A stretch of DNA of 64,000 nt from Fodinibius sediminis (GTDB taxonomy: Bacteria; Bacteroidota; Rhodothermia; Balneolales; Balneolaceae). The notes under the pieces are model-generated. The model was not told where the DNA came from and made no database searches. It was given only the letters and a program-made list of their open reading frames with translations. Below, piece after piece: positions 1 to 64,000 of the stretch (position 1 is the stretch's first letter; each line of letters starts with the position of its first letter). A program made the translations under genes and the position numbers. The stretch lies in assembly GCF_900182555.1 (NCBI RefSeq), contig NZ_FXTH01000004.1, positions 186,001 to 250,000 of the forward strand, in the 5' to 3' direction.

Positions 1-85
1 TTACAAAAAAGAACGCTAAAGATACAAAATTCGACTGCTGTTTTCATCCGTAAATACACAAAATTGGAAATAAGACGTGAATATT

Positions 86-116
86 AAAAAAGCCCAACAC
101 TTAAAGAGCATTGGGC
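86..116 (-). terminator. Rho-independent terminator of the YkoF-like gene
   Basis: Read on the minus strand, arms GCCCAATGCT and AGTGTTGGGC form a 10-bp stem with G-U pairs around a five-base loop. Six T follow directly. It lies about 30 bases past the stop of the leftward gene ending at 148, which fits its transcript end. Confidence 0.75.
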
Positions 117-147
117 ACACATCACATGTCCGGAAAAGTTGAAAAAC

Positions 148-420
148 TCAGCCTTCGGCCTCTTCCGCCTCATGTTCCTCTGCAACAGGACTCAACAATT
201 CAACATGAAAGCGGAATTCCTCCCCTTCTATGGTCATGGTTTCGTACATTTCCCGTATGAGACCAAAAACCACTTCCGTCTCCCCTCGCACACTGGTCGA
301 CAAGTAGTTCACATCTACCTCCACGTCGTGCTGTGCTACTAATTCGAGCAGAAAGTCAATGCTTTCACGAGGTTCGGCCGCTTTAAGAGGAATATACGTA
401 AACTGTGCAGTTGTAATCAT
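148..420 (-). CDS. YkoF/MTH1187-like small ligand-binding protein
   Basis: The protein has 90 residues. The N-terminal pattern AQFTYIPL followed by STSVRGETEVVFGLI resembles the single-domain YkoF/MTH1187 family, whose members bind thiamine or hydroxymethylpyrimidine in some species. There is no signal peptide, so it is probably cytosolic. The last ten residues are Glu/Ala-rich and outside the fold. It appears monocistronic, with a terminator just downstream and no thiamine genes next to it. The family call rests on pattern recognition; the ligand is unknown. Confidence 0.55.
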   Translation of the reverse strand: MITTAQFTYIPLKAAEPRESIDFLLELVAQHDVEVDVNYLSTSVRGETEVVFGLIREMYETMTIEGEEFRFHVELLSPVAEEHEAEEAEG

Positions 421-971
421 AATTTAAACACTCAATTTAAAAATCTGTTATTCACTTGTTTTGGTTAGTAAGGATAAATGATTCCCGCTAATAGTTCAAT
501 GAAAAATACCCGGTCAGCCACGCATGGATGCGTTTACGGCTGCCTTTGCCGGCCGGTATGTGCAGAAACAGGCCACAGCTGAAGAATTTCGATCTTACAG
601 GATGTCTCAATGGTAATAATTGTTTATCTTTGCCCCACTATTTTAGCAAGCAGCCGGCTATAGCTTGTCAACAGCGGGAAATACTTCCCGTCCCCCCCTG
701 TCAATATGCACCCGAAAAAATGATATCCCGGGGAACAACTTGTATTTTAAGCAGTATAGATCATACCAGAAGAACCATCACCATAATCGTAATCATGCAC
801 TGGAAACTAATCAGCAACGCTTTTATTCAGTTGACTATTTTTACCCTTTTTTTGATAGGTTTAGTGATTACCTTTTCAGCCTGACTTCCTGTTTCCTGAA
901 CGATGGGAAGTCACTGAACGTTAAGCACATACCTGAAAAAAGGTTCTAATCTTGAATAAACATATACTATT
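421..971. other. Intergenic stretch with no convincing gene
   Basis: This 550-base stretch separates two divergently transcribed genes and must hold both promoters. Two overlapping open frames on the plus strand (528-884 and 665-949) have no recognisable protein character. The final 29 codons of the first (ATG at 795) would encode a very hydrophobic peptide, MHWKLISNAFIQLTIFTLFL and nine more residues. That could be a small membrane protein but has no further support. Confidence 0.5.
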
Positions 972-1820
972 ATGGCGAACCTAAAGTTACCATCACTATT
1001 ACTCATTTTTTCTGTTGCTGTCATGTTGGGTTTTACTGCCTGCGACACAACAAATGAAAATAATTCAACCCAAACCGGGAAAATTGAAGTCAAGCTGACC
1101 GATGCACCGGCAAATTATGAGGCGGTGAACATTGACATCGAAAAAGTGCTTCTTCATAAAAGCGCGGATGCGGAGGTAGATACCACCGAATCCGGGGAGG
1201 AAGACGCAGAGGACGGGTGGATAACCATCCTTGAAGAGCCGATGGAGGTTGACCTTCTTGAGCTGACCAACGGCAACGATATCACCCTGGGCTCTGCAGA
1301 ACTGGAAGAAGGCCGGTATTCTCAGCTTCGGTTTGTCCTCGGTGATAACAACACCATCACCATCGACGGGCAAACTGAGCCTCTTACCACGCCAAGTGCT
1401 CAACAGTCCGGGTTAAAGCTGCAGCTTAACACCGACATCGAATCGGGCACAACCTATACCCTTCTGGTTGATTTTGATGCCGCCCGATCCATTGTCGAGG
1501 CCGGCAACAGCGGGAAATACATTCTCAAGCCGGTGCTTCATGCCGTCAACCTGGCAGAAGCCGGGTCTATCAGCGGCAATGTTGAACCGCCCGTTTCAGA
1601 GGACGATGGATTCAGAACCAACGTCATGGCCATTACCGGTGATGACACGCTCTCTACTATCACCAGCGACAACGGCGACTATATGATCATGGGACTGCTG
1701 CCAGCCACCTATGACGTGGTTTTCGATCCGGACAGCGATATGCACAGCGATACGACGGTAACCGGCATTGAAGTAACCGCAAATGAAGAAACCGTGGTTG
1801 ATACTGTTTCATTTCAATAA
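972..1820 (+). CDS. DUF4382-type lipoprotein with C-terminal carboxypeptidase-regulatory-like domain
   Basis: The protein has 282 residues. A signal peptide ends near Cys24 (GFTAC), suggesting lipidation, though the lipobox is weak. Residues about 35-195 contain GKIEVKLTDAPANYEAVNIDIEKVLLH-like sequence and YILKPVLHAV, typical of DUF4382 domains in surface lipoproteins. Residues 200-282 (SISGNVEPP, SDNGDYMIMGLLPATYDVVF) look like a carboxypeptidase-regulatory/Cna-B-like beta sandwich. It is probably an exposed outer-membrane lipoprotein of unknown function. It has its own terminator and no operon partners. The domain call is fairly secure. Confidence 0.75.
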   Translation: MANLKLPSLLLIFSVAVMLGFTACDTTNENNSTQTGKIEVKLTDAPANYEAVNIDIEKVLLHKSADAEVDTTESGEEDAEDGWITILEEPMEVDLLELTNGNDITLGSAELEEGRYSQLRFVLGDNNTITIDGQTEPLTTPSAQQSGLKLQLNTDIESGTTYTLLVDFDAARSIVEAGNSGKYILKPVLHAVNLAEAGSISGNVEPPVSEDDGFRTNVMAITGDDTLSTITSDNGDYMIMGLLPATYDVVFDPDSDMHSDTTVTGIEVTANEETVVDTVSFQ

Positions 1821-1850
1821 CCCGGTGCAGAAAACATTATCCTAATGTCA

Positions 1851-1882
1851 AGGTCCTGCTTCTGGAAGCAGGACCTTTTTTT
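1851..1882 (+). terminator. Rho-independent terminator after the DUF4382 lipoprotein
   Basis: Perfect 11-bp arms AGGTCCTGCTT and AAGCAGGACCT flank the loop CTGG and are followed by seven T. It starts 31 bases after the stop codon. Confidence 0.92.
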
Positions 1883-2060
1883 ATGCCATTCTCACGGCCC
1901 GGCGGTATCAGCCCCCGCCCCATAGTTATATTTGGATTATAAGCAGGCAGTTAATATCCTTCAGCAAGGATTGAGTACAGGGATCATGCCTGGGAATCGA
2001 TGGGCTTTACAACAGGCGTTCATATCCTATTCTTTTTAAATTTTAATAAACCGGGAATTT

Positions 2061-2996
2061 ATGACTAAAACCACATCTGTATCGCACAGTATATTCATCG
2101 CACTGCTATTCATCTTCAGCAGCTGTACTTCAGAGACGGAACAACCTGCAGAACAAGCCGAATCGAAAACGATCCAGGAGCTCGCTGATCGGGTGACCGT
2201 CATCGACGAGGGATTAGCTGGACCGGAAGCTGTTCGCTACGATCCGGACCAGGATGTATATTTTATTTCCAACTTTAACGGCCCCGGCGGGGAAGCGGAT
2301 TCCAATGGATACATCGCCCGGGCCCGGCCCGACGGAACCGTTGACTCACTGAAGTTTATGACCGGGACTAAAGAAGCACCGCTGCATGCCCCGCGCGGTA
2401 TGTATATTACCGGAGACACGCTTCTTGTCGCCGATGTAAAGGGGGTTCACAGCTTCAACAAGCGAACGGGCGCCCAGCTTTCTTTTACCGACTTTACGGA
2501 GTTCGAGCCCGGCTTTCTCAATGATGTGGCTGTCGACCCCGCCGGCGTTGTCTATGTTACCGACACCGGCCAGGCTCGGGTCTACCAAATGCGCGGCCAG
2601 CAAGTATCTATAGCTGTTGACACGCTGGAAAATCCGCCCAACGGCATTACGTTTGACCCCGACAGCAACCGTCTCGTGCTTGCCCCGTGGAACGGCGGCC
2701 GGGTTTTCCCCTCATTTACAACAGAGAATACCACACCACAGGATTTTATTACCGTCACCTCGGGGGGTAACTTTGATGGCATTGAACCTTACAACGGCTC
2801 ATTTCTGGCAGCCAGCCAAAACGATTCAAGCCTTTACCTCATCAGTTCGGACATGGAGAGCAGGGCCATTATCAAAACGGCCCCCTCCCCGGCCGATATA
2901 GCTCTTGACACCAAAAGGAACCAGGTTGCGGTTCCCTACATCAACCTGAACCGCGTGGATATCTGGCAAATTGACCAGGAGAACATCGAACAGTAA
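2061..2996 (+). CDS. SMP-30/NHL-like beta-propeller lipoprotein
   Basis: The protein has 311 residues. The signal peptide ends at FSSC22, so a lipoprotein is likely. The mature part has repeated propeller-type strands: GPEAVRYDPDQDVYFISNFNG, DVAVDPAGVVYVTDTGQARVY, NGITFDPDSNRLVLAPW and ADIALDTKRNQVAVPYINLNRVDIW. This is the pattern of a six-bladed SMP-30/gluconolactonase-like or NHL-repeat propeller. Such proteins may be lactonases or non-catalytic binding modules, and the sequence alone does not separate these. No operon partner is evident. Confidence 0.7.
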   Translation: MTKTTSVSHSIFIALLFIFSSCTSETEQPAEQAESKTIQELADRVTVIDEGLAGPEAVRYDPDQDVYFISNFNGPGGEADSNGYIARARPDGTVDSLKFMTGTKEAPLHAPRGMYITGDTLLVADVKGVHSFNKRTGAQLSFTDFTEFEPGFLNDVAVDPAGVVYVTDTGQARVYQMRGQQVSIAVDTLENPPNGITFDPDSNRLVLAPWNGGRVFPSFTTENTTPQDFITVTSGGNFDGIEPYNGSFLAASQNDSSLYLISSDMESRAIIKTAPSPADIALDTKRNQVAVPYINLNRVDIWQIDQENIEQ

Positions 2997-3109
2997 CCCG
3001 GAGTTTCCTTTTAGAACGGGGGGAGTGATAAATGCATCTCCCCCCTTCTGAAAGAATCGGGTGTAAAAAACTTGTGGAAGATTACTTAAAAACCATTATC
3101 TTTCAACTG

Positions 3110-3172
3110 ATGAAAAAATACAAGAACCATATCCACTCCTTCCATCATCATGGCGGTTTCGACCGTCAATAG
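3110..3172 (+). CDS. hisL: Histidine-rich leader peptide of the his operon
   Basis: ATG at 3110 opens a 20-codon frame, MKKYKNHIHSFHHHGGFDRQ, ending in TAG. Five of the 20 residues are His, three of them consecutive CAT codons. It sits 84 bases upstream of hisG, the position and composition expected of a ribosome-stalling leader peptide. In enterobacteria the equivalent hisL has seven consecutive His codons. A TAnnTTTG-like box (TATCTTTC, 3097-3104) lies just upstream, so the mRNA may start almost at the ATG. Function is inferred from composition and position. Confidence 0.82.
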   Translation: MKKYKNHIHSFHHHGGFDRQ

Positions 3173-3198
3173 CATTTCTGAAAGTAGCTGAAGCTACT
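3151..3198 (+). promoter_or_regulatory. Candidate his attenuation region: two adjacent hairpins
   Basis: Directly after the last His codon, TGGCGGT and ACCGTCA form a 7-bp stem with a TTCG tetraloop (3151-3168), containing one G-T pair. A second hairpin, AGTAGC-TGAA-GCTACT (3183-3198), follows. Neither is followed by a clear T-run, so I cannot point to a terminator. ATAGCA at the leader stop (3169-3174) is complementary to TGCTAT (3252-3257), which overlaps the hisG start codon at 3256. Translational control is therefore possible. Confidence 0.45.
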
Positions 3199-3255
3199 CC
3201 TCCATCCCCGTACTTACTTCACAACTTTTTCAACTTAGACCTATTGTTCATTGCT

Positions 3256-4140
3256 ATGGAACGAACTGCTGATTCCAAAACTTCACTACGCATCGCTATC
3301 CAAAAATCCGGACGACTGACGGACAAGACGATTGAACTGCTGAAAGGCATCGGATTGCGCTTTGATGACTACAAACGCAACCTGATGGTCAAATGCCGAA
3401 ACTTTGATGTTGAGCTCCTGCTCATCCGGGATGACGATATCCCCGAATATGTGCAAGACGGGGTCTGCGATCTGGGCTTTGTAGGAGCGAATGTCACTGC
3501 CGAAACCGGTGCTGATGTCAGTGTACTCCGTGGCCTGGATTACGGGGTATGCCGGCTCTCCCTGGCCGCACGCAAAGATGGAGATATCCAACAGCTTGAA
3601 GACTTTGAAGGCAAGACCATTGCCACCAGTTATCCAAGGCTGACTCGCCGCTTCTTGGAAAACAATAATATTGCCAATACCAATATTGTAACCATCTCCG
3701 GAGCGGTTGAAATAGCCCCCCGTCTTGAAGTCGCCGATGCCATCTGTGATCTCGTTTCCACCGGAAATACGCTCAAAGCAAACGGGCTGGAAGAGCTGGA
3801 AGTCATCCTGGAGTCTGAAACCCAGCTCATCCAAACCAACAAGAAACTGTCTCCGGGCAAGAAAAAGCTGATTGAGAAATTCTTAATCCGCATGGACAGT
3901 CACCAACAGGCGGAGCGCAGCCGCTACATCATGATGAATGCCCCGGAGTCTGCAGTCCCTAAAATCAAGGAAATTATCCCCTCACTGAACAGTCCCACCG
4001 TCATGCCCCTGGCCGATGACCATATGGTGGCCATTCATACGGTCATTCCAATTGACCAGTTCTGGATTGTAATGGAGCGGCTTAAGGAGGAAGGGGCAAC
4101 GGGCATTGTCATCCTTCCCATAGAAAGCATGATCCTGTAG
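3256..4140 (+). CDS. hisG: ATP phosphoribosyltransferase, long form
   Basis: HisG joins ATP and PRPP, the first step of histidine synthesis. From ATG 3256 the protein has 294 residues. LRIAIQKSGRLTDKTIELLKGIG is the HisG N-terminus, and residues about 220-294 (SRYIMMNAPESAVPKIKEIIPSLNSPTVMPL) form the C-terminal regulatory domain of the long type. This type is allosterically inhibited by histidine and needs no HisZ. A TTG at 3244 would add four residues, but the ATG is the better start. It is the first enzyme gene behind the His-rich leader, with hisD 41 bases on. Confidence 0.96.
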   Translation: MERTADSKTSLRIAIQKSGRLTDKTIELLKGIGLRFDDYKRNLMVKCRNFDVELLLIRDDDIPEYVQDGVCDLGFVGANVTAETGADVSVLRGLDYGVCRLSLAARKDGDIQQLEDFEGKTIATSYPRLTRRFLENNNIANTNIVTISGAVEIAPRLEVADAICDLVSTGNTLKANGLEELEVILESETQLIQTNKKLSPGKKKLIEKFLIRMDSHQQAERSRYIMMNAPESAVPKIKEIIPSLNSPTVMPLADDHMVAIHTVIPIDQFWIVMERLKEEGATGIVILPIESMIL

Positions 4141-4181
4141 CAACAGAAAACATCCTAATATCCCCCTGATGAGGCTTCACC

Positions 4182-5471
4182 ATGAAAACGTATTCTTATA
4201 GGGAACTCTCTCGCAAAGCAGTTGCTGAGCTCTGCCAGCGCCCAAAAATGGATTTCAAAGCGATTTTCGAAGTCGTTGAACCCATTATAGCAAAGGTGAG
4301 AGAAGAGGGAGATACCGGCATAAACTATTATTCGCAGAAATTTGACGGACTTTCTCCCGACCCACTGGTAATCGATCCGCGCGAGCGGGACATAACCCTT
4401 GAGCCGGAACTCAAGGAGGCTATCGATACAGCCTATCATAATATACGTCAGTTCCATGAGGCACAGCTGCCGACCCCGCTTGAAGTTGAAACAATGAAAG
4501 GGGTACAATGCCGGCGGGTGGCTCGCCCTATCGAACGGGTGGGACTTTATGTTCCCGGCGGCACCGCCATATTGCCCTCGACCCTGATGATGCTCGGTAT
4601 TCCTGCCGCCCTGGCCGGTGCTGAGACCATTGTTGTCGCAACGCCTCCTCAACAGGACGGATCGATTGCGGCTGAGCTCATCTATATCGCTCAGAAGATT
4701 GGCGCCACTCACCTTCTCAAGGCGGGCGGCGCACAGGCAGTAGCCGGCATGGCCCTCGGCACCGGCTCGATACCCAAGGTGGATAAAATTTTGGGACCAG
4801 GCAATCAATACGTAACGGCGGCCAAGATGCTGCTGCAAAACAGCGATGCTCAGATTGCTATCGATATGCCCGCAGGACCGTCAGAGGTGCTGGTCATTGC
4901 TGACCAAACCGCCCAGCCGGACTTTGTGGCTGCCGACCTGCTTTCCCAGGCAGAACACGGCCGCGACAGCCAGGTGGTTCTTGTTGCCATAGAGGGTTTT
5001 AACCTGGAGGCGTTCCGCCGATCGCTTGACAGGCAGCTGGACGGCTTGCCCCGGAAGACGATAGCCCGGCAGGCCATATCACAAAGTTTTGTACTTGAAG
5101 TGGCATCCCCCCGGGAAGCTTTTGAATTCTCCAATCTCTATGCCCCGGAGCACCTGATCGTGCAATGTGAAGATGCCGCGGCGTGGCAGGATGAGATCAA
5201 GAATGCAGGATCGGTCTTTTTGGGTCACTGGACCCCGGAAAGTGCCGGTGATTATGCTTCAGGTACCAATCACACCCTCCCAACCTACGGGTATGCCCGC
5301 ATGTACAGCGGTGTTTCGGTCGATTCGTTCCTGAAGCAGATTACAATACAGGAGCTTTCGGAAGAAGGGTTAAAAAACCTGGGCCCGGCCATCGAGAAAC
5401 TCGCCAGTCTTGAAAAGCTGGAGGGGCATCGCAGGGCCGTATCCATCCGCATACAGGCGATGGCCCCCTGA
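4182..5471 (+). CDS. hisD: Histidinol dehydrogenase
   Basis: HisD is the zinc enzyme that oxidises histidinol to histidine in two NAD-dependent steps. The 429 residues match the usual length. Typical sequence includes RVGLYVPGGTAILPSTLMMLGIPAALAG, GGAQAVAGMALGT, KILGPGNQYVTAAK, DMPAGPSEVLVIAD, LLSQAEHG and YASGTNHTLPTYGYAR, covering the NAD-binding and zinc/catalytic regions. It lies between hisG and hisC on the same strand and is probably co-transcribed. No irregularities seen. Confidence 0.97.
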   Translation: MKTYSYRELSRKAVAELCQRPKMDFKAIFEVVEPIIAKVREEGDTGINYYSQKFDGLSPDPLVIDPRERDITLEPELKEAIDTAYHNIRQFHEAQLPTPLEVETMKGVQCRRVARPIERVGLYVPGGTAILPSTLMMLGIPAALAGAETIVVATPPQQDGSIAAELIYIAQKIGATHLLKAGGAQAVAGMALGTGSIPKVDKILGPGNQYVTAAKMLLQNSDAQIAIDMPAGPSEVLVIADQTAQPDFVAADLLSQAEHGRDSQVVLVAIEGFNLEAFRRSLDRQLDGLPRKTIARQAISQSFVLEVASPREAFEFSNLYAPEHLIVQCEDAAAWQDEIKNAGSVFLGHWTPESAGDYASGTNHTLPTYGYARMYSGVSVDSFLKQITIQELSEEGLKNLGPAIEKLASLEKLEGHRRAVSIRIQAMAP

Positions 5472-5568
5472 AAGCGAAAGTCATGCAGAAAGTCCGGGCT
5501 TCACAATGCCGGCCTGGATGGTTCGTTTACTGCTACGACAACGCCAAAATGTTAACCGTGACCATTTA

Positions 5569-6645
5569 ATGAAGAAAGAAGCAATGAGTACTTCCTTTAA
5601 CCTGGAGAAACTTGTTCGTCCCAACATCCAAGCTCTGAAGCCGTATCACAGTGCCCGGCAGGATTTCAGCGAGGGGCTGCTGCTGGATGCCAACGAAAAC
5701 AGCTACGGAGATCCCATTCGAAGCAGCCAGGAGCTGCACCGTTATCCGTCGCCAACCCATCCACGGCTGCGCAAGCGCATTGCGCAATGGCGCAGGGTCC
5801 GTCCGGAGAATGTGTTTATAGGGGTTGGAAGCGACGAAGGCATCGATTTGCTGTATCGTATTTTCTGTACCCCCGGGCAAGACCGCATCCTGACCACCCC
5901 GCCCACCTATGGCATGTACCGGGTTTCTGCAAATATCCACGATATCGCTATTGACGAGGTCCTGCTTACCAAAGATCACTTCCAGCCACAGGTTGATCAG
6001 ATACTGAAGGCTGTCACCGATCATACCAAAATTTTACTTCTCTGTTCCCCCAACAACCCCACGGGCAATACCTTCGAGCGGGACAGGATGCGAGAGCTGA
6101 TAGAGTCGTTCCCCGGAATTGTAGTCGTTGATGAGGCGTACATCGATTTCAGTGACGAAGAAAGCTGGGCCTCCGAAGTTAATACCTATCCCAACCTCGT
6201 CGTACTGCAAACACTCTCCAAGTCGTTCGGCCTGGCTGGCATCCGCCTGGGCATCACCTTTGCCTCCGATGCAATTATTGATTATATGATGAAAGTAAAG
6301 GCGCCCTACAACGTTAATAAGTTAACGGCCCAGCGAGCACTCGAGGCTTTCGATAAGATGGACCGTATTGCATCAAATATTGCAAAGATAAAAAAACAAC
6401 GCTCCACGCTGCGGCAACAGCTGGAACAGATTGCTATCGTAAGGCATATTTATCCCTCTGAGGCCAACTTCCTGCTGGTAAGGGTGGACCATGCCCGGAA
6501 GATTTACCAGAAGCTGGCCGACCGGGGCATTATTGTCCGGTACCGCGGTAACGAACCGCACTGCGATGATACCCTGCGTATTACCGTCGGTACGCCTGAA
6601 GAAAATGAACGTTTAATCTCAGCTTTAAAACAACTGACAGAATGA
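5569..6645 (+). CDS. hisC: Histidinol-phosphate aminotransferase
   Basis: HisC is a PLP-dependent class I/II aminotransferase converting imidazole-acetol phosphate to histidinol phosphate. The frame is open further upstream, inside hisD, but homology begins at about ATG 5569 (or 5584), giving 358 residues. Motifs are DANENSYGDP, CSPNNPTGN, VVDEAYIDFS and LQTLSKSFGLAGIRLG with the PLP-binding Lys in SKSFGLAG. Its TGA overlaps the hisB start, implying translational coupling. Confidence 0.95.
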   Translation: MKKEAMSTSFNLEKLVRPNIQALKPYHSARQDFSEGLLLDANENSYGDPIRSSQELHRYPSPTHPRLRKRIAQWRRVRPENVFIGVGSDEGIDLLYRIFCTPGQDRILTTPPTYGMYRVSANIHDIAIDEVLLTKDHFQPQVDQILKAVTDHTKILLLCSPNNPTGNTFERDRMRELIESFPGIVVVDEAYIDFSDEESWASEVNTYPNLVVLQTLSKSFGLAGIRLGITFASDAIIDYMMKVKAPYNVNKLTAQRALEAFDKMDRIASNIAKIKKQRSTLRQQLEQIAIVRHIYPSEANFLLVRVDHARKIYQKLADRGIIVRYRGNEPHCDDTLRITVGTPEENERLISALKQLTE

Positions 6646-7529
6646 AGATCTGGATCTCCTCGGATGCCATGGCGGGCCGGAATGACGATCTGCTCCGGCC
6701 GGGAACGCTCTATGGCCTTCAACGCCTGCAGCAGCTCGGTCACAGCATTAGCTACTCCATGGATTTCCTTTCGGACCGACAACAAGAACTCCTGCAAAAC
6801 GAACAGCTTGCGCCCGCTTCCTTTGAGGAGGACACAGCCGAGCTGCTCATCCGGGCTGAAGGTTCCCGGTTGCACGCAACGGGAGATGCCGAGACGGTTG
6901 AGGAGTCGGAAGACTGGATCACACTGAGCCAGAAAATCTGCTTTCCCACGCGTACTGCTTCCTATCAGCGGCAAACGGCCGAAACCGATATTACCATTGA
7001 GCTCAACCTGGATGGGACGGGAGTAAACAATATAGATACGGGGTTATCCTTCTTTGACCACATGCTTGAACAGATTGCCAAACATGGACTGGTTGACCTG
7101 GACCTGCACTGCGACGGGGACCTGGACGTGGATGAACACCACACCATTGAAGATGTGGCCATTGCTCTCGGAGAGACAATTACCGAAGCCCTGGGCAATA
7201 AAATAGGCATTCAACGATATGCTTTTGTGCTGCCAATGGACGAGACCGCAGCAACCGTTGCACTGGATCTTTCCGGACGCCCCTATTTGAAGTTTGAGGG
7301 GACGTTCAAGCGCGAAAAGGTCGGGGACTTTCCTACCGAGATGGTCAAGCACTTTTTCTATTCACTGGCCATGAATCTGAAAGCCACGCTTCATCTAAGC
7401 GTTGAGGGGGAAAATGACCACCATCAAATCGAAGCCTGTTTCAAGGGGCTGGCCCGCTGTCTGCGTGCTGCCGTCAGTCGTAATGAACGCAACGCCAATA
7501 TTCTGCCAAGCACCAAAAACCTGTTGTAA
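6642..7529 (+). CDS. hisB: Imidazoleglycerol-phosphate dehydratase with an unusual, probably inactive N-terminal domain
   Basis: Residues about 106-295 are a complete IGP dehydratase: FFDHMLEQIAKHG, DEHHTIEDVAIALGE and NDHHQIEACFKGLARCLRAA carry the Mn-binding His/Glu residues. The first roughly 105 residues occupy the place of the HAD histidinol-phosphatase domain of two-domain HisB and keep a HAD-like rhythm (KIWISSDAMAG, RPGTLYGLQRLQQLGHSISYSMD). They lack the DxDGT nucleophile motif, so phosphatase activity is unlikely. The start is fixed by the ATGA overlap with hisC. The dehydratase call is firm; the origin of the N-terminal part is inference. Confidence 0.93.
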   Translation: MKIWISSDAMAGRNDDLLRPGTLYGLQRLQQLGHSISYSMDFLSDRQQELLQNEQLAPASFEEDTAELLIRAEGSRLHATGDAETVEESEDWITLSQKICFPTRTASYQRQTAETDITIELNLDGTGVNNIDTGLSFFDHMLEQIAKHGLVDLDLHCDGDLDVDEHHTIEDVAIALGETITEALGNKIGIQRYAFVLPMDETAATVALDLSGRPYLKFEGTFKREKVGDFPTEMVKHFFYSLAMNLKATLHLSVEGENDHHQIEACFKGLARCLRAAVSRNERNANILPSTKNLL

Positions 7530-7535
7530 CCACCC

Positions 7536-8132
7536 ATGATTGCCATCATCAACTACGAAGCCGGAAACTTAGCCTCGGTATCAAATGCACTCAGCCGGCT
7601 GGACGTACCCCATACCATTACCAATAAAGAAAAGGAACTTGACGAGGCGTCCGGAATCATTTTCCCGGGGGTCGGCCATGCCAGGCCGGCCATGGAATCG
7701 CTGCAGGCAAACGGGCTGGACCACTGGCTGAAAAACACCTCCAAGCCAGTTCTGGGTATCTGCCTGGGCATGCAGCTGCTCTACGATTCATCGGAAGAAG
7801 GAGATGCCAGCGGACTGGGTATTATTCCCGGTCGGCTCAGGAAATTTGATGCTTCGCTGGAAAAGGTTCCCCACATGGGCTGGAACACCTTTTCGGATAT
7901 GCGGGATCACCCGCTTCTTGAAGGATTCAGCACTGATCATTATTTCTACTATGTACACAGCTATTACGCCCCGGTCAATGATTTCACTATAGCTTCCTGC
8001 CGGTACATTACCAACTTTGCATCTGTGGTAGCCAAAGACAACTTTATGGGGGTTCAGTTTCACCCTGAAAAGTCTGGAAAAGCCGGGGCTCAGCTGCTTC
8101 GCCAGTTCCTGCAGTATGCCCTGACCTCATAG
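7536..8132 (+). CDS. hisH: Imidazole glycerol phosphate synthase, glutaminase subunit
   Basis: HisH releases ammonia from glutamine and channels it to HisF. The 198 residues match the family. The nucleophile Cys is in VLGICLGMQLLYDSSEEG, and the His/Glu of the triad are in VQFHPEKSGKAG. It starts six bases after hisB. Its partner hisF lies about 19 kb further on, an unusual separation. It is the last gene of this his block; convergent leftward genes follow. Confidence 0.96.
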   Translation: MIAIINYEAGNLASVSNALSRLDVPHTITNKEKELDEASGIIFPGVGHARPAMESLQANGLDHWLKNTSKPVLGICLGMQLLYDSSEEGDASGLGIIPGRLRKFDASLEKVPHMGWNTFSDMRDHPLLEGFSTDHYFYYVHSYYAPVNDFTIASCRYITNFASVVAKDNFMGVQFHPEKSGKAGAQLLRQFLQYALTS

Positions 8133-8163
8133 TTTCCTGCCGGCACCATAAATATCTGGGAAA

Positions 8164-9867
8164 TCAATCTTCGCGGACGAGGCCCGCCACACGGGCCCCG
8201 CTGTCATCCAGGATTACATAAACGGCAATTTCCTTGTCCGGATATCTGCTCCGGTCTCTGCGGGTATAAACCTGCAGCTTAAAAACAGCCGGGAAATTCT
8301 TTTGTGTTATCTTCCACCTATCTGGGTCCAGCGTTATCATCGGCCGCCGTGTGCTCCCTCTGATCGATTTTTCCGTCCCCTCCGCGCTGACACTAAAGGC
8401 ATAGTCGGTCTGATCTGCTTCATACAGCTCCCCCTCGATACCCAAGTCTGTGAAAGAGATGAAGATCTTCCCTCCTTTTAACACGGCCTCGAACTTGTCC
8501 AGGGGATTTAGACGGGCATACCAGTAGCAACCGATTTTGTCCCTCCGCTCTATTAATGTCTGAATCAGATACGCTTCAGCAGCAGGATCGGGAAGGGCTC
8601 CGGTCTCAACAATGGCCCGGATCTCTTCATCAGAAAAAGCCATGACCATTTTTGCCCCCCATAATCCATCGCGGGGAGTAACCTTCTCAAATGCCGGATT
8701 TGGGTAATTGGGGACCCACCGTCCGGGATTGAACAGCGTTGATTCGAAATAACCAACCGAAGGATAAAAGGGTCGGTCGCGGGCTTCCGGTTTGGCCCAG
8801 GGCTTCACATACAGGCCAAGGCTGGTATACAGCAGACCCATATAGCGGGGATCATACCGATATTCCTGCCCTCGTTTTGTGTGCCTCAACGTTGTACCCA
8901 CGGTCCCGAGGGTGGAACCCATATCGAGCAAATAATGGCGGATGTACTGCCTGCTGCCCTCATCCACATAGACCGCCATCGTATTGGCCCATCGGCGATC
9001 GGTATCATTAAGCCATGAGGCCAGCACCCGGAGGCCTCGCACTTCCCTGCGGTCTTCATGCGGAATCCTGTCATTGGGATCATCCCTGCGCCTGCCCCTG
9101 AAATTCCAAGGCCCCAGCGGGCGGCCCTCCACATATTTGCTGGCCAGGACCCTCACTTTTCCATCACTCCTGCTGTATCCTTTTTTTAATATCTCCCGCA
9201 GGTCCGCCTCGGTCATCAGCTGTTCCTCTCCCTCCTTGACTACCGTGGCATCTTCTGCTATCATCAGCTGCTCAGGATCCAAATAGGTAATGCTGTTTTG
9301 CGGCACAAAATATCCGGAAGCGTAATATATATTGGTAGCAATCACTTCTGAGGAGGACATCAACCCGGGGTATCCGTTCCGGTCCAGTTTGATGATGTAT
9401 GTATTATCGCGGGCATCACGGATTGTAAAGCCGGGGGTTACCCCTTCCGATTTTCCCCGGATCACCGTAATGGCCCGGCTGGTATCTGGTTTATCCCCTT
9501 TTACCGGTCCCTGCTTCAAGGCTTCGATGCTCATCGGCTGGAAATAATGACGGCGCGTATACCAGCTGGAATTGGGAACTTCATCCAGCACGTTGACATT
9601 TTCTGCTTCATCCCTCCCATTCGTGCCCATCAGCTGCCCCAGGTATTGAAATGAAGACCCCAGATCCAGGGGTTTTTCCAGTTGATAAAAGGTACTCAGA
9701 TAGAAGGTCTCCCAGCGGAAATGCTCTTCCGTTTCAGCGGGGAGCGGAATATCCCTGTTATCCGGATCAAATGTTTTAACGGCTTCCAGGGTATACGGCT
9801 TAGACGTGCTGCATGCACCCAGTAGCGATACTCCTGCAATAAACAGTACAATTTTTACGGTCTCCAT
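8164..9867 (-). CDS. Uncharacterised outer-membrane-type lipoprotein with HipA/protein-kinase-like residues
   Basis: The protein has 567 residues and a clear lipobox (LLGAC, Cys19). I do not recognise a named family, but similar 'hypothetical' lipoproteins occur beside Omp85 genes in other phyla. Residues follow a kinase-like order: GFTIRDARDNTYIIK (Lys160), SSSEVIATNIYYASGY (Glu174), WLNDTDRRWAN (Asp290, Asn295) and HYLLDMGSTLG (Asp315-Met-Gly). This mimics the beta3 Lys, helix-C Glu, D-x4-N catalytic loop and DFG of HipA-like kinases. The C-terminal 200 residues look like a separate beta-rich domain. It follows an Omp85-like barrel gene by 30 bases and is probably co-transcribed. Kinase relatedness is inference. 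Confidence 0.7.
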   Translation of the reverse strand: METVKIVLFIAGVSLLGACSTSKPYTLEAVKTFDPDNRDIPLPAETEEHFRWETFYLSTFYQLEKPLDLGSSFQYLGQLMGTNGRDEAENVNVLDEVPNSSWYTRRHYFQPMSIEALKQGPVKGDKPDTSRAITVIRGKSEGVTPGFTIRDARDNTYIIKLDRNGYPGLMSSSEVIATNIYYASGYFVPQNSITYLDPEQLMIAEDATVVKEGEEQLMTEADLREILKKGYSRSDGKVRVLASKYVEGRPLGPWNFRGRRRDDPNDRIPHEDRREVRGLRVLASWLNDTDRRWANTMAVYVDEGSRQYIRHYLLDMGSTLGTVGTTLRHTKRGQEYRYDPRYMGLLYTSLGLYVKPWAKPEARDRPFYPSVGYFESTLFNPGRWVPNYPNPAFEKVTPRDGLWGAKMVMAFSDEEIRAIVETGALPDPAAEAYLIQTLIERRDKIGCYWYARLNPLDKFEAVLKGGKIFISFTDLGIEGELYEADQTDYAFSVSAEGTEKSIRGSTRRPMITLDPDRWKITQKNFPAVFKLQVYTRRDRSRYPDKEIAVYVILDDSGARVAGLVRED

Positions 9868-9897
9868 ACTTTTACCCTGAGAAAGCTTTTTATCATC

Positions 9898-11337
9898 TCA
9901 AAAGTTCATACTGAATTCCATCAGGCTCCGTGTTCCTTCGCGGCTGAATGCTATTTCAACCCGGAAAAGAAAATCAGAAGCCGTCATAAATCGCAGGCCG
10001 GTTCCATAAGCACCGTGGAACTGATCCAGATCAATCTGCCTGTAGTTGTGAAATACCTGTCCCTGGTCGGTAAATAAGACCGCATCCCAGGTATCCCAGA
10101 TGGGATACCGGTACTCAAGCGTCAAAAGCAGTGAGCCAAGATCCCGAAACCGGTCCTGCCGATACCCGCGAAGATTCGCCGCATCCCCCAGGATGCTCTT
10201 TTCATAAAAAGGCACAGAACTGTTGCCAAGCGGGTATCTTTTCTGGAGACGTGCACGAAGTGCCAGCCGACGGTCCAGGGGCAGGCCCGGAAGAGGAAAG
10301 AACTGCTGCCAATCTCCGTAGTAGTTCAGATACTCATAATCACGGCCTGTCGTACTGCGGTTGTAACGAACCCCCAGATCAAAGAGCGACCCGGAATAGA
10401 CCCGTATTTTTGTCTGTTTAAAATCGTAGGAAGTGGTGATGGTGCTGAGCAGGTTATCATTTGTATTCCGGGAAAGCGCCCTCCTGTTGTCTGCGATCAT
10501 ACCGAGTCCTGTATGAAGCAGCGTAGCTTTCCCCAGCCCAAAGCCTTCCGATTGCAGAGCACTGGGAAGCGGGGCTTCCCCCTCCGCCGCTTCCATGGAA
10601 ATATCACGGATCACTGCGTGGGTCAGCCCCAGCGTAAGCTCGGCAAGGATACCGGGTGTCACCAGATAGCCCGCTTCTGTTTGCAGGCTGTAATGTTCTA
10701 TCCGATAAGAGGCTTCAAGATCATCTGAACTGCTGTTGCCTCCCAAAAAAATATTCTGATCATCATTTAGCCGCATATTCCCGTTGAAAGTAAGCTGATA
10801 CCGCTGCAGCTGTTCCGGGGGAATTTTATAATTTACCCCGAGCTTGAAATTTTCAGCATTCGTATAAAAAGTATTCACATCAAGAGAATGCCCGGTACCG
10901 GCCACGTCCCGGTTAAAGTAGGTAATACCAGCAGCAAAGGCAGTCCGCCCCCCCACCGAAAAGTTTGGATAAAAACCCGCCGTTCTCTCTTCATTCAAAA
11001 AAAGATCGGACAGCCTGTCGTACACCTGGTATTCCTGGCTCCAGATGACGCCCCATTTGAGGGGCATAATCGCCAAGTGCAGGATGGATGCCGGAATTCT
11101 AAGTATTTCCCTGCCCAACCCCGTCTCAGCACGGTAGGGTATGGAATCGGGATGAACGGCAGCCGGCAGCGTATCAGGAAGAACGATTATGGAAGGGCCG
11201 GGGGGCGAGCCCCCCCTCTTCACGGAGAACGATTCAGACATGGTATCTCCGGCCATCCCCGACGAAGGTCCGATGAACCAGACAAACAACACCGCCATTC
11301 CAAAGATGTAAAACGCTTTAGTCATTGATTGATCCAC
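9898..11337 (-). CDS. Omp85/BamA-like outer-membrane barrel without POTRA domains
   Basis: The protein has up to 479 residues. Starts at 11337 or 11325 are both possible; MTKAFYIFGMAVLFVWFIG then forms the signal peptide. Residues about 130-479 are a Bac_surface_Ag-type barrel with the loop-6 motif LRGYRQDRFRD and a terminal beta-signal ending in Phe (FSMNF). The region between signal and barrel is too short and unlike POTRA repeats, so it is not BamA itself. It is the upstream partner of the kinase-like lipoprotein. It may insert or export a surface molecule; the substrate is unknown. Confidence 0.78.
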   Translation of the reverse strand: MDQSMTKAFYIFGMAVLFVWFIGPSSGMAGDTMSESFSVKRGGSPPGPSIIVLPDTLPAAVHPDSIPYRAETGLGREILRIPASILHLAIMPLKWGVIWSQEYQVYDRLSDLFLNEERTAGFYPNFSVGGRTAFAAGITYFNRDVAGTGHSLDVNTFYTNAENFKLGVNYKIPPEQLQRYQLTFNGNMRLNDDQNIFLGGNSSSDDLEASYRIEHYSLQTEAGYLVTPGILAELTLGLTHAVIRDISMEAAEGEAPLPSALQSEGFGLGKATLLHTGLGMIADNRRALSRNTNDNLLSTITTSYDFKQTKIRVYSGSLFDLGVRYNRSTTGRDYEYLNYYGDWQQFFPLPGLPLDRRLALRARLQKRYPLGNSSVPFYEKSILGDAANLRGYRQDRFRDLGSLLLTLEYRYPIWDTWDAVLFTDQGQVFHNYRQIDLDQFHGAYGTGLRFMTASDFLFRVEIAFSREGTRSLMEFSMNF

Positions 11338-11452
11338 AGGATGAATGATCAGGGGTAATCAGTTAAAACAGGCCTGCTTACGCTCAGCTTAAACAAACAA
11401 GCTTATCCACTGATTAGTTTAGATTGATTGACGGTTTTATGCAACTCACTTC

Positions 11453-14128
11453 TCATACAATCTCCCGGCCGGCAGCAATACTCAGATGGTGCAGCACCGG
11501 GTGCCGCAGGTGAGACAGGTAGGTCAGGGCTTCTCCGGCTGATTGCATCTCCTGCCCGAACTCACCATAATCATCCTGCCTGGATAGCAGTGATTCAAAC
11601 AGAGGCATCAGGTATTTTTTTATTTCCCACTCGATCAGATTATCCAGGAATTCTATGCTTTCGGATACCAGTACTCTATTTTCACTTCGAATTCCCTTGT
11701 ACACATTGTAGATATCGTGGGCGTCATAAATCAGGCCCAGCAGACGGAATATATTTTCAAAACTCCTGGCCGCCTCTTCCTGAATACTCTGCAGCAGCTC
11801 ATCAAGGTGATCTGACCGTTGCAGCAGCGAATAGGACTGTCTGAGCAAAGCGTACCGCCGGGCTTCTTCGTAGACAAACCGCTTTAGCTGCTCTTCATCA
11901 AAAATGGGCGATTCGAGTCGCTGCCGCATCCGGCTCAATGCTTTGACCACCTGGTGCCTCACCGGGATATCACAATGATCGAGCCCCATCTGCAGGACAT
12001 CCAGAGCTACCTGGCTGTCATTAAGATATAAAATACGGGGAATAAGCAACCGCTTGGAAAGTGCAACCTCGTCGTCTGTCAGATAATCAAACAGGGTACC
12101 CAGGATTCGATCCCCGTACATCGCAAGTCCCTTCTGTGCCGTTCGCCTGTATTTCTCGGAATTCAGATAATCCAGCAGCAGGTGGATGAACTTCCGGTCG
12201 CCAACCCGGCCGGCCGCAATGATAGCCCTTTGAACCACCTCGGGCGAAGAATCCTGAAGCAGCCCCATGAGAATATGCGACCGATCCCGGGCATAAACCA
12301 CTCCCAGTACACGGGCCACCTCCATTTTCAGATCTTTCTGATGCTCTCCCCGGTAGTTCGCTGCCTGTTCCAGATAATCGGTTGTGATGAGCGCTCGCTC
12401 TTCTCGTCCCCCGTCCTTGGCAATCAGCCCCAATGTGGCGATGCGAATTTTGATGTCCTGGTGATGCAATCCTTCTTTGAGAATCTCGAGCCAGTCCACT
12501 TCATACCTTTGGGCGTCATAAAAATGATAAATATACCGGGCCGCCTCCAGACGCACCGCTACACTGGAATCCTCGATCATCCGGGCAATCTCTTCTATAT
12601 AACCATCAATTTCACACTTGCGGAACAGCTGCAGGCAGGATGTCCTAATCCCCGGATCCGGATGTCCCAGTAGCCGCTCCAATACCTGCAGGGGCATCTC
12701 CTCAGCATCGCACCTTTTCCTTAGGCTTTCAAGTGCCCGCAAGACCGTAGCTTCATCATGACTCTGCAAATTCTGTACAAGCTGATCCATCGACGCCATG
12801 CTTCCTCCCTGCTGGAGGGCTGCCTGTTTATTGTTTACCTGCTTTTCTACAGATTCGCGAAACTCATTGACATACGATCGCTGAACCCAGTACGCCAGTA
12901 TGATCCAACAGGCAAGCAATCCAATCACCACCAGGCTGATCTGCTGCACGGAAAGCGTCAACTGGAATGTCAACAGCAGCAGTAACAGTCCAGCGAAGCC
13001 CTGAGCACCGTTATCTACAAACAGATCAATAAATACCTTGGTCCGTTTCTTCAGGTTCATCTTCACCGGTATAAACAGCAGTTCCCGCCCTGTTCGGTCC
13101 AGGGAGTGTTTCAAGCTCTGGTCTGTCCCGCGTAACAGCACTGCAGCAACCAATCCGGTCCAGATAAAGAGTCCTACAGAACCCAGAAGCAGGATGCAGG
13201 GCAGAAGGGTAACGGCTCCGCCTACACCACGCCGCTCGATAAATTTTGTGGACAAAAATAGCTGTAATACCAGGGCAATGATACTGACACGCCCGTAAAA
13301 GCGACCCATAAAGGCCGTAAGCCGCTCGTCGGTTAGATAGACAGCCGAAGCTACGGTCTTGAACTGATAGTCGATAATTGTCGTCGAAATAACGGAAATG
13401 GCAATAATACCGATGATCAGCATCAGGTGACGAGAGTTCATGATATCATTAAAAAATCGCCGTCCCATTTCAGGTTGTTCGCGGACCGGGTATGATTCTA
13501 TAGAAGATTCCGCCGGAGCAAATGTCCCGTCGGCTTCCTTCCGTATCGCCCACACCAGCAAGAGAGTTCCAAATAATATCACAGCACCTACCAGCAACAA
13601 CTGCTGGGGGGCAACCCCCGCCTGGTCAACCAGAAAACCCGTGATTTCTCCTCCGGCCATCGCTCCTGCTATAGCGGAAAGACTCAGTAGTCCAAATATC
13701 CGTTTGGCCTGCATGGGATCAAACAATGCATTGGCCAGGAGCCAAAACTGCGAAGTAATCAGAATGGAATAAATACTTACCCAGATATAGAAACCAAAAT
13801 AGAGAATCTGGGAATCTGTCCGGATCAGCCACCAGATGACCACCAGATTAACGGCCAGGAAGAGGGTAATACCGTTGATTACCCATCCCATACTCACCCT
13901 AGCGGAAAAACGTGAATAGCCGATTGAGATCGGGACAACAGCCAAAGCGGTCAAAATAAAAACAAACGGGAGCTGCCGGGGGCCCAGCTCAACCAGAAAA
14001 AGGCTGTCGCGTACCGGCTTCAGCAGATAGAGGGTTACCAGCAGGATAAAATTGTACAGGACCATAAGCCCGACAATCCTGCCTTCTCCTGATTTAAGGT
14101 CTACTATTGAGAGTAGGTATTCTTTCAT
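11453..14128 (-). CDS. ATP/ADP-carrier-like (NTT/MFS) membrane protein fused to a HEAT-repeat region
   Basis: The protein has 891 residues. The first roughly 430 hold about twelve hydrophobic helices with NTT/Tlc-like sequence near the start (LVTLYLLKPVRDSLFLVELG), similar to nucleotide transporters. Residues about 450-800 form repeated helix pairs (LVQNLQSHDEATVLRALESL, DSSPEVVQRAIIAAGRVGD, YLNSEKYRRTAQKGLAMYGD) typical of HEAT/armadillo repeats, presumably cytoplasmic. Obligate parasites use NTT proteins to import ATP. In free-living bacteria, proteins of this architecture have no established substrate. It is a single gene, divergent from tetR. Transport of nucleotides is not shown here. 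Confidence 0.72.
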   Translation of the reverse strand: MKEYLLSIVDLKSGEGRIVGLMVLYNFILLVTLYLLKPVRDSLFLVELGPRQLPFVFILTALAVVPISIGYSRFSARVSMGWVINGITLFLAVNLVVIWWLIRTDSQILYFGFYIWVSIYSILITSQFWLLANALFDPMQAKRIFGLLSLSAIAGAMAGGEITGFLVDQAGVAPQQLLLVGAVILFGTLLLVWAIRKEADGTFAPAESSIESYPVREQPEMGRRFFNDIMNSRHLMLIIGIIAISVISTTIIDYQFKTVASAVYLTDERLTAFMGRFYGRVSIIALVLQLFLSTKFIERRGVGGAVTLLPCILLLGSVGLFIWTGLVAAVLLRGTDQSLKHSLDRTGRELLFIPVKMNLKKRTKVFIDLFVDNGAQGFAGLLLLLLTFQLTLSVQQISLVVIGLLACWIILAYWVQRSYVNEFRESVEKQVNNKQAALQQGGSMASMDQLVQNLQSHDEATVLRALESLRKRCDAEEMPLQVLERLLGHPDPGIRTSCLQLFRKCEIDGYIEEIARMIEDSSVAVRLEAARYIYHFYDAQRYEVDWLEILKEGLHHQDIKIRIATLGLIAKDGGREERALITTDYLEQAANYRGEHQKDLKMEVARVLGVVYARDRSHILMGLLQDSSPEVVQRAIIAAGRVGDRKFIHLLLDYLNSEKYRRTAQKGLAMYGDRILGTLFDYLTDDEVALSKRLLIPRILYLNDSQVALDVLQMGLDHCDIPVRHQVVKALSRMRQRLESPIFDEEQLKRFVYEEARRYALLRQSYSLLQRSDHLDELLQSIQEEAARSFENIFRLLGLIYDAHDIYNVYKGIRSENRVLVSESIEFLDNLIEWEIKKYLMPLFESLLSRQDDYGEFGQEMQSAGEALTYLSHLRHPVLHHLSIAAGREIV

Positions 14129-14295
14129 GCATACATATTTTATGACCTTAAGAAAGGTAAAAAGGAATACGGCCTATTACCAGCTCCCTCCCCAACTATT
14201 ATCCTGATAGATAGCTGATTAAATCACTATTCCGAGGACCGGTTGCCGGGTATCGCCCGCCATTTTTGCCTTGTGCATTAGTGATTAAGTTGTTA

Positions 14296-14325
14296 TTATT
14301 TTGACTGAACGATCAGTCAAAATAA
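14296..14325. promoter_or_regulatory. TetR-type operator overlapping the tetR promoter
   Basis: A 12-bp perfect inverted repeat, TTATTTTGACTG and CAGTCAAAATAA, is separated by AACGAT and ends three bases before the regulator's ATG. The core TGACTGAACGATCAGTCA is very like operators of the AcrR/QacR-type TetR family. This position predicts autorepression of the whole downstream export operon. Confidence 0.88.
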
Positions 14326-14328
14326 AAT

Positions 14329-14907
14329 ATGAGCCCCAGAACCCCCGAACAGAACAAAAAAATACGTGAGCAGACACAACAGAAGATTGTCGATGCCGGC
14401 TTCACCCTGTTTGCCAGGGAAGGCTACGCCTCAACCAGTATCGCTGCTATCGCCCGGAAAGCGGGGGTCTCCAAGGGGTTGATTTACCATTATTTTGACA
14501 GCAAGGAAGCCATACTGAGTACGATCTTTGACCAAATGATAGACCTCGGGGATGAGATTCTTGATTTTCCCGACGATTTTACCCCTGCTGATAAAATGCG
14601 CCAGACCCTGCAGGAAACCTTCCAATTTATAGAACAGCAAACAGGGAAAGGACGCCTGATGATCACCCTTGCCCTGCAGCCGGAGACCTACAGCAATCTG
14701 CAGTCTAAAATTGAGCGAGTCAATGAAACCCAGACGGTCAAATACATCGAAATGCTCAGAGAACTGGGCCATCAGCAGCCAGAGCTGGAGGCCTATCGTC
14801 TGGGAGCCCTGATGGACGGCATTCTCATGGGGTACGCAACGATGGGCGAAGCCTATCCCCTGGAAAAAATGAAAAAGAAAATAATGGAAGACTATGTCCC
14901 CTCTTAA
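14329..14907 (+). CDS. TetR/AcrR-family transcriptional repressor
   Basis: The protein has 192 residues. The N-terminal helix-turn-helix is typical: QKIVDAGFTLFAREGYASTSIAAIARKAGVSKGLIYHYFDSKEAILSTIFD (residues about 17-67). The C-terminal part is a divergent ligand-binding domain. It starts three bases after a perfect inverted-repeat operator and overlaps the next gene by 14 bases. It is therefore the first gene of, and likely local repressor for, the Lol-like export operon. The inducer is unknown. Confidence 0.93.
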   Translation: MSPRTPEQNKKIREQTQQKIVDAGFTLFAREGYASTSIAAIARKAGVSKGLIYHYFDSKEAILSTIFDQMIDLGDEILDFPDDFTPADKMRQTLQETFQFIEQQTGKGRLMITLALQPETYSNLQSKIERVNETQTVKYIEMLRELGHQQPELEAYRLGALMDGILMGYATMGEAYPLEKMKKKIMEDYVPS

Positions 14908-15649
14908 ACACATAACGTTCACCATTATCGTACTGGGTCTGGGCGCCCTGCCTGTACAGAGCCAGGATGCCACTGCCATCGTTCAAAAAGCCTATGACAA
15001 TATGCAGGGCGAAAGCTCAAGAGCCAACATGACCATGACCATTGTACGTCCCAGCTGGAAGCGCAGTATTGCGATGAAAGCCTGGAGTATGGGAGAGGAT
15101 TACAGCCTCATCCTGGTCACCGCACCGGCCAGGGATAAAGGATCGGCCTACCTCAAACGCGGAAATGAAATATGGAATTGGCTTCCCAACATCAACCGCA
15201 CAATCAAACTCCCCCCCTCCATGATGAGCCAGTCATGGATGGGATCCGATTTTTCCAATAACGACCTGGTACGGGAGGCTTCTATTGTCGTCGACTATAA
15301 CCATACCCTCTTGGGCGATACCACCATCAGCGGTTACGACACTCATAAGATTCAGCTCGAACCCAGGGCGACAGCTCCAGTGGTTTGGGAAAAAGTTATA
15401 CTCTTTGTTACCAAGGATGAATTTCTGCAGCTCAGAGCTGAATTCTACGATGAGAACGGAAAACTGGTCAGGCTGATGGAAGGATCAGAGATCAGGGAAA
15501 TGGGAGGACGCATGCTCCCTTCTCGCATGGAAATGACACCAGTGGAGGAGAAAGACAAAAAGACGATTATCGTTTACAATAGTATTGAATTCAATATCAA
15601 TATCTCCGAGCGCTTTTTTAGCATACAGAATATGAAACGCCTGCAATAA
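14894..15649 (+). CDS. LolA-like outer-membrane lipoprotein-sorting protein
   Basis: The protein has 251 residues with a cleavable signal peptide (ITFTIIVLGLGALPVQSQ). The mature part, with SRANMTMTIVRPSWKRSIAMKAWSMGEDYSLILVTAPARDKGSAYLKRGNEIWNWLPNINRTIKLP, matches the LolA-like family usually annotated 'outer membrane lipoprotein-sorting protein'. It is an open beta half-barrel expected to carry lipid or lipoprotein through the periplasm. It overlaps tetR and precedes two FtsX-type permeases, suggesting a dedicated carrier rather than housekeeping LolA. Cargo is unknown. Confidence 0.83.
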   Translation: MSPLKHITFTIIVLGLGALPVQSQDATAIVQKAYDNMQGESSRANMTMTIVRPSWKRSIAMKAWSMGEDYSLILVTAPARDKGSAYLKRGNEIWNWLPNINRTIKLPPSMMSQSWMGSDFSNNDLVREASIVVDYNHTLLGDTTISGYDTHKIQLEPRATAPVVWEKVILFVTKDEFLQLRAEFYDENGKLVRLMEGSEIREMGGRMLPSRMEMTPVEEKDKKTIIVYNSIEFNINISERFFSIQNMKRLQ

Positions 15650-15745
15650 TCATGCAGCAATAGAATACCCGACGGATCCATGACTGGGAATAGGGCCGGT
15701 GGCCCTGCTCCTGCTGATAACCGATAACTTACTGTCCAAAATGAT

Positions 15746-16969
15746 ATGCTGTCTTTGAAACTGGCATGGAGAAATATATGGCGCAGCAAGCGCCGTACGC
15801 TTATTACCATCGCCTCCATAACCATTGCCGTCTTGCTGTCGGCGGTTATGCGGTCGATGCAGGAGGGGCAATACAAGGATATGATTGACACCACAGTAGG
15901 TACCTTCAGCGGCTATATACAGGTCCACGCCAGCGGCTACTGGGAAGAGCAGACTCTGGAGAACAGTTTTATACGCACAGATTCACTGCTGACCCAGCTC
16001 AACGCTCCTGAGGGGGTCAGCGCCGTGGTGCCCCGCATCGAATCCTTTGCCCTGGGAGCGGGCAGTCGGCAAAGCCGGCCAGTTATGGTGCTGGGTATCG
16101 ATGTAGATGCCGAGAGACAACTGATGAATCCCGAAAAGAGACTCGAATCCGGTCACTACTTTAAACGCAATGATGAACGGGCAGCCATTGTGGGCCGCGA
16201 AGTGCTGGATCGGCTTCAGCTTCAGCGGGGTGACAGCCTGGTCCTGTTGGGACAGGGCTTCCGGGGCATGTCGGCAACAGGCCTGTACCCTGTAAAAGGC
16301 ACTTTCTCATTACCGAACCCGGAAATGAATAAAAGCCTTGTCCTGCTGCCTCTGTCTACCGCCCAGGATTTTCTTGCAGCGGGAGACCGACTCACCTCCG
16401 CCGCTCTCGTAGTAAGCGATCCGGATCGGACAGCCGATATTGTTCAGGAGCTTAGGGAACGCCTGCCGGGCGAGGCTTATGAAGTACTGCCATGGCAGGA
16501 ACTGATGCCTGGACTGGTCCAGGGCATAGAGGTGGACCGGGTAAGTGGTTACATCATCCTCGGCGTCCTATACATGGTTGTCGGTTTTGGCATACTTGGC
16601 ACTCTTTTAATGATGATCTCAGAACGGACCTATGAGCTTGGCATCATGCTTTCGGTGGGAACGCCCCGCCGCAGGCTGGCTTCCATCCTCTCGATAGAAA
16701 TCCTGATTGTGACCATGATCGGAAGCATAACGGGCATCCTGATGAGCCTGCCGATCTCCTGGTATTTTAATGCCTACCCCATTGAATTGACCGGTGATAT
16801 GGCAGCAACCATGGAAAACTATGGATTACAGCCCATGATCCAGTTTTCGGTTGACGCCTCCATTTTCTTATCGCAGGCATTGATCATCTTTGTCATCACG
16901 CTCCTCTTCAGTTTCATTCCCATTATCCGTGCCAGCAGGCTCAATCCAGTCAAAGCCATGAGGTCTTGA
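15746..16969 (+). CDS. ABC transporter permease, FtsX/LolC/MacB type (first)
   Basis: The protein has 407 residues. The N-terminal motif LAWRNIWRSKRRTLITIASITIAVLLSAVM is the MacB/LolCE start, followed by a large periplasmic domain (about 45-270) and three C-terminal helices (about 275-400) ending ASRLNPVKAMRS. Its stop is two bases from the ATG of a second permease of the same type, so a LolC/LolE-like heterodimer is likely. It probably pulls a lipid-anchored or hydrophobic substrate from the inner membrane. Confidence 0.92.
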   Translation: MLSLKLAWRNIWRSKRRTLITIASITIAVLLSAVMRSMQEGQYKDMIDTTVGTFSGYIQVHASGYWEEQTLENSFIRTDSLLTQLNAPEGVSAVVPRIESFALGAGSRQSRPVMVLGIDVDAERQLMNPEKRLESGHYFKRNDERAAIVGREVLDRLQLQRGDSLVLLGQGFRGMSATGLYPVKGTFSLPNPEMNKSLVLLPLSTAQDFLAAGDRLTSAALVVSDPDRTADIVQELRERLPGEAYEVLPWQELMPGLVQGIEVDRVSGYIILGVLYMVVGFGILGTLLMMISERTYELGIMLSVGTPRRRLASILSIEILIVTMIGSITGILMSLPISWYFNAYPIELTGDMAATMENYGLQPMIQFSVDASIFLSQALIIFVITLLFSFIPIIRASRLNPVKAMRS

Positions 16970-16971
16970 TT

Positions 16972-18189
16972 ATGATTGCTAATATTATCAAACTCGGCTG
17001 GAAGAACATCTGGAGAAATACTACCCGGAGTGCTGTTGTCATCACGGCCGTCCTGCTGGGGACTTGGGCAGGCGTCTTCCTGTCAGCTTTTTTTACAGGC
17101 ATGGTACAGAGCTACCTGGACAACCAGTTTAAACTGACCGTCCCCCATATCGAGCTGACCCATCCCCAGTTCAAGGATCTGTACCGTCCGGAATATTCCA
17201 TCCCCGGGGCCGATACAATCATCAGTGACTTGCGCCAGCGGTCTTTCGTTGAGAAAGTGTCTGCCCAAAGCCTGGCGAGTGGTCTGGCCCAGAGTGCCCG
17301 CAACAGCTATGGCGTAACCATTCACGGCATCCTGCCCGGCCGTACCCACGGCGTGAACACCTATCTTAAAGAGGGAACCATGCCCGGCAACGACCAACAA
17401 AATCCCGTACTTGTCGGGTCCAAACTGGCCGAACGACTGGGACTGGAACCAGACTCCAGGGTAGTATTGAATTTTCAGGATGCTGCTGGAAACATTACCG
17501 GAGGAGCCTTCCGTGTAGTCGGTATCTTTGACAGCTTCAGTTCTGTTTTTGATGAGACCAATGTCTTTGTCACTCAGTCCGATCTTAATCAGCTGATGGA
17601 AGTTGGCGATCAAGTGCACCGTCTCAGCCTCACGATCACCGATTTCAGCCGGGCAAACAGCTATGCCCAACAACTTCGAACAGAATTTCCCAATCTCCGG
17701 GTAACTACTTGGGGAGAGGCGGCGCCCGAACTGCAGTACAGTTTTCAAATGACCGACCTCATGATGTACATCGTGATGGTTATCATCATCATTGCACTCG
17801 TGTTCAGCATCATTAATACCATGCTGATGGCGGTCCTTGAACGAACACGCGAGCTGGGCATGCTGCGGGCCATCGGGATGAATAAAACCCGCGTATTCGC
17901 AATGGTGGTGTGGGAGACCGTATTTCTCACCATGGTTGGAACCCCTGTGGGACTGTTTCTGAGCTGGCTCACCATTTCCTATTTTGGCCATGCAGGCATT
18001 GACCTGGGCGCTTTCTCTGAAGGGCTGAATGCCTATGGGCTGGGTGCCGTTGTTTACCCCGGTCTGCCTCCGGGCTACTATTTTAACATCACCCTTCTCA
18101 TTGCCTGTGCCGCCCTGCTCTCAGCCCTCTATCCAGCCTGGAAAACCCTGCAATTGAATCCTGTGGAAGCAATTCGAAAAATCAACTGA
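16972..18189 (+). CDS. ABC transporter permease, FtsX/LolC/MacB type (second)
   Basis: The protein has 405 residues from ATG 16972, which lies two bases after the first permease's TGA. The same architecture appears: LGWKNIWRNTTRSAVVITAVLLGTWAGVFLSAF at the N-terminus, a periplasmic domain, helices at about 255-395 with LERTRELGMLRAIGMNKTRVFAMVVWE, and the ending TLQLNPVEAIRKIN. Divergence from the first permease supports a heterodimer. The ATPase gene follows after 11 bases. Confidence 0.92.
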   Translation: MIANIIKLGWKNIWRNTTRSAVVITAVLLGTWAGVFLSAFFTGMVQSYLDNQFKLTVPHIELTHPQFKDLYRPEYSIPGADTIISDLRQRSFVEKVSAQSLASGLAQSARNSYGVTIHGILPGRTHGVNTYLKEGTMPGNDQQNPVLVGSKLAERLGLEPDSRVVLNFQDAAGNITGGAFRVVGIFDSFSSVFDETNVFVTQSDLNQLMEVGDQVHRLSLTITDFSRANSYAQQLRTEFPNLRVTTWGEAAPELQYSFQMTDLMMYIVMVIIIIALVFSIINTMLMAVLERTRELGMLRAIGMNKTRVFAMVVWETVFLTMVGTPVGLFLSWLTISYFGHAGIDLGAFSEGLNAYGLGAVVYPGLPPGYYFNITLLIACAALLSALYPAWKTLQLNPVEAIRKIN

Positions 18190-18200
18190 TTATTATCATT

Positions 18201-18890
18201 ATGGCTGTTATTGAAACATACGGAATCTCCAAAATATACAACCCCGGAAAAGTACCGGTCCCCGCCCTCAATGGCGTGAATTTAACCATTGAGAAGGGAG
18301 AATTTACGGCCATTGTAGGGCCCTCTGGGTCGGGCAAGACCACTCTCCTGAATATCATTGGAGGCCTTGACAAACCCACCGGGGGAAAGGCTGTCATCCA
18401 GGGCACTGAGCTGGGCGGACTTTCCGACCGGGAGCTGGTTGATTTTCGGCTGCATCATATCGGCTTCGTATTCCAGTCGTACAATCTCATTCCCGTACTT
18501 ACCGCTATAGAGAATGTTTCTTTTGTCATGCAGATGCAGGGTAGGCCGGCCAAAGAGTATCATCAAAAAAGCATGGCCCTTTTAAAAGAGGTTGGACTGG
18601 AGGATAAGATTCACAAACGCCCCTCCGAACTTTCCGGTGGACAGCAGCAGCGGGTGGCTGTAGCACGCGCCCTGGCCTCCAAGCCCGACTTTGTACTGGC
18701 AGACGAACCCACAGCTAACCTCGATTCCGTCTCTACGGCCGACCTCCTGGATATGATGCTTGAGCTTAATAAGATTGAAGACATGACTTTCGTCTTCTCC
18801 ACGCATGATCAGCGGGTGATTGAGCGAGCCCGGCGGGTTGTCACTCTTGTAGACGGCAAAATAGACAAGGATGAAATACGTGCCGCATGA
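18201..18890 (+). CDS. ABC transporter ATP-binding protein, LolD/MacB type
   Basis: The protein has 229 residues. Walker A is GPSGSGKT, the signature LSGGQQQR, Walker B VLADEPTANLD and the switch His is in STHDQR. VFQSYNLIPVLTAIENV is characteristic of the LolD/MacB/FtsE branch. It energises the two adjacent permeases from the cytoplasm. The stop overlaps the next start (ATGA), tying the outer-membrane protein gene to the same operon. Confidence 0.95.
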   Translation: MAVIETYGISKIYNPGKVPVPALNGVNLTIEKGEFTAIVGPSGSGKTTLLNIIGGLDKPTGGKAVIQGTELGGLSDRELVDFRLHHIGFVFQSYNLIPVLTAIENVSFVMQMQGRPAKEYHQKSMALLKEVGLEDKIHKRPSELSGGQQQRVAVARALASKPDFVLADEPTANLDSVSTADLLDMMLELNKIEDMTFVFSTHDQRVIERARRVVTLVDGKIDKDEIRAA

Positions 18891-20152
18891 TCACTCATGA
18901 TACCAACCATATTGATCCCCTTCACCGAATCTCAGCGGGGAACCGCAGCCGCCGCCCCACGGCAGAGCATTGCGTACACAGACTTTGGCATGGCAGTTTG
19001 AACGTTCTGAGATGCTTAGCAGTCATAGTCGTTCTATGGCAACAGCCTGTTATCGCCCAGGAGAAGAATGTTGATGTGGATCTGAGCGGCTACCTCAAAG
19101 AGCTGGGACAGCTCGCGCTGGACAATAACCTGGCTACTGTGCGATACAACAACATTATACATCATCGGCTGGAAACAGACTGGAGCCTTTCCAGGCATTT
19201 TTCTTTCCAGCTCGATATGCGCAATCGGCTGATGAATGGATATAATGTTCTGTATCAGCCCGGCTACGACCGGCTGCTGGAAAAAGATCAGGGGTACCTG
19301 GATTTAAGCTGGGTTCCCATTCATACCTCCCGTACCTTGTTGCATACCCAGATTGACCGCATGCACCTGACGTACCAAGACGGGGATTATGAGGCCGCTC
19401 TGGGAAGGCAGCGACTCAACTGGGCCAAAACATTTGTATGGAGTCCCAATGATCTCTTTAATAATTTTGCCTACCTGGACTTTGACTATGAGGAGCGCCC
19501 CGGCACCGACGCCCTTAGTTTTCAGTACAGCTGGGATTTTGCCTCCAGCATTCATATCGCTTTTCAGTTTGCCGACCGCAGCAAAGACCTGGTTGCGGCC
19601 ATAATGCTTCGCGAACACTGGCAAACCTACGATTGGCAATTTATAGCCGGTCAGTACCATAACCAGCTGGCCCTTGGTGGCGGATGGGCCGGCTACATTG
19701 GTGATGCCGGCTTCAAAGGCGAAATCGCCTATTTCCAGCCGGAAGCCCCCCTCTTCAGAACCGCCGGTCGTTTCTCAGCGACTACCGCCTTCGATTACAT
19801 GTTATCAAATGGATTGTACCTGCAGGCGGAACTGTTATATAACGGAGGCCATGACACGACGAGTGATCCATTCAGCAGCCTGGTGCGTCCCCCCTCCGCT
19901 GACAACCTGTTCATCGCCCGCTCCGGCATCTTCCTGAATGGTTCCTACCAGCTACATCCGCTGGTGAGCGGAAGCATGGGCGTTATAAGCAGTGTTGACA
20001 AGTCGTTGTTTATTTTCTTACCACAGCTCACATTTTCTATTGCCGAGGACCTTGATTTCCTGATACTGTCTCAGCTGTTGAAGGGCGGCCTGTTCTCTGA
20101 CAATATTGCAACTCCCAACCTGTTATTCATGCGACTCAAGTGGTCGTATTGA
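18887..20152 (+). CDS. Outer-membrane beta-barrel protein of the export operon
   Basis: The frame gives 421 residues from the coupled ATG. The hydrophobic signal (LNVLRCLAVIVVLWQQPVIAQ) begins only at residue 38, so a TTG at 18998 is an alternative start that would give a normal signal peptide. The mature part shows alternating aromatic/hydrophilic strands (HRLETDWSLSRHFSFQLDMRNRLM, AALGRQRLNWAKTFVWSPNDLFN) and ends in Trp-Ser-Tyr. The GRQRLNWG-like motif recalls DUF1302-type or phosphate-porin-like barrels. It is probably the outer-membrane end of the Lol-like relay; the family is not certain. Confidence 0.7.
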   Translation: MITHDTNHIDPLHRISAGNRSRRPTAEHCVHRLWHGSLNVLRCLAVIVVLWQQPVIAQEKNVDVDLSGYLKELGQLALDNNLATVRYNNIIHHRLETDWSLSRHFSFQLDMRNRLMNGYNVLYQPGYDRLLEKDQGYLDLSWVPIHTSRTLLHTQIDRMHLTYQDGDYEAALGRQRLNWAKTFVWSPNDLFNNFAYLDFDYEERPGTDALSFQYSWDFASSIHIAFQFADRSKDLVAAIMLREHWQTYDWQFIAGQYHNQLALGGGWAGYIGDAGFKGEIAYFQPEAPLFRTAGRFSATTAFDYMLSNGLYLQAELLYNGGHDTTSDPFSSLVRPPSADNLFIARSGIFLNGSYQLHPLVSGSMGVISSVDKSLFIFLPQLTFSIAEDLDFLILSQLLKGGLFSDNIATPNLLFMRLKWSY

Positions 20153-20276
20153 CGGATGCAACATGCTAATGCCAAAACAGTGAATCATAATCTCAAAATC
20201 AGACTTTAAATACGCTTTACTGCGACCCTAAAAAAGCTCATTATGGATACCCAACTGCTACGCTTTTAGATTTCCT

Positions 20277-22499
20277 ATGATATCACATCGCATTTTAGCA
20301 CTCTTAACAGTCTGCTTGCTGCTGGGCGGTTCCATCCCGTCCCTCGGCCAGACCTCTCATACTGATAGCGCACCCCCGCCACCCAAAATTGGCTTGGCGT
20401 TAAGCGGCGGAGGCGCCAAGGGCTTTGCGCACATCGGCGTCCTGAAAGTATTGGAGGAGGCCGGCATCCAGGCCGATGTTGTAGCTGGCACCAGTATGGG
20501 AAGCATCATAGGCGGACTTTACGCCATTGGGTATACCCCTGCCATGCTCGAAGAACTTGCTCTCACCTACGACTGGGAAACGTTTTTCAGCAATCGATCG
20601 CCCCGTGAATATCAATCGATCTACCAAAAAACAAATCCTGCACAAAACCTCCTTACCTTCCCCTTCAGGGACGGATCCGTTAAGCTGCCCCGGGGACTTA
20701 TCAAAGGTCAGAAGATTGCGATGCTGCTGTACCGGCTGACCGAGCCCTACCATAGCGTTTCCGATTTTCGAAAGCTCCCCATCCCCTTTGCATCCATCGC
20801 AACGGACCTTGCCACAGGCGAAGCAGTACGGATGGACCGTGGCTATCTTCCGGAAGCCATCCGGGCCAGTATCGCCATTCCAAGTATATTTGAACCAGTC
20901 ACAATAGATACCTCCAGTTATATTGATGGCGGCATCGCCCGTAATATTCCCGCATCAGATGCCCGCGCCCTCGGTGCAGACATCGTCATTACATCAGACG
21001 TCAGCAGGCCCCTTTCACCCGTAGACAGCCTCCACTCCTTTGTCGATATCCTTTGGCAGTCCGTTGGCTTCACCATGAAGAACTCAAACGAACAGCAACT
21101 TGCCCTCACCGACCTTCATATCCAACCCAACATGGAGGCCTACACAACCTTTGATTTCGACAAGGCCGCCGAACTCATCAAGCTGGGCGAACAGGCCGCC
21201 CGAGAAATGCTGCCCCGTATTAAAACACTGGCACAGGCCACCGAAAAACACTCCTCTCTCCATTTTATCCCGTTTATCCAACAATCGGACACTTTGTTGA
21301 TACAGCGTCTTAACATAGAAGGAGCCAACGGCTATCTGCGGGACCGTCTGAAAAATTCACTTCGCATTAAAACGCCCACTCGCCAGTCGCTTGAGGAACT
21401 GGAGCAAAAGTTAAACCGCATTTACAATTCTGGAGCGTTCACCGATCTCATCAGTTATCGCCTGCAGCATCTCGAAGGGCAGGAAGGATATCTCCTGAAT
21501 ATTCAAGTCAACACCCAGAACCAGCAGACGGTTGGGCTGGGGGCGCGCTACGACAGCCATTATAAGGCATCGCTGCTTTTCAGCGGTACGTTCAACAAAA
21601 TTTTTACCGCCGGGGACGTCCTGTTGGCAGACCTGCGGCTGGGAGAACAGATCCAGGTGCGGGGTACCTACATCTTACCTCTTTCTTTTTATCCCAAAAC
21701 AGACCTCACGCTAACGGGGAGTGCCAGCCGCCTGCCCATTGATATCTTTAACAATGAACAGCGCATATCAACCATTGATGTAGAATGGCTCTCCTTTTCA
21801 CCGCAGCTGCGCATAGAGATCATGCCCCAGCTTTTTATGGGAATTGGTCCCCATTTCGAAGTCTATAACCTGAATGAGGCCGTGGGGGAAACACTGATCC
21901 TGGACAACATAAGCGGCCTGATTACCGCTCAAGTGCTGCTCTACGGGGATTCCTTCGATCATACCTATTTCCCTTCCCGGGGGCAAAAACTACTTGTTAA
22001 ATCGGAGCTTTCTGAAAGCCGATGGGGAAGCAGCCGTTCCTTCTTTCAAATCACGGCAGACTGGGAGTCCCGGATCCCGGTGACCGACCGGTTCTCGCTG
22101 CTGGCCCGGCTGACCGCCGGACATACGGTTAATTACTCTCCGGTACTGCCGCTGCATTACCACTATTACGGGGGCGGGGCCATCCCGGTTTCTATCCTGG
22201 AAGATCGCCAGTTTCCGGTGCTGGGATATGACGTACAGCAGCTCTCCGGTGAGAATATCCGTGCCCTGCAACTGGGTACCCAGCTCAGAATTCGGAAAAA
22301 CGCATTCCTCCAGGTCAAATGGAATGCCGCCAGGCTGACCAACCAGACAAACTGGAATCTTGATCCCTCTGACTTTCAATCGGGCTTTGGCCTTTCGGCG
22401 GGCGCTCAAACCATCATCGGTCCGGTGGAATTGACATTAATGGCCCCGGATATGAACGGTCCCTATGCATTGCGCATAAATGTGGGATATCCCTTTTAA
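20277..22499 (+). CDS. Patatin-like phospholipase fused to an Omp85 barrel (type Vd-like)
   Basis: The protein has 740 residues with a signal peptide. The patatin domain (about 36-230) has oxyanion loop GGGAKG (44-49), nucleophile Ser73 in GTSMG and catalytic Asp217 in DGG. A POTRA-like segment (about 300-385, LIQRLNIEGANGYLRDRLKNSLRIKTP) leads into a C-terminal surface-antigen barrel ending in Phe. This matches PlpD-type autotransporters, in which a lipase is displayed through its own barrel. All catalytic residues are present. It follows the export operon by 125 bases and may be separate. Confidence 0.92.
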   Translation: MISHRILALLTVCLLLGGSIPSLGQTSHTDSAPPPPKIGLALSGGGAKGFAHIGVLKVLEEAGIQADVVAGTSMGSIIGGLYAIGYTPAMLEELALTYDWETFFSNRSPREYQSIYQKTNPAQNLLTFPFRDGSVKLPRGLIKGQKIAMLLYRLTEPYHSVSDFRKLPIPFASIATDLATGEAVRMDRGYLPEAIRASIAIPSIFEPVTIDTSSYIDGGIARNIPASDARALGADIVITSDVSRPLSPVDSLHSFVDILWQSVGFTMKNSNEQQLALTDLHIQPNMEAYTTFDFDKAAELIKLGEQAAREMLPRIKTLAQATEKHSSLHFIPFIQQSDTLLIQRLNIEGANGYLRDRLKNSLRIKTPTRQSLEELEQKLNRIYNSGAFTDLISYRLQHLEGQEGYLLNIQVNTQNQQTVGLGARYDSHYKASLLFSGTFNKIFTAGDVLLADLRLGEQIQVRGTYILPLSFYPKTDLTLTGSASRLPIDIFNNEQRISTIDVEWLSFSPQLRIEIMPQLFMGIGPHFEVYNLNEAVGETLILDNISGLITAQVLLYGDSFDHTYFPSRGQKLLVKSELSESRWGSSRSFFQITADWESRIPVTDRFSLLARLTAGHTVNYSPVLPLHYHYYGGGAIPVSILEDRQFPVLGYDVQQLSGENIRALQLGTQLRIRKNAFLQVKWNAARLTNQTNWNLDPSDFQSGFGLSAGAQTIIGPVELTLMAPDMNGPYALRINVGYPF

Positions 22500-22568
22500 G
22501 AACATAACCACGTGACACCGCTTCTATCATGACCCCGACCGAATGCCGTGATAATGGCAAAACATTAC

Positions 22569-24164
22569 CTATGGCCCGGATTTTATCACCCGGTACGTAT
22601 ATTCATCCGTAAACGTGCGACCAAACATATCGGATACCTGCACTTCAATCGTATGCTCTCCAATCGGCAGGTTGTTGGGCACCCCTGCATTCCACAGATG
22701 CGTCGACAATACCGGATTTGATGGGCGTCGCCCCTGTAGTATATTGTCAGCCTCATCCCACTTTTGGCGAAGCGAACTCACATGGGGATCGGCACGATCC
22801 ACGCGATTCATGGCGCGCCAGCTATCATCAACACCTTTCACCCGGTAGCGCACCTGACTGAACTCGCTGCCCAGAAAATAATTGACGTACAGCTGGGCAC
22901 CGTGCCAGGAATCCTGGGGAACGACCTTGGGCCCCCAGATACTCATCTTGTATTCCTTTGGTTTGTCAGCCACTTTATAATCAATGGTGAAGAAGTTTCC
23001 TTTGATATTCAAGATCGCATAGCCATTGGGCGTACCATCGCGCATGAGCGTGGGCGGGATACCCCGCTCATCAGGCACTCCGGACCACCAGTCTCCATTT
23101 GTAGTCCCCACATTGTAGTGGATATGGGGCTTTAGCTGTCCCCATCCCTCATTCCGGTCAAAAAAACGGAACTGCTGAATGTGCGTGTGCGCCGACAATG
23201 AAAGAGTATGCGGATATTCCTTGAGCAGATTGAACAGGCGCTGTCGATCAGATTTGCGGAAAATTTCTCTATCCTGTGGTGTAAAGAGCGGAATATGGAA
23301 CGCCAGCACCACCAGATGATTGTTTGGCACATGCTTCAGATCATTTTCAATAAAGGACAGCTGCTTATCGGTAAGCCCGCCAACATAGCCCGATTTTGCA
23401 CCCCCGCGTGGATAAACAATATCATCGAGGATGATAAAGTGCGCCTTGCCTTTATTAAAGGAGAAGGTAGGCGGGCCAAAAGTGGCTTCAAAGGTCTCAT
23501 CAGCATGCTGATCCGTCCGGGCATCATAGTTCATATCGTGGTTGCCCTGAACACTAAACCAGGGAATCCCGATTTTTTCAACCGACTGGCTGTAGGGGTG
23601 AAACAGGGACAAGTCATCACCGACGATATCTCCCAGGGTGATCCCAAATGCATATCCTTCGGCTTCCTGGAGCTCAGAAACGATATCCCGATCGAAGTAG
23701 GTCACCTCCCGCTCGGTATAGGGCTGTGGATCACCAAAAAGAAGCACGCTAAATGCGCTGCGCTGTTCTGCTTTCAATAACGGAAAATCCACGGATTCGG
23801 GCATCGGTCCCGTGGGCTTCACGCCTTGAAAATTCAGCTCCGGAGAACCACCCGGCTTGTGCAGGTAATAGAACTGCGGGCGGTTGAACTCATCCAGTGG
23901 AAGCTTATAGCCCGATGGCTTGATCACAAATACCTGCCCATCCTGATCATCAATCTCCAGCGTATAACGGCCCCGATCATCAGTAAGGACGACCTCCTGT
24001 CCATTGGCGACCGCCACATCTTCAAGGCCCTGTTCCCCGGAATCCTGTTTCCCATTATCATTCAGATCTATAAATACTGTTCCCTGCACCATCTGCTGGG
24101 CACGGACCTCCGGGACAATGGACCCTATACACCATACCAAAATAATAAAATAACGTAATTTCAT
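22569..24164 (-). CDS. Calcineurin-like metallophosphoesterase, secreted
   Basis: From ATG 24164 the protein has 531 residues and a signal peptide (LRYFIILVWCIGSIVPEVRA). The longer frame would put 26 non-signal residues in front. Residues about 25-95 form a MetallophosN-like beta domain (GTVFIDLNDNGKQDSGEQGLEDVAV). The catalytic core shows LLFGDPQPY, TLGDIVGDD, VQGNHDMNYD, AFHIPLF and SAHTHIQQF, the metal ligands of the calcineurin superfamily. The C-terminal part matches the MetallophosC architecture. Substrate is unknown. It is convergent with the patatin gene. Confidence 0.88.
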   Translation of the reverse strand: MKLRYFIILVWCIGSIVPEVRAQQMVQGTVFIDLNDNGKQDSGEQGLEDVAVANGQEVVLTDDRGRYTLEIDDQDGQVFVIKPSGYKLPLDEFNRPQFYYLHKPGGSPELNFQGVKPTGPMPESVDFPLLKAEQRSAFSVLLFGDPQPYTEREVTYFDRDIVSELQEAEGYAFGITLGDIVGDDLSLFHPYSQSVEKIGIPWFSVQGNHDMNYDARTDQHADETFEATFGPPTFSFNKGKAHFIILDDIVYPRGGAKSGYVGGLTDKQLSFIENDLKHVPNNHLVVLAFHIPLFTPQDREIFRKSDRQRLFNLLKEYPHTLSLSAHTHIQQFRFFDRNEGWGQLKPHIHYNVGTTNGDWWSGVPDERGIPPTLMRDGTPNGYAILNIKGNFFTIDYKVADKPKEYKMSIWGPKVVPQDSWHGAQLYVNYFLGSEFSQVRYRVKGVDDSWRAMNRVDRADPHVSSLRQKWDEADNILQGRRPSNPVLSTHLWNAGVPNNLPIGEHTIEVQVSDMFGRTFTDEYTYRVIKSGP

Positions 24165-24296
24165 AATATCTGCTGCTTGTTTACCTTGACGGCTCAAAGC
24201 TAATAAGATTCGCGGATCTTCATTTAACGTAGAGATTAACAAATCTTAAACTTACTTTCCTGCCTGATAATAAATACTAACCTAACCATTGAAGCA

Positions 24297-25019
24297 ATGA
24301 TTGTCATTCCCGCTGTTGACCTGCTCGACGGGCACGTGGTCCGACTGCAGAAAGGAGACTATGAACAAGTAACCATCTACAATGAGAACCCTCTGCAGGA
24401 AGCCAGAAAATTCAAGGAGGCGGGGTTTACCCATATCCACATCGTTGATCTTAACGGCGCGCGGGAAGGGAAATTTGTCAATCTCGGCAATATCACAAAA
24501 ATTATCGACGAACTGGACCTCTCAATACAAACCGGGGGGGGCATTCGCAGCTATAAGGATGCGGCCATGCTCCTGGATCAAGGCGTCTCAAATATCATCT
24601 GCAGTTCAATGGCCGTAAAGAACCAGGACGACTGGCTCAAAGTGCTGGACCGCTATGGGAAGCGGGCGATCCTGGGCATGGACCTCAAAGAGGGCAAGGT
24701 GGCCTATGGCGGATGGCTGAAAACGCTGGACCAGTCGCTGGATGATTTTCTCCACCCCATGATCGAACGGGGCCTTTCCACCGTACTGTGCACCGACATT
24801 TCGCGCGATGGGACGCTGGAAGGGGCCAATACCGAACTGTATCAGTCACTGCAGCAGCAGTACCCAATGCTACAGTTTATCGCATCCGGCGGTGTTTCCG
24901 GTCCCGGCGATCTGGCTACCCTCGATGAAGAGAACCTATACGGCGTGGTAGTAGGGCGCGCCTACTATGAAAAAAAGATCTCGCTGGAAGAGATGCTTCA
25001 CTATCACCGGGAGGCATAA
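24297..25019 (+). CDS. hisA: ProFAR isomerase (phosphoribosylformimino-AICAR-P isomerase)
   Basis: HisA opens the ribose ring of ProFAR to give PRFAR. The 240-residue (beta-alpha)8 barrel has the N-terminal catalytic Asp in VIPAVDLLDGHVVRLQKGDY, a phosphate site in QTGGGIRS, the second Asp in TDISRDGTLEG and the C-terminal phosphate site in ASGGVSGPGD. It stands alone on the plus strand between two leftward genes, 16 kb from hisH. It must have its own promoter. Confidence 0.96.
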   Translation: MIVIPAVDLLDGHVVRLQKGDYEQVTIYNENPLQEARKFKEAGFTHIHIVDLNGAREGKFVNLGNITKIIDELDLSIQTGGGIRSYKDAAMLLDQGVSNIICSSMAVKNQDDWLKVLDRYGKRAILGMDLKEGKVAYGGWLKTLDQSLDDFLHPMIERGLSTVLCTDISRDGTLEGANTELYQSLQQQYPMLQFIASGGVSGPGDLATLDEENLYGVVVGRAYYEKKISLEEMLHYHREA

Positions 25020-25072
25020 CCCGGATCTCTGCCCCCCCTGGGGATGGATATTTCCCGAGACCTGGCATCCTC

Positions 25073-26326
25073 TCACTTCGAGGGATTCCTCATCATGCCC
25101 ATGAACAGTACCGTACCGCTGATTCGTTCACGGATCAGATATATAAACGGGCGATCTACCACAAAAGACGGTTTCTGCACCGACGTCACTCCTATGCCGA
25201 CAGAGGTTGCGGCCGCCGCTTCACTGCCCTTTTCATCCACGGTAATATTGGCCTTGTGCATGACCTTGCTGATAAACAACTGTTTATCAGCATTGATCTT
25301 TGAAAAATTGGCATCTACCTCATCAAAAGCCTCCTCCATACCCATTGTGGCAAGTACGTCATTCAGATTTTTCTTATAGCTGGATTCAAATTTGGGCATC
25401 TTCAGTTGCAGTTTCGTTTTCTGAAGCTGTTCGGTCCAACCAGCGAGGTTAGATGCGCTGAGAGATTCCTCCGCAAACCTTGTAATCGGGACATCAGGAT
25501 CCGAAGGCATCAGTATTGTCATCTGGTACAGGCTGTCGCCATAGGCCATCTCTGCCATCTGAACGATCTCCGAACGAAACGTAGCTATGGGAGCATTCTG
25601 ACGCATCATCTCCACTTGAACACTGGAACCATCTTCGAGCTGGAACTGACCCGGCTTGGTATCCTCAGGATCAAACCGATAGAGCCAATTTCCCTTGAAA
25701 TAGGTCGTATTAATGAGATAAAGTACCACCTCGGAAGGGATGCTACCGTCGATAATTGCAGGGATGCGATCATTCGTCTCGGCACACACCCAGTCGTTGA
25801 TAATATCAGCCGATGAAGCTTTGCTGAAATCCAGCGAAGCGACCCGTGCACTGAAATAGGTCTGAAGGGTTTCGTAAAAATCGGGGGCAATAGTAAAACC
25901 TTCACGTCCCCACAGCGAATTGGCTATCTGAATTTCCACCTTGGGATCAAGGTCCAGCAGCAGTTCCGTAAGGCTCTGGTACGACTGATTAATAGCCTGA
26001 AGTTCCATTTCTGTCATATCAACTGTTTCCTTTATGCCTGACAGGGTTGCCCCCTCCGCCCCGTTTAACATCATCCCCAGAGCCATGGAAACACTGAAGG
26101 GCGAAATAAACACATTATCTTCCTTCTCGGTAGCTGTAACTTTCCTGAAAAGATCGAAGCTGAAGGTATGGCCGGTACGGATAAGTTCTTCCTCGCCGGC
26201 CGTAAGGCTTCTGGGGAGTGTTTCAGGATGTTGATCATCAACATTCACCCCGTTATTTACACATCCCTGGATCCAGGGAAATATTAAAAACAGTATCACT
26301 AGTATGTGCTTCCTCACAGCCTCCAT
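25073..26326 (-). CDS. Serpin-family protease inhibitor, lipoprotein
   Basis: From ATG 26326 the protein has 417 residues. The signal ends in IQGC (Cys22), so it is a predicted lipoprotein. The serpin core is complete: NVFISPFSVSMALGMMLNGAEGAT, LINTTYFKGNW and DRPFIYLIRERISGTVLFMG. The reactive-centre hinge EKGSEAAAATSVGIG (from residue 365) has the small residues expected of an inhibitory serpin. The scissile bond is probably in the VGIGVTSV stretch, suggesting elastase-like targets. It probably protects the cell surface. It is inserted between hisA and hisF on the opposite strand. Confidence 0.93.
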   Translation of the reverse strand: MEAVRKHILVILFLIFPWIQGCVNNGVNVDDQHPETLPRSLTAGEEELIRTGHTFSFDLFRKVTATEKEDNVFISPFSVSMALGMMLNGAEGATLSGIKETVDMTEMELQAINQSYQSLTELLLDLDPKVEIQIANSLWGREGFTIAPDFYETLQTYFSARVASLDFSKASSADIINDWVCAETNDRIPAIIDGSIPSEVVLYLINTTYFKGNWLYRFDPEDTKPGQFQLEDGSSVQVEMMRQNAPIATFRSEIVQMAEMAYGDSLYQMTILMPSDPDVPITRFAEESLSASNLAGWTEQLQKTKLQLKMPKFESSYKKNLNDVLATMGMEEAFDEVDANFSKINADKQLFISKVMHKANITVDEKGSEAAAATSVGIGVTSVQKPSFVVDRPFIYLIRERISGTVLFMGMMRNPSK

Positions 26327-26412
26327 AATTACCAAGCAATTAGATTATTCAGGTTTTGCAGCATCAGTAATACACACGGCCAAGCGTAGGTAACTACTGC
26401 ATGACCGGTTTA

Positions 26413-26931
26413 TTATCGCCATTCTGTAGGTTCGTAACCCGAGGATGACGTGGAACCCCTCTTAAAGACACGATCTCCGGCCCGTCGCTCAAATTTTGTG
26501 ATAAAAGAGCCCTGCCCTTCCTGCCGTACAAAACGAACCAGACGGGCCAGCAGGTAAAAAATAAGAAAAACGATCAGTGCGGCTATTACGGTAACCAGGG
26601 GGTGTTCGGATAAATTCATATAAACCTGCTGAAAATAGCTCACGCCCTCGTTGATATAATCCATCACGTAATTGACAGCTCCGCTCCCGTATTTCTGATT
26701 AAAATTGGCGGCCGTCAGGGTATTGTAGTCATTTACAATCTTGCCCACCTCCGGAATATTCTTAATCCACCATATACTCTCGCGGACGGCTTCCGGCAGC
26801 GACTGAAAACCTTCCATCATCTTTGCAAAAAAACCGCCGCGGGCGGCAGTGGCAATGAGTGCTGCGAGAGGAGCCGCCAATTTGAAACAATACTCAATAA
26901 CAAAAAGAAATAGATTTGCTATAAGACGCAT
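26413..26931 (-). CDS. Uncharacterised small membrane protein with two hydrophobic segments
   Basis: The protein has 172 residues and I do not recognise the family. An N-terminal hydrophobic stretch (LIANLFLFVIEYCFKLAAPL and on) and a second one at about 108-132 (PLVTVIAALIVFLIFYLLARLV) flank an amphipathic middle part. A basic tail (KFERRAGDRVFKRG) would be cytoplasmic. It is leftward, 86 bases upstream of the serpin and divergent from hisF, so it may be co-transcribed with the serpin. No function is proposed. Confidence 0.6.
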   Translation of the reverse strand: MRLIANLFLFVIEYCFKLAAPLAALIATAARGGFFAKMMEGFQSLPEAVRESIWWIKNIPEVGKIVNDYNTLTAANFNQKYGSGAVNYVMDYINEGVSYFQQVYMNLSEHPLVTVIAALIVFLIFYLLARLVRFVRQEGQGSFITKFERRAGDRVFKRGSTSSSGYEPTEWR

Positions 26932-27032
26932 ATAACCTGAAATAAATTGTGATTCCCTGCTTACAATGCCTTAACTTCTGCTTCACAAATCCAATATATA
27001 GAAAAAGTAACAAAGCAAAACAAAACATAGGC

Positions 27033-27794
27033 ATGCTGACAAAACGGATCATCCCGTGTTTGGATATTAAAGACGGCCGTACTGTAAAAGGTGTCAATTT
27101 TGAAGGCTTACGCGATGCCGGAGACCCTGTTGAGCTGGCCCAGCGATATTCCGAAGAAGGAGCCGACGAGCTTGTGTTCCTGGATATCACGGCGACGAAG
27201 GAAAAGCGGAAGACACTGGTGGATCTGGTAAAAAAAATATCGCGCCGCATCGATATCCCCTTCACCGTGGGCGGCGGCATTGGCAGTGTTGAGGAAATTG
27301 CCGACATTCTCCATGCCGGCGCCGACAAAGTATCGCTCAACAGTGCTATCGTCCGGGATCCCGATCTGATTAACCGTGCGGCCCGGCAGTTTGGATCGCA
27401 GTGTATCGTAGCGGCCGTTGATGCAAAACGTACCGATGGCCAGTGGACCGTCTTTATCTCGGGTGGTTCCAAAAATACCGGACGCGATGCCTTGCAATGG
27501 ATCACGGAAGCTGAACGCCGGGGGGCCGGTGAAATTCTGCTCACCAGCATGGATCGCGACGGAACCAAATCGGGCTTTGACCTGGATCTTCTGTCCGAGG
27601 TAAATCAACAGGTATCCATTCCGGTGATTGCCAGCGGCGGGGCCGGAACCATTGCCCACTGCAGGGATGCTATAAAGCTGGGCCATGCCGATGCGGTACT
27701 GGCGGCCAGCATTTTTCATTTTCGGGAAATTGAGATTTCCCTGTTAAAAGAGGAGCTGCAGCGTGCCCAGATTCCAGTAAGACAAACCTTCTAA
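27033..27794 (+). CDS. hisF: Imidazole glycerol phosphate synthase, cyclase subunit
   Basis: HisF makes imidazole glycerol phosphate and AICAR from PRFAR using ammonia from HisH. From ATG 27033 ([20 protein letters not shown]) the protein has 253 residues, the standard length; the frame is open further upstream without homology. Asp11 is in CLDIKDG, the second catalytic Asp in VAAVDAKR, and phosphate sites are in VGGGIGS and ASGGAGT. It is followed by hisIE after 42 bases. Confidence 0.96.
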
Positions 27795-27836
27795 TTTTTT
27801 CAACTCCAATACCATACATAGTATCCCTGAGAAATT

Positions 27837-28451
27837 ATGATTGACATCGAATCTCTAGATTTTACGAAAGGCGATGGTCTTATTCCCGCTGTCATCCAGG
27901 ATGCCAGTACCTTCCAGGTTCTTATGCTTGGATATATGAACAGAGAGGCGCTCGAGGCTACGCTCGACAAGAAACGAGTTACATTCTACAGCCGCAGCAA
28001 AAAACGGTTATGGACCAAAGGCGAGACCTCCGGCAACTTTCTTGAACTGGTGGATATCCAGCAGGATTGCGACGACGATACGCTGCTCCTGTTGGCTCAA
28101 CCACACGGACCGACCTGCCACACCGGAAATCAAAGCTGCTTTTATCAAAAAGACTTTGTCTCGGAAGAGCCCCTGTTTTTCCTGCGGGAACTTGAACAAT
28201 TGATTGCCAGCCGAAAACAGGAACGTCCCGACGATTCATACACTACCTATCTGTTTGACAAGGGAGTGGATACCATTGCACAGAAAGTGGGGGAAGAAGC
28301 CGTGGAAACCGTTATTGAAGCAAAAAATAATCAACCGGACGAGTTTATCGGTGAAACAGCCGACCTGCTTTACCACTTAATGGTACTGCTTGCTGAAAAA
28401 GAAATATCGCTGGACCAGATCATAAAGCGCCTCAAAGAACGTCATAAGTAG
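27837..28451 (+). CDS. hisIE: Bifunctional phosphoribosyl-AMP cyclohydrolase / phosphoribosyl-ATP pyrophosphatase
   Basis: The 204 residues combine HisI (about 1-110: MLGYMNREALEATL, VTFYSRSKKRLWTKGETSGNFL, DCDDDTLLLL, GPTCHTGNQSCF with metal-binding Asp/Cys) and HisE (about 115-204: VDTIAQKVGEEAVETVIEAKN, ETADLLYHLMVLL). Together they catalyse steps 2 and 3 of histidine synthesis. It is the last his gene in the window and probably shares a transcript with hisF. Confidence 0.96.
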   Translation: MIDIESLDFTKGDGLIPAVIQDASTFQVLMLGYMNREALEATLDKKRVTFYSRSKKRLWTKGETSGNFLELVDIQQDCDDDTLLLLAQPHGPTCHTGNQSCFYQKDFVSEEPLFFLRELEQLIASRKQERPDDSYTTYLFDKGVDTIAQKVGEEAVETVIEAKNNQPDEFIGETADLLYHLMVLLAEKEISLDQIIKRLKERHK

Positions 28452-28493
28452 TCGTAAGGCCCGCTGTATTTTATTTCGGTTTCTGCCGTACTT

Positions 28494-30548
28494 TCAGTTC
28501 TGCCGTTTGACGGCAACGCGATATAACCAGCCAATAAAAAACAGGGCTGCCAGTCCACCCGCCCAGTCGGCATAAGGGATAAACCATTCCGGGACGATAC
28601 GAAGGGCATCGGTACTCTCCTGTATGGCAAATGGAATAGCCAGGATAATTCCCACCAGTGCTTCGCCGGTTATAAGACCGGATGAAAACAGCAGCCCTTG
28701 CCGTTCAGCTTCTCCACGCGCCTGTTCAGGATCCTTTCCTTCTTTACCGGCCCTCCTGGCAACGGTTCTGCCGGCCCACCAGGCAAGCCCCCCCCCGATA
28801 AAAATAGGTACCGTCAACTCCAGCGGAAGATATATGCCCACAGCGACCGCCAGCACCGGACTGCGAAAAGAGGATCCGCGGGCTTCCAGCACCTTGTCGA
28901 ATATTATGATAGCGACGGCGATCACTGCTCCAATCCAGATCATATTCCATTCCAGATTTCGGGCAAACACGCCTTCAGCAACAGACTGCATCAAGGTTGC
29001 CTGCGGGGCACTCAGCATTTCATCCGGGTTCATGCCCTCTCTCGGCAATACGCCCCCCAGGCCATAGGCGTTAAACAGGAGACTTAAGATTGGAGCTATG
29101 ACCAACGCCGCTGATACAACGCCCACAATTTGCATAATCTGCTGTTTATAAGGGGTCGCCCCCACGAGCTGACCGGCCTTCAAATCCTGCATGTTGTCAC
29201 CGGCAATAGCAGCGGCACATGCCACCATCGCTCCCACCACAATGGCCGCTGCAGCAGCCGCCTGGGCTCTGCTGCTGTCTACAGCGAAATCCAGTTGTGT
29301 CCCCAGTATAGCCAGCAATATAAGTGAAGTGGCCAGTATGGTGGCAATGGTAACACCGGAAATGGGATTGTTTGAGGAGCCGACAAGTCCGGCCATATAA
29401 CCCGCTACGGAGGCAAATAAAAAGCCGGCCACCAATGAAAAGAGAACACCCGTCGCCATTGTCAACCAATACAGCCCCCTGCTGACCGGCAAGTGCGTGG
29501 TGTCGATTACCTGGGTAAAGACAATAAAAATAGGTATTGATAGTCCCACCACCCCCCAGAGCACCAAATTTATCGGCATATCGCGCTCCGTGCGCAACCC
29601 CTGGTCGCCATCTCCCGAACGTGCCTGCTTGACAGCTTCCCAAGACGATTGAATGCCATCTTTAAGCGGCTTGGCCAGTGAAATAAGCGCCCATATACCT
29701 CCCACAACCATGGCTCCTACCCCCATATAGCGTATTTTTTCACTCCAAATCTCCAGGGCCGCCTCATAACCTGATATCCCGCCTGTGACTTCGGCAATTT
29801 CGGCAGGACTGGCAAATGCCATATACAAGGGAATCCCAAACAGCCAGGAAATAAGTCCGCCTCCAAAAACCAGCACTGCAATATTCAACCCTACAATATA
29901 TCCTACCCCCAGCAGAGCCACCGAAAGCTCCGTCCCTATTCCGAATATCGAGTGACCGGCTGTTACCGAACCGCTGACGGATCCGGAAAATATCTTCAGC
30001 CCTGTTTGTCCCAGTTTATACCCCCCGGCCGCCAGGGCAGCCCATGCGATTTGTATAATGCCTTTCCCTCCCGTGCTGCCCGCTTTCAAGACTTCTCCGG
30101 TGGCAACCCCCTCCGGGAATTTTAATTTTTGTTGAATGATAAGGGCCCGGCGGAGCGGAATCGTAAAGAGTACACCCAGTATGCCTCCAAACATGGCAAT
30201 GGCCATGGTGTCCCAGAATGGGAAGTCGGTCCAGTACCGGAGTAGGATAAGGGCGGGAAGGGTAAATATAACCCCGGCTGCCAGCGATTCGCCAGCCGAG
30301 GCGGCCGTCTGTACAATATTGTTTTCCAGTATATTGGAACGTTTAAAAAGCCGGAGGGCGGCCATGGAAATAACAGCTGCAGGGATGGAGGCGGAAACCG
30401 TCATCCCTACCTTCAGTCCCAGATAGGCATTGGCCCCGGCTAAAATAGCCGACAGCAAGATACCAAGCAGAACCGCTTTGACTGTTATTTGCGGCAGATC
30501 ATCTTCTGCCCGAACGTAAGGCGTAAATGTTGTCTCTGATTTGCCCAC
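28494..30548 (-). CDS. OPT-family oligopeptide (or metal-chelate) transporter
   Basis: The protein has 684 residues with about fifteen hydrophobic helices. It begins LPQITVKAVLLGILLSAILAGANAYLGLKVGMTVSASIPAAVISMAALR, the hallmark start of prokaryotic OPT proteins. NIVQTAASAGESLAAGVIFTLPAL and GDNMQDLKAGQLVGATPYKQQIMQIVG are further OPT signatures. These inner-membrane carriers take up oligopeptides or metal complexes; the substrate cannot be told. It stands alone, convergent with hisIE and divergent from osmC. Confidence 0.93.
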   Translation of the reverse strand: MGKSETTFTPYVRAEDDLPQITVKAVLLGILLSAILAGANAYLGLKVGMTVSASIPAAVISMAALRLFKRSNILENNIVQTAASAGESLAAGVIFTLPALILLRYWTDFPFWDTMAIAMFGGILGVLFTIPLRRALIIQQKLKFPEGVATGEVLKAGSTGGKGIIQIAWAALAAGGYKLGQTGLKIFSGSVSGSVTAGHSIFGIGTELSVALLGVGYIVGLNIAVLVFGGGLISWLFGIPLYMAFASPAEIAEVTGGISGYEAALEIWSEKIRYMGVGAMVVGGIWALISLAKPLKDGIQSSWEAVKQARSGDGDQGLRTERDMPINLVLWGVVGLSIPIFIVFTQVIDTTHLPVSRGLYWLTMATGVLFSLVAGFLFASVAGYMAGLVGSSNNPISGVTIATILATSLILLAILGTQLDFAVDSSRAQAAAAAAIVVGAMVACAAAIAGDNMQDLKAGQLVGATPYKQQIMQIVGVVSAALVIAPILSLLFNAYGLGGVLPREGMNPDEMLSAPQATLMQSVAEGVFARNLEWNMIWIGAVIAVAIIIFDKVLEARGSSFRSPVLAVAVGIYLPLELTVPIFIGGGLAWWAGRTVARRAGKEGKDPEQARGEAERQGLLFSSGLITGEALVGIILAIPFAIQESTDALRIVPEWFIPYADWAGGLAALFFIGWLYRVAVKRQN

Positions 30549-30730
30549 TGAATTCTGTGTATGTTTGCAATTTGTGACATATTCAAACAGAAATGATCAC
30601 GGGAAGATAATGAAGTATCGCTCAATCAGAAAATCATCTGTTCCTCATAACATTTTAACGGCGACTGCTCCTTTATTCCCTCCCCCTATTTGTGTAAGTT
30701 CTGATTTTCCATCATTACCCTTAATCATGA

Positions 30731-31159
30731 ATGTCTGTCATGAAGATTACGATCAAACAGTTAGAAGGAATCCATATGGAAGCTGCCAATGAACAAGGAG
30801 GCCTTATCCGGATGGACGGCTCCGGAAATACAGGCGGTCTGGAGGGCGGATTTAGTCCCATGCAGCTGCTGCTGGCCGGAGCAGGAGGATGCAGTGCCAT
30901 TGATATTATCGGCATTCTCGAAAAGCAACAGCAGGACCTGCAGGATCTGCAAGTTGAAATAGATGGCGACCGCCGAAAAAAAGAAACCTATTCGGAATAT
31001 ACCACCATCCACCTGCACTATATTTTCATTGGTGATCTTGAAGCCTCCAAAGTGGAACGGGCGATCAACCTGTCGCTGGACAAGTACTGTTCGGTTTCCA
31101 AAACCTTGGAAAAAACTTCTGCCATTACCCATAGCTACGAAATTAACCCCTCCCAATAA
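30731..31159 (+). CDS. OsmC-family peroxide-reductase-like protein
   Basis: The protein has 142 residues. The two conserved cysteines are in LLLAGAGGCSAIDII and DKYCSVSKTL, as in OsmC/Ohr/YhfA proteins, where the pair reduces peroxides. FSPMQLLLAGAGGCSAID points to the YhfA/OsmC side rather than Ohr. It is only six bases upstream of the sulfhydrylase gene, so they are probably co-transcribed, linking thiol chemistry with homocysteine synthesis. Confidence 0.88.
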   Translation: MSVMKITIKQLEGIHMEAANEQGGLIRMDGSGNTGGLEGGFSPMQLLLAGAGGCSAIDIIGILEKQQQDLQDLQVEIDGDRRKKETYSEYTTIHLHYIFIGDLEASKVERAINLSLDKYCSVSKTLEKTSAITHSYEINPSQ

Positions 31160-31165
31160 ACTGCC

Positions 31166-32332
31166 ATGAAACAACAAAAACCCGAAACCAAAGCCATACG
31201 TACCCAGACAAGCCGCACCGAACAGCGGGAGCATTCAACGCCCCTTTTTATGACGTCGAGTTTTGTTTTCGATTCGGCCGAACATGCCCGCGCCCTTTTT
31301 GCCAGTGAGGCAGAAGGTAATGTGTACAGCCGCTATTCCAATCCCAATGTGGATGAATTCATCCAGAAGATGTGTGAGCTGGAAGGTGCTGAAGCCGGTG
31401 TAGCCACGGCTTCCGGGATGTCAGCCATTTTCTCCAGCCTGGCGGGGCTGCTGGAGCAGGGGGATCATGTTCTGGCCTGCCGCTCACTGTTTGGCTCTTC
31501 ACACCAGATCCTCAACGGTATTTTGCCCAAATGGGGCATTACTTATTCATATGGAAATATTGACCAGCCTGAACAGTGGGAATCCCTGGTTCAGGACAAT
31601 ACCAGAGTGCTGTTTCTTGAAACGCCCTCGAATCCGGGCCTCGACCTGATTGATCTGGAGTGGGCCGGAGAACTCGCAGAGGCCCATAACCTCATCCTTG
31701 TCGTTGACAATTGTTTTGCTACGCCCTACCTGCAAAAACCGATGACCTTCGGTGCCGACATCGTACTTCATTCGGCCACGAAATTCATTGACGGACAGGG
31801 ACGAGGCATCGGTGGCGTTGTAGTTGGTGAAGAAAAGTATATTGAAGAGATCAGCTTTTTTACCCGTCACTCCGGGCCGGCCCTGTCCCCCTTCAACGCA
31901 TGGATGTTCTCCAAAAGCCTCGAAACGCTTCCGGTGCGCATGGACCGGCACTGTGATAATGCCCTGGCCCTGGCAGCGTTTCTGGAAGACCAGCCACAGG
32001 TGGAATGGGTTAAATACCCGTTTCTGAAGAGTCATCCCCAGTATGATCTGGCTCAAAAACAGATGAAAAAAGGCGGTGGTGTCGTAGCTTTCAACATCGA
32101 GGGAGGCTACAATGCGGCAAAACGGTTTTTGGACAAGCTTCAGACCCTGTCCCTCTCGGCGAATCTGGGGGATTCCCGGACCATTGCCACCCATCCCGCC
32201 TCAACCACACACTCGAAATTATCGGACGAAGAACGCGCGGTTGTGAACATCACCCCGGGCATGATCCGTATCGCGGTGGGACTCGAAGCCATCGATGACA
32301 TTCAATCAGATATCAGCCAGGCCCTGTCATAG
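31166..32332 (+). CDS. metZ: O-succinylhomoserine sulfhydrylase-like Cys/Met metabolism PLP enzyme
   Basis: The protein has 388 residues. The fold-type I PLP family is shown by TPLFMTSSFVFDSAEHA, YSRYSNPNVDEF, ATASGMSAI, LETPSNPGLDLIDL, VDNCFATPYLQKP, the Schiff-base Lys in HSATKFIDGQGR and DSRTIATHPASTTHSKLS. The overall pattern best fits MetZ, which makes homocysteine directly from activated homoserine and sulfide. Cystathionine gamma-synthase is a close alternative. It would use sulfide made by the sulfate-assimilation operon further on. Confidence 0.85.
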   Translation: MKQQKPETKAIRTQTSRTEQREHSTPLFMTSSFVFDSAEHARALFASEAEGNVYSRYSNPNVDEFIQKMCELEGAEAGVATASGMSAIFSSLAGLLEQGDHVLACRSLFGSSHQILNGILPKWGITYSYGNIDQPEQWESLVQDNTRVLFLETPSNPGLDLIDLEWAGELAEAHNLILVVDNCFATPYLQKPMTFGADIVLHSATKFIDGQGRGIGGVVVGEEKYIEEISFFTRHSGPALSPFNAWMFSKSLETLPVRMDRHCDNALALAAFLEDQPQVEWVKYPFLKSHPQYDLAQKQMKKGGGVVAFNIEGGYNAAKRFLDKLQTLSLSANLGDSRTIATHPASTTHSKLSDEERAVVNITPGMIRIAVGLEAIDDIQSDISQALS

Positions 32333-32367
32333 CCAAACAAGGCCCGGTCCTCTGGTTCCAGCCCGAT

Positions 32368-34077
32368 TTATTTTGTCGGGTCTACCAACTCGTACGGCAA
32401 GTTATCGGTAACACATCCTTCGGAAGCCGAGGAAACCAGGCAGGCATACTTGTACAGTGCACCCCGGCTGACCTGCAGGGGCGGGGCCTCCCACGACTGG
32501 CGGCGTTTTTCCAGCTCTTCATCAGAGAGCTCAACCCTGATAATGCGTTCATCAGCATCAATGGTAATCGTGTCGCCATCTTCTATCAGTGCAATAGTGC
32601 CTCCAACCTGGGCCTCGGGGGTTACATGACCGATCACAAAGCCATGGCTGCCGCCCGAAAAACGTCCGTCAGTAATGAGTGCCACATCCTTGCCAAGACC
32701 AGCCCCCATAATAGCAGCCGTAATAGAAAGCATCTCACGCATACCCGGTCCGCCCTTGGGTCCTTCGTAGCGAATAACCACCACATCGCCTTTCTGTACT
32801 TCCCCACCCTGGATGCCCTTCAGACTTTCCTCCTCAGAATTATAGACCCGGGCCCTGCCGGTAAACCGGGTACCCTCCTTTCCTGTTATCTTTGCTACGG
32901 CCCCCTCCGGTGCCAGATTTCCGTAGAGAATCTGAAGGTGTCCGGTTGGCTTGATCGGGCTATCCACCGGCGAGATAATATTTTGTTCTTCAAAGAGCGG
33001 CGGCACATCAGCCACATTTTCGGCCAGTGTTTGGCCGGTAACCGTAAGACAATCGCCGTCAAGGAGGCCCTCTTTAAGCAACAACTTCTGCACCGCCGGC
33101 ACACCGCCCACATTATAAAGGTCTTCCATCACATACTTTCCGCTCGGCTTCAAATCTGCCAGGTAAGGTGTGCGGTTGCTGATCTCCTGGAATTCTTCAA
33201 TGGTAAAAGGTATTTCAGCGGAATGGGCGATTGCCAGAAGATGCATCACTGCATTTGTCGATCCGCCCAGCGCCACCGTCATCACCACTGCATTTTCCAA
33301 CGATTTTCGGGTAATAATATCACGGGGCTTGATATCCTCTTCCAGAAGGTGACGTATCGCCTTACCGGCCCGCCGGCACTCCTTGATCTTTTCGGCATGC
33401 GTTGCCGGGATGGATGAACTGAAAGGCAGACTCATACCCATTGTCTCTATGGCTGAAGCCATCGTATTGGCTGTGTACATCCCGCCACAGGCCCCCGCCC
33501 CCGGACAGGCATGGCGCAAAACATTATTCATTTGTTCTTCGGTTATCTCATCCGAAAGGTAGGCTCCGTAGGATTCAAAAGCCGAAACGATATCCAGGTC
33601 CTGTCCATTGAGTTTACCGGGACGAATCGTCCCGCCGTACACCATGATGGAGGGGCGATTGAGGCGGGCCATGGCCATGATGGATCCCGGCATATTTTTG
33701 TCGCATCCCACAACCGATATATTGGCGTCATACCACTGGGCCCGCATGACAGTCTCAATGGAATCCGCAATAATCTCTCGCGACTGCAATGAATATTTCA
33801 TTCCCTGAGTCCCCATGGAGATTCCATCGCTCACTCCTATACTGTGGAAAACCAGGCCCACCATGTCCGCTTCCCAGGTGCTTTCGTGCACATAATCAGC
33901 CAGGTCATTCAGGTGCATGTTGCAGGGATTGCCCTGCCATCCGGTACTGGCAATACCCACCTGGGGCTTATTCATATCCTCATCTGTAAGCCCTGCGCCG
34001 TATAACATGGCGCGTGAGCCAACCTGTGACTGTTGCTGGGTGAGTTTTGAGCTGTATTTATTAAGTTTTGGGGCCAT
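32368..34077 (-). CDS. ilvD: Dihydroxy-acid dehydratase
   Basis: IlvD removes water from dihydroxy acids in valine and isoleucine synthesis. From ATG 34077 ([14 protein letters not shown]) the protein has 569 residues. An upstream TTG would add 14 residues without homology. Iron-sulfur and Mg motifs are present: [68 protein letters not shown] and [18 protein letters not shown]. It is divergent from ilvB, sharing the control region with the Ile/Leu-rich leader. Confidence 0.96.
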
Positions 34078-34204
34078 AATACTGGATTTTATAATCCCGT
34101 TGAGCAGCTGTGACTCCAACGGAAAGGCTGAGTATTTTCATTATCGCTTTAAAAACTAAAAGAATCCCGGAACTAAACAAGAGAAAAAACAAAAAAGTCA
34201 CATT

Positions 34205-34212
34205 TAAATTTG
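34205..34212 (+). promoter_or_regulatory. Candidate Bacteroidota-type -7 box for the ilv leader transcript
   Basis: TAAATTTG matches the TAnnTTTG -7 consensus exactly. No clear TTTG -33 box is seen at the usual spacing, so this is tentative. A transcript from here would carry about 110 bases before the leader peptide. Confidence 0.35.
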
Positions 34213-34327
34213 ACAACAATGATTCCTTTTTCTATCATGCCCTTTCTCAATAGAAAAAAGGCAACCGTTGAACACACAAGTACCACATAATACGTTGACT
34301 ACTGCGCGATTTTCGGAATCCATTTCC

Positions 34328-34486
34328 ATGGCATCGAAGCAGGATCATATTTTCTTGGTACTGGTACTTTCTCTGTTCTTCTCAGCTGCCGTTTCTATCT
34401 CTTCTGCAATAGGTCTGATTAGTATCCTACTCATTCTACCTATTCTAATTTCTGGCATTATCAACCTAATTCTAATTATCAGCTAA
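34328..34486 (+). CDS. Ile/Leu-rich leader peptide of the ilv-leu operon
   Basis: ATG 34328 opens a 52-codon frame (a TTG at 34268 would extend it). It contains 13 Ile, 11 Leu and 3 Val, so about half the residues are branched-chain amino acids. The densest run is ISILLILPILISGIINLILI at the end. Five of eleven Leu codons are CTA. It ends 88 bases before ilvB. Composition, clustering and position fit an attenuation leader analogous to enterobacterial ilvL. A small hydrophobic membrane protein is the alternative. Confidence 0.72.
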   Translation: MASKQDHIFLVLVLSLFFSAAVSISSAIGLISILLILPILISGIINLILIIS

Positions 34487-34572
34487 TAATAGCAGCCAGG
34501 GGTTAGAATAAAAGTCCAACAAACATTTTATTTCCTTCTGACCTCTGGTGGGAAAAGTATATTTACCAGGTC
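34442..34572 (+). promoter_or_regulatory. Candidate ilv attenuator with mutually exclusive pairings ending at the ilvB start
   Basis: ATTCTAA occurs twice inside the Ile/Leu codons (34442-34448, 34469-34475), and both copies can pair with TTAGAAT (34503-34509). CCAGGGGT (34496-34503) can instead pair with ACCTCTGG (34541-34548). CTGGT (34545-34549) plus GAC (34540-34542) can pair with ACCAGGTC (34565-34572), three bases before the ATG. These 1:2, 2:3 and 3:4 alternatives resemble attenuators. No T-run follows, so the last hairpin would mask translation initiation rather than terminate. Pairings are seen; the mechanism is inferred. Confidence 0.5.
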
Positions 34573-34574
34573 AT

Positions 34575-36326
34575 ATGGCACAAGCAAAAACACAATCACT
34601 CGACAGTGCAGAAACTGACAAAGTTCAAACGACGCCCGAACCGGCTGTATTAAACGGCGCGGAACTGCTGATCCGAACGCTTGAGGATATTGACGTCGAT
34701 ACTATTTTCGGCTATCCCGGCGGGGCCGTATTGCCGATTTATGATGCCCTATTTGACGTACACGATATTAATCATGTACTTATACGCCATGAACAGGCTG
34801 GTACCCACGCCGCTGATGGGTATGCCCGGGCTACGGGCAAACCCGGTGTTGTGCTGGTGACCTCGGGACCCGGAGGAACCAATACGGTTACAGGCATTGC
34901 CACTGCCGCCATGGACTCCATTCCCATGGTCGTTTTCACGGGACAGGTGCCGACCGACCTGATTGGAAATGATGCATTTCAGGAAGCGGATATTGTAGGT
35001 ATTACGCGTCCCATTACGAAGCACAATTATCTGGTTAAGGATGTTAACAATCTGGAGCAGGTCATTCGCGAAGCATTCCATGTAGCCACAAGCGGACGTC
35101 CCGGACCTGTACTGGTGGATCTGCCCAAAGATATGCTGAATACGGAATGCCACTACAGCGGCCTCAAAAAGATTTCAATTCCCAGCTATAAGCCGACCAA
35201 GGAAGGACACTCCACCCAAATTGCCAAAGCTGCAAAGCTGCTCAGTGAAGCCGAAAAGCCTTTGATTTATGCCGGCGGAGGGGCCGTTTTGGGCGAAGCC
35301 TGGGAGGAGCTGACTGCTATGGCCGAACGGCTCAACATTCCGGTAACCACCACCTTGATGGGCCTCGGCGGTTTTCCGGAGAGCAAGCCGCAGTCCGTAG
35401 GTATGCTGGGCATGCACGGCACCTATTATGCCAATATGGCCATGACCGAATGTGATGTATTACTGGCTGTCGGTGCCCGCTTTGACGACCGCGTGACCGG
35501 TCGGCTGGACGGATTCTCTCCGCATTCAAAGAAAATTCATATTGATATCGATCCCTCAAACATAGGGAAAAATGTGCCCGTGGACATTCCCATTGTCGGT
35601 GACGTCAAGAAGGTGCTCCCTGCTATCGATCAGCAAACGACCAAACCGGAAATTGATGATTGGTGGGATACCATCCACAAGTGGAAACGGGAGCATCCCC
35701 TGAAAGTACCCGAATCAGAGGATACTATTAAGCCACAGTTGATGATTGAAAAAATATCTGAATATACCAACGGGGAGGCTATTGTCGTCACAGACGTAGG
35801 CCAGCACCAGATGTGGGCGGCCCAGCACTATACCTACAATTACCCTCGGTCCTTCCTCTCTTCCGGTGGGCTGGGTACCATGGGGTACGGATTCCCCGCA
35901 GCCTTGGGAGCCGCCTTTGGTTGTCCTGACCGGCCCGTTGTCTGTATCACCGGAGACGGTGGGTTCCAGATGACTGTTTATGAATTGGCTACGGCTGTTG
36001 AATACGAGGTGCCGCTGAAGATCGCAATCATGAATAACCAGTGCCTCGGCATGGTCCGGCAATGGCAGGAGCTGTTTTTTGACAAACGATACAGCCATTC
36101 GATCCTGAAGAAGGGGAACCCTGACTTTGTGAAGCTGGCCGAAAGCTACGGAGCGGTAGGGCTCCGCGCGACGAATCCAAAAGAAATGGATGAGGTTCTG
36201 GAACAGGCCATGAACATCAACGATCGTCCCGTTGTCATGGACTTCCAGGTCGAGGAACACGAAAATTGTTATCCAATGGTACCCGCAGGGGCCGCATTAA
36301 ACGAAATGGTTGAAGGTGACGAATAA
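34575..36326 (+). CDS. ilvB: Acetolactate synthase, large catalytic subunit
   Basis: This ThDP enzyme makes acetolactate and acetohydroxybutyrate. From ATG 34575 the protein has 583 residues; a GTG at 34548 would place nine residues over the regulatory hairpin. Key sequence includes DTIFGYPGGAVLPIYDAL, LIRHEQAGTHAADGYARATGKPGVVLVTSGPGGTN, the FAD/middle domain and the ThDP motif GDGGFQMTVYELATAVEYEVPLKIAIMNN. It overlaps ilvN by one base and heads an eight-gene branched-chain operon. Confidence 0.97.
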   Translation: MAQAKTQSLDSAETDKVQTTPEPAVLNGAELLIRTLEDIDVDTIFGYPGGAVLPIYDALFDVHDINHVLIRHEQAGTHAADGYARATGKPGVVLVTSGPGGTNTVTGIATAAMDSIPMVVFTGQVPTDLIGNDAFQEADIVGITRPITKHNYLVKDVNNLEQVIREAFHVATSGRPGPVLVDLPKDMLNTECHYSGLKKISIPSYKPTKEGHSTQIAKAAKLLSEAEKPLIYAGGGAVLGEAWEELTAMAERLNIPVTTTLMGLGGFPESKPQSVGMLGMHGTYYANMAMTECDVLLAVGARFDDRVTGRLDGFSPHSKKIHIDIDPSNIGKNVPVDIPIVGDVKKVLPAIDQQTTKPEIDDWWDTIHKWKREHPLKVPESEDTIKPQLMIEKISEYTNGEAIVVTDVGQHQMWAAQHYTYNYPRSFLSSGGLGTMGYGFPAALGAAFGCPDRPVVCITGDGGFQMTVYELATAVEYEVPLKIAIMNNQCLGMVRQWQELFFDKRYSHSILKKGNPDFVKLAESYGAVGLRATNPKEMDEVLEQAMNINDRPVVMDFQVEEHENCYPMVPAGAALNEMVEGDE

Positions 36327-36850
36327 TGAAACAATCCACAAACGGTACCACGCAGACGCTTAACAAACACACCCTTTCGGTGCTGGTAAGCTATAATCTG
36401 AATGCCCTGTCCCGTATTATCGGTATCTTCAGCGGCAAGGGCTTCGAAATAGACAGTATCAGCTTTGGATCGGGCAAACAATCTGACCTGGCCCGCATCA
36501 CCATTACAACCCACGGCGATGTGCAGATTATTGAACAGATCAACAAGCAGTTGAATAAGATTATTGATGTTGTCAAAGTCAATGATCTTACCTACGACAG
36601 CTTTGTGGAACGGGAACTGGCCCTTATCAAAGTAACGGCCACCCGATCCAGGCGATCAGAGATTATGCAGATCGCTCAGGTGTTCCGGGCCAAGGTCATC
36701 GACATCAGCCCGGAAAAATTGACCATTGAGGTCACCGGCAACCGGGATAAAGTTAATGCCTTCATAGGCATGCTCGATCCATTTGGAGTCACGGAAATTG
36801 CCCGTACCGGAAGCGTTGCGCTGAAAAGAGAATTCGACGGAAATGTATAA
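36326..36850 (+). CDS. ilvN: Acetolactate synthase, small regulatory subunit
   Basis: The 174 residues have an N-terminal ACT domain (HTLSVLVSYNLNALSRIIGIFSGKGFEIDSISFGSG) that binds valine for feedback inhibition, then the conserved C-terminal domain (SFVERELALIKVTATRSRRSEIMQIAQVFRAKVIDISPEKLTIEVTG). The TAATG overlap with ilvB implies coupled translation in matching amounts. Confidence 0.96.
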   Translation: MKQSTNGTTQTLNKHTLSVLVSYNLNALSRIIGIFSGKGFEIDSISFGSGKQSDLARITITTHGDVQIIEQINKQLNKIIDVVKVNDLTYDSFVERELALIKVTATRSRRSEIMQIAQVFRAKVIDISPEKLTIEVTGNRDKVNAFIGMLDPFGVTEIARTGSVALKREFDGNV

Positions 36851-36893
36851 TTAGGAATATAACTTTAAATAAATCATTAAATAAACCATAGAC

Positions 36894-37895
36894 ATGAAAG
36901 CTAAAACTTATTATAACGACGATGCCGACCTTACGTATCTCAGTGATAAAACGGTTGCCATCATTGGGTATGGAAGTCAAGGTCATGCTCACGCTCTTAA
37001 CCTCAAAGAAAGCGGCATTAGCGTAGTGGTAGGACTTCGTGAGGGAAGTTCCTCTCGTGAAGAGGCCGAAAAAGCCGGACTGAAGGTTCTGCCCACTGCC
37101 GAAGCCGCCGAAGCCGGTGATATTGTCATGATTTTGATCCCTGACCAATATCAGGCTGATGTCTATGAAGAATCGATCAAACCCAATTTATCGGAAGGCA
37201 ATGTACTGGCCTTTGCTCACGGCTTCAATATCCACTTCGGGCAGATAGAACCGGAGTCCAACGTCGACGTATTCATGGTTGCCCCGAAGAGCCCGGGCCA
37301 CCTTGTACGGCGGGTATATGAGAAAGGATCCGGCGTTCCCTGCCTGATCGCTATTGAACAAGATTTTACGGGTACAGCCAAAGCGACGGCCCTGGCCTAT
37401 ACCAAAGCACTTGGCGGAACACGGGCCGGCGTGCTGGAAACAACGTTTGAAGAGGAAACAGAAACTGATCTTTTTGGCGAGCAGGCCGTACTGTGCGGCG
37501 GGGCCTCCGAGCTGGTCAAGCTGGGCTTTGAGGTTCTTGTCGAAGCTGGATACCAGCCGGAGATTGCCTATTTCGAATGCCTCCACGAACTGAAACTGAT
37601 TGTAGACCTCATGTACGAAGGCGGCATTGAACGCATGTACTACTCGGTCAGCGATACAGCGGAGTATGGCGGACTCACCCGCGGGCCCCGTGTGGTGGAT
37701 GCGTCGACCAAGGAACGCATGAAAGAAGTACTCAAAGAGGTGCAGGATCATACCTTTGCCGATGAGTGGATCCAGGAAAACAAAGACGGACTTCCCAAGC
37801 TCAAGGCACTTCGCAACGATCTCAGCAAACATAAAATAGAAAAAGTTGGTAAAGAGCTCCGATCCATGATGGACTGGATTGAAGCAGACAACTAG
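36894..37895 (+). CDS. ilvC: Ketol-acid reductoisomerase, class I
   Basis: IlvC isomerises and reduces acetohydroxy acids. The 333 residues are the short class I length. The Rossmann motif [17 protein letters not shown] is followed by [16 protein letters not shown], where the Ser-rich loop suggests NADPH use. The knotted C-terminal domain has [53 protein letters not shown] with the Mg-binding acids. It follows ilvN by 43 bases. Confidence 0.97.
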
Positions 37896-37915
37896 TTTAG
37901 AACAGACGTTAACTG

Positions 37916-39508
37916 ATGAACACATCAATCAACATATTTGACACCACTCTTCGGGATGGAACCCAGGGCGAAAAAGTAGCTTTTTCTGCCGAGGACAAGC
38001 TGCGCATTGCCCAGCAGCTCGATGCCTTTGGTATCGATTATATTGAGGGCGGATGGCCCGGCTCCAATCCCCGGGACATGGAGTTTTTCGAGTTGGCCGC
38101 AGAGGCCTCCTTCGATCATGCCCGGATTGTTGCATTCGGCAGCACCTGCCGTGCCGGCAACGAACCGAATGAGGACCGCAATCTTCAGTTGCTGGTTGAG
38201 GCGGAAACACCCGCCGTCTCCATCTTCGGAAAGAGCTGGCTCTTGCATGTTGAAAAGGCGTTGCAAATTACCGCGGAGCAGAATCTCGGAATCATCCGGG
38301 ATTCGGTCCGTTTTCTCAAAAACCACAATAAGGAAGTCATCTACGATGCTGAACATTTCTTTGATGGCTACAAAGAGGATCCGGATTATGCGGTAGCCAC
38401 CCTCAAAGCAGCGGAAGAAGCCGGTGCCGATACGGTTGTTTTGTGTGATACCAACGGCGGCACGCTTCCCGGACAGGTATCTGAAATTGTTTCGGAGGTG
38501 CTCAAACAGGTCAATATACCTGTCGGCATCCATGCCCACAACGACTGTGAACTGGGCGTTGCCAATGCCATGGCCGCGGTGCAGAGCGGCTGTACGCATG
38601 TGCAGGGCACCATCAACGGATACGGAGAGCGGTGTGGAAACACCAACCTCTGCTCCCTGATACCCAACCTCCAGATCAAGCAGGATTATCAGTGCATTCC
38701 GGATCAACACCTGGAAGAACTGACGGCTCTCTCCCGCTTCATCAGTGAAGTGGCGAATCTGACCCCTGATATCCGTCAGCCTTATGTGGGACGCAGCGCC
38801 TTTGCTCACAAGGGAGGTATTCATGTCAGCGCCGTCATGAAGAATGAAGAGACCTATGAACACATACAGCCCGGCAGAATTGGAAACAGCCGGCGGGTAT
38901 TGGTTTCGGATCTTTCCGGACGAAGTAATATCAGCTACAAAGCTGAACAGCTCGGAATTGAACTGGACAAATACAGCGATAATGTTTCCGAAATTGTACG
39001 GGAACTCAAGGATTTGGAAAACAAGGGTTATCAGTTTGAGGCAGCCGAAGCTTCTTTCGAGCTTTTGGTTAAAAAAATGACCGGGGTCTGGGAAGAGTTC
39101 TTTGAGCTTGAAGGCTTCCGCATCATCGTCGAAAAGAACGTATCCGGCAGTTCCCGAACTGAAGCCACCCTGCGTATCAAGGTCAACGACCAGGTAGAAC
39201 ACTGTGCCGCCGAAGGTAATGGACCGGTTCATGCCCTCGACAAGGCCCTCAGAAAAGCCCTGCGGAAATTCTACCCTGAAATCAGCAATATGCACCTGAA
39301 TGATTACAAAGTGCGGGTGCTCAACGAAAAGGACGGTACAGGAGCCGATGTGCGCGTACTTATTGACTCAGCCGAACACGGTCAGAGCTGGGGTACTGTT
39401 GGCGTTTCACACAATATCATTGATGCCAGCTGGCAGGCCCTGACCGACAGCTTCAGTTATTTTCTGGCACAAGAGCAGAAAAATCTTCAACCAAAAGAAG
39501 CGATCTGA
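37916..39508 (+). CDS. cimA: (R)-citramalate synthase
   Basis: CimA condenses pyruvate and acetyl-CoA to citramalate, opening the threonine-independent route to isoleucine. The 530 residues begin [50 protein letters not shown], the Geobacter/archaeal-type CimA signature rather than LeuA. Metal-binding HAHNDCELGVANAMAAVQSGC is present. The C-terminal 130 residues are a LeuA-type regulatory domain (ATLRIKVNDQVEHCAAEGNGPVHALDKALRKAL). It lies between ilvC and leuA. Isoleucine is the probable feedback effector. Confidence 0.94.
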   Translation: MNTSINIFDTTLRDGTQGEKVAFSAEDKLRIAQQLDAFGIDYIEGGWPGSNPRDMEFFELAAEASFDHARIVAFGSTCRAGNEPNEDRNLQLLVEAETPAVSIFGKSWLLHVEKALQITAEQNLGIIRDSVRFLKNHNKEVIYDAEHFFDGYKEDPDYAVATLKAAEEAGADTVVLCDTNGGTLPGQVSEIVSEVLKQVNIPVGIHAHNDCELGVANAMAAVQSGCTHVQGTINGYGERCGNTNLCSLIPNLQIKQDYQCIPDQHLEELTALSRFISEVANLTPDIRQPYVGRSAFAHKGGIHVSAVMKNEETYEHIQPGRIGNSRRVLVSDLSGRSNISYKAEQLGIELDKYSDNVSEIVRELKDLENKGYQFEAAEASFELLVKKMTGVWEEFFELEGFRIIVEKNVSGSSRTEATLRIKVNDQVEHCAAEGNGPVHALDKALRKALRKFYPEISNMHLNDYKVRVLNEKDGTGADVRVLIDSAEHGQSWGTVGVSHNIIDASWQALTDSFSYFLAQEQKNLQPKEAI

Positions 39509-39618
39509 AATGGTCAGGAGGATATCCCTGAACAGTGTCGTGTTACCGCTGTTTTATTTCGCTCATAACCTTAAAACAATATCAGAATTTAACTCTCAAT
39601 ACCTTTAATTCCACTACT

Positions 39619-40809
39619 ATGGAAAACCAAATCAAAATTTTTGATACCACACTTCGAGATGGAGAACAGTCTCCCGGCTTTAGCATGAACCAGGATGAAA
39701 AACTGCGGCTTGCCCTCCAGCTTGAACGTCTAAAGGCGGATGTTATCGAGGCCGGTTTTCCAATAGCATCAGAAGGAGATTTCCGAACCGTAAAGAAAAT
39801 CAGTGAGCACATAAAACACAGTACGGTTGCCGCACTTTGCCGAACCACTACTGCCGATATCGACCGGGCAGCAGAGGCGGTTGAACCGGCGGCCAAGCCC
39901 CGCATTCATACGTTTATTGCCACATCGGACATCCATATGCAGTATAAACTCAAGAAAAACAGGGAGCAGGTGCTGGAATCTGCCGTTTCGGCGGTAGAGT
40001 ACGCGGGCAAATTCTGTGATGAAGTTGAGTTTTCAGCTGAGGATGCCTCCCGCAGCGATCCGGAATTTCTTTTTGATATTTTTACCGCTGTCATCGATGC
40101 CGGGGCAGACGTAATCAACGTCCCTGACACCGTTGGCTATGCACTGCCCTGGGAATTCGGGGAGCTGATCCGAAGTATCAGAGAAAATGTTCCCAATATT
40201 GACCAAGCAACCTTGAGCGTACACTGTCACAACGATTTAGGGGTCGCCGTGGCCAATTCACTCATGGCCGTGCAGAACGGAGCCCAGCAGATTGAATGTA
40301 CCATCAACGGCATCGGTGAGCGAGCCGGAAATGCTTCTCTCGAAGAAGTGGTTATGGCTATTGCTACGCGGGAGAACAACATGGGCAAAACAACCAATGT
40401 GGCTACCGATCAACTCGTGCCGGCCAGCAAGCTGCTGACCGAGATAACCGGCAACAAAGTACAGCCCAACAAGGCCATTGTCGGCGAGAATGCCTTTGCC
40501 CATGAGGCAGGCATCCACCAGCACGGGGTCTTGAACAATCCCATGACCTATGAAATCATGACACCGGAATCCGTGGGGTTGACCAGCAACAAAATTGTCC
40601 TGGGCAAACACTCCGGCCGGTTTGCCCTTAATAAGAAGCTGCAGAAGTTAGGCTACTCACTCGGCAAAGATGAATTGAACCAGGTGTATCTGAAGTTCAC
40701 CAATCTTGCTGATGAGCAAAAAACCGTTGAGGAGCAGGATCTGCTTGCACTGGTCAGCGAAATCCTGCCCCAGCAGAAAATTTCGGGAGATACGACTATA
40801 ACCAGTTAG
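39619..40809 (+). CDS. leuA: 2-isopropylmalate synthase, short form without the C-terminal regulatory domain
   Basis: LeuA starts the leucine branch from 2-ketoisovalerate. From ATG 39619 the protein has 396 residues; the open frame further upstream has no homology. [47 protein letters not shown] and [46 protein letters not shown] are typical, and the linker subdomains are present. The roughly 110-residue leucine-binding domain of 500-residue LeuA is missing. The stop is clean and leuC follows, so this does not look like a frameshift. Homocitrate-synthase-like specificity is unlikely given leuCDB next door. Confidence 0.93.
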
Positions 40810-40819
40810 TTCCCGGTTT

Positions 40820-40837
40820 GCAGGGGACGCCCCCTGC
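40820..40837. repeat. GC-rich hairpin between leuA and leuC
   Basis: Arms GCAGGGG and CCCCTGC pair perfectly over loop ACGC, eleven bases after the leuA stop. No T-run follows, so it is not a standard terminator. It may stabilise or process the mRNA or lower leuCDB expression. Confidence 0.5.
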
Positions 40838-40906
40838 TGAAGTTCATCACAATAGAACCTTTTAACATCATATTACTAATTTAAACACGCTTAAACGATC
40901 AGAATT

Positions 40907-42220
40907 ATGGGAATGACTCTCACCGAAAAAATATTAGCAAACCACAGTGGTGCTTCCTCCGTGGAACCGGGCGAAAGCGTCTGGGTTGACGTCGATGTAT
41001 TGATGACCCACGATGTATGCGGCCCCCCGTCAATCGGTATTTTTCAAAACCAGTTTGGCGAGGATGCCCGCGTATGGGACAAGGAAAAGCTGGTTATCAT
41101 CCCCGACCACTACATCTTTACCAAAGACAAATATGCCAACCGCAACGTTGACATCCTGCGGGCTTTTGCCGCTGATCAGGACCTTCCCTATTTCTATGAC
41201 GTAGGATCGGAAGATTACAAGGGCGTCTGCCATATCGCACTCCCCGAGGAAGGGTTCACCCGCCCGGGCGAGGTGCTCTTTGGGACGGACTCACATACCT
41301 GCACGGCCGGGGCCTTTGGACAGTTTGCTACCGGTATTGGCAATACCGACGCCGCATTTATCATGGGAACGGGCCAGCTCTGGGTTAAAGTGCCGGAAAC
41401 CATGCGGTTTGAATTCGAAGGCACTTCCATGCCTCCCTATCTGATGGCCAAGGATATCATCCTCAAGATCATTGGCGACATCGGCGTAGACGGCGCAACC
41501 TACCGCACCATGGAATTCGGTGGGCCCGGCATCAGTGCCATGTCAATGGAAGATCGCATGACACTTACCAACATGGTGATTGAAGCCGGTGGTAAAAACG
41601 GAGTAGTAGAGCCGGATGCCAAAACAGAAGCATACGTTCGAGAGCGTACCGACAAAGATTTTGACCCTGTATACAGCGATCCGGATGCCACATACCACAG
41701 CAAGTACCGCTACAACCTGGAAGATATGGTTCCCATGGTTGCCAAGCCGCACAGTCCGGACAACAAGGCAACGGCCCTTGAACTGGAAGGCACCGATCTC
41801 GATCGTGCTTATATCGGTTCGTGCACCGGCGGGAAATTATCTGACTTTGAAGCCGCTGCCGAGATCATTGCCGGCAACGACTTGAAAATTGACACCTACA
41901 TCGTTCCCGCCACAACCGAAATCGCCCGGGGACTGGAAACTCATACGCTGAACGGCAAACCGCTGATGCAGATATTCCGGGAAGCGGGCTGTAAAATTGG
42001 ACAGGCTTCCTGTGCCGCATGCCTGGGCGGGCCGTCTGATACCTTCGGGCGACTCAACAATCAGGAAGTCTGTATCTCCACCACTAATCGTAACTACCCG
42101 GGACGAATGGGTTCTAAAGAATCCCAGGTGTACCTGGCATCGCCCTATACTGTCGCAGCATCGGCGGTAACCGGAAAGATTACGGACCCCCGCGTTTTCA
42201 TTCAGCAAACTGTTATTTAA
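40907..42220 (+). CDS. leuC: 3-isopropylmalate dehydratase large subunit, short (LeuC2/HacA-like) type
   Basis: LeuC with LeuD isomerises isopropylmalate using a [4Fe-4S] cluster. The 437 residues match the shorter LeuC2/HacA branch, not the roughly 470-residue enterobacterial type. Cluster cysteines are in AYIGSCTGG and CAACLGG. Substrate-site sequence includes FGTDSHTCTAGAFGQFATGIGNTDAAF and STTNRNYPGRMGSKESQVYLASP. leuD follows 24 bases later. Confidence 0.93.
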   Translation: MGMTLTEKILANHSGASSVEPGESVWVDVDVLMTHDVCGPPSIGIFQNQFGEDARVWDKEKLVIIPDHYIFTKDKYANRNVDILRAFAADQDLPYFYDVGSEDYKGVCHIALPEEGFTRPGEVLFGTDSHTCTAGAFGQFATGIGNTDAAFIMGTGQLWVKVPETMRFEFEGTSMPPYLMAKDIILKIIGDIGVDGATYRTMEFGGPGISAMSMEDRMTLTNMVIEAGGKNGVVEPDAKTEAYVRERTDKDFDPVYSDPDATYHSKYRYNLEDMVPMVAKPHSPDNKATALELEGTDLDRAYIGSCTGGKLSDFEAAAEIIAGNDLKIDTYIVPATTEIARGLETHTLNGKPLMQIFREAGCKIGQASCAACLGGPSDTFGRLNNQEVCISTTNRNYPGRMGSKESQVYLASPYTVAASAVTGKITDPRVFIQQTVI

Positions 42221-42244
42221 AACACTCAATTATTAACACAAATT

Positions 42245-42820
42245 ATGGCTAAACAGGACCAAATTATTTCAGGAAAAGCATTTGTGCTCGGTAAGAATAT
42301 TGATACCGACCAGATTATTCCTGCGGAACATCTTGTATATAGTTTAGACGACCCGGAAGAACGTAAGTTTTACGGCCGATATTCCCTGTCCGGAGTCCCG
42401 GATGCAGAGTCGGGACTGCCCCAGGGAAATATTCCGCTGGTCGAAGAAGACAAATTCGAAAGTGAGTTCAACATCATCGTAGGGGGTCCCAATTTTGGCT
42501 GCGGCTCTTCCCGCGAACATGCTCCGGCATCATTGGATATCGCCGGCGTTCAGGCCATCATTGCTCCGACCTTCGCCCGCATCTTCTACCGTAATTCGGT
42601 AGATGGCGGTTTTGTTGTTCCCTATGAAAGCCTGGAGGATCTGAGCAAGGAAGTCCATACGGGCGATGAACTTGAAATACATCCCGAAGAGCGCGTAGTG
42701 AAAAATATAACCCAGGACAAAGAGTACGAAATTCGTCCCCTGGGCAGTGTTGCAGATATTGTAAACGCTGGTGGAATTTTTGAATTTGCACGAAAAGAAG
42801 GAATGATCCCATGTCAGTAA
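42245..42820 (+). CDS. leuD: 3-isopropylmalate dehydratase small subunit
   Basis: The protein has 191 residues. KNIDTDQIIPAEHLVY, GGPNFGCGSSREHAPASLDIAGVQAIIAPTFARIFYRNSVDGG is the swivelling-domain signature with the flexible loop that shapes substrate choice. It is somewhat longer than the minimal LeuD2 of about 165 residues. It overlaps leuB by ten bases, indicating coupled translation. Confidence 0.95.
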   Translation: MAKQDQIISGKAFVLGKNIDTDQIIPAEHLVYSLDDPEERKFYGRYSLSGVPDAESGLPQGNIPLVEEDKFESEFNIIVGGPNFGCGSSREHAPASLDIAGVQAIIAPTFARIFYRNSVDGGFVVPYESLEDLSKEVHTGDELEIHPEERVVKNITQDKEYEIRPLGSVADIVNAGGIFEFARKEGMIPCQ

Positions 42821-43920
42821 CCAAAAATATTGTTGTGCTGCCCGGTGACGGCATCGGGCCCGAAGTTACCTCAGAAGCCGTTAAGATTTTACAAGCTGTT
42901 TGTGAGCGCCACGGCTATAAATTAGAAACCGAAAGTTATGATGTCGGCGGGGCCAGCATTGACCGCTATGGACGTCCCCTGACCCAGGAAACGCTGGAAG
43001 CCTGCAAAAAGGCCGACGCCGTTTTGCTTGGCGCTGTAGGAGGCTCACAGTGGGATGACCAGCCCAAGGACAAACGTCCCGAAGCTGCCCTTCTGGGGCT
43101 CCGAAAAGAGTTGGGACTTTATGCCAACCTGCGGCCGATTAAAACCTATGAGCCGCTGCTCCAGTCTTCCCCACTTAAGGAAGAGATCATAAAAGACGTG
43201 GATATTATGATTGTCCGCGAACTGACAGGAGGCATCTACTTCGGACGTCCCCGCCTGATCGAGAAAACAAATACAGGAGAACGGGGAGTGGACACGCTCG
43301 TCTATACGACTGAGGAAGTGGAACGCATTGTCCATACCGCATTTGAAACAGCCGCTGTGCGCAACAGGAAAGTGACTTCCGTTGACAAGGCTAATGTGCT
43401 GGATTCCTCCCGCCTGTGGCGGCGAACCGTTAAAAAATCGGCCAAGCAATGGCCCGAAATAACGCTGGAACACATGCTTGTTGATAATTGTGCCATGCAG
43501 CTGGTACGGGCACCCAGCCAGTTCGACGTCATTGTTACGGCCAACATGTTTGGTGATATCCTCAGCGACGAAGCCTCGATGATTACCGGATCTATCGGCA
43601 TGCTGCCATCGGCAAGCCTGGGTAAGGAACATGCCATGTATGAACCCGTACACGGCTCAGCTCCCGATATTGCAGGAGAAAACAAAGCCAACCCCCTGGC
43701 GACCATTGCTTCTGTAGCCTTGATGTGCCGTTATTCACTGGATATGCCTGAAGCAGCCCTGGAAATCGAAGAGGCGATACAGACGACACTGAAAGATGGG
43801 TTCCGCACTGGTGATATTTCCACGGATCCGTCAAGCGAGTATCTGGTAGACACCGAGGAGATGGGAAGTGCTGTCTTAAAGCATCTTAACCCTGACCTTC
43901 AACCGGGTACCTTCCTATAG
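42811..43920 (+). CDS. leuB: 3-isopropylmalate dehydrogenase
   Basis: LeuB oxidises and decarboxylates isopropylmalate with NAD. The 369 residues include VVLPGDGIGPEVTSEAVKIL, ELTGGIYFGRPR, DKANVLDSSRLWRRTV, NMFGDILSDEASMITGSIGMLPSAS and EPVHGSAPDIAGENKANPLATIAS, covering substrate, Mg and NAD sites. It is the last gene of the ilv-leu operon, with a strong terminator after it. Confidence 0.97.
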   Translation: MSVTKNIVVLPGDGIGPEVTSEAVKILQAVCERHGYKLETESYDVGGASIDRYGRPLTQETLEACKKADAVLLGAVGGSQWDDQPKDKRPEAALLGLRKELGLYANLRPIKTYEPLLQSSPLKEEIIKDVDIMIVRELTGGIYFGRPRLIEKTNTGERGVDTLVYTTEEVERIVHTAFETAAVRNRKVTSVDKANVLDSSRLWRRTVKKSAKQWPEITLEHMLVDNCAMQLVRAPSQFDVIVTANMFGDILSDEASMITGSIGMLPSASLGKEHAMYEPVHGSAPDIAGENKANPLATIASVALMCRYSLDMPEAALEIEEAIQTTLKDGFRTGDISTDPSSEYLVDTEEMGSAVLKHLNPDLQPGTFL

Positions 43921-43948
43921 TGAGTCAGAATATATACTCATGATTCAT

Positions 43949-43980
43949 AATCTGCCTGGTTTTCCAGGCAGATTTTTTTT
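43949..43980 (+). terminator. Rho-independent terminator of the ilv-leu operon
   Basis: Perfect 11-bp arms AATCTGCCTGG and CCAGGCAGATT surround a TTTT loop and are followed by six more T. It starts 29 bases after the leuB stop. Confidence 0.95.
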
Positions 43981-44118
43981 GTCCTATCTTTTACCATGAG
44001 GGGGGCTGTTCCCCGTTTGTTCATGCCTTTTCCTTATCCGCCACTACAGGATGATCGTGATTTTCTCCAATTATTCCTATAATAGTCTTAAACATGAACG
44101 GGATCAAATGGTGGAACC

Positions 44119-45540
44119 ATGCCTCAACAAAACCGATGGGACAACAAGCATCTTGCTGTAGTTTTTTCAATATTTTTTCTTCTGATTCAACCGTTCCCCC
44201 CGGCAAACGCCCAGCAACTCCGGGTCAGCGACAACAACCGGTACCTGGAAAGCGGGGATGGCCGTCCCTTCTTCTGGCTGGGTGATACCGCATGGGAGCT
44301 TTTCCACCGGCTCGACCGTGAGGAGGCAAACAGCTATTTGGAAAACAGGGCCCAAAAGGGATTTACAGTCATCCAGGCAGCAGTCCTGGCCGAGCTTGAC
44401 GGCCTGGGAATCCCCAACCCCTACGGGGAGCTTCCGCTTGAAAACCATAATCCCGGCCTGCCCAACGACGCCTATTTTGACCATGTGGATTATATCGTCA
44501 ACAAGGCCGAAGAACTTGGCCTATATATCGGCATGCTTCCCACCTGGGGAGATAAATTCAATAAAAAGTGGGGCCAGGGGCCAGAAATTTTCACCCCTGA
44601 AAATGCCCGCGAATACGGGCGCTTCCTGGGTCAACGCTACCGGAATAAACCCATCATTTGGATCCTGGGCGGAGACCGCAACCCGGAGTCTTCCCGTCAT
44701 CAAGAGATTATTACCGCTATGGCAGAAGGCCTGCAAGAGGGTGACCAGGGCAATCATCTCATCACCTATCACCCGCAGGGGGATAGCAATTCAGCCGAAT
44801 GGTTCCATAAAACTCCGTGGCTGGATTTCAATATGTTTCAGTCGGGACATGCCCGGGCCGACAATAAAAATTATCAAATGACGCTGTCCAACTATCATAA
44901 AGTTCCGCAAAAGCCTACGCTTGATGGTGAGCCCTGTTACGAGGATCACCCCATCTCCTGGGACCCCAAAAACGGATGGTTCCATGCCTTTGATGCACGG
45001 CAGGCCGCCTACTGGTCCATGCTTGCCGGAGCAATGGGGCATACCTATGGAAATCACAATATCTGGCAAATGTGGGAAGCCGGCCGAAAGCCCATCTCCT
45101 CAGCCCGCACCCCGTGGCAGCAGGCTATGGATTATCCCGGGGCTTTCCAGATGGGATACATGCGCTCGCTGTTCACCTCCCGCCCCTATACAAAGCTGGA
45201 ACCCTACCAGGAACTTGTAGCCAGTGACCCACTGGACTCTAATGCTCCGGCTCGCGCAGCGAAGGCACGGGACAACAGTTTTGCACTCATCTATATCCCC
45301 CATGGCCAGTCCATCACGGTACAGCTATCGATTTTTGATGACGTGACCGTCGACGCCTGGTGGTATAATCCCCGTATGGGGGAGAGCATACATCTGAAAG
45401 CCCTTGAGGCTGGAGCAACTCACTCCTTTGATCCCCCGGCCGATCCCCGGAGAGGGAATGACTGGATCCTCGTTTTGGATAGGAAGAGTGCCAATTTGCT
45501 GCCCCTTCAGGACCATGAAGCAACCGGTCAGCTCAAGTAG
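44119..45540 (+). CDS. GH140-like (DUF4038) secreted glycoside hydrolase
   Basis: The protein has 473 residues with a signal peptide (LAVVFSIFFLLIQPFPPANAQ). The DUF4038/GH140 barrel shows FFWLGDTAWELFHRLDREEANSYLENRAQKGFTVIQAAVL, MLPTWGDKFNKKWGQGPEIFTPENA, IIWILGGDRNP and TLDGEPCYEDHP. The Asp in GGDRN and the Glu in DGEPCYE are the likely catalytic pair. A C-terminal collagen-binding-like domain (residues about 375-465) follows. Characterised GH140 enzymes release apiose from pectin rhamnogalacturonan II. No SusCD or other polysaccharide genes are near, so the substrate is open. Confidence 0.87.
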   Translation: MPQQNRWDNKHLAVVFSIFFLLIQPFPPANAQQLRVSDNNRYLESGDGRPFFWLGDTAWELFHRLDREEANSYLENRAQKGFTVIQAAVLAELDGLGIPNPYGELPLENHNPGLPNDAYFDHVDYIVNKAEELGLYIGMLPTWGDKFNKKWGQGPEIFTPENAREYGRFLGQRYRNKPIIWILGGDRNPESSRHQEIITAMAEGLQEGDQGNHLITYHPQGDSNSAEWFHKTPWLDFNMFQSGHARADNKNYQMTLSNYHKVPQKPTLDGEPCYEDHPISWDPKNGWFHAFDARQAAYWSMLAGAMGHTYGNHNIWQMWEAGRKPISSARTPWQQAMDYPGAFQMGYMRSLFTSRPYTKLEPYQELVASDPLDSNAPARAAKARDNSFALIYIPHGQSITVQLSIFDDVTVDAWWYNPRMGESIHLKALEAGATHSFDPPADPRRGNDWILVLDRKSANLLPLQDHEATGQLK

Positions 45541-45626
45541 ACAGATTCACGGCCATCAAGGGTTCACACTTCGGCATTTTTTTACCGTGCAGCTGAGCTA
45601 CGTTTGTATGTTAAGAGGGCTATTCT

Positions 45627-45968
45627 CTACGCCGACCACTCTTCCTGTAAAAGCGACGTCTTGTCCTCTTTTTCCGCCCAGGCCTCTGCTTCGGGCATCT
45701 CATCAGCAGTAATATTGATATGACGGTCAGCCCACTGTTCTGAAAGACGGTCATTTAGCTCAATATAATGCTCCCACTCAAGGGGAATTTCATCATCGGG
45801 ATAGATGGCCTCAACCGGGCATTCAGGTACGCAGGCATCACAGTCTATACACTCATATGGATCGATGGCCAAAAAGTTGGGACCTTCCCGAAAAGCGTCA
45901 ACCGGGCAGACGGAGACACAGTGTGTATATTTACAGTTTATGCATGGTTCGGTAATAACGTATGCCAT
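45627..45968 (-). CDS. fdxA: FdxA-type 7Fe/8Fe ferredoxin
   Basis: The protein has 113 residues. MAYVITEPCINCKYTHCVSVCPVDAF and IDPYECIDCDACVPECPVEAIYPDDEIP match the Azotobacter FdxA type with one [3Fe-4S]/[4Fe-4S] and one [4Fe-4S] cluster. It is the last gene of the leftward sulfate-assimilation operon, 59 bases after the siroheme gene. It is a likely electron donor for the sulfite reductase, as no cysJ flavoprotein is encoded here. That role is inference. Confidence 0.93.
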   Translation of the reverse strand: MAYVITEPCINCKYTHCVSVCPVDAFREGPNFLAIDPYECIDCDACVPECPVEAIYPDDEIPLEWEHYIELNDRLSEQWADRHINITADEMPEAEAWAEKEDKTSLLQEEWSA

Positions 45969-46027
45969 TGGATACCTTTTTAATTATGTTGAATAAAGTT
46001 GGAAATGATATTCGCTGGTCAGCGCAA

Positions 46028-46705
46028 TTAGCTCTCCGCGTTACTCTCTTCTTTTAGGGCATCAGCCACTACTTCCTCCCCTACAATAGAAGCCGTCTTG
46101 TGGTATGCTTCTGCTGTCCTGCCCCTGCGAAACAAGTGCAAAACATCCGAATCGATAACTTCGTACCACAGCTTTTTGCGGACCTGAAACTCTGTATGAT
46201 GACACATCATCGGTGCTCTCAGCTTCTGCATAAAAGACAGGAACTCGCCGTACTCGGGCCCAAACTCCTTTTCAAACCGCTGCCTCAGACGTACTGACAG
46301 GGCTGGAGCCGCACCGCTGGTTGATATGGAGATTGTAAGCGGACCTCGCTTAACAATGGATCCAAAGGCGAAATTGGCATGTGGAATATCATCCATCACA
46401 TTTACGAGTATATCCCGTTCCCGGGCTTCCTGGTACACCTTTTTATTGATATTGCCCGTAAAGTCGGCTACAATCGTCATAAATGCACCTTCCAGATCGC
46501 CCTGCTCATACTGACGCGGAATCCAATTGAAACGATTTTCACTGACCCAGTGCTTCATTTTATCCGTCAGACGGGGACTAATTACCGTAAGTTTTGCATT
46601 CCGCTCCAGAAGCTGTTCAGCCTTGCCTTCTGCTTCATGGTTTCCGCCGATCAGGACTGTTCTGCGCTCATGCAGACGCCGCAAATAAATAGGAAATGTT
46701 TCCAT
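46028..46705 (-). CDS. Precorrin-2 dehydrogenase / sirohydrochlorin ferrochelatase
   Basis: From ATG 46705 (METFPIYLRRLHERRTVLIGGNHEAEGKAEQLLE) the protein has 225 residues. This is the Met8/SirC/CysG-N module, which oxidises precorrin-2 with NAD and may insert iron to make siroheme. Asp in NVMDDIPHANFAFGSIVKRGPLTISISTSGAAPALSVRLRQ corresponds to the family's catalytic region. With cobA two genes upstream it supplies siroheme to the sulfite reductase of this operon. An upstream frame extension overlaps cysH and has no homology. Confidence 0.92.
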   Translation of the reverse strand: METFPIYLRRLHERRTVLIGGNHEAEGKAEQLLERNAKLTVISPRLTDKMKHWVSENRFNWIPRQYEQGDLEGAFMTIVADFTGNINKKVYQEARERDILVNVMDDIPHANFAFGSIVKRGPLTISISTSGAAPALSVRLRQRFEKEFGPEYGEFLSFMQKLRAPMMCHHTEFQVRKKLWYEVIDSDVLHLFRRGRTAEAYHKTASIVGEEVVADALKEESNAES

Positions 46706-46728
46706 TGAATTATTATCAGGGTATGGAA

Positions 46729-47478
46729 TTATTCGATATTGTTCTTCTGGGTGGGGTGGTGGATACCGCACTCGGTCTTGTCCAGTCCTTTCCACCGGCC
46801 CCTGCGTTCATCTTTGCTTTCAGCATCAACGACAGAAGTACAGGGGATACAGCCGATACTCGGGTATCCCTCGTCATGAAGTGGATTATAGGGAAGCTCC
46901 TTACTTTCAATATAATTCCAAACCTCCCGCCCGGTCCAGTTCGCCAGGGGATTAATCTTTACCACTTCATTCTCAGGATCCCATTCTACAAACTGGGTAT
47001 TTCGGCGGTCTTTGGACTGCGCCCTCCGAAGCCCGGTGATCCAGGCCTTCTTTTCGGAAAGGTAGTTGCGCAGCGGAAGCACCTTTCGCAAATGGCAGCA
47101 GCGGTTGGGATCTGTTTTCCAGAGCTCCTGTCCAAATCTTTCAGCCTGCTGGCCGAGGGAAAGGTCTGTAGAAACCCTGGTTATGGTCAGGTTGAACCGC
47201 TTTTCAATCCGTTCTTTCAGGGCATAGGTTTCATCAAACAGCAGGTGGGTATCCAGGTAAAAGATGGGGATCTTGATGCCCATCTCCCAAAGCCGGTAAA
47301 TCAGGAACATGCCCGAGGGACCAAAACCGGTGCCCAGCACCATATCTGTACCGAAGGTGTGATACCCCCAAAAAAGAACCTGGCTTGGGCCCGCCGCTTC
47401 AAGCTCGCTGTTCAAACGATCCAAAAAATCGTCGGTTAGCTTCTGGTTGAAAATGTTCTGATCTTCATACTGCATCAT
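46729..47478 (-). CDS. cysH: Adenylyl-sulfate (APS) reductase, iron-sulfur type
   Basis: The protein has 249 residues. The PP-loop-type core is followed by two Cys pairs, Cys127-Cys128 (CCHLRKVLPL) and Cys210/Cys213 (GCIPCT), which bind [4Fe-4S] and mark APS rather than PAPS reductases. Catalytic Cys237 is in ECGIH. It reduces APS to sulfite with thioredoxin. The gene lies nine bases after cobA. ATP sulfurylase is not in this window and must be elsewhere. Confidence 0.94.
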   Translation of the reverse strand: MMQYEDQNIFNQKLTDDFLDRLNSELEAAGPSQVLFWGYHTFGTDMVLGTGFGPSGMFLIYRLWEMGIKIPIFYLDTHLLFDETYALKERIEKRFNLTITRVSTDLSLGQQAERFGQELWKTDPNRCCHLRKVLPLRNYLSEKKAWITGLRRAQSKDRRNTQFVEWDPENEVVKINPLANWTGREVWNYIESKELPYNPLHDEGYPSIGCIPCTSVVDAESKDERRGRWKGLDKTECGIHHPTQKNNIE

Positions 47479-47487
47479 AACAAGGGT

Positions 47488-48303
47488 TTAGCCGGCAAAT
47501 TGCTTGTGTAACCTGTCGTTGGAAATGCCGTTATTAATAATGCTGTTCTCCGCATGGAACCAGGCCAACTGTTTGCTTTTTGAAGCTAATGTTCCAATCA
47601 CGATGGTACCCGGCGGAGCCAGCAGTTCCGTCTGCTCTGCTATTGTTTCAAGGGTGCCCACAACCACCCGCTGCGAAGCGTAGGTCGCCTTTTCTATGAC
47701 CCCGACCGGCGTATTGGCATCTCTGCCATGCTCTATCAGCATGGCCGCTATCTGTGCAAGGCGGCTCATGCCCATAAGCACTACCAGGGTGTCGGTATGC
47801 ACCAGGTGTTCCCAGTTGGCAAAGGCATCCGTATTTCTAATCGTATGTCCCGTAACAACGGTGAACGATCGAGCCTCTCTGCGATACGTTACCGGGATGC
47901 CGGCAAAAGCCGGGGCCGCCAGCGCACTGCTGATACCCGGAACCACTTCGAAGGGGACATGCGCTGTGCGCAGGGCCTCACATTCTTCCCCCCCACGGCC
48001 AAACACGAAGGGATCACCTCCCTTGAGCCGTACGACGACCTTGCCTGACCGGGCCTTGGTAACAAGAATATGATTAATCTGTTGCTGAGACACCGAGGGT
48101 TTATCGGGTCGTTTGCCGACATACAGGTGCTCCGACTGCTCTGAGCTCATCGACAGCAGCGCAGGATTTGCCAGACGGTCATAGACGATGACATCGGCTT
48201 CTTTTAACATCTTCGCTCCCTTCACGGTTATCAATTCCGGATCGCCCGGACCGGCACCAACAAGATATACTTTGCCATAGCGAGGGTAGGATTGGGTTTT
48301 CAT
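47488..48303 (-). CDS. cobA: Uroporphyrinogen-III C-methyltransferase
   Basis: The protein has 271 residues. It methylates uroporphyrinogen III with SAM to precorrin-2, the first siroheme step. VYLVGAGPGDPELITVKGAKMLKEADVIVYDRLANP, RLKGGDPFVFGRGGEECEAL, VPGISSALAAPAFAGIPVTYRREARSFTVVTGH and PVGVIEKATYASQRVVVGTL are SUMT signatures. It sits between sir and cysH in the same operon. Confidence 0.95.
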   Translation of the reverse strand: MKTQSYPRYGKVYLVGAGPGDPELITVKGAKMLKEADVIVYDRLANPALLSMSSEQSEHLYVGKRPDKPSVSQQQINHILVTKARSGKVVVRLKGGDPFVFGRGGEECEALRTAHVPFEVVPGISSALAAPAFAGIPVTYRREARSFTVVTGHTIRNTDAFANWEHLVHTDTLVVLMGMSRLAQIAAMLIEHGRDANTPVGVIEKATYASQRVVVGTLETIAEQTELLAPPGTIVIGTLASKSKQLAWFHAENSIINNGISNDRLHKQFAG

Positions 48304-48320
48304 AATAAGGTCATCGTAAT

Positions 48321-50012
48321 TTATGCGGATATTAGTTCTGTATCTTCGACATCAACCCGGTTCCAGAAGTCACCGAAGGATTCCCCCTCCTCCCTGTTCT
48401 TACTGAAATATGACAGCAGGGGAGTCACTTCATCAACCAGGTTTTCACGCGCAACCAAATCCTTGTACTTTCGGTTGAGCCGTGTACCCGACGGGTCTCC
48501 CCCAATGAAAATGGTGTATTTGTCAAGGGATCGGCCTACAAAGCCAAGGTCAGCGACATAGGGTCGCGAACAACCATTGGGACAGCCCGTCATCCGCACG
48601 GATAACTTCTCGTCTTCAAGTCCAAACTCATGGAGTACCTCATCGAGATCCCGGATGATATCCGGAAACACCCGTTCGGATTCCGTGATTGCCAGCCCGC
48701 AGGTCGGCAGCGCAGGGCAGGCCATCGAGTATTTTATCGCATTGGAAAGCTCATCATCCAGCAGCACACCGTGCCGATTAAATGCTTTTTCTATGCCGGC
48801 TTTGTCATTTGCTGCAATATCTGTGAGGATCACATTGTGATTGGGTGTGAGCCGGACTCCGGTTTCATAGCGTTCGACAACCGTCCGCAGCGCCGTCTTG
48901 AGCTGGAGTTCCCCCTCATCCTTGATACGGCCATTTTCAACCGAAAGCCCCAGGAACCACTTCCCGTTGGACTGCCTGTGCCAGCCGAGATAGAGATCCA
49001 GCTCAAAATCGGGCAAGGCCCGGAAAGCCTCCAATTCATATCCAAGACGTGCCACGAGCTCCTTCCGGAACTTATCCAGTCCCCACTCGTGAATCAGGTA
49101 TTTCATCCGGGCCTGTTTACGGTTCTTCCTGTTCCCATAGTCACGCTGTATCTCGATGATCGCCTTCACCACCTCAACCACTTTCTCCCTGGATATATAC
49201 CCGAGATCGTCGCCCAGCCGCGGGAACGTATGCTCCTTGCGATGGTGCATGCCCATGCCTCCCCCAACAATGACGTTGAATCCTTCGATTTCATTGTCAT
49301 CATCAAAGAGGGCCACCAGCCCGATATCCTGGGTATATACATCAATACTGTTGTCTTTGGGCAGGGCTATGCCCACCTTGAACTTGCGGGGCAGATAACT
49401 GGGTCCGTACAGCGGTTCACGATTGGTAACCTGCTCTTTACCTGAGAAGACCTTGTCACCGTTGAGCCACACCTCGTGGTAGGCTTTCGTGGCCGGCAGC
49501 AGGATATCAGAAAGCCTGTCTGCAAAATCCTGCACCTTTGCCTGACGGCCGTCAATATCAGGTGCCGGAGTGGCCATGACGTTGCGTACAATATCACCGC
49601 AGGCCCCGAGTGTGGTAATCAGCGACCGGTTGATTTCCTGCAGTGTCGTTTTGAGCTTTTCTTTAATAACACCATGCAGCTGAAAAGCCTGCCGTGTCGT
49701 TACCCGCAGCGTCTGATCAGCATATTCATCCGCTATTTCATCAATAGCCAGGTATTGATGCGGCGTCATCTTACCACCGGGCAACCGGCCGCGGATCATA
49801 AAAATATAGTGGCGGTCACGCCCTTCCCGAAGATCTCGGTCATCCTGCTGATAGGTACCGTGAAATTTCAGCACCTGGATGGCATCCTTGCTGAAGTGGG
49901 AAGCATCATTTCCCACTTCATGCGCAAGGGGACCACGCAAGTACTCACTATTCTCCTTGATAACCTCTATTTTACTTTTTGTTCGCTTCCGTTGAGAACC
50001 CATGAGGTGCAT
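48321..50012 (-). CDS. sir: Assimilatory sulfite reductase, siroheme/[4Fe-4S] hemoprotein
   Basis: The protein has 563 residues (ATG at 50012; 50003 also possible). It reduces sulfite to sulfide by six electrons. Cluster cysteines lie in ACPALPTCGLAITESERVFPD and RMTGCPNGCSRPYVADLGFVG. Siroheme-binding sequence includes RVTTRQAFQLHGVIKEKL and ACGDIVRNVMATP. There is no cysJ, and a ferredoxin gene ends the operon, so a ferredoxin-dependent enzyme is likely, though CysI cannot be excluded from sequence alone. Confidence 0.95.
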   Translation of the reverse strand: MHLMGSQRKRTKSKIEVIKENSEYLRGPLAHEVGNDASHFSKDAIQVLKFHGTYQQDDRDLREGRDRHYIFMIRGRLPGGKMTPHQYLAIDEIADEYADQTLRVTTRQAFQLHGVIKEKLKTTLQEINRSLITTLGACGDIVRNVMATPAPDIDGRQAKVQDFADRLSDILLPATKAYHEVWLNGDKVFSGKEQVTNREPLYGPSYLPRKFKVGIALPKDNSIDVYTQDIGLVALFDDDNEIEGFNVIVGGGMGMHHRKEHTFPRLGDDLGYISREKVVEVVKAIIEIQRDYGNRKNRKQARMKYLIHEWGLDKFRKELVARLGYELEAFRALPDFELDLYLGWHRQSNGKWFLGLSVENGRIKDEGELQLKTALRTVVERYETGVRLTPNHNVILTDIAANDKAGIEKAFNRHGVLLDDELSNAIKYSMACPALPTCGLAITESERVFPDIIRDLDEVLHEFGLEDEKLSVRMTGCPNGCSRPYVADLGFVGRSLDKYTIFIGGDPSGTRLNRKYKDLVARENLVDEVTPLLSYFSKNREEGESFGDFWNRVDVEDTELISA

Positions 50013-50033
50013 GTCCTTGTGTTAAGTTCGAGA

Positions 50034-50876
50034 TTATCGTTCGATGGGAGCATCGATCAAATTACCCCATTCCGTCCACGATCCGTCATAATTACGCACA
50101 CTCGGATATTCGAGCAGTTCATTGAGCACAAACCAGGAATGAGCTGACCGTTCGCCGATGCGGCAGTAGGAGATGACATCCTTGTCGGGCGTAATCCCTT
50201 CGTTCTCGTATATTGCTTTCAGTTCTTCCTTGCTTTTAAAGGTTCCGTCCTCATTTACGGCTCTGGACCACGGAATATTGGAAGCCCCTGGGATGTGGCC
50301 TGGACGCTGCGACAGTTCGTTGAGACCGGGAGGAGCCAAAATTTTTCCGGTGAACTCATCCGGTGACCGAACATCTACGAGACCGAAGTCTGCATCATTC
50401 AAACGCTCTTGAATATCATCGCGGAACGCACGGTATTGCTGTTTCACCTCGGATATGGTATAATCCGTTTTTTCATAATCCGGGGTCTCGGTTGTTAGCG
50501 CACGCCCTTCCGCTTCCCACTTCCTGCGACCTCCATCCAGTATTTTGACTTTCTCATGGCCGTAGTATTTCAACAGCCAATAGGCCCAGGCTGCAAACCA
50601 ATTGTTGTTATCGCCGTACAGCACAACAGTGGTATCTTCGCTAATGCCGGATTCCTGCAGAAGGGTTTCGAAATCATCCTTTGTAACAATGGTTCTGCGT
50701 AGCTGATCCTGGAGCTGCGTCTTCCAGTTCCAGCCCACAGCACCCGGAAGATGTCCGGAGTCATAGGATTCGGTGTCTACATCAACTTCGACAAAGCGGA
50801 CCTGTTCATCCTGTAGATGATTCACTGCCCAGTCGGTGGTAGCAAGTACTTTTTTGTTTGTTAATACGTCAGACAT
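50034..50876 (-). CDS. sseA: Thiosulfate/3-mercaptopyruvate sulfurtransferase, two rhodanese domains
   Basis: From ATG 50876 (MSDVLTNKKVLATTDW) the protein has 280 residues. Two rhodanese domains are seen: an inactive N-terminal one (FVEVDVDTESYDSGHLPGAVGWNWKTQLQD) and a C-terminal one with the nucleophile Cys in VISYCRIGERSAHSWFVL. The active-site loop CRIGERS is closer to thiosulfate than mercaptopyruvate enzymes. It is the first gene behind the Cys-rich leader and attenuator and may pass sulfane sulfur to the CysO system across the divergent promoter. Confidence 0.93.
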   Translation of the reverse strand: MSDVLTNKKVLATTDWAVNHLQDEQVRFVEVDVDTESYDSGHLPGAVGWNWKTQLQDQLRRTIVTKDDFETLLQESGISEDTTVVLYGDNNNWFAAWAYWLLKYYGHEKVKILDGGRRKWEAEGRALTTETPDYEKTDYTISEVKQQYRAFRDDIQERLNDADFGLVDVRSPDEFTGKILAPPGLNELSQRPGHIPGASNIPWSRAVNEDGTFKSKEELKAIYENEGITPDKDVISYCRIGERSAHSWFVLNELLEYPSVRNYDGSWTEWGNLIDAPIER

Positions 50877-50970
50877 AATGGTTGATTTTGCTTTGTGTTT
50901 TAGGGTTAAAATGCTGTAGAATCTCACAAAGCCCAGCTGACGCAGATAGGTAGGTCTGTTTCATACAATC

Positions 50971-51009
50971 AGAAAAGCCCACCACCTGCGACAGGTAGTG
51001 GGCTTTTCT
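50971..51009 (-). terminator. Attenuator terminator of the sulfate-assimilation operon
   Basis: On the minus strand, arms AGAAAAGCCCACTACCTG and CAGGTGGTGGGCTTTTCT pair over a three-base TCG loop. They form an 18-bp stem with a single U-G pair that would be a C/A mismatch on the other strand. The stem ends in CTTTTCT. No gene ends here; it lies in the 5' leader of sseA, 95 bases before its start. This is the hallmark of an attenuator rather than a gene-end terminator. Confidence 0.85.
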
Positions 51010-51026
51010 GATCAATTTCTATAGAA

Positions 51027-51098
51027 TCATTTTGATATATCAGCTCCACTACCCTGCAAGGCATCCGTACAGCAACACATACACATGACTGAAGCCAT
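51027..51098 (-). CDS. Cys-rich leader peptide of the sulfate-assimilation operon
   Basis: ATG 51098 opens a 23-codon frame starting MASVMCMCCCTDALQGSGAD and ending TGA. It has four Cys codons in five positions (TGT ATG TGT TGC TGT). The stop lies 17 bases before the terminator hairpin. The frame, Cys cluster, hairpin and downstream cysteine-supply genes together fit a cysteine-sensing leader. No known protein is recognised. Confidence 0.85.
   Translation of the reverse strand: MASVMCMCCCTDALQGSGADISK
51046..51053 (-). promoter_or_regulatory. Candidate antiterminator arm inside the Cys leader
   Basis: GGTAGTGG (leader codons 16-18) is complementary to CCACTACC in the 5' arm of the terminator (50994-51001). 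Pairing would prevent the terminator. The arm begins 15 bases after the last Cys codon, so a ribosome stalled on the Cys run would leave it free. Confidence 0.7.
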
Positions 51099-51310
51099 CG
51101 CAAAAACGGTGTGGATTTGATTGAGTAAATTCATCAAAATAACGTTCAAAGTGATTAATATTCGCGCTATATCGTCAACGCATTTTCAGGATAGAAAGTA
51201 ATATTATTGAAGTCAACTCTTTTTTTAAAAAATTTTCATCTACCAAAAAAAGCTTTTACAGAAGCTAGCAGCATGTTTTTTCAGGTCTTTATTACCTGTC
51301 TGCCGGCGAT

Positions 51311-51336
51311 CTAAATCCAATAGAAATTGGATTTAG
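51311..51336. promoter_or_regulatory. Perfect 11-bp inverted repeat, candidate shared operator
   Basis: Arms CTAAATCCAAT and ATTGGATTTAG flank AGAA. The repeat lies in the AT-rich space between the two divergent Cys leaders, about 210 bases from one and 70 from the other. A T-run is on the wrong side for a terminator in either direction. A dimeric regulator controlling both operons is the simplest reading. Confidence 0.55.
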
Positions 51337-51407
51337 AAAAAAAATCCTTATCTTAATTATATTTTATCGGTGTTCGAAAAAAGCACATCAATAAAAGAAT
51401 CAAAAGG

Positions 51408-51488
51408 TTGGCAACAACACCTCACATATCATTCCATTCCTGCCTCAAGCACTTTTGCTGTGCGTGTTGTTGCTGTTGCTGTAGCTAG
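51408..51488 (+). CDS. Cys-rich leader peptide of the cysM-CysO operon
   Basis: A TTG at 51408 opens a 26-codon frame ending CLKHFCCACCCCCCS then TAG. Nine residues are Cys, six of them consecutive (TGT TGT TGC TGT TGC TGT). There is no ATG in the open frame (from 51357), so TTG is the likely start. It ends 116 bases before cysM. Such a run is most unlikely by chance in this position. GCAACAACAC (51411-51420) can pair with GTGTTGTTGC (51464-51473) in the Cys-codon run. Confidence 0.8.
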   Translation: MATTPHISFHSCLKHFCCACCCCCCS

Positions 51489-51529
51489 GTATTACCGGCT
51501 GTAAACCTTCTTTTCTCTTCCGGTAATAC
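51489..51529 (+). promoter_or_regulatory. Hairpin directly after the rightward Cys leader
   Basis: GTATTACCGG and CCGGTAATAC form a perfect 10-bp stem with a 21-base loop, starting on the base after the leader's stop codon. No T-run follows. GCCAACC (51532-51538) next to it can pair with GGTTGGC (51406-51412) over the leader start. Translational control is more likely than termination; the mechanism is unresolved. Confidence 0.6.
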
Positions 51530-51604
51530 AGGCCAACCCTGAGTTTAATGCTCACGTCATCTGTCCAGAACCTTTTCCATTAGAATTTTATTGCAACCTT
51601 CATT

Positions 51605-52549
51605 ATGGAAACGCTCAGCAACATTGAGAACCAGAAGTTAACATTAACGCAGAAAAGCGAAGAGCTGGGGAGCTACATCGGTCAGACCCCCCTATTCCCT
51701 ATTCAGCATCTTTATACCAGCAGGCAAGTCAAAATATTTGCCAAACTGGAGTGGCAGCAATTTGGTGATAGTGTAAAAGCGCGCCCGGCATACCGGATCA
51801 TGCGGAAAGCAATCAAACAGGGGACGCTTCATGAAGAGGTTCAGCTGCTCGATGCCAGCAGCGGTAACACGGGCATAGCCTATGCTCACATCGGGGCCGC
51901 CCTTGGAATACCCGTAACACTGTGTCTGCCTGAAAATGCATCGGATGAACGCAAACGTATTTTGAAAGCTTTGAATGTAAATATTGAGTTTACCGATCGA
52001 GGCGGAGGCACGGATGTAGCTCAGCATGTAGCTCGTGAAATGTACGAGAGAGCACCCGATCGCTATTATTATGCCGACCAGTACAGCAATCCCGGCAACT
52101 GGCAGGCCCATTATAATACAACCGGACCTGAAATTCTAAAACAGACCAATGGTAAGGTCACCCACTTTATTTGTGGACTGGGCACAACGGGCACCTTCAC
52201 AGGGACCGGCCGACTGTTGAAAGAGTACAAAAGTGATATCCGGCTCATCGGCCTGCAACCCGACCTGGCCATGCACGGGCTCGAGGGATGGAAACACCTG
52301 GAAACGGCCCACAGCCCGTCCATTTACGATGCATCCCTGGCTGATGACATACGAGCCGTAAGCACTGAACGGGCACATCAGCTTATTACGCTAACCGCCC
52401 GAAAAGAGGGGGTGCTTATCAGTCCCTCTTCAGCTGCTAATTTAGCAGGTGCCCTGGAGCTGGCCGGGGAGCTCGAGGAAGGAGTCATCGTGACTGTTTT
52501 TCCGGATGACCTCAGCAAATACGGAGAAATCTTAACCCAACTATTTTAG
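51605..52549 (+). CDS. cysM: Cysteine synthase, CysM/O-phosphoserine sulfhydrylase-like
   Basis: The protein has 314 residues. It is a fold-type II PLP enzyme with Schiff-base Lys58 (FGDSVKARPAYRI), SSGNTGIA (86-92) and GLGTTGTFTGTGRLLKE for phosphate binding. It is followed by a JAMM protease, a ubiquitin-like carrier and a MoeB-type activating enzyme. This is the gene set of the mycobacterial pathway in which CysM uses CysO-thiocarboxylate as sulfur donor. Plain O-acetylserine sulfhydrylase activity cannot be excluded. Confidence 0.9.
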   Translation: METLSNIENQKLTLTQKSEELGSYIGQTPLFPIQHLYTSRQVKIFAKLEWQQFGDSVKARPAYRIMRKAIKQGTLHEEVQLLDASSGNTGIAYAHIGAALGIPVTLCLPENASDERKRILKALNVNIEFTDRGGGTDVAQHVAREMYERAPDRYYYADQYSNPGNWQAHYNTTGPEILKQTNGKVTHFICGLGTTGTFTGTGRLLKEYKSDIRLIGLQPDLAMHGLEGWKHLETAHSPSIYDASLADDIRAVSTERAHQLITLTARKEGVLISPSSAANLAGALELAGELEEGVIVTVFPDDLSKYGEILTQLF

Positions 52550-52556
52550 CACTGCT

Positions 52557-53000
52557 ATGAAACTGAACATAGCCCCCCAGGCATACCAAAACATGCAGGA
52601 TCACGCTGAATCAGACTATCCGAAGGAATGCTGTGGTTTCCTTTATGGACAAGAGGAGGAAATACGCCAGCTTCAAATAAGTCGACGGGTTGTTAATGCC
52701 CGGGAAGGTGACCAGCGTCGGCGGTTTCAAATTGATCCCAAAGATTACCAGGAAGCTGAAGAATACGCCTTGATCCATGACCTGGACTTGCTTGGCGTAT
52801 ACCACTCGCACCCTGATCATCCGGCCGTACCCTCGGAGCACGATCGCGAAATAGCCATGCCCTGGTTTTCATACCTTATTATTTCTGTCCAGGATGGAAA
52901 TGTGACAGCCACTCGTTCCTGGCGCCTGAATGAAAGGCATGAATTTGGTGAAGAACCAATAGAGATCACGGAATTGTTGACAGATAAACCCAAAACATAA
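52557..53000 (+). CDS. mec: JAMM/MPN metalloprotease, Mec-like
   Basis: The protein has 147 residues. The complete JAMM site is visible: Glu24 (PKECCGFLYG) and HSHPDHPAVPSEHD with His83, His85, Ser93 and Asp96. In mycobacteria Mec releases cysteine from the CysO-Cys adduct. Relatives also trim C-terminal extensions from ThiS/MoaD-like carriers. The gene lies seven bases after cysM and 13 before the carrier gene, whose product has such an extension, so both jobs are possible. Confidence 0.9.
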   Translation: MKLNIAPQAYQNMQDHAESDYPKECCGFLYGQEEEIRQLQISRRVVNAREGDQRRRFQIDPKDYQEAEEYALIHDLDLLGVYHSHPDHPAVPSEHDREIAMPWFSYLIISVQDGNVTATRSWRLNERHEFGEEPIEITELLTDKPKT

Positions 53001-53013
53001 CATAGCGAGATTT

Positions 53014-53325
53014 ATGGCAACGATCATCATTCCAACCCCCTTGCGAAAATATACCGCCCAGAAGCGACGTTTCGAGACCCGGGAAAATACCCTCTCTGGC
53101 GCCTTGGAGCAATTGATGGAGGAACACCCTCAAGTAAGACAAAACCTGCTGGACGATGAGGGCAAGGTTCGCTCTTACATCAAGCTCTATATTGGTGATG
53201 AGGAGGTAAATCCCGACGAGAGCAGAACTTTTCAGCTTGATGAGAATACGGAAATCAGTATCGTCCCCGCTATTGCCGGTGGTTACCAAAGTGCGGAGCA
53301 ACCCGCAGAATATTCCACAGGCTAA
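53014..53325 (+). CDS. cysO: CysO/MoaD-like sulfur carrier with a C-terminal extension past Gly-Gly
   Basis: The protein has 103 residues. The ubiquitin-like fold MATIIIPTPLRKYTAQKRRFETRENTLSGALEQLMEEHP ends in ISIVPAIAGG (Gly89-Gly90), the diglycine to be thiocarboxylated. Thirteen further residues (YQSAEQPAEYSTG) follow. Active carriers need a free C-terminal diglycine, so this looks like a pro-form requiring processing, plausibly by the JAMM protease just upstream. The carrier role follows from family and neighbours; the processing is inference. Confidence 0.88.
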   Translation: MATIIIPTPLRKYTAQKRRFETRENTLSGALEQLMEEHPQVRQNLLDDEGKVRSYIKLYIGDEEVNPDESRTFQLDENTEISIVPAIAGGYQSAEQPAEYSTG

Positions 53326-53352
53326 CGGAGAACTTAAGAATTACAGATCGTT

Positions 53353-54531
53353 ATGAGGAACTGGAAAAACATAGAATTTTCGAGCGAGGAGCTCGGTCAT
53401 TACAGTCGCCACCTGTCCATCCCGGAATTCGGCCTGGAGGGCCAGAAAAAACTGAAGGCCGCCCGCGTCCTGGCTGTTGGTACAGGCGGGCTGGGGGCCC
53501 CCATGCTGCAGTATCTTGCAGCAGCCGGAGTCGGCACCATAGGCCTTGTGGATTTTGATAAGGTTGAAGCCAGCAACCTGCACCGGCAGGTCCTCTTCGG
53601 AGCTTCCGATGTGGGCCGTTCAAAAGTGGCCGTTGCCAAAGAGAGGCTCAGGGAGATCAACCCCCATATTGACATCCATGTGCATGAGCTGCGCCTGAGC
53701 AGTGAGAATGCACTGGAAGTTATCAAGGACTATGACGTGGTTGCTGATGGAACAGACAACTTTCCAACCCGCTATCTGATCAACGACGCCTGTGTAATGC
53801 TGGACAAACCCAATGTTCATGGTTCTATTTTCCAGTTTGAAGGCCAGATTTCAGTCTTTAATTATGTAAATGATAAGGGAGAGCGCGGCCCCAACTACCG
53901 TGACCTGTTCCCCGAACCCCCGCCCCCCGGACTGGTGCCAAGCTGTGCAGAAGCGGGAGTGCTGGGAGTGCTGCCCGGAATCATCGGCTGCCTGCAGGCC
54001 AGTGAAGTCATCAAGGTGATCACGGGCATTGGCCGGCCCCTGACCGGCGAGCTTTTTCTGTTTGATGCACAGGAATTCAGCACTCGAAAAGTCAAGGTAA
54101 CAAAAAACAAAGATAATCCCCTGACCGGTGAAAACCCGGAACTCACAGAATTGATTGATTACGAGGCCTTCTGCGGACTCTCGTCCCCAGAGGAGGAAAA
54201 TAATGAATCCGCAGTCCCGGAAGTAACCGTCCAGGAGTATAAGGCGTGGCTGGACGCCGATGAGGATGTCCAGCTTATTGATGTCCGCGAACCCCACGAG
54301 GTTGAAATCGCTGAAATTGGCGGTGAGCTGATTCCGCTTGATGCCATAGTCGACCACGCTGGCGAAATAAGCCGGGACAAAAAGGTTGTGGTTCACTGCC
54401 GAAGTGGACAGCGCAGTGCCGACGCCATCAGGCAACTCCAGCAAAAATACGACTTTGACAACCTCTATAATCTGAAGGGAGGCATCCTTGCCTGGTCACA
54501 GGAAATCGATGATAGTATACCGCAATATTAG
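53353..54531 (+). CDS. moeZ: MoeB/MoeZ-like E1 activating enzyme with C-terminal rhodanese domain
   Basis: The protein has 392 residues. The E1 domain has ATP loop AVGTGGLGAP (about 41-50), DFDKVEASNLHRQVLF and the catalytic Cys198 in VPSCAEAGVLGVLPG. The rhodanese domain (about 290-392) has active Cys349 in VVHCRSGQRS. It adenylates the CysO C-terminus and transfers sulfur to form the thiocarboxylate. It is the last gene of the cysM operon and matches mycobacterial MoeZ in architecture. Molybdopterin or thiamine sulfur transfer are possible extra roles. Confidence 0.93.
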   Translation: MRNWKNIEFSSEELGHYSRHLSIPEFGLEGQKKLKAARVLAVGTGGLGAPMLQYLAAAGVGTIGLVDFDKVEASNLHRQVLFGASDVGRSKVAVAKERLREINPHIDIHVHELRLSSENALEVIKDYDVVADGTDNFPTRYLINDACVMLDKPNVHGSIFQFEGQISVFNYVNDKGERGPNYRDLFPEPPPPGLVPSCAEAGVLGVLPGIIGCLQASEVIKVITGIGRPLTGELFLFDAQEFSTRKVKVTKNKDNPLTGENPELTELIDYEAFCGLSSPEEENNESAVPEVTVQEYKAWLDADEDVQLIDVREPHEVEIAEIGGELIPLDAIVDHAGEISRDKKVVVHCRSGQRSADAIRQLQQKYDFDNLYNLKGGILAWSQEIDDSIPQY

Positions 54532-54610
54532 CACTTGAAAGCACGGCTCCCTACGGGTTTTACCGCTGATGGTCCTGCAAAAATGGCTATCGTCCTGCCA
54601 GCAACACTTG

Positions 54611-55060
54611 TTATTGCTCGCTTACCAGCCGCAGGGAAGCTGAATTGATGCAGTACCGTAGTCCTGTGGGCTTCGGTCCATCCGGGAAAACGTGCCCAAG
54701 GTGAGCATCGCAGACGTTGCACAGTACTTCAACCCGGTTCATGCCCATACTTTTATCTATCTCGTAGCGGACCACATTCTCCGCTACCGGCTCTGTGAAG
54801 CTGGGCCATCCCGATCCGGATTCAAACTTCTCTGTGGAATCAAAAAGTTCTGTTCCACAACAGACGCACGCATACAGGCCCGGTTTGTGCGATTCGCAGT
54901 ATTCCCCGGAATAGGGCTGCTCGGTTCCCTTCCTCCGGGTTACGCGGAACTGTTCATCCGTCAGCTCTGCCTTCCACTCAGCCTCGCTCTTTTCTATTCT
55001 CCCTGGTGGTTCAGGGTTGCCATGGACGGTTTTTTTATGGATCTCTTTCCAGTCTGTCAT
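54611..55060 (-). CDS. msrB: Peptide-methionine (R)-S-oxide reductase
   Basis: The protein has 149 residues. VTRRKGTEQPYSGEYCESHKPGLYACVCCGTELFDSTEKFESGSGWPSFTEP is the MsrB signature. Zinc ligands are CVCC and CNVCDAHLGHVFPDGP. The usual C-terminal catalytic RYCINSASL is present. It repairs oxidised methionine in the cytosol. The gene is convergent with moeZ. Confidence 0.96.
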   Translation of the reverse strand: MTDWKEIHKKTVHGNPEPPGRIEKSEAEWKAELTDEQFRVTRRKGTEQPYSGEYCESHKPGLYACVCCGTELFDSTEKFESGSGWPSFTEPVAENVVRYEIDKSMGMNRVEVLCNVCDAHLGHVFPDGPKPTGLRYCINSASLRLVSEQ

Positions 55061-55103
55061 GGGTAGACATTATGAAGATGTTGAAAAAGATTCTGGCTTA
55101 TAG

Positions 55104-55178
55104 TCGGGGCGGCCGGATTTGAACCGGCGACCTCGTCGTCCCGAACGACGCGCGCTAACCGGGCTGCGCTACGCCCCG
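55104..55178 (-). tRNA. tRNA-Pro (anticodon CGG)
   Basis: On the minus strand a cloverleaf forms: acceptor CGGGGCG/CGCCCCG, D-arm GCGCAGCCCGGTTAGCGC, anticodon stem CGTCG/CGACG with loop TTCGGGA giving anticodon CGG, and T-arm GCCGGTTCAAATCCGGC. The 3' CCA is not encoded (CTA follows). The length is 75 bases. Confidence 0.95.
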
Positions 55179-55612
55179 ATATTTAACTACAGGAAAATCG
55201 GTTTTTTTTCTCTAAATATAAAGTACTGTATACCTTGGATGATAATGCCACCGGTATCCCCTACATACTGAGTATTACCCAATAATACATCCGGTTTTAT
55301 GGAGATGGAACGTATTGTCTGGGCTGTTTTTGAACTCATCGCCAACAGATCATCCATGGCCCCGTGCCTTCCCCTTCCTCCAATAGGCTGGTCGGGCAGA
55401 CCGACTTTAGTCTAAGGAATTGCCCATGAACACCGAATTAGTGAATGGCTTCTAACGTATAGTATACTGGCAAACTGCCTTTTCTAATTTCATCCTCACA
55501 TTAGATTCAACCCCTTACCGGCTATATCCCCGGTGGTGCGGCCTGAGGGACAGTAATGCATTATGCTCAAATTACCCGGGAGCATATAAATGGCCGACTG
55601 CAAATAGTTATC
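55179..55612. other. Intergenic stretch, nothing recognised
   Basis: About 430 bases lie between the tRNA and the gap terminator. I see no open frame with protein character, no tRNA and no strong hairpin. It must contain the tRNA promoter. Confidence 0.6.
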
Positions 55613-55653
55613 AAAAAAAAGGGATAGATCATACCAAACGTATGATCTATCCC
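55613..55653 (-). terminator. Rho-independent terminator of gap
   Basis: A perfect 14-bp stem, GGGATAGATCATAC with GTATGATCTATCCC over a five-base loop, is followed on the minus strand by eight T. It lies 31 bases past the gap stop codon. Confidence 0.95.
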
Positions 55654-55683
55654 AGCATATAGATTAAAGAAGGCTAATATTAA

Positions 55684-56685
55684 CTATGCAATCTTTGTAA
55701 CTAAATCAGCGGTACGCGCAGAATAACCCGCTTCATTGTCATACCAGCCCAGGAGTTTCACCAGCTTTCCGTCGGTTTTTGTAAACCCGTGGTCATAAAT
55801 ACAGGAGTGCGGGTTACTGAGAATGTCGGTTGAGACAATCTCTTCCTCCGTATACTGGAGAATACCGTTCAGCGGACCATTGGCGGCCTCTTCAAATGCC
55901 TTGTGAATCTCCTCAACAGAAACTTCCTTGTCCAGTACGGCAGTGAGATCGGTCAGGGAACCGTCGGGTACCGGCACACGAACGGCACTTCCGTCCAATT
56001 TCCCATCGAGATGCGGCAGTACGAGTCCCACGGCTTTGGCCGCTCCCGTTGTGGTCGGCACGATATTGTGAGCAGCCGTACGGCCTCGACGGGGATCCTT
56101 GTGAGGACCATCCAGAATTTGCTGGCTGCTGGTATAGGCATGGATGGTAGTCATAAATGCCTTTTCAAGTCCGAAGGTATCATCAAGCACTTTGACCATT
56201 GGAGCCAGGCAATTGGTAGTACAACTGGCGTTGGAATAGATCTGTGTGTCCTCATCAATCTCATCATCATTGACTCCTAAAACGATGGTTTTAACATCTC
56301 CCCCGCGGGCTGGAGCAGAGATAATCACTTTTTCTGCACCGGCCTCCAGGTGTTTGGCTGCATCTTCACGTGTACGGAAAAGGCCTGTTGATTCCACTAC
56401 AATATCGGCACCGCGCTCATCCCATCCGAGATTGGCCGGGTCGCGTTCAGAACTCACGCCAATTTCCATACCATCAATCTTAATGCCGTTTTCTGTTGCA
56501 CTAACTTCTCCTTCATAAGTCCCGTGAACTGAATCACGCTTGAAGAGATAGGCCAGGGTTTCAGCATCCATCAGATCATTGATACCTACAATATTGATCT
56601 CGTCTTTGTGGTATGCCATGATGGATCGCGTTACCAATCGACCGATTCGTCCAAATCCGTTAATTCCTATATTAATTTTAGCCAT
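55684..56685 (-). CDS. gap: Glyceraldehyde-3-phosphate dehydrogenase, type I
   Basis: The 333 residues begin KINIGINGFGRIGRLVTRSIM, the NAD-binding start. The catalytic Cys is in SNASCTTNCLAPMVKV and the active His in TTIHAYTSSQQILDG. VPVPDGSLTDLTAVL and YDNEAGYSARTADLV complete the family pattern. It is the glycolytic/gluconeogenic enzyme, monocistronic with a strong terminator. Confidence 0.97.
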   Translation of the reverse strand: MAKINIGINGFGRIGRLVTRSIMAYHKDEINIVGINDLMDAETLAYLFKRDSVHGTYEGEVSATENGIKIDGMEIGVSSERDPANLGWDERGADIVVESTGLFRTREDAAKHLEAGAEKVIISAPARGGDVKTIVLGVNDDEIDEDTQIYSNASCTTNCLAPMVKVLDDTFGLEKAFMTTIHAYTSSQQILDGPHKDPRRGRTAAHNIVPTTTGAAKAVGLVLPHLDGKLDGSAVRVPVPDGSLTDLTAVLDKEVSVEEIHKAFEEAANGPLNGILQYTEEEIVSTDILSNPHSCIYDHGFTKTDGKLVKLLGWYDNEAGYSARTADLVTKIA

Positions 56686-56823
56686 AAAAGTTTTTTCTTT
56701 GTGTTAACTCATTTTGAGTGTTGTAGCTTGTTAAAGCATGAAGCGTCGCAAAACATCTCAGGCGATAATCAAGCGCCTAAAAATAACAGTAAATCCCTTT
56801 ATTGTAAATGATTGAATGAGATT

Positions 56824-57498
56824 TTAATCATCGTCATCCAGGTCAATCTCTTCGGGAATTTCCTCATCCAGCGGCAACTCATCAATATACTCATCTTCCT
56901 CCTCATCCCCGTTCTCATCCATGGTCTTTTGCTTATTTTCCGTGGCACCGGCACGCCGTAGCTGACTTGCCACTTCTATATGATCATTGTCGAGGGCCAT
57001 AGTCAGAGCTGTATCGCCGTTTTTATCCTCTTTTTTGACTTTTGCCCCCCTGGAGAGCAGAAAAGTAACAATATCTGAATGGCCATCGCGGGCCGCCAGC
57101 ATCAAGGCCGTTTGTCCCCACCGCTGTGCGGCATTCACATTGGCTCCTTGTTCACAGAGCAGCTGTACCGCCTCCACATTCCCTTCACGTGCGGCGGTAA
57201 TCAGCGCCAGGTCTCCCACTTTGGCCCCATGATCGAACAGCAGCTTCATCACTGCTATGTTTCCGTTTTCAGCGGCCCTGTTCAGTGCAGTAGCCCCCAT
57301 TGTTGTTGCTTTATTGGGATCGGCTCCTTTTTCCAGCAGATAACCTACAAGTTCAGGATGATCGTACTGCGTTGCTATAATAAGTGCAGAAGAACCATTT
57401 TTGGCCGTTTCATCAATATCAGCCCCCTCTTTCAACAGATTTTTTACATTATCAAGCTGGCCTTCTTTGGCAGCTTGCAGCAACGGCGACATCTCCAT
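56824..57498 (-). CDS. Ankyrin-repeat protein with acidic tail
   Basis: The protein has 224 residues with no signal peptide. Five to six ankyrin repeats span about 3-175 (SPLLQAAKEGQLDNVKNLLKEGADID, TALNRAAENGNIAVMKLLFDHGAKV, TALMLAARDGHSDIVTFLLSRGAKV). A very acidic C-terminus (about 190-224) ends in DLDDDD. It is probably a protein-binding scaffold; the partner is unknown. Starts at 57498 or 57492 are both possible. Confidence 0.88.
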   Translation of the reverse strand: MEMSPLLQAAKEGQLDNVKNLLKEGADIDETAKNGSSALIIATQYDHPELVGYLLEKGADPNKATTMGATALNRAAENGNIAVMKLLFDHGAKVGDLALITAAREGNVEAVQLLCEQGANVNAAQRWGQTALMLAARDGHSDIVTFLLSRGAKVKKEDKNGDTALTMALDNDHIEVASQLRRAGATENKQKTMDENGDEEEDEYIDELPLDEEIPEEIDLDDDD

Positions 57499-57577
57499 AG
57501 TACTTGTGTTTTGAAGGTTACAAATATGTTAAAAGTATATCATCATTATCTGATAAATTATCAACAGACAATTTAAC

Positions 57578-58492
57578 CTACTTCAACCTGCCGGAACCGT
57601 TGTAGCCATTCATAAAATCTTTCCCGCTCATGCGCCGCTTTCCTTCCAGCTGTACTTCTTTCAGAACAACGGTGCCCGACCGACAGCCGACCAGCAGCTG
57701 CTCCTCTTTCATTGCCAGTTCACCGGCTGCCAAATCGATATCCGGCCCCATCGCAGAACGATACATATTGAATTTAAGTTCATCCAGCCTTGCCCAGGCG
57801 GTGGGAAAGGGGCTCAGTCCCCGTATGGCATTGTGCACCTGTTTGGCAGGCCGGTTAAAATTAATTTTGCAATCTTCGGTAAAGAGCTTGGGAGCAGGCG
57901 TAGCCTCCTCATGATTCTGCGCGGTCAGCTCGTAATCCCCGCTGCTTATTTTTTCTACCGCTTCCAAAAGCAGCTGGCTGCCCATCCTTTTCAGTCGGTT
58001 ATAGACATCGCCGGTGGTCTCATTAATCCCAATCGGGGTTGATTCCTGAACGATAATGGCCCCGGTATCCACCTCCTCATCCAGGAAAAACACCGTACAG
58101 CCGGTCCGCTCCTCCCCATTCATGACGGCCCAGTGGATCGGAGCCGCTCCCCGGTATTTGGGCAGCAGGGAAGCATGAAGGTTGACCGATCCCCGGGAGG
58201 GAAGGTTCAAGAGCCGGGGAGGTAAAATCCGGAAGGCAACAACCACAAACAGGTCGGCGTCAAGTTCCTGTAGCTGTTCATAAAAATCCGGGTCATTTAG
58301 ATCTTCAACTCCAATGACCGGAAGTCCAAGCTCCAGAGCCCGGGCTTTTACGGGAGTCGGCGACGGTTTGGCCCGACGCCCCCGTCGTTTATCCACATTG
58401 CTGACAACCGCGACAATTTCATGATCAGACTGATGTAATTTCTCAAGGCTTGGAATGGCAAAGTCGGGAGAGCCCATAAAAACAATACGCAT
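57578..58492 (-). CDS. fmt: Methionyl-tRNA formyltransferase
   Basis: From ATG 58492 (MRIVFMGSPDFAIPSLEKL) the protein has 304 residues; a GTG at 58501 would add three. Catalytic Asn/His are in GSVNLHASLLPKYRGAAPIHWAVMNGEERTGCTVFFLDEEVDTGAI. It formylates initiator tRNA. It immediately follows def, the usual pairing. Confidence 0.96.
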   Translation of the reverse strand: MRIVFMGSPDFAIPSLEKLHQSDHEIVAVVSNVDKRRGRRAKPSPTPVKARALELGLPVIGVEDLNDPDFYEQLQELDADLFVVVAFRILPPRLLNLPSRGSVNLHASLLPKYRGAAPIHWAVMNGEERTGCTVFFLDEEVDTGAIIVQESTPIGINETTGDVYNRLKRMGSQLLLEAVEKISSGDYELTAQNHEEATPAPKLFTEDCKINFNRPAKQVHNAIRGLSPFPTAWARLDELKFNMYRSAMGPDIDLAAGELAMKEEQLLVGCRSGTVVLKEVQLEGKRRMSGKDFMNGYNGSGRLK

Positions 58493-58500
58493 GATGCTCA

Positions 58501-59070
58501 CTACCGGGTTTTGGCCTTCTTGGGAATGGTGGGGTAATCGATATCGGTTTCGCCCGATGCGATACCTTTCAATTTTGAACTGAGCAACTTGCGTTTAAAA
58601 AAAGAGATATGATCAACAAAAAGCACCCCGTCCAAGTGATCGTTTTCATGCTGGATGACCCGGGACAGCCAGCCCCCGGCTTCGAGCCGCCGGGTGTCGA
58701 AATTTCGGTCCAGGTATTCAACCACGATTGTCTCCGGCCGGCTGACGGGAGCGTTCACACCGGGGATGCTCAGACAGCCCTCGTCCATCTCCACCTCTTC
58801 TCCCCCTTTTGACACGATCCGGGGGTTGATCATGGCCAGGGGACCATGCTTGGGCTCATCTGTTTCCTCGGCCATGGGATCGGCATCCACCACAAAAAGA
58901 CGTTTCAGCTCTCCCACCTGGGGCCCTGCCAGGCCAACACCATCGGAATTGTACATGCTCTCGAACATGTCGTCGATCAAGCGCTGAAGGGCATCGGAAT
59001 TCTCTTTGACAGGCTCCGCTTCTTGACGAAGGATCTCATCATCATACGTAACGATCGGTAATACGGACAT
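58501..59070 (-). CDS. def: Peptide deformylase
   Basis: The protein has 189 residues. It removes the N-terminal formyl group. Motif 1 is GVGLAGPQVG, motif 2 EGCLSIP (Cys99) and motif 3 HENDH (His141, Glu142, His145), giving the complete metal site. It overlaps ruvX by 29 bases and is followed at once by fmt. Confidence 0.97.
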   Translation of the reverse strand: MSVLPIVTYDDEILRQEAEPVKENSDALQRLIDDMFESMYNSDGVGLAGPQVGELKRLFVVDADPMAEETDEPKHGPLAMINPRIVSKGGEEVEMDEGCLSIPGVNAPVSRPETIVVEYLDRNFDTRRLEAGGWLSRVIQHENDHLDGVLFVDHISFFKRKLLSSKLKGIASGETDIDYPTIPKKAKTR

Positions 59071-59503
59071 TTTCTGATTTTTCCAGTTCTATGTATTTCT
59101 GAAGAATGATAGCGGCAGCAGCCTGGTTGATACGATCGGATTGACGGCGTTTCATTTTAGGAACGCCCGCCTCCACCATGGCTCGCACAGCCTCCTTGGA
59201 AGTATACCGTTCATCCACTTTAACGACTTCCATGTCCGGAAAGTATTCTCGAAATTCAACAAGGAACCGACGGACCATCTTGATGGCCCTCCCCTCCTCT
59301 CCGGCGGGAGTGAGCGGCCAACCAACCACCATTTTCTGGACCTGTTCATTTTCAACAAGCTCTTCGAGCTTCTCAAAAACTTCATCCGAGCCGTAGGTCC
59401 CCACCGGGTTCGCTACCGTCCGAAGCAGATCAGAGCGGGCTATACCAAACCACTTGGTTCCAACGTCAATTCCTATAAGTCTGCCATACTGTGTCACTGT
59501 CAA
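59042..59503 (-). CDS. ruvX: RuvX/YqgF family RNase H-fold protein
   Basis: The protein has 153 residues. YGRLIGIDVGTKWFGIARSD carries the first acidic residue, VVGWPLTPAGEEG the mid motif, and DERYTSKEAVRAM and RINQAAAAIILQKYIE the remaining YqgF signature. It is implicated in pre-16S rRNA 5' end maturation, earlier called a Holliday-junction resolvase. The frame begins with TTG at 59503; a GTG at 59497 is an alternative. It overlaps the HU gene upstream and def downstream. Confidence 0.93.
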   Translation of the reverse strand: MTVTQYGRLIGIDVGTKWFGIARSDLLRTVANPVGTYGSDEVFEKLEELVENEQVQKMVVGWPLTPAGEEGRAIKMVRRFLVEFREYFPDMEVVKVDERYTSKEAVRAMVEAGVPKMKRRQSDRINQAAAAIILQKYIELEKSENVRITDRYV

Positions 59504-59832
59504 CCTTCCATTTCCTCTAAATCCTCTTCTTCAAGAGGCTGCTTTAGAAATTCCTTTAAAAGTTTACTTGGTTTAAAATGCGTTTTGCGATGCGCCGGCA
59601 CATAAATCTCTTCATTGGTTCTCGGATTACGTGCCCGTGGCTTCGCTTTTGTCTTTTTCACTTCAAAAACACCAAAATCACGCAATTCGATCCGACAAGT
59701 TGGATCCGCATCCATCATCGTTTCGCGCAAGGCCACCAGTACCGCATCGACCCAGGGTTCGGTTTGTACCATAGGTTCATCAAGTTGATCAGCCACCCGG
59801 CGGACGATATCTCGTTTGGTATAGGTAATCAT
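59500..59832 (-). CDS. HU/IHF-family DNA-binding protein with acidic tail
   Basis: The protein has 110 residues. The bacterial histone-like fold shows TKRDIVRRVADQL, RIELRDFGVFEVKKTKAKPRARNPRTNEEIYVPAHRKTHFKPSKLLKEFL, with the DNA-intercalating arm around RNPRTNE. It ends in an acidic extension (EEEDLEEMEG), longer than the 90-residue norm. It heads the ruvX-def-fmt run. Confidence 0.93.
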   Translation of the reverse strand: MITYTKRDIVRRVADQLDEPMVQTEPWVDAVLVALRETMMDADPTCRIELRDFGVFEVKKTKAKPRARNPRTNEEIYVPAHRKTHFKPSKLLKEFLKQPLEEEDLEEMEG

Positions 59833-59988
59833 AGCGTTACTGTAAATTAGATTAATACTTTATTGCAATAATAATGTGAATAATACAATAATATGAATGA
59901 AATACTTAGTAATAATAACTCTATAATAGATGATATTATTTTTATTACAGATATAAAAATACTGACTTTAACCGTCTTCAAGATGGGA

Positions 59989-62241
59989 TTATTCGTACCG
60001 GAACACACTTTTAACCCCTTCCACCTTATGTAACTTGGAGATAACGCGATCCAAATGATTGATATCATCCACATAAACAGTGAGCATGCCTTCAAACATT
60101 CCGCTTTCACTGTTAACATTGATGCTCTTCATATTGGTCTCCATTGACTTGGACAGGATATCGGTGATGTCGTTGATCATACCCACACGATCTTCACCAA
60201 TTACTTTGACAGCCCCCAGGAATTTTGAATCGATGTGCTTGGCCCACGAAACATCAATGATGCGTTCACCATCCGTCTGAATGAGATGGCGGATATTCTT
60301 ACAGTTCGACCGGTGAATTTTCACATCCCCGGTACGGCTTATAAACCCAATAACATCATCGCCGGGAATAGGGTTGCAGCAGTTCGCATAGCTATATTTA
60401 ATGTTGGAAATATCATCATCAATGACCAGCGCCTTCTCATCACCCAATGAACGGGCCGTGTCGATGTAGCTCTGTTGTATTTCCTCCTCGGAGGGAACTA
60501 CCCTCTTATCAACTTCGCTCTCCTCTTCTTCAATACGCCCCGTACCCGTAAACTGTTTAACAGCCGAATACAGCTTGTTAGCATCAAAATTACCCTTGCC
60601 AATTTCGTAAAAAAGCTCCTGGGTTGAATCAAACTTCAGCTTGTGGGCAACCTGCATCAGATCCTGCTCCGAAATTTCTATATTCCCGCGCCGTGCCCGC
60701 TTTTCCCAGATTTCACGTCCCTCTTCAGCGACCTGTCGCTCTTTCTGTTTGATAAACTGCCGGATGCGTGACTTTGCCTTGTGGGTGACAACATCGTTGA
60801 TCCAGTCGGGATTCAGATTGATCTTGTTACCCGTGATAATCTCGACCTGGTCCCCAATTTCCAGTTTTTGACGAAGCGGAGCCATTTTACCGTTCACTTT
60901 TGCGGCCATGGCCCGTTCGCCGACCTCACTGTGGATATCAAAGGCAAAATCAATGGGAGTGGCTCCCTGCGGAAGGGTTCGCAGTTCGCCCTGGGGGGTA
61001 AAGACATAAATCTCATCCTGGTATAAATTCAGCTGAAAATCCTTGACAAATTCCGTAGCCGCATCCGGCCGGGGATTATCGAGAATATCCCGCACCCAGT
61101 GCACAAATTTATCCAGTGTTTCAGATCCCTTTTTCCCTTCTTTGTATTTCCAGTGGGCAGCCAGTCCTTTTTCAGCGATATCGTCCATCTGGCGAGTCCG
61201 AATCTGCACTTCCACCTTGCGCCCCTGCTTGGTAATCACCGTCGTATGCAGCGACTGGTATCCATTGGCCTTGGGTACTGAAATAAAATCACGAAACCGT
61301 TTGGGGATGGGCGTATACCAGTCGGTTATGATGGAATAAACCCGCCAGCAGTCTTCCTTCATATGGGGATCTTCCAGGATAATACGGATAGCAAACAGGT
61401 CATAAATTTCCTCAAAAGGTTTCTGCTGGCGCTGCATTTTCCGGAAAATGGAATAGATATGCTTCGGGCGGCCCTTGATCTCGAAGGTAAACCCCTGGTT
61501 CTGGAGTTCCTCGCGGATCGGCTGCATAAATTCCTCAATAAACTGCTCCCGCGACTCTCTTTTCTCACGTAGTTTACGCGAAATAAATTTAAAGGAATTG
61601 GGATCAATAACCTTAAAACAGAGGTCCTCAAGTTCGCTCTTCATCGTAAAGAGTCCAAACCGGTGAGCCAGCGGAGCATAGAGTTCCATCGTTTCGGTCG
61701 CCTTCTGGAGCTGTTTCTCACGAGGCAAATGCTGAATAGTGCGCATATTGTGGAGCCGGTCGGCGAACTTGATCAATACAACCCGGATATCTTCGGCCAT
61801 GGAAAGCAGAAGCTTCATGAAGGTCTCAGCCTGTTTGGTATCACGACTCTTGAATACCCCGGAAATCTTCGTCACCCCATCGATCAGGTGTGCAACCGTT
61901 TCACCGAACTTCTCCCTGATGTTGTCAAGGGTAACCTCAGTGTCTTCCACCGTATCATGCAGGAGGGCCGCTACTACCGAAACATCGTCGATATTAATTT
62001 CCGAGGCTACAATCTTAGCGACGGCCACCGGATGATAATAGTAAGGCTCCCCGGATGCCCTCTCAATACCCTCATGCGAAAGATAGCACAGCTTGAAAGC
62101 CCGGGCCACCAGCTGCTCATCAGGATCCTCAAGATGCTCGCGGCAGACTTCCAGCAGCTGATTTAAATCCTCCTGCTGGACCGGATCCAGAGTATAGGAA
62201 TCCAGATCGATGTTGTAATATGTGGTTTTGGTTTCTGCCAT
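59989..62241 (-). CDS. Bifunctional (p)ppGpp synthetase/hydrolase, RelA/SpoT family
   Basis: The protein has 750 residues. The N-terminal HD hydrolase is intact (SHEGIERASGEPYYYHPVAVAKI, LLHDTVEDTEVTLDNI with HD..ED). The synthetase domain follows (KGRPKHIYSIFRKMQRQ, YDLFAIRIILE, GYQSLHTTV, EVQIRTRQMDDIAEKGLAAHWKYK). Then come TGS (IYVFTPQGELRTLPQGATPIDFAFDIHSEVG) and ACT (SKFLGAVKVIGEDRVGMINDITDILS). It controls the stringent response in the cytosol. Both activities look functional. Confidence 0.97.
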   Translation of the reverse strand: MAETKTTYYNIDLDSYTLDPVQQEDLNQLLEVCREHLEDPDEQLVARAFKLCYLSHEGIERASGEPYYYHPVAVAKIVASEINIDDVSVVAALLHDTVEDTEVTLDNIREKFGETVAHLIDGVTKISGVFKSRDTKQAETFMKLLLSMAEDIRVVLIKFADRLHNMRTIQHLPREKQLQKATETMELYAPLAHRFGLFTMKSELEDLCFKVIDPNSFKFISRKLREKRESREQFIEEFMQPIREELQNQGFTFEIKGRPKHIYSIFRKMQRQQKPFEEIYDLFAIRIILEDPHMKEDCWRVYSIITDWYTPIPKRFRDFISVPKANGYQSLHTTVITKQGRKVEVQIRTRQMDDIAEKGLAAHWKYKEGKKGSETLDKFVHWVRDILDNPRPDAATEFVKDFQLNLYQDEIYVFTPQGELRTLPQGATPIDFAFDIHSEVGERAMAAKVNGKMAPLRQKLEIGDQVEIITGNKINLNPDWINDVVTHKAKSRIRQFIKQKERQVAEEGREIWEKRARRGNIEISEQDLMQVAHKLKFDSTQELFYEIGKGNFDANKLYSAVKQFTGTGRIEEEESEVDKRVVPSEEEIQQSYIDTARSLGDEKALVIDDDISNIKYSYANCCNPIPGDDVIGFISRTGDVKIHRSNCKNIRHLIQTDGERIIDVSWAKHIDSKFLGAVKVIGEDRVGMINDITDILSKSMETNMKSINVNSESGMFEGMLTVYVDDINHLDRVISKLHKVEGVKSVFRYE

Positions 62242-62352
62242 AAATAATCAATTAATAAAAAAAGCCCGTATTGGGCAACAGCAGTCAATAAAACATTATC
62301 TTTGCCAACTACATTCAAATATGTGTAAGTGTAAAGAAGATACCAATTAAAA

Positions 62353-62381
62353 TAAAAAAAGACGGACACGGTAAGTGTCCG
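62353..62381 (-). terminator. Rho-independent terminator of the outer-membrane protein gene
   Basis: On the minus strand, CGGACAC and GTGTCCG form a 7-bp stem over a five-base loop. A run of T containing at most two other bases follows. It lies 24 bases past the stop of the gene ending at 62405. Confidence 0.8.
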
Positions 62382-62404
62382 CCTTAAATAAGGTTAAGCC
62401 GAAT

Positions 62405-62977
62405 TTAGAACGAAAGTGACAGACCGATAATAAAACGGCCCGTACTGTTATCAATTGCGTCGCGATTAAGCTCGCTGAACTCCTTGCCTGATTTTACCCG
62501 ATATTCTACAAACGGCTTGATTGCGGGGAAAGGGCTCAGCTCTGCACCCACAAAACCATTCCAGTACAGGTTACTGTCGGATCCCTCGCCGGGCAGATCT
62601 TCATTTTTGATATTCAGGTCTGCCGTTTCAGATCCCAGTCCCAGTCCTACATAAGGGGCAACAAGTCCTGCCGATACGCCGCCGACGGCTGCCAGCCCAA
62701 AATCATAATTCGTTATCTCCGAGGAATAACTCACGCCCTCAGATGAAATCTCATTATCATCATTGAAATAGCTAAAGTGCGCCCGCAGGCCAAGATCTAC
62801 CAAAGGTAGCTTTTGCAGAATATCGCGCTCCAGGCGGACACCAAACCCATTTTTAGGCTCTTCATTTCGAATCTCATACGACGCTCCGAGGCTCCACTGA
62901 GCAGCCCCTGTTTGGGGAACAGCACTAATCATTAGCGCTATGGCAGCAAAGCCGAATAATATTTTTTTGACCTTCAT
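62405..62977 (-). CDS. Small outer-membrane beta-barrel protein
   Basis: The protein has 190 residues. The signal peptide is KILFGFAAIALMISAVPQTGAAQ. The mature part has alternating strands (WSLGASYEIRNEEPKNGFGVRLERDIL, VDLGLRAHFSYFNDDNEI, RFIIGLSLSF) and a C-terminal Phe, typical of OmpW/OmpX-like eight-stranded barrels. Function is unknown. It has its own terminator. Confidence 0.82.
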   Translation of the reverse strand: MKVKKILFGFAAIALMISAVPQTGAAQWSLGASYEIRNEEPKNGFGVRLERDILQKLPLVDLGLRAHFSYFNDDNEISSEGVSYSSEITNYDFGLAAVGGVSAGLVAPYVGLGLGSETADLNIKNEDLPGEGSDSNLYWNGFVGAELSPFPAIKPFVEYRVKSGKEFSELNRDAIDNSTGRFIIGLSLSF

Positions 62978-63315
62978 AGTATCTTTACCTCTTTTATTTA
63001 ATGATATTTTATTACGATTAACTTTTTATGATGGAAAGATAGACATTATGCCAAAGCAAAAACAAATATATATTGCTACAGGCATACAACAGTATTCCCG
63101 TCAATTTTATTCCCTTTCAACACAAAAAAGTGGCTTCTCTGTTCTCTTTGGGCAGAAACATAGATAAAAATGGACTTTATGATTGTAGTGTCTTATTTTA
63201 TTTCTGTTATATTTAATTCCCACCTTTGATGTGAAATCCTTTCAGGAACGACGCGTTAACTCAACTCTTCTCGATGGATGTAGCCTAAGGTGACAAAACA
63301 ACATTTATACTACAC
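62978..63315. other. Divergent intergenic region / 5' leader of the cold shock gene
   Basis: About 340 AT-rich bases lie between the barrel gene and csp. There is no gene-like frame. It must hold both promoters and probably a long csp 5' untranslated region, as is common for cold-shock mRNAs. No strong hairpin is seen. Confidence 0.5.
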
Positions 63316-63534
63316 ATGACACAACAAGGAACAGTAAAATGGTTTGACATAGAAAAAGGATACGGATTCATCAAACCAGAGGACGGAGGCAAAGATGTAT
63401 TCGTCCACCGCAACAACGTAGAAAATTTAGACTACAATCAAGGTCTCGAAGACGGAGAGAATGTAGAATTCGACGTAGAAGAAACCCCTAAAGGGTTGAG
63501 TGCAGTTGAAGTCCGCAGCCTTGACTACAAATAG
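63316..63534 (+). CDS. csp: Cold shock domain protein
   Basis: The protein has 72 residues. QGTVKWFDIEKGYGFIKPEDGGKDVFVHRNNVE carries RNP1 (KGYGFI) and RNP2 (VFVH). It binds single-stranded RNA/DNA. It is acidic overall, as often in salt-adapted lineages. It is monocistronic with a bidirectional terminator. Confidence 0.97.
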   Translation: MTQQGTVKWFDIEKGYGFIKPEDGGKDVFVHRNNVENLDYNQGLEDGENVEFDVEETPKGLSAVEVRSLDYK

Positions 63535-63560
63535 TGTTTGACTATTTAAGTACAACATTG

Positions 63561-63590
63561 AAAAGCCCGCTTTTTCCGGCGGGCTTTTTT
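63561..63590. terminator. Bidirectional terminator between csp and argJ
   Basis: AAAAGCCCGC and GCGGGCTTTT are perfect 10-bp arms with an eight-base loop, with T-runs on both strands. It serves csp on the left and the convergent argJ on the right. Confidence 0.92.
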
Positions 63591-63635
63591 GTTTTCTCCT
63601 TGTTTGGCTTGTAAAACCGGCGAAAGGGGGTTCTT

Positions 63636-64000
63636 TCAGGTCGTATATTCCGCATTGATGCGAATATACTCGTACGACAAATCCGGTCCCCAGCCCACTG
63701 CTTCGGCGGTCCCCTGGTTCAAATCAAGAATAATGGTAATATTGGAGGCCTGCATTTCCTGCTTAACATCCGAGCGACTTTCCTTGACAGGCTGCCCCTC
63801 CTTCAGAATCTGTACGCTGCGCTCGGCATCGGAGCCGATGTAAAGATCCACCTTTTCCGGATCGAAGGTGACTCCTGCCCTTCCGGCCGCCCCCATAATG
63901 CGTCCCCAGTTGGGATCGGTACCAAAGATCGCCGTTTTTACCAGACTGGAGTCAGAAACGGTACGGATGATCTTGCGGGCATCCTCTTCCGTTTTAGCCT
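63636..64000 (-). CDS. argJ: ArgJ, C-terminal part (gene runs off the window)
   Basis: The leftward frame is open to the window edge and reads [20 protein letters not shown] and, at its end, [19 protein letters not shown]. This is the conserved C-terminus of glutamate N-acetyltransferase / amino-acid acetyltransferase of arginine synthesis. GTDPNWGRI is a substrate-site motif. About 120 residues are visible. The autoprocessing Thr lies outside the window, so mono- versus bifunctionality cannot be told. Confidence 0.94.

Follow-up and report, generated by a model that had tools for sequence, protein, structure and literature searches.

The window, by which we mean the whole stretch of 64,000 nucleotides that was analysed, derives from a 4.43-Mb draft genome of Fodinibius sediminis, in the family Balneolaceae (contig NZ_FXTH01000004.1, 186001-250000), and carries on its minus strand a sulfate-assimilation operon beginning with sseA. 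The features of this operon and of the leader that precedes it are given below, each with what it rests on.

51188..51216, minus strand: predicted sigma-70-like promoter, TTGACT-17-TATCCT (9 of 12 consensus matches)
51027..51134, minus strand: leader ORF of 35 codons, MNLLNQIHTVFAMASVMCMCCCTDALQGSGADISK (start codon invariant in an alignment of 20 leaders)
51101..51115, minus strand: arm 1, candidate anti-antiterminator, pairing with arm 2 and its flanks (duplex search)
51069..51086, minus strand: candidate sensing block ATG TGT ATG TGT TGC TGT, Met Cys Met Cys Cys Cys (sequence)
51046..51053, minus strand: arm 2, GGTAGTGG, 5' strand of the putative antiterminator (pairs with arm 3 in 98.8% of cells, 20 leaders)
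50994..51001, minus strand: arm 3, CCACTACC, common to the putative antiterminator and terminator (complement of arm 2)
50967..51013, minus strand: predicted intrinsic terminator hairpin, arms 3:4, 22 bp, loop UCG, T-rich tract CTTTTCTGATT (folding and covariation)
50925-50932 and 50890-50897, minus strand: inverted repeat GCTTTGTG / CACAAAGC, just 5' of sseA (sequence)
50034..50876, minus strand: sseA, two-rhodanese sulfurtransferase, first gene of the operon (Pfam/NCBIfam)
48321..50012, minus strand: sir/cysI, assimilatory sulfite reductase (Pfam/NCBIfam)
47488..48303, minus strand: cobA, uroporphyrinogen-III C-methyltransferase (Pfam/NCBIfam)
46729..47478, minus strand: cysH, PAPS/APS reductase (Pfam/NCBIfam)
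46028..46795, minus strand: siroheme synthase N-terminal-type gene, listed from a GTG that overlaps cysH, the true start probably lying further in (Pfam/NCBIfam)
45627..45968, minus strand: fdxA-type ferredoxin (Pfam/NCBIfam)

Judging from the promoter-like site, the transcript is expected to begin at about 51181. The earlier note on this DNA, which described a complete cysteine-responsive attenuator here, had named a transcript start downstream of 50971 as one outcome that would speak against it; what was found instead is a putative promoter-like site upstream of the leader. The best-scoring promoter-like pair occupies a comparable position in 15 of the 20 sseA leaders of relatives and is misplaced or weak in the remaining five (L015, L016, L017, L019 and L022). 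A palindromic motif centred on AAGCGCTT was also seen by eye upstream of the leader in L006-L008, L015-L017, L019, L021 and L022; it reads AAAAGCGCTTTT in several of them and is perhaps a transcription-factor site.

The 23-codon frame with a Cys cluster that had been proposed as the leader ORF is present, but its start is better placed at 51134 than at 51098 because the ATG there is invariant in the 20-leader alignment; the ORF then has 35 codons, the last 23 of which make up the frame proposed earlier. An 8-base arm complementary to the 5' side of the following hairpin was found on the minus strand exactly where it had been reported, with its partner at 51001-50994, and the distance from the last Cys codon to this arm, given earlier as about 15 bases, measured 15 nt. 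The stop codon of the leader ORF ends 19 nt beyond arm 2. The hairpin itself had been described as an 18-bp stem with a CTTTTCT end. A strong hairpin is indeed present, but its uninterrupted stem has 22 bp, closed by a UCG loop, and the T-rich tract, which is interrupted (TTTTCT), lies within the 3' arm. Its folding energy (51013-50967) is -38.2 kcal/mol compared with -12.0 +/- 2.7 for shuffled sequences (z -9.8; 0 of 200 shuffles equally stable), and the larger leader fold is likewise more stable than its shuffles (z -6.6; 0 of 200). These features point to an intrinsic terminator between the leader ORF and the first gene. In agreement with the earlier observation that no gene ends at the hairpin, no minus-strand ORF of at least 60 aa terminates in the leader. 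Separately, between the terminator and the start of sseA, GCTTTGTG and CACAAAG of the inverted repeat are both exact in 13 of 20 leaders, and the GGGCTTT of this repeat might also compete for the terminator arm AAAGCCC.

Distribution of the leader and covariation of its helices

Relatives had been singled out as the place to look for conserved Cys codons and arm complementarity upstream of sseA and sir, and both are kept there, with compensatory changes. A search with SseA covered 195 genomes, 123 of which had a match of any strength; a close orthologue (E <= 1.6e-150) is present in 20 Balneolaceae genomes as 21 gene copies. A Cys/Met ORF, the arm and the hairpin precede sseA in all 20 genomes and in 20 of the 21 copies. 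Gracilimonas mengyeensis (L010, L035) is among the carriers. The same device stands ahead of sir in G079 and of cobA in G022, and was found in 22 of the 92 Balneolaceae genomes searched. In a sister family of the same order it precedes a CitMHS/SLC13-type permease gene in 10 genomes (G093, G096, G104, G107, G109, G111, G117, G119, G122 and G123), the identity of the permease being matched by Pfam in 10 of 10. The genes after the permease are, by Pfam, of CysD type and CysNC type, a rhodanese and a sulfur transporter in G123; those in the other sister-family genomes were judged by eye where read. Second copies of the leader lie before cobA in G109 and before sir in G122. Altogether, 34 leaders were found; they come from 32 genomes in two families, out of 128 genomes of the order searched, and all 34 precede sulfur-assimilation genes (sseA, sir, cobA or the CitMHS/SLC13-type permease operon). 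Since the device occurs before sir, cobA and the permease as well as before sseA, it tracks function and not a single gene.

The sister-family leaders were found with a peptide profile. G104 and G107 were first found by reading and then added to the profile, so that their later recovery is by construction, and profile A6 missed G051, a known positive, so that the search was not exhaustive. A covariance model of the leader (R1) gave 22 Balneolaceae matches above 59 bits, all of them true leaders. The weaker matches that were inspected proved to be trpE leaders or ordinary terminators, and the best match outside the order (L145 in G485, 53.7 bits) has no Cys ORF. When the peptide profile was run on 395 genomes of the phylum, 11 loci were listed outside the family; none of the nine inspected (L229-L237) was convincing, as they look like coding, antisense or chance matches, and L238 and L239 were left out. 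This leader is absent from the ten class-level sseA loci (L023-L032), and a search of the window's own genome with the single peptide returned one further weak match (E 0.53). Other Cys-rich ORFs lie ahead of sseA in Salinibacter-type genomes: a APVCLCSCLCGMSASCRG-like ORF in L029, L031, L032 and L251, about 420-300 nt before sseA and plainly followed at two of the four loci by a GGCTCC-C-GGAGCC-TTTT hairpin, and a GCCCLMACCRC ORF in L252 and L253, starting 378 nt before sseA. Neither type was found in L030/L257, which are from one genome. These sequences, which are GC-rich and few in number, may be additional cysteine leaders belonging to a more remote group within the class.

Pairing between arms 2 and 3 was scored in the alignment of 20 leaders, in which 98.8% of cells of the 2:3 helix are paired and 3 of the 8 pairs show double changes in some leader; sliding one strand as a control lowers pairing to 25-59%. 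For the core of the 3:4 terminator the paired share is 93.8% of cells, compared with 37-57% in slid controls, and 5 of its 16 pairs are double-changed. For both helices, none of 500 shuffles of the 3' letters matched the observed paired percentage or the covariation score, a control that does not remove the relatedness of the leaders. The number of double-changed pairs was reached by 17 of 500 shuffles for 2:3 and by 2 of 500 for 3:4. One of the five covariation measures, further pair types, was unexceptional, being reached by 120 (2:3) and 102 (3:4) of 500 shuffles. Mismatches in the 2:3 helix are limited to one each in L012, L020 and L190. In the sister-family genome G117, both arms are replaced (GGAGAGTG/CGCTCTCC) and still pair, next to a terminator whose sequence is also new. 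As the partner of arm 2 is the terminator's own 5' arm, the putative antiterminator would exclude the terminator. Moreover, arm 2 is translated as Gly-Ser-Gly or similar in most leaders and lies in a Val-Val frame in L006-L008 and L010; since it is kept in two reading frames, selection appears to act on the RNA rather than on the peptide.

Automatic procedures were less reliable than the alignment in locating these elements. A first pass of hairpin finding misplaced the terminator in L005, L010, L019, L020 and L022, and a later one in L020, L188, L191 and L194, because of mismatches or rival repeats; counts were therefore taken from the 20-leader alignment. Automatic choice of the arm differed from the aligned arm in L020 (one mismatch) and lay one base off in L009, L015 and L016. 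RNAalifold of the aligned leaders recovered the terminator and nothing else, and a T-tract with at least 6 T is present in 12 of the 20.

These data bear on the possibility that there is no switch at all and that the locus carries a plain constitutive terminator or the gene of a short functional Cys-rich protein. The hairpin by itself scores as terminator-like, and, going by weak model matches that were partly inspected, these genomes commonly contain generic terminators of the GCCC type. The one exceptional sseA copy, the second in G007 (80% identical; L192), retains the arms and the hairpin without the ORF. However, no minus-strand ORF of at least 60 aa ends upstream of the hairpin, arm 2 shows compensatory changes and is kept in either of two frames, and the peptide is poorly conserved outside its Cys/Met block. 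We regard this explanation as extremely improbable, the least credible of those weighed here. The G007 copy lacks a Cys/Met ORF but keeps, 330 nt 5' of the gene, arm 2 (GATAGTGG), its partner (CCCACTATC) and the hairpin, and looks like a natural sensor-less variant, a leader having lost its sensor.

Cysteine and methionine codons ahead of arm 2

All 34 leaders have an ORF with a cluster of codons for sulfur amino acids, the products of the operon that it would regulate. The block, taken as the codons whose A-site position falls 36 to 10 nt before arm 2, amounts to 306 codons, of which 133 are Cys and 104 Met, a combined share of 237/306 (77%), compared with 67/481 (14%; 25 Cys, 42 Met) upstream of the block and 61/356 (17%; 34 Cys, 27 Met) from arm 2 onward. 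Background use in the window is 1.0% Cys and 1.7% Met over eleven genes. Resolved by position in 29 leaders, the combined share is 94% at -27..-19, 74% at -18..-10 and 14% at -9..-1, so that the block ends about 10 nt ahead of arm 2. Ribosomes have a footprint reaching about 12 nt ahead of the first base of the A-site; on this assumption, a ribosome stalled at the end of the block would have its leading edge just short of arm 2. The edge of the block before arm 2 is the best evidence that stalling, and not the peptide, would matter. The sister-family leaders L185, L186, L187, L189, L193, L245, L246 and L247 carry Cys/Met codons past arm 2 as well (GSGCCMC-type ends). A Cys stall past arm 2 would mask that arm and favour termination, which counts against the attenuator reading.

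While the attenuator reading of the earlier note is supported, its label 'cysteine-responsive' probably says too little, given that the enrichment of Met codons nearly equals that of Cys codons. Leaving Cys codons aside, Met accounts for 60% of the block (104/173) but only 9% of the upstream region (42/456), and we therefore propose that both sulfur amino acids are sensed, a proposal to which we give an even chance. The simpler view is that the attenuator answers to cysteine alone and that the Met codons are tolerated fillers or a by-product of slippage in TGTATG repeats. At least one adjacent pair of Cys codons is found in 33 of the 34 leader peptides (all but L190), and the block in the window has 4 Cys and 2 Met codons, which speaks for this view. 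The excess of Met over the upstream region, however, recurs in leaders with differing patterns, and the second leaders of the sister family, L248 and L249, have the block MSMCCM with 2 Cys. We consider sensing of cysteine alone a serious alternative, though one that falls somewhat short of even odds.

The peptide could also act in its own right, as a Cys/Met-rich nascent chain that binds a thiophilic metal such as Cu(I), or senses redox state, and thereby arrests the ribosome. Clusters of Cys and Met are typical soft-metal ligands. A copper-responsive uORF has been reported, in the accessible part of PMC9426467, and provides a precedent. Against this, no fixed Cys spacing was seen by eye across the 34 peptides, the downstream genes that were tested belong to sulfur assimilation, and the distance from block to arm 2 fits stalling at the level of codons. 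A metal- or redox-sensing peptide is accordingly very unlikely.

Ribosome position in a folding model and the proposed mechanism

Arm 1 was analysed as the possible partner that would free arm 3 for termination. In many leaders a stretch 5' of the block (about 51115-51101 in the window) is complementary to arm 2 and its flanks. For single leaders the 1:2 duplex is not distinguished from shuffles at p 0.05 in 13 of 20 cases, including the window leader (p 0.15). When arms were swapped between leaders, using one leader per clade (29 leaders, 10 clades, drawn by hand), own arms paired at -16.2 kcal/mol and swapped arms at -12.9, and 3 of 6000 permutations were as good as the own arms; in L007, L008 and L016 the swapped arms pair better on average. 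The 1:2 helix is absent from the RNAalifold consensus of the leader. Fisher values calculated for arm 1, like binomial values for the codons, take no account of relatedness between the sequences and should not be read as probabilities. Arm 1 is a likely candidate for an anti-antiterminator that would fit the classical 1:2 hairpin, and is a weaker element than the other parts.

We modelled the effect of ribosome position by equilibrium folding of transcripts ending before arm 4, with the ribosome represented as a mask, in 29 leaders. A ribosome on arm 2 abolishes the 2:3 helix in this model (0.00-0.04), upstream stalls mostly permit it, and 1:2 is able to form around the ribosome. Mean antiterminator formation was 0.54 for stalls at Cys codons, 0.61 at Met codons and 0.58 at others, so that this masked-ribosome model did not by itself favour Cys codons over other stall sites in these 29 leaders; a Cys stall in L005-L007 gave almost no antiterminator (0.00-0.01). 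The free truncated RNA of the window leader already favours 2:3 (0.98) over 1:2 (0.01). The earlier caveat that a ribosome at the stop codon may not fully cover the arm holds for the window leader, because 2:3 remains at 0.87 there; the corresponding value is at most 0.12 in 15 of the 29 leaders. Given these stop-codon values, termination under replete conditions may depend on the ribosome in motion, on 1:2 pairing once the ribosome has released, or on kinetics. Kinetics are not captured by equilibrium folding.

Taken from its sequence features, the leader is very probably a ribosome-mediated transcription attenuator of the trp/his type for sulfate assimilation. In the mechanism that we propose, RNA polymerase would start near 51181 and a ribosome would begin the leader ORF at 51134. 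When Cys (or Met) is scarce, the ribosome would stall in the Met-Cys-Met-Cys-Cys-Cys block with its leading edge short of arm 2, GGTAGTGG would pair with CCACTACC once the latter is made, no terminator would form and the operon would be read. When both amino acids are ample, the ribosome would cover arm 2, or release so that arm 2 re-pairs with arm 1, and arm 3 would then pair with arm 4, ending transcription near 50970. Such a switch would tie sulfate assimilation to charged tRNA-Cys and, in our view, to charged tRNA-Met.

Known leaders and the divergent cysM operon

The Balneolota leader resembles trp/his-type attenuators in having a leader ORF with a run of end-product codons ahead of a biosynthetic operon, together with a putative antiterminator and intrinsic terminator that are mutually exclusive and a candidate 1:2 hairpin. 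It differs in its phylum, in its combination of Cys and Met codons and in its sulfate-assimilation operon, as well as in the stop codon of the window leader, which lies beyond arm 2, so that a ribosome there may not mask that arm. Against Rfam at curated scores, the whole window contains no match to a cis-regulatory family, only a tRNA; the best score in the leader region was for Thr_leader (27.9 bits, cutoff 55). Seven further loci that surfaced as weak matches of the leader covariance model (L137, L138, L140, L142, L144, L146 and L147) are Trp leaders of Balneolaceae, all seven with a WWWP ORF and a terminator. The gene that follows is of trpE type by Pfam in L137, L138 and L147 and by eye in the other four. 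These leaders occur in the same family and have the same build, with a GCCC/ACCC-type stem in the terminator, and differ in their Trp codons and in the trpE downstream. The presence of Trp attenuator-like leaders in the same family supports this kind of mechanism there.

Mycobacterial polycysteine leader ORFs are reportedly the subject of an experimental paper, Canestrari 2020. The available portion of PMC1262725 describes polycysteine leader ORFs in mycobacterial cys operons with no conserved terminator hairpin and suggests Rho-dependent termination. The likeness lies in runs of Cys codons in a leader ORF ahead of cysteine/sulfur genes (same portion of PMC1262725); the sseA-side leader, in contrast, has a strong hairpin and T-tract. 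The uORFC-8-2 motif, as set out in the accessible part of PMC8632094, is a predicted cysS leader found exclusively in Rhodobacterales, with two tandem Cys codons. It is alike in combining a uORF with adjacent Cys codons, hairpins, an intrinsic terminator and proposed stalling at Cys codons (PMC8632094, same part). It differs, by its description there and not by its sequence, in preceding cysS only and in having no Met block described (PMC8632094), whereas the first genes behind the Balneolota leaders are sseA, sir, cobA or the permease gene. Since cysS and mycobacterial Cys leaders are known, this kind of device is already known. A search for 'Balneolaceae' with 'attenuator' returned no paper, and no precedent for a mixed Cys/Met block, for pathway-wide use in one order or for a Balneolota host was found in the literature searched, from which most subscription papers were missing.

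Divergent from the sseA operon, the plus strand encodes cysM, a JAB/desampylase-like protein, a ThiS/SAMP-like carrier and a MoeB/MoeZ-like protein (Pfam/NCBIfam). Ahead of this operon we observed a second Cys-rich leader ORF (51408-51488, plus strand, TTG start, LATTPHISFHSCLKHFCCACCCCCCS), directly followed by a hairpin TATTACCGG/CCGGTAATA with arms at 51490-51498 and 51520-51528, which is without a T-tract and is followed by a G-poor stretch. In 9 genomes of the genus, the cysM-side leader has a run of 5-6 Cys and then Ser or Arg at the end, one of the runs being broken by Tyr. Eight of these have cysM divergent from the sseA operon; the ninth, G008, has the cysM-side polycysteine leader and no close sseA was found in it. 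L204 (G004) was rejected as a chance match. The plus-strand leader is like the mycobacterial polycysteine leaders, more so than the sseA-side leader is, and Rho-dependent termination there would be a guess. An inverted repeat CTAAATCCAAT-AGAA-ATTGGATTTAG at 51311-51336, between the sseA-side promoter and the cysM-side leader, is followed by no T-tract on either strand. With the two leaders lying back to back, one intergenic region would hold two different cysteine-sensing leaders. The fullest form of our proposal is a single attenuator reading both sulfur amino acids, in which a Cys or Met stall would turn on sulfate uptake, activation and reduction, placed, in the window's genus, back to back with a terminator-less polycysteine leader before a CysM-JAB-CysO-MoeZ-type cysteine operon; we are evenly divided between accepting and doubting it.

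Descriptions of a cysteine attenuator that has all its parts seem to be rare, the cases met in the accessible parts of the reports being one predicted before cysS and the mycobacterial ones without a terminator. Here two families keep the full set, ahead of several operons of a single pathway, and the peptide profile and covariance model can aid annotation of the sulfur regulon of the order. The mixed Cys/Met block yields a testable claim, namely that one RNA switch may integrate both sulfur amino acids. Most likely, the device would let the operon be read only when sulfur amino acids run short.
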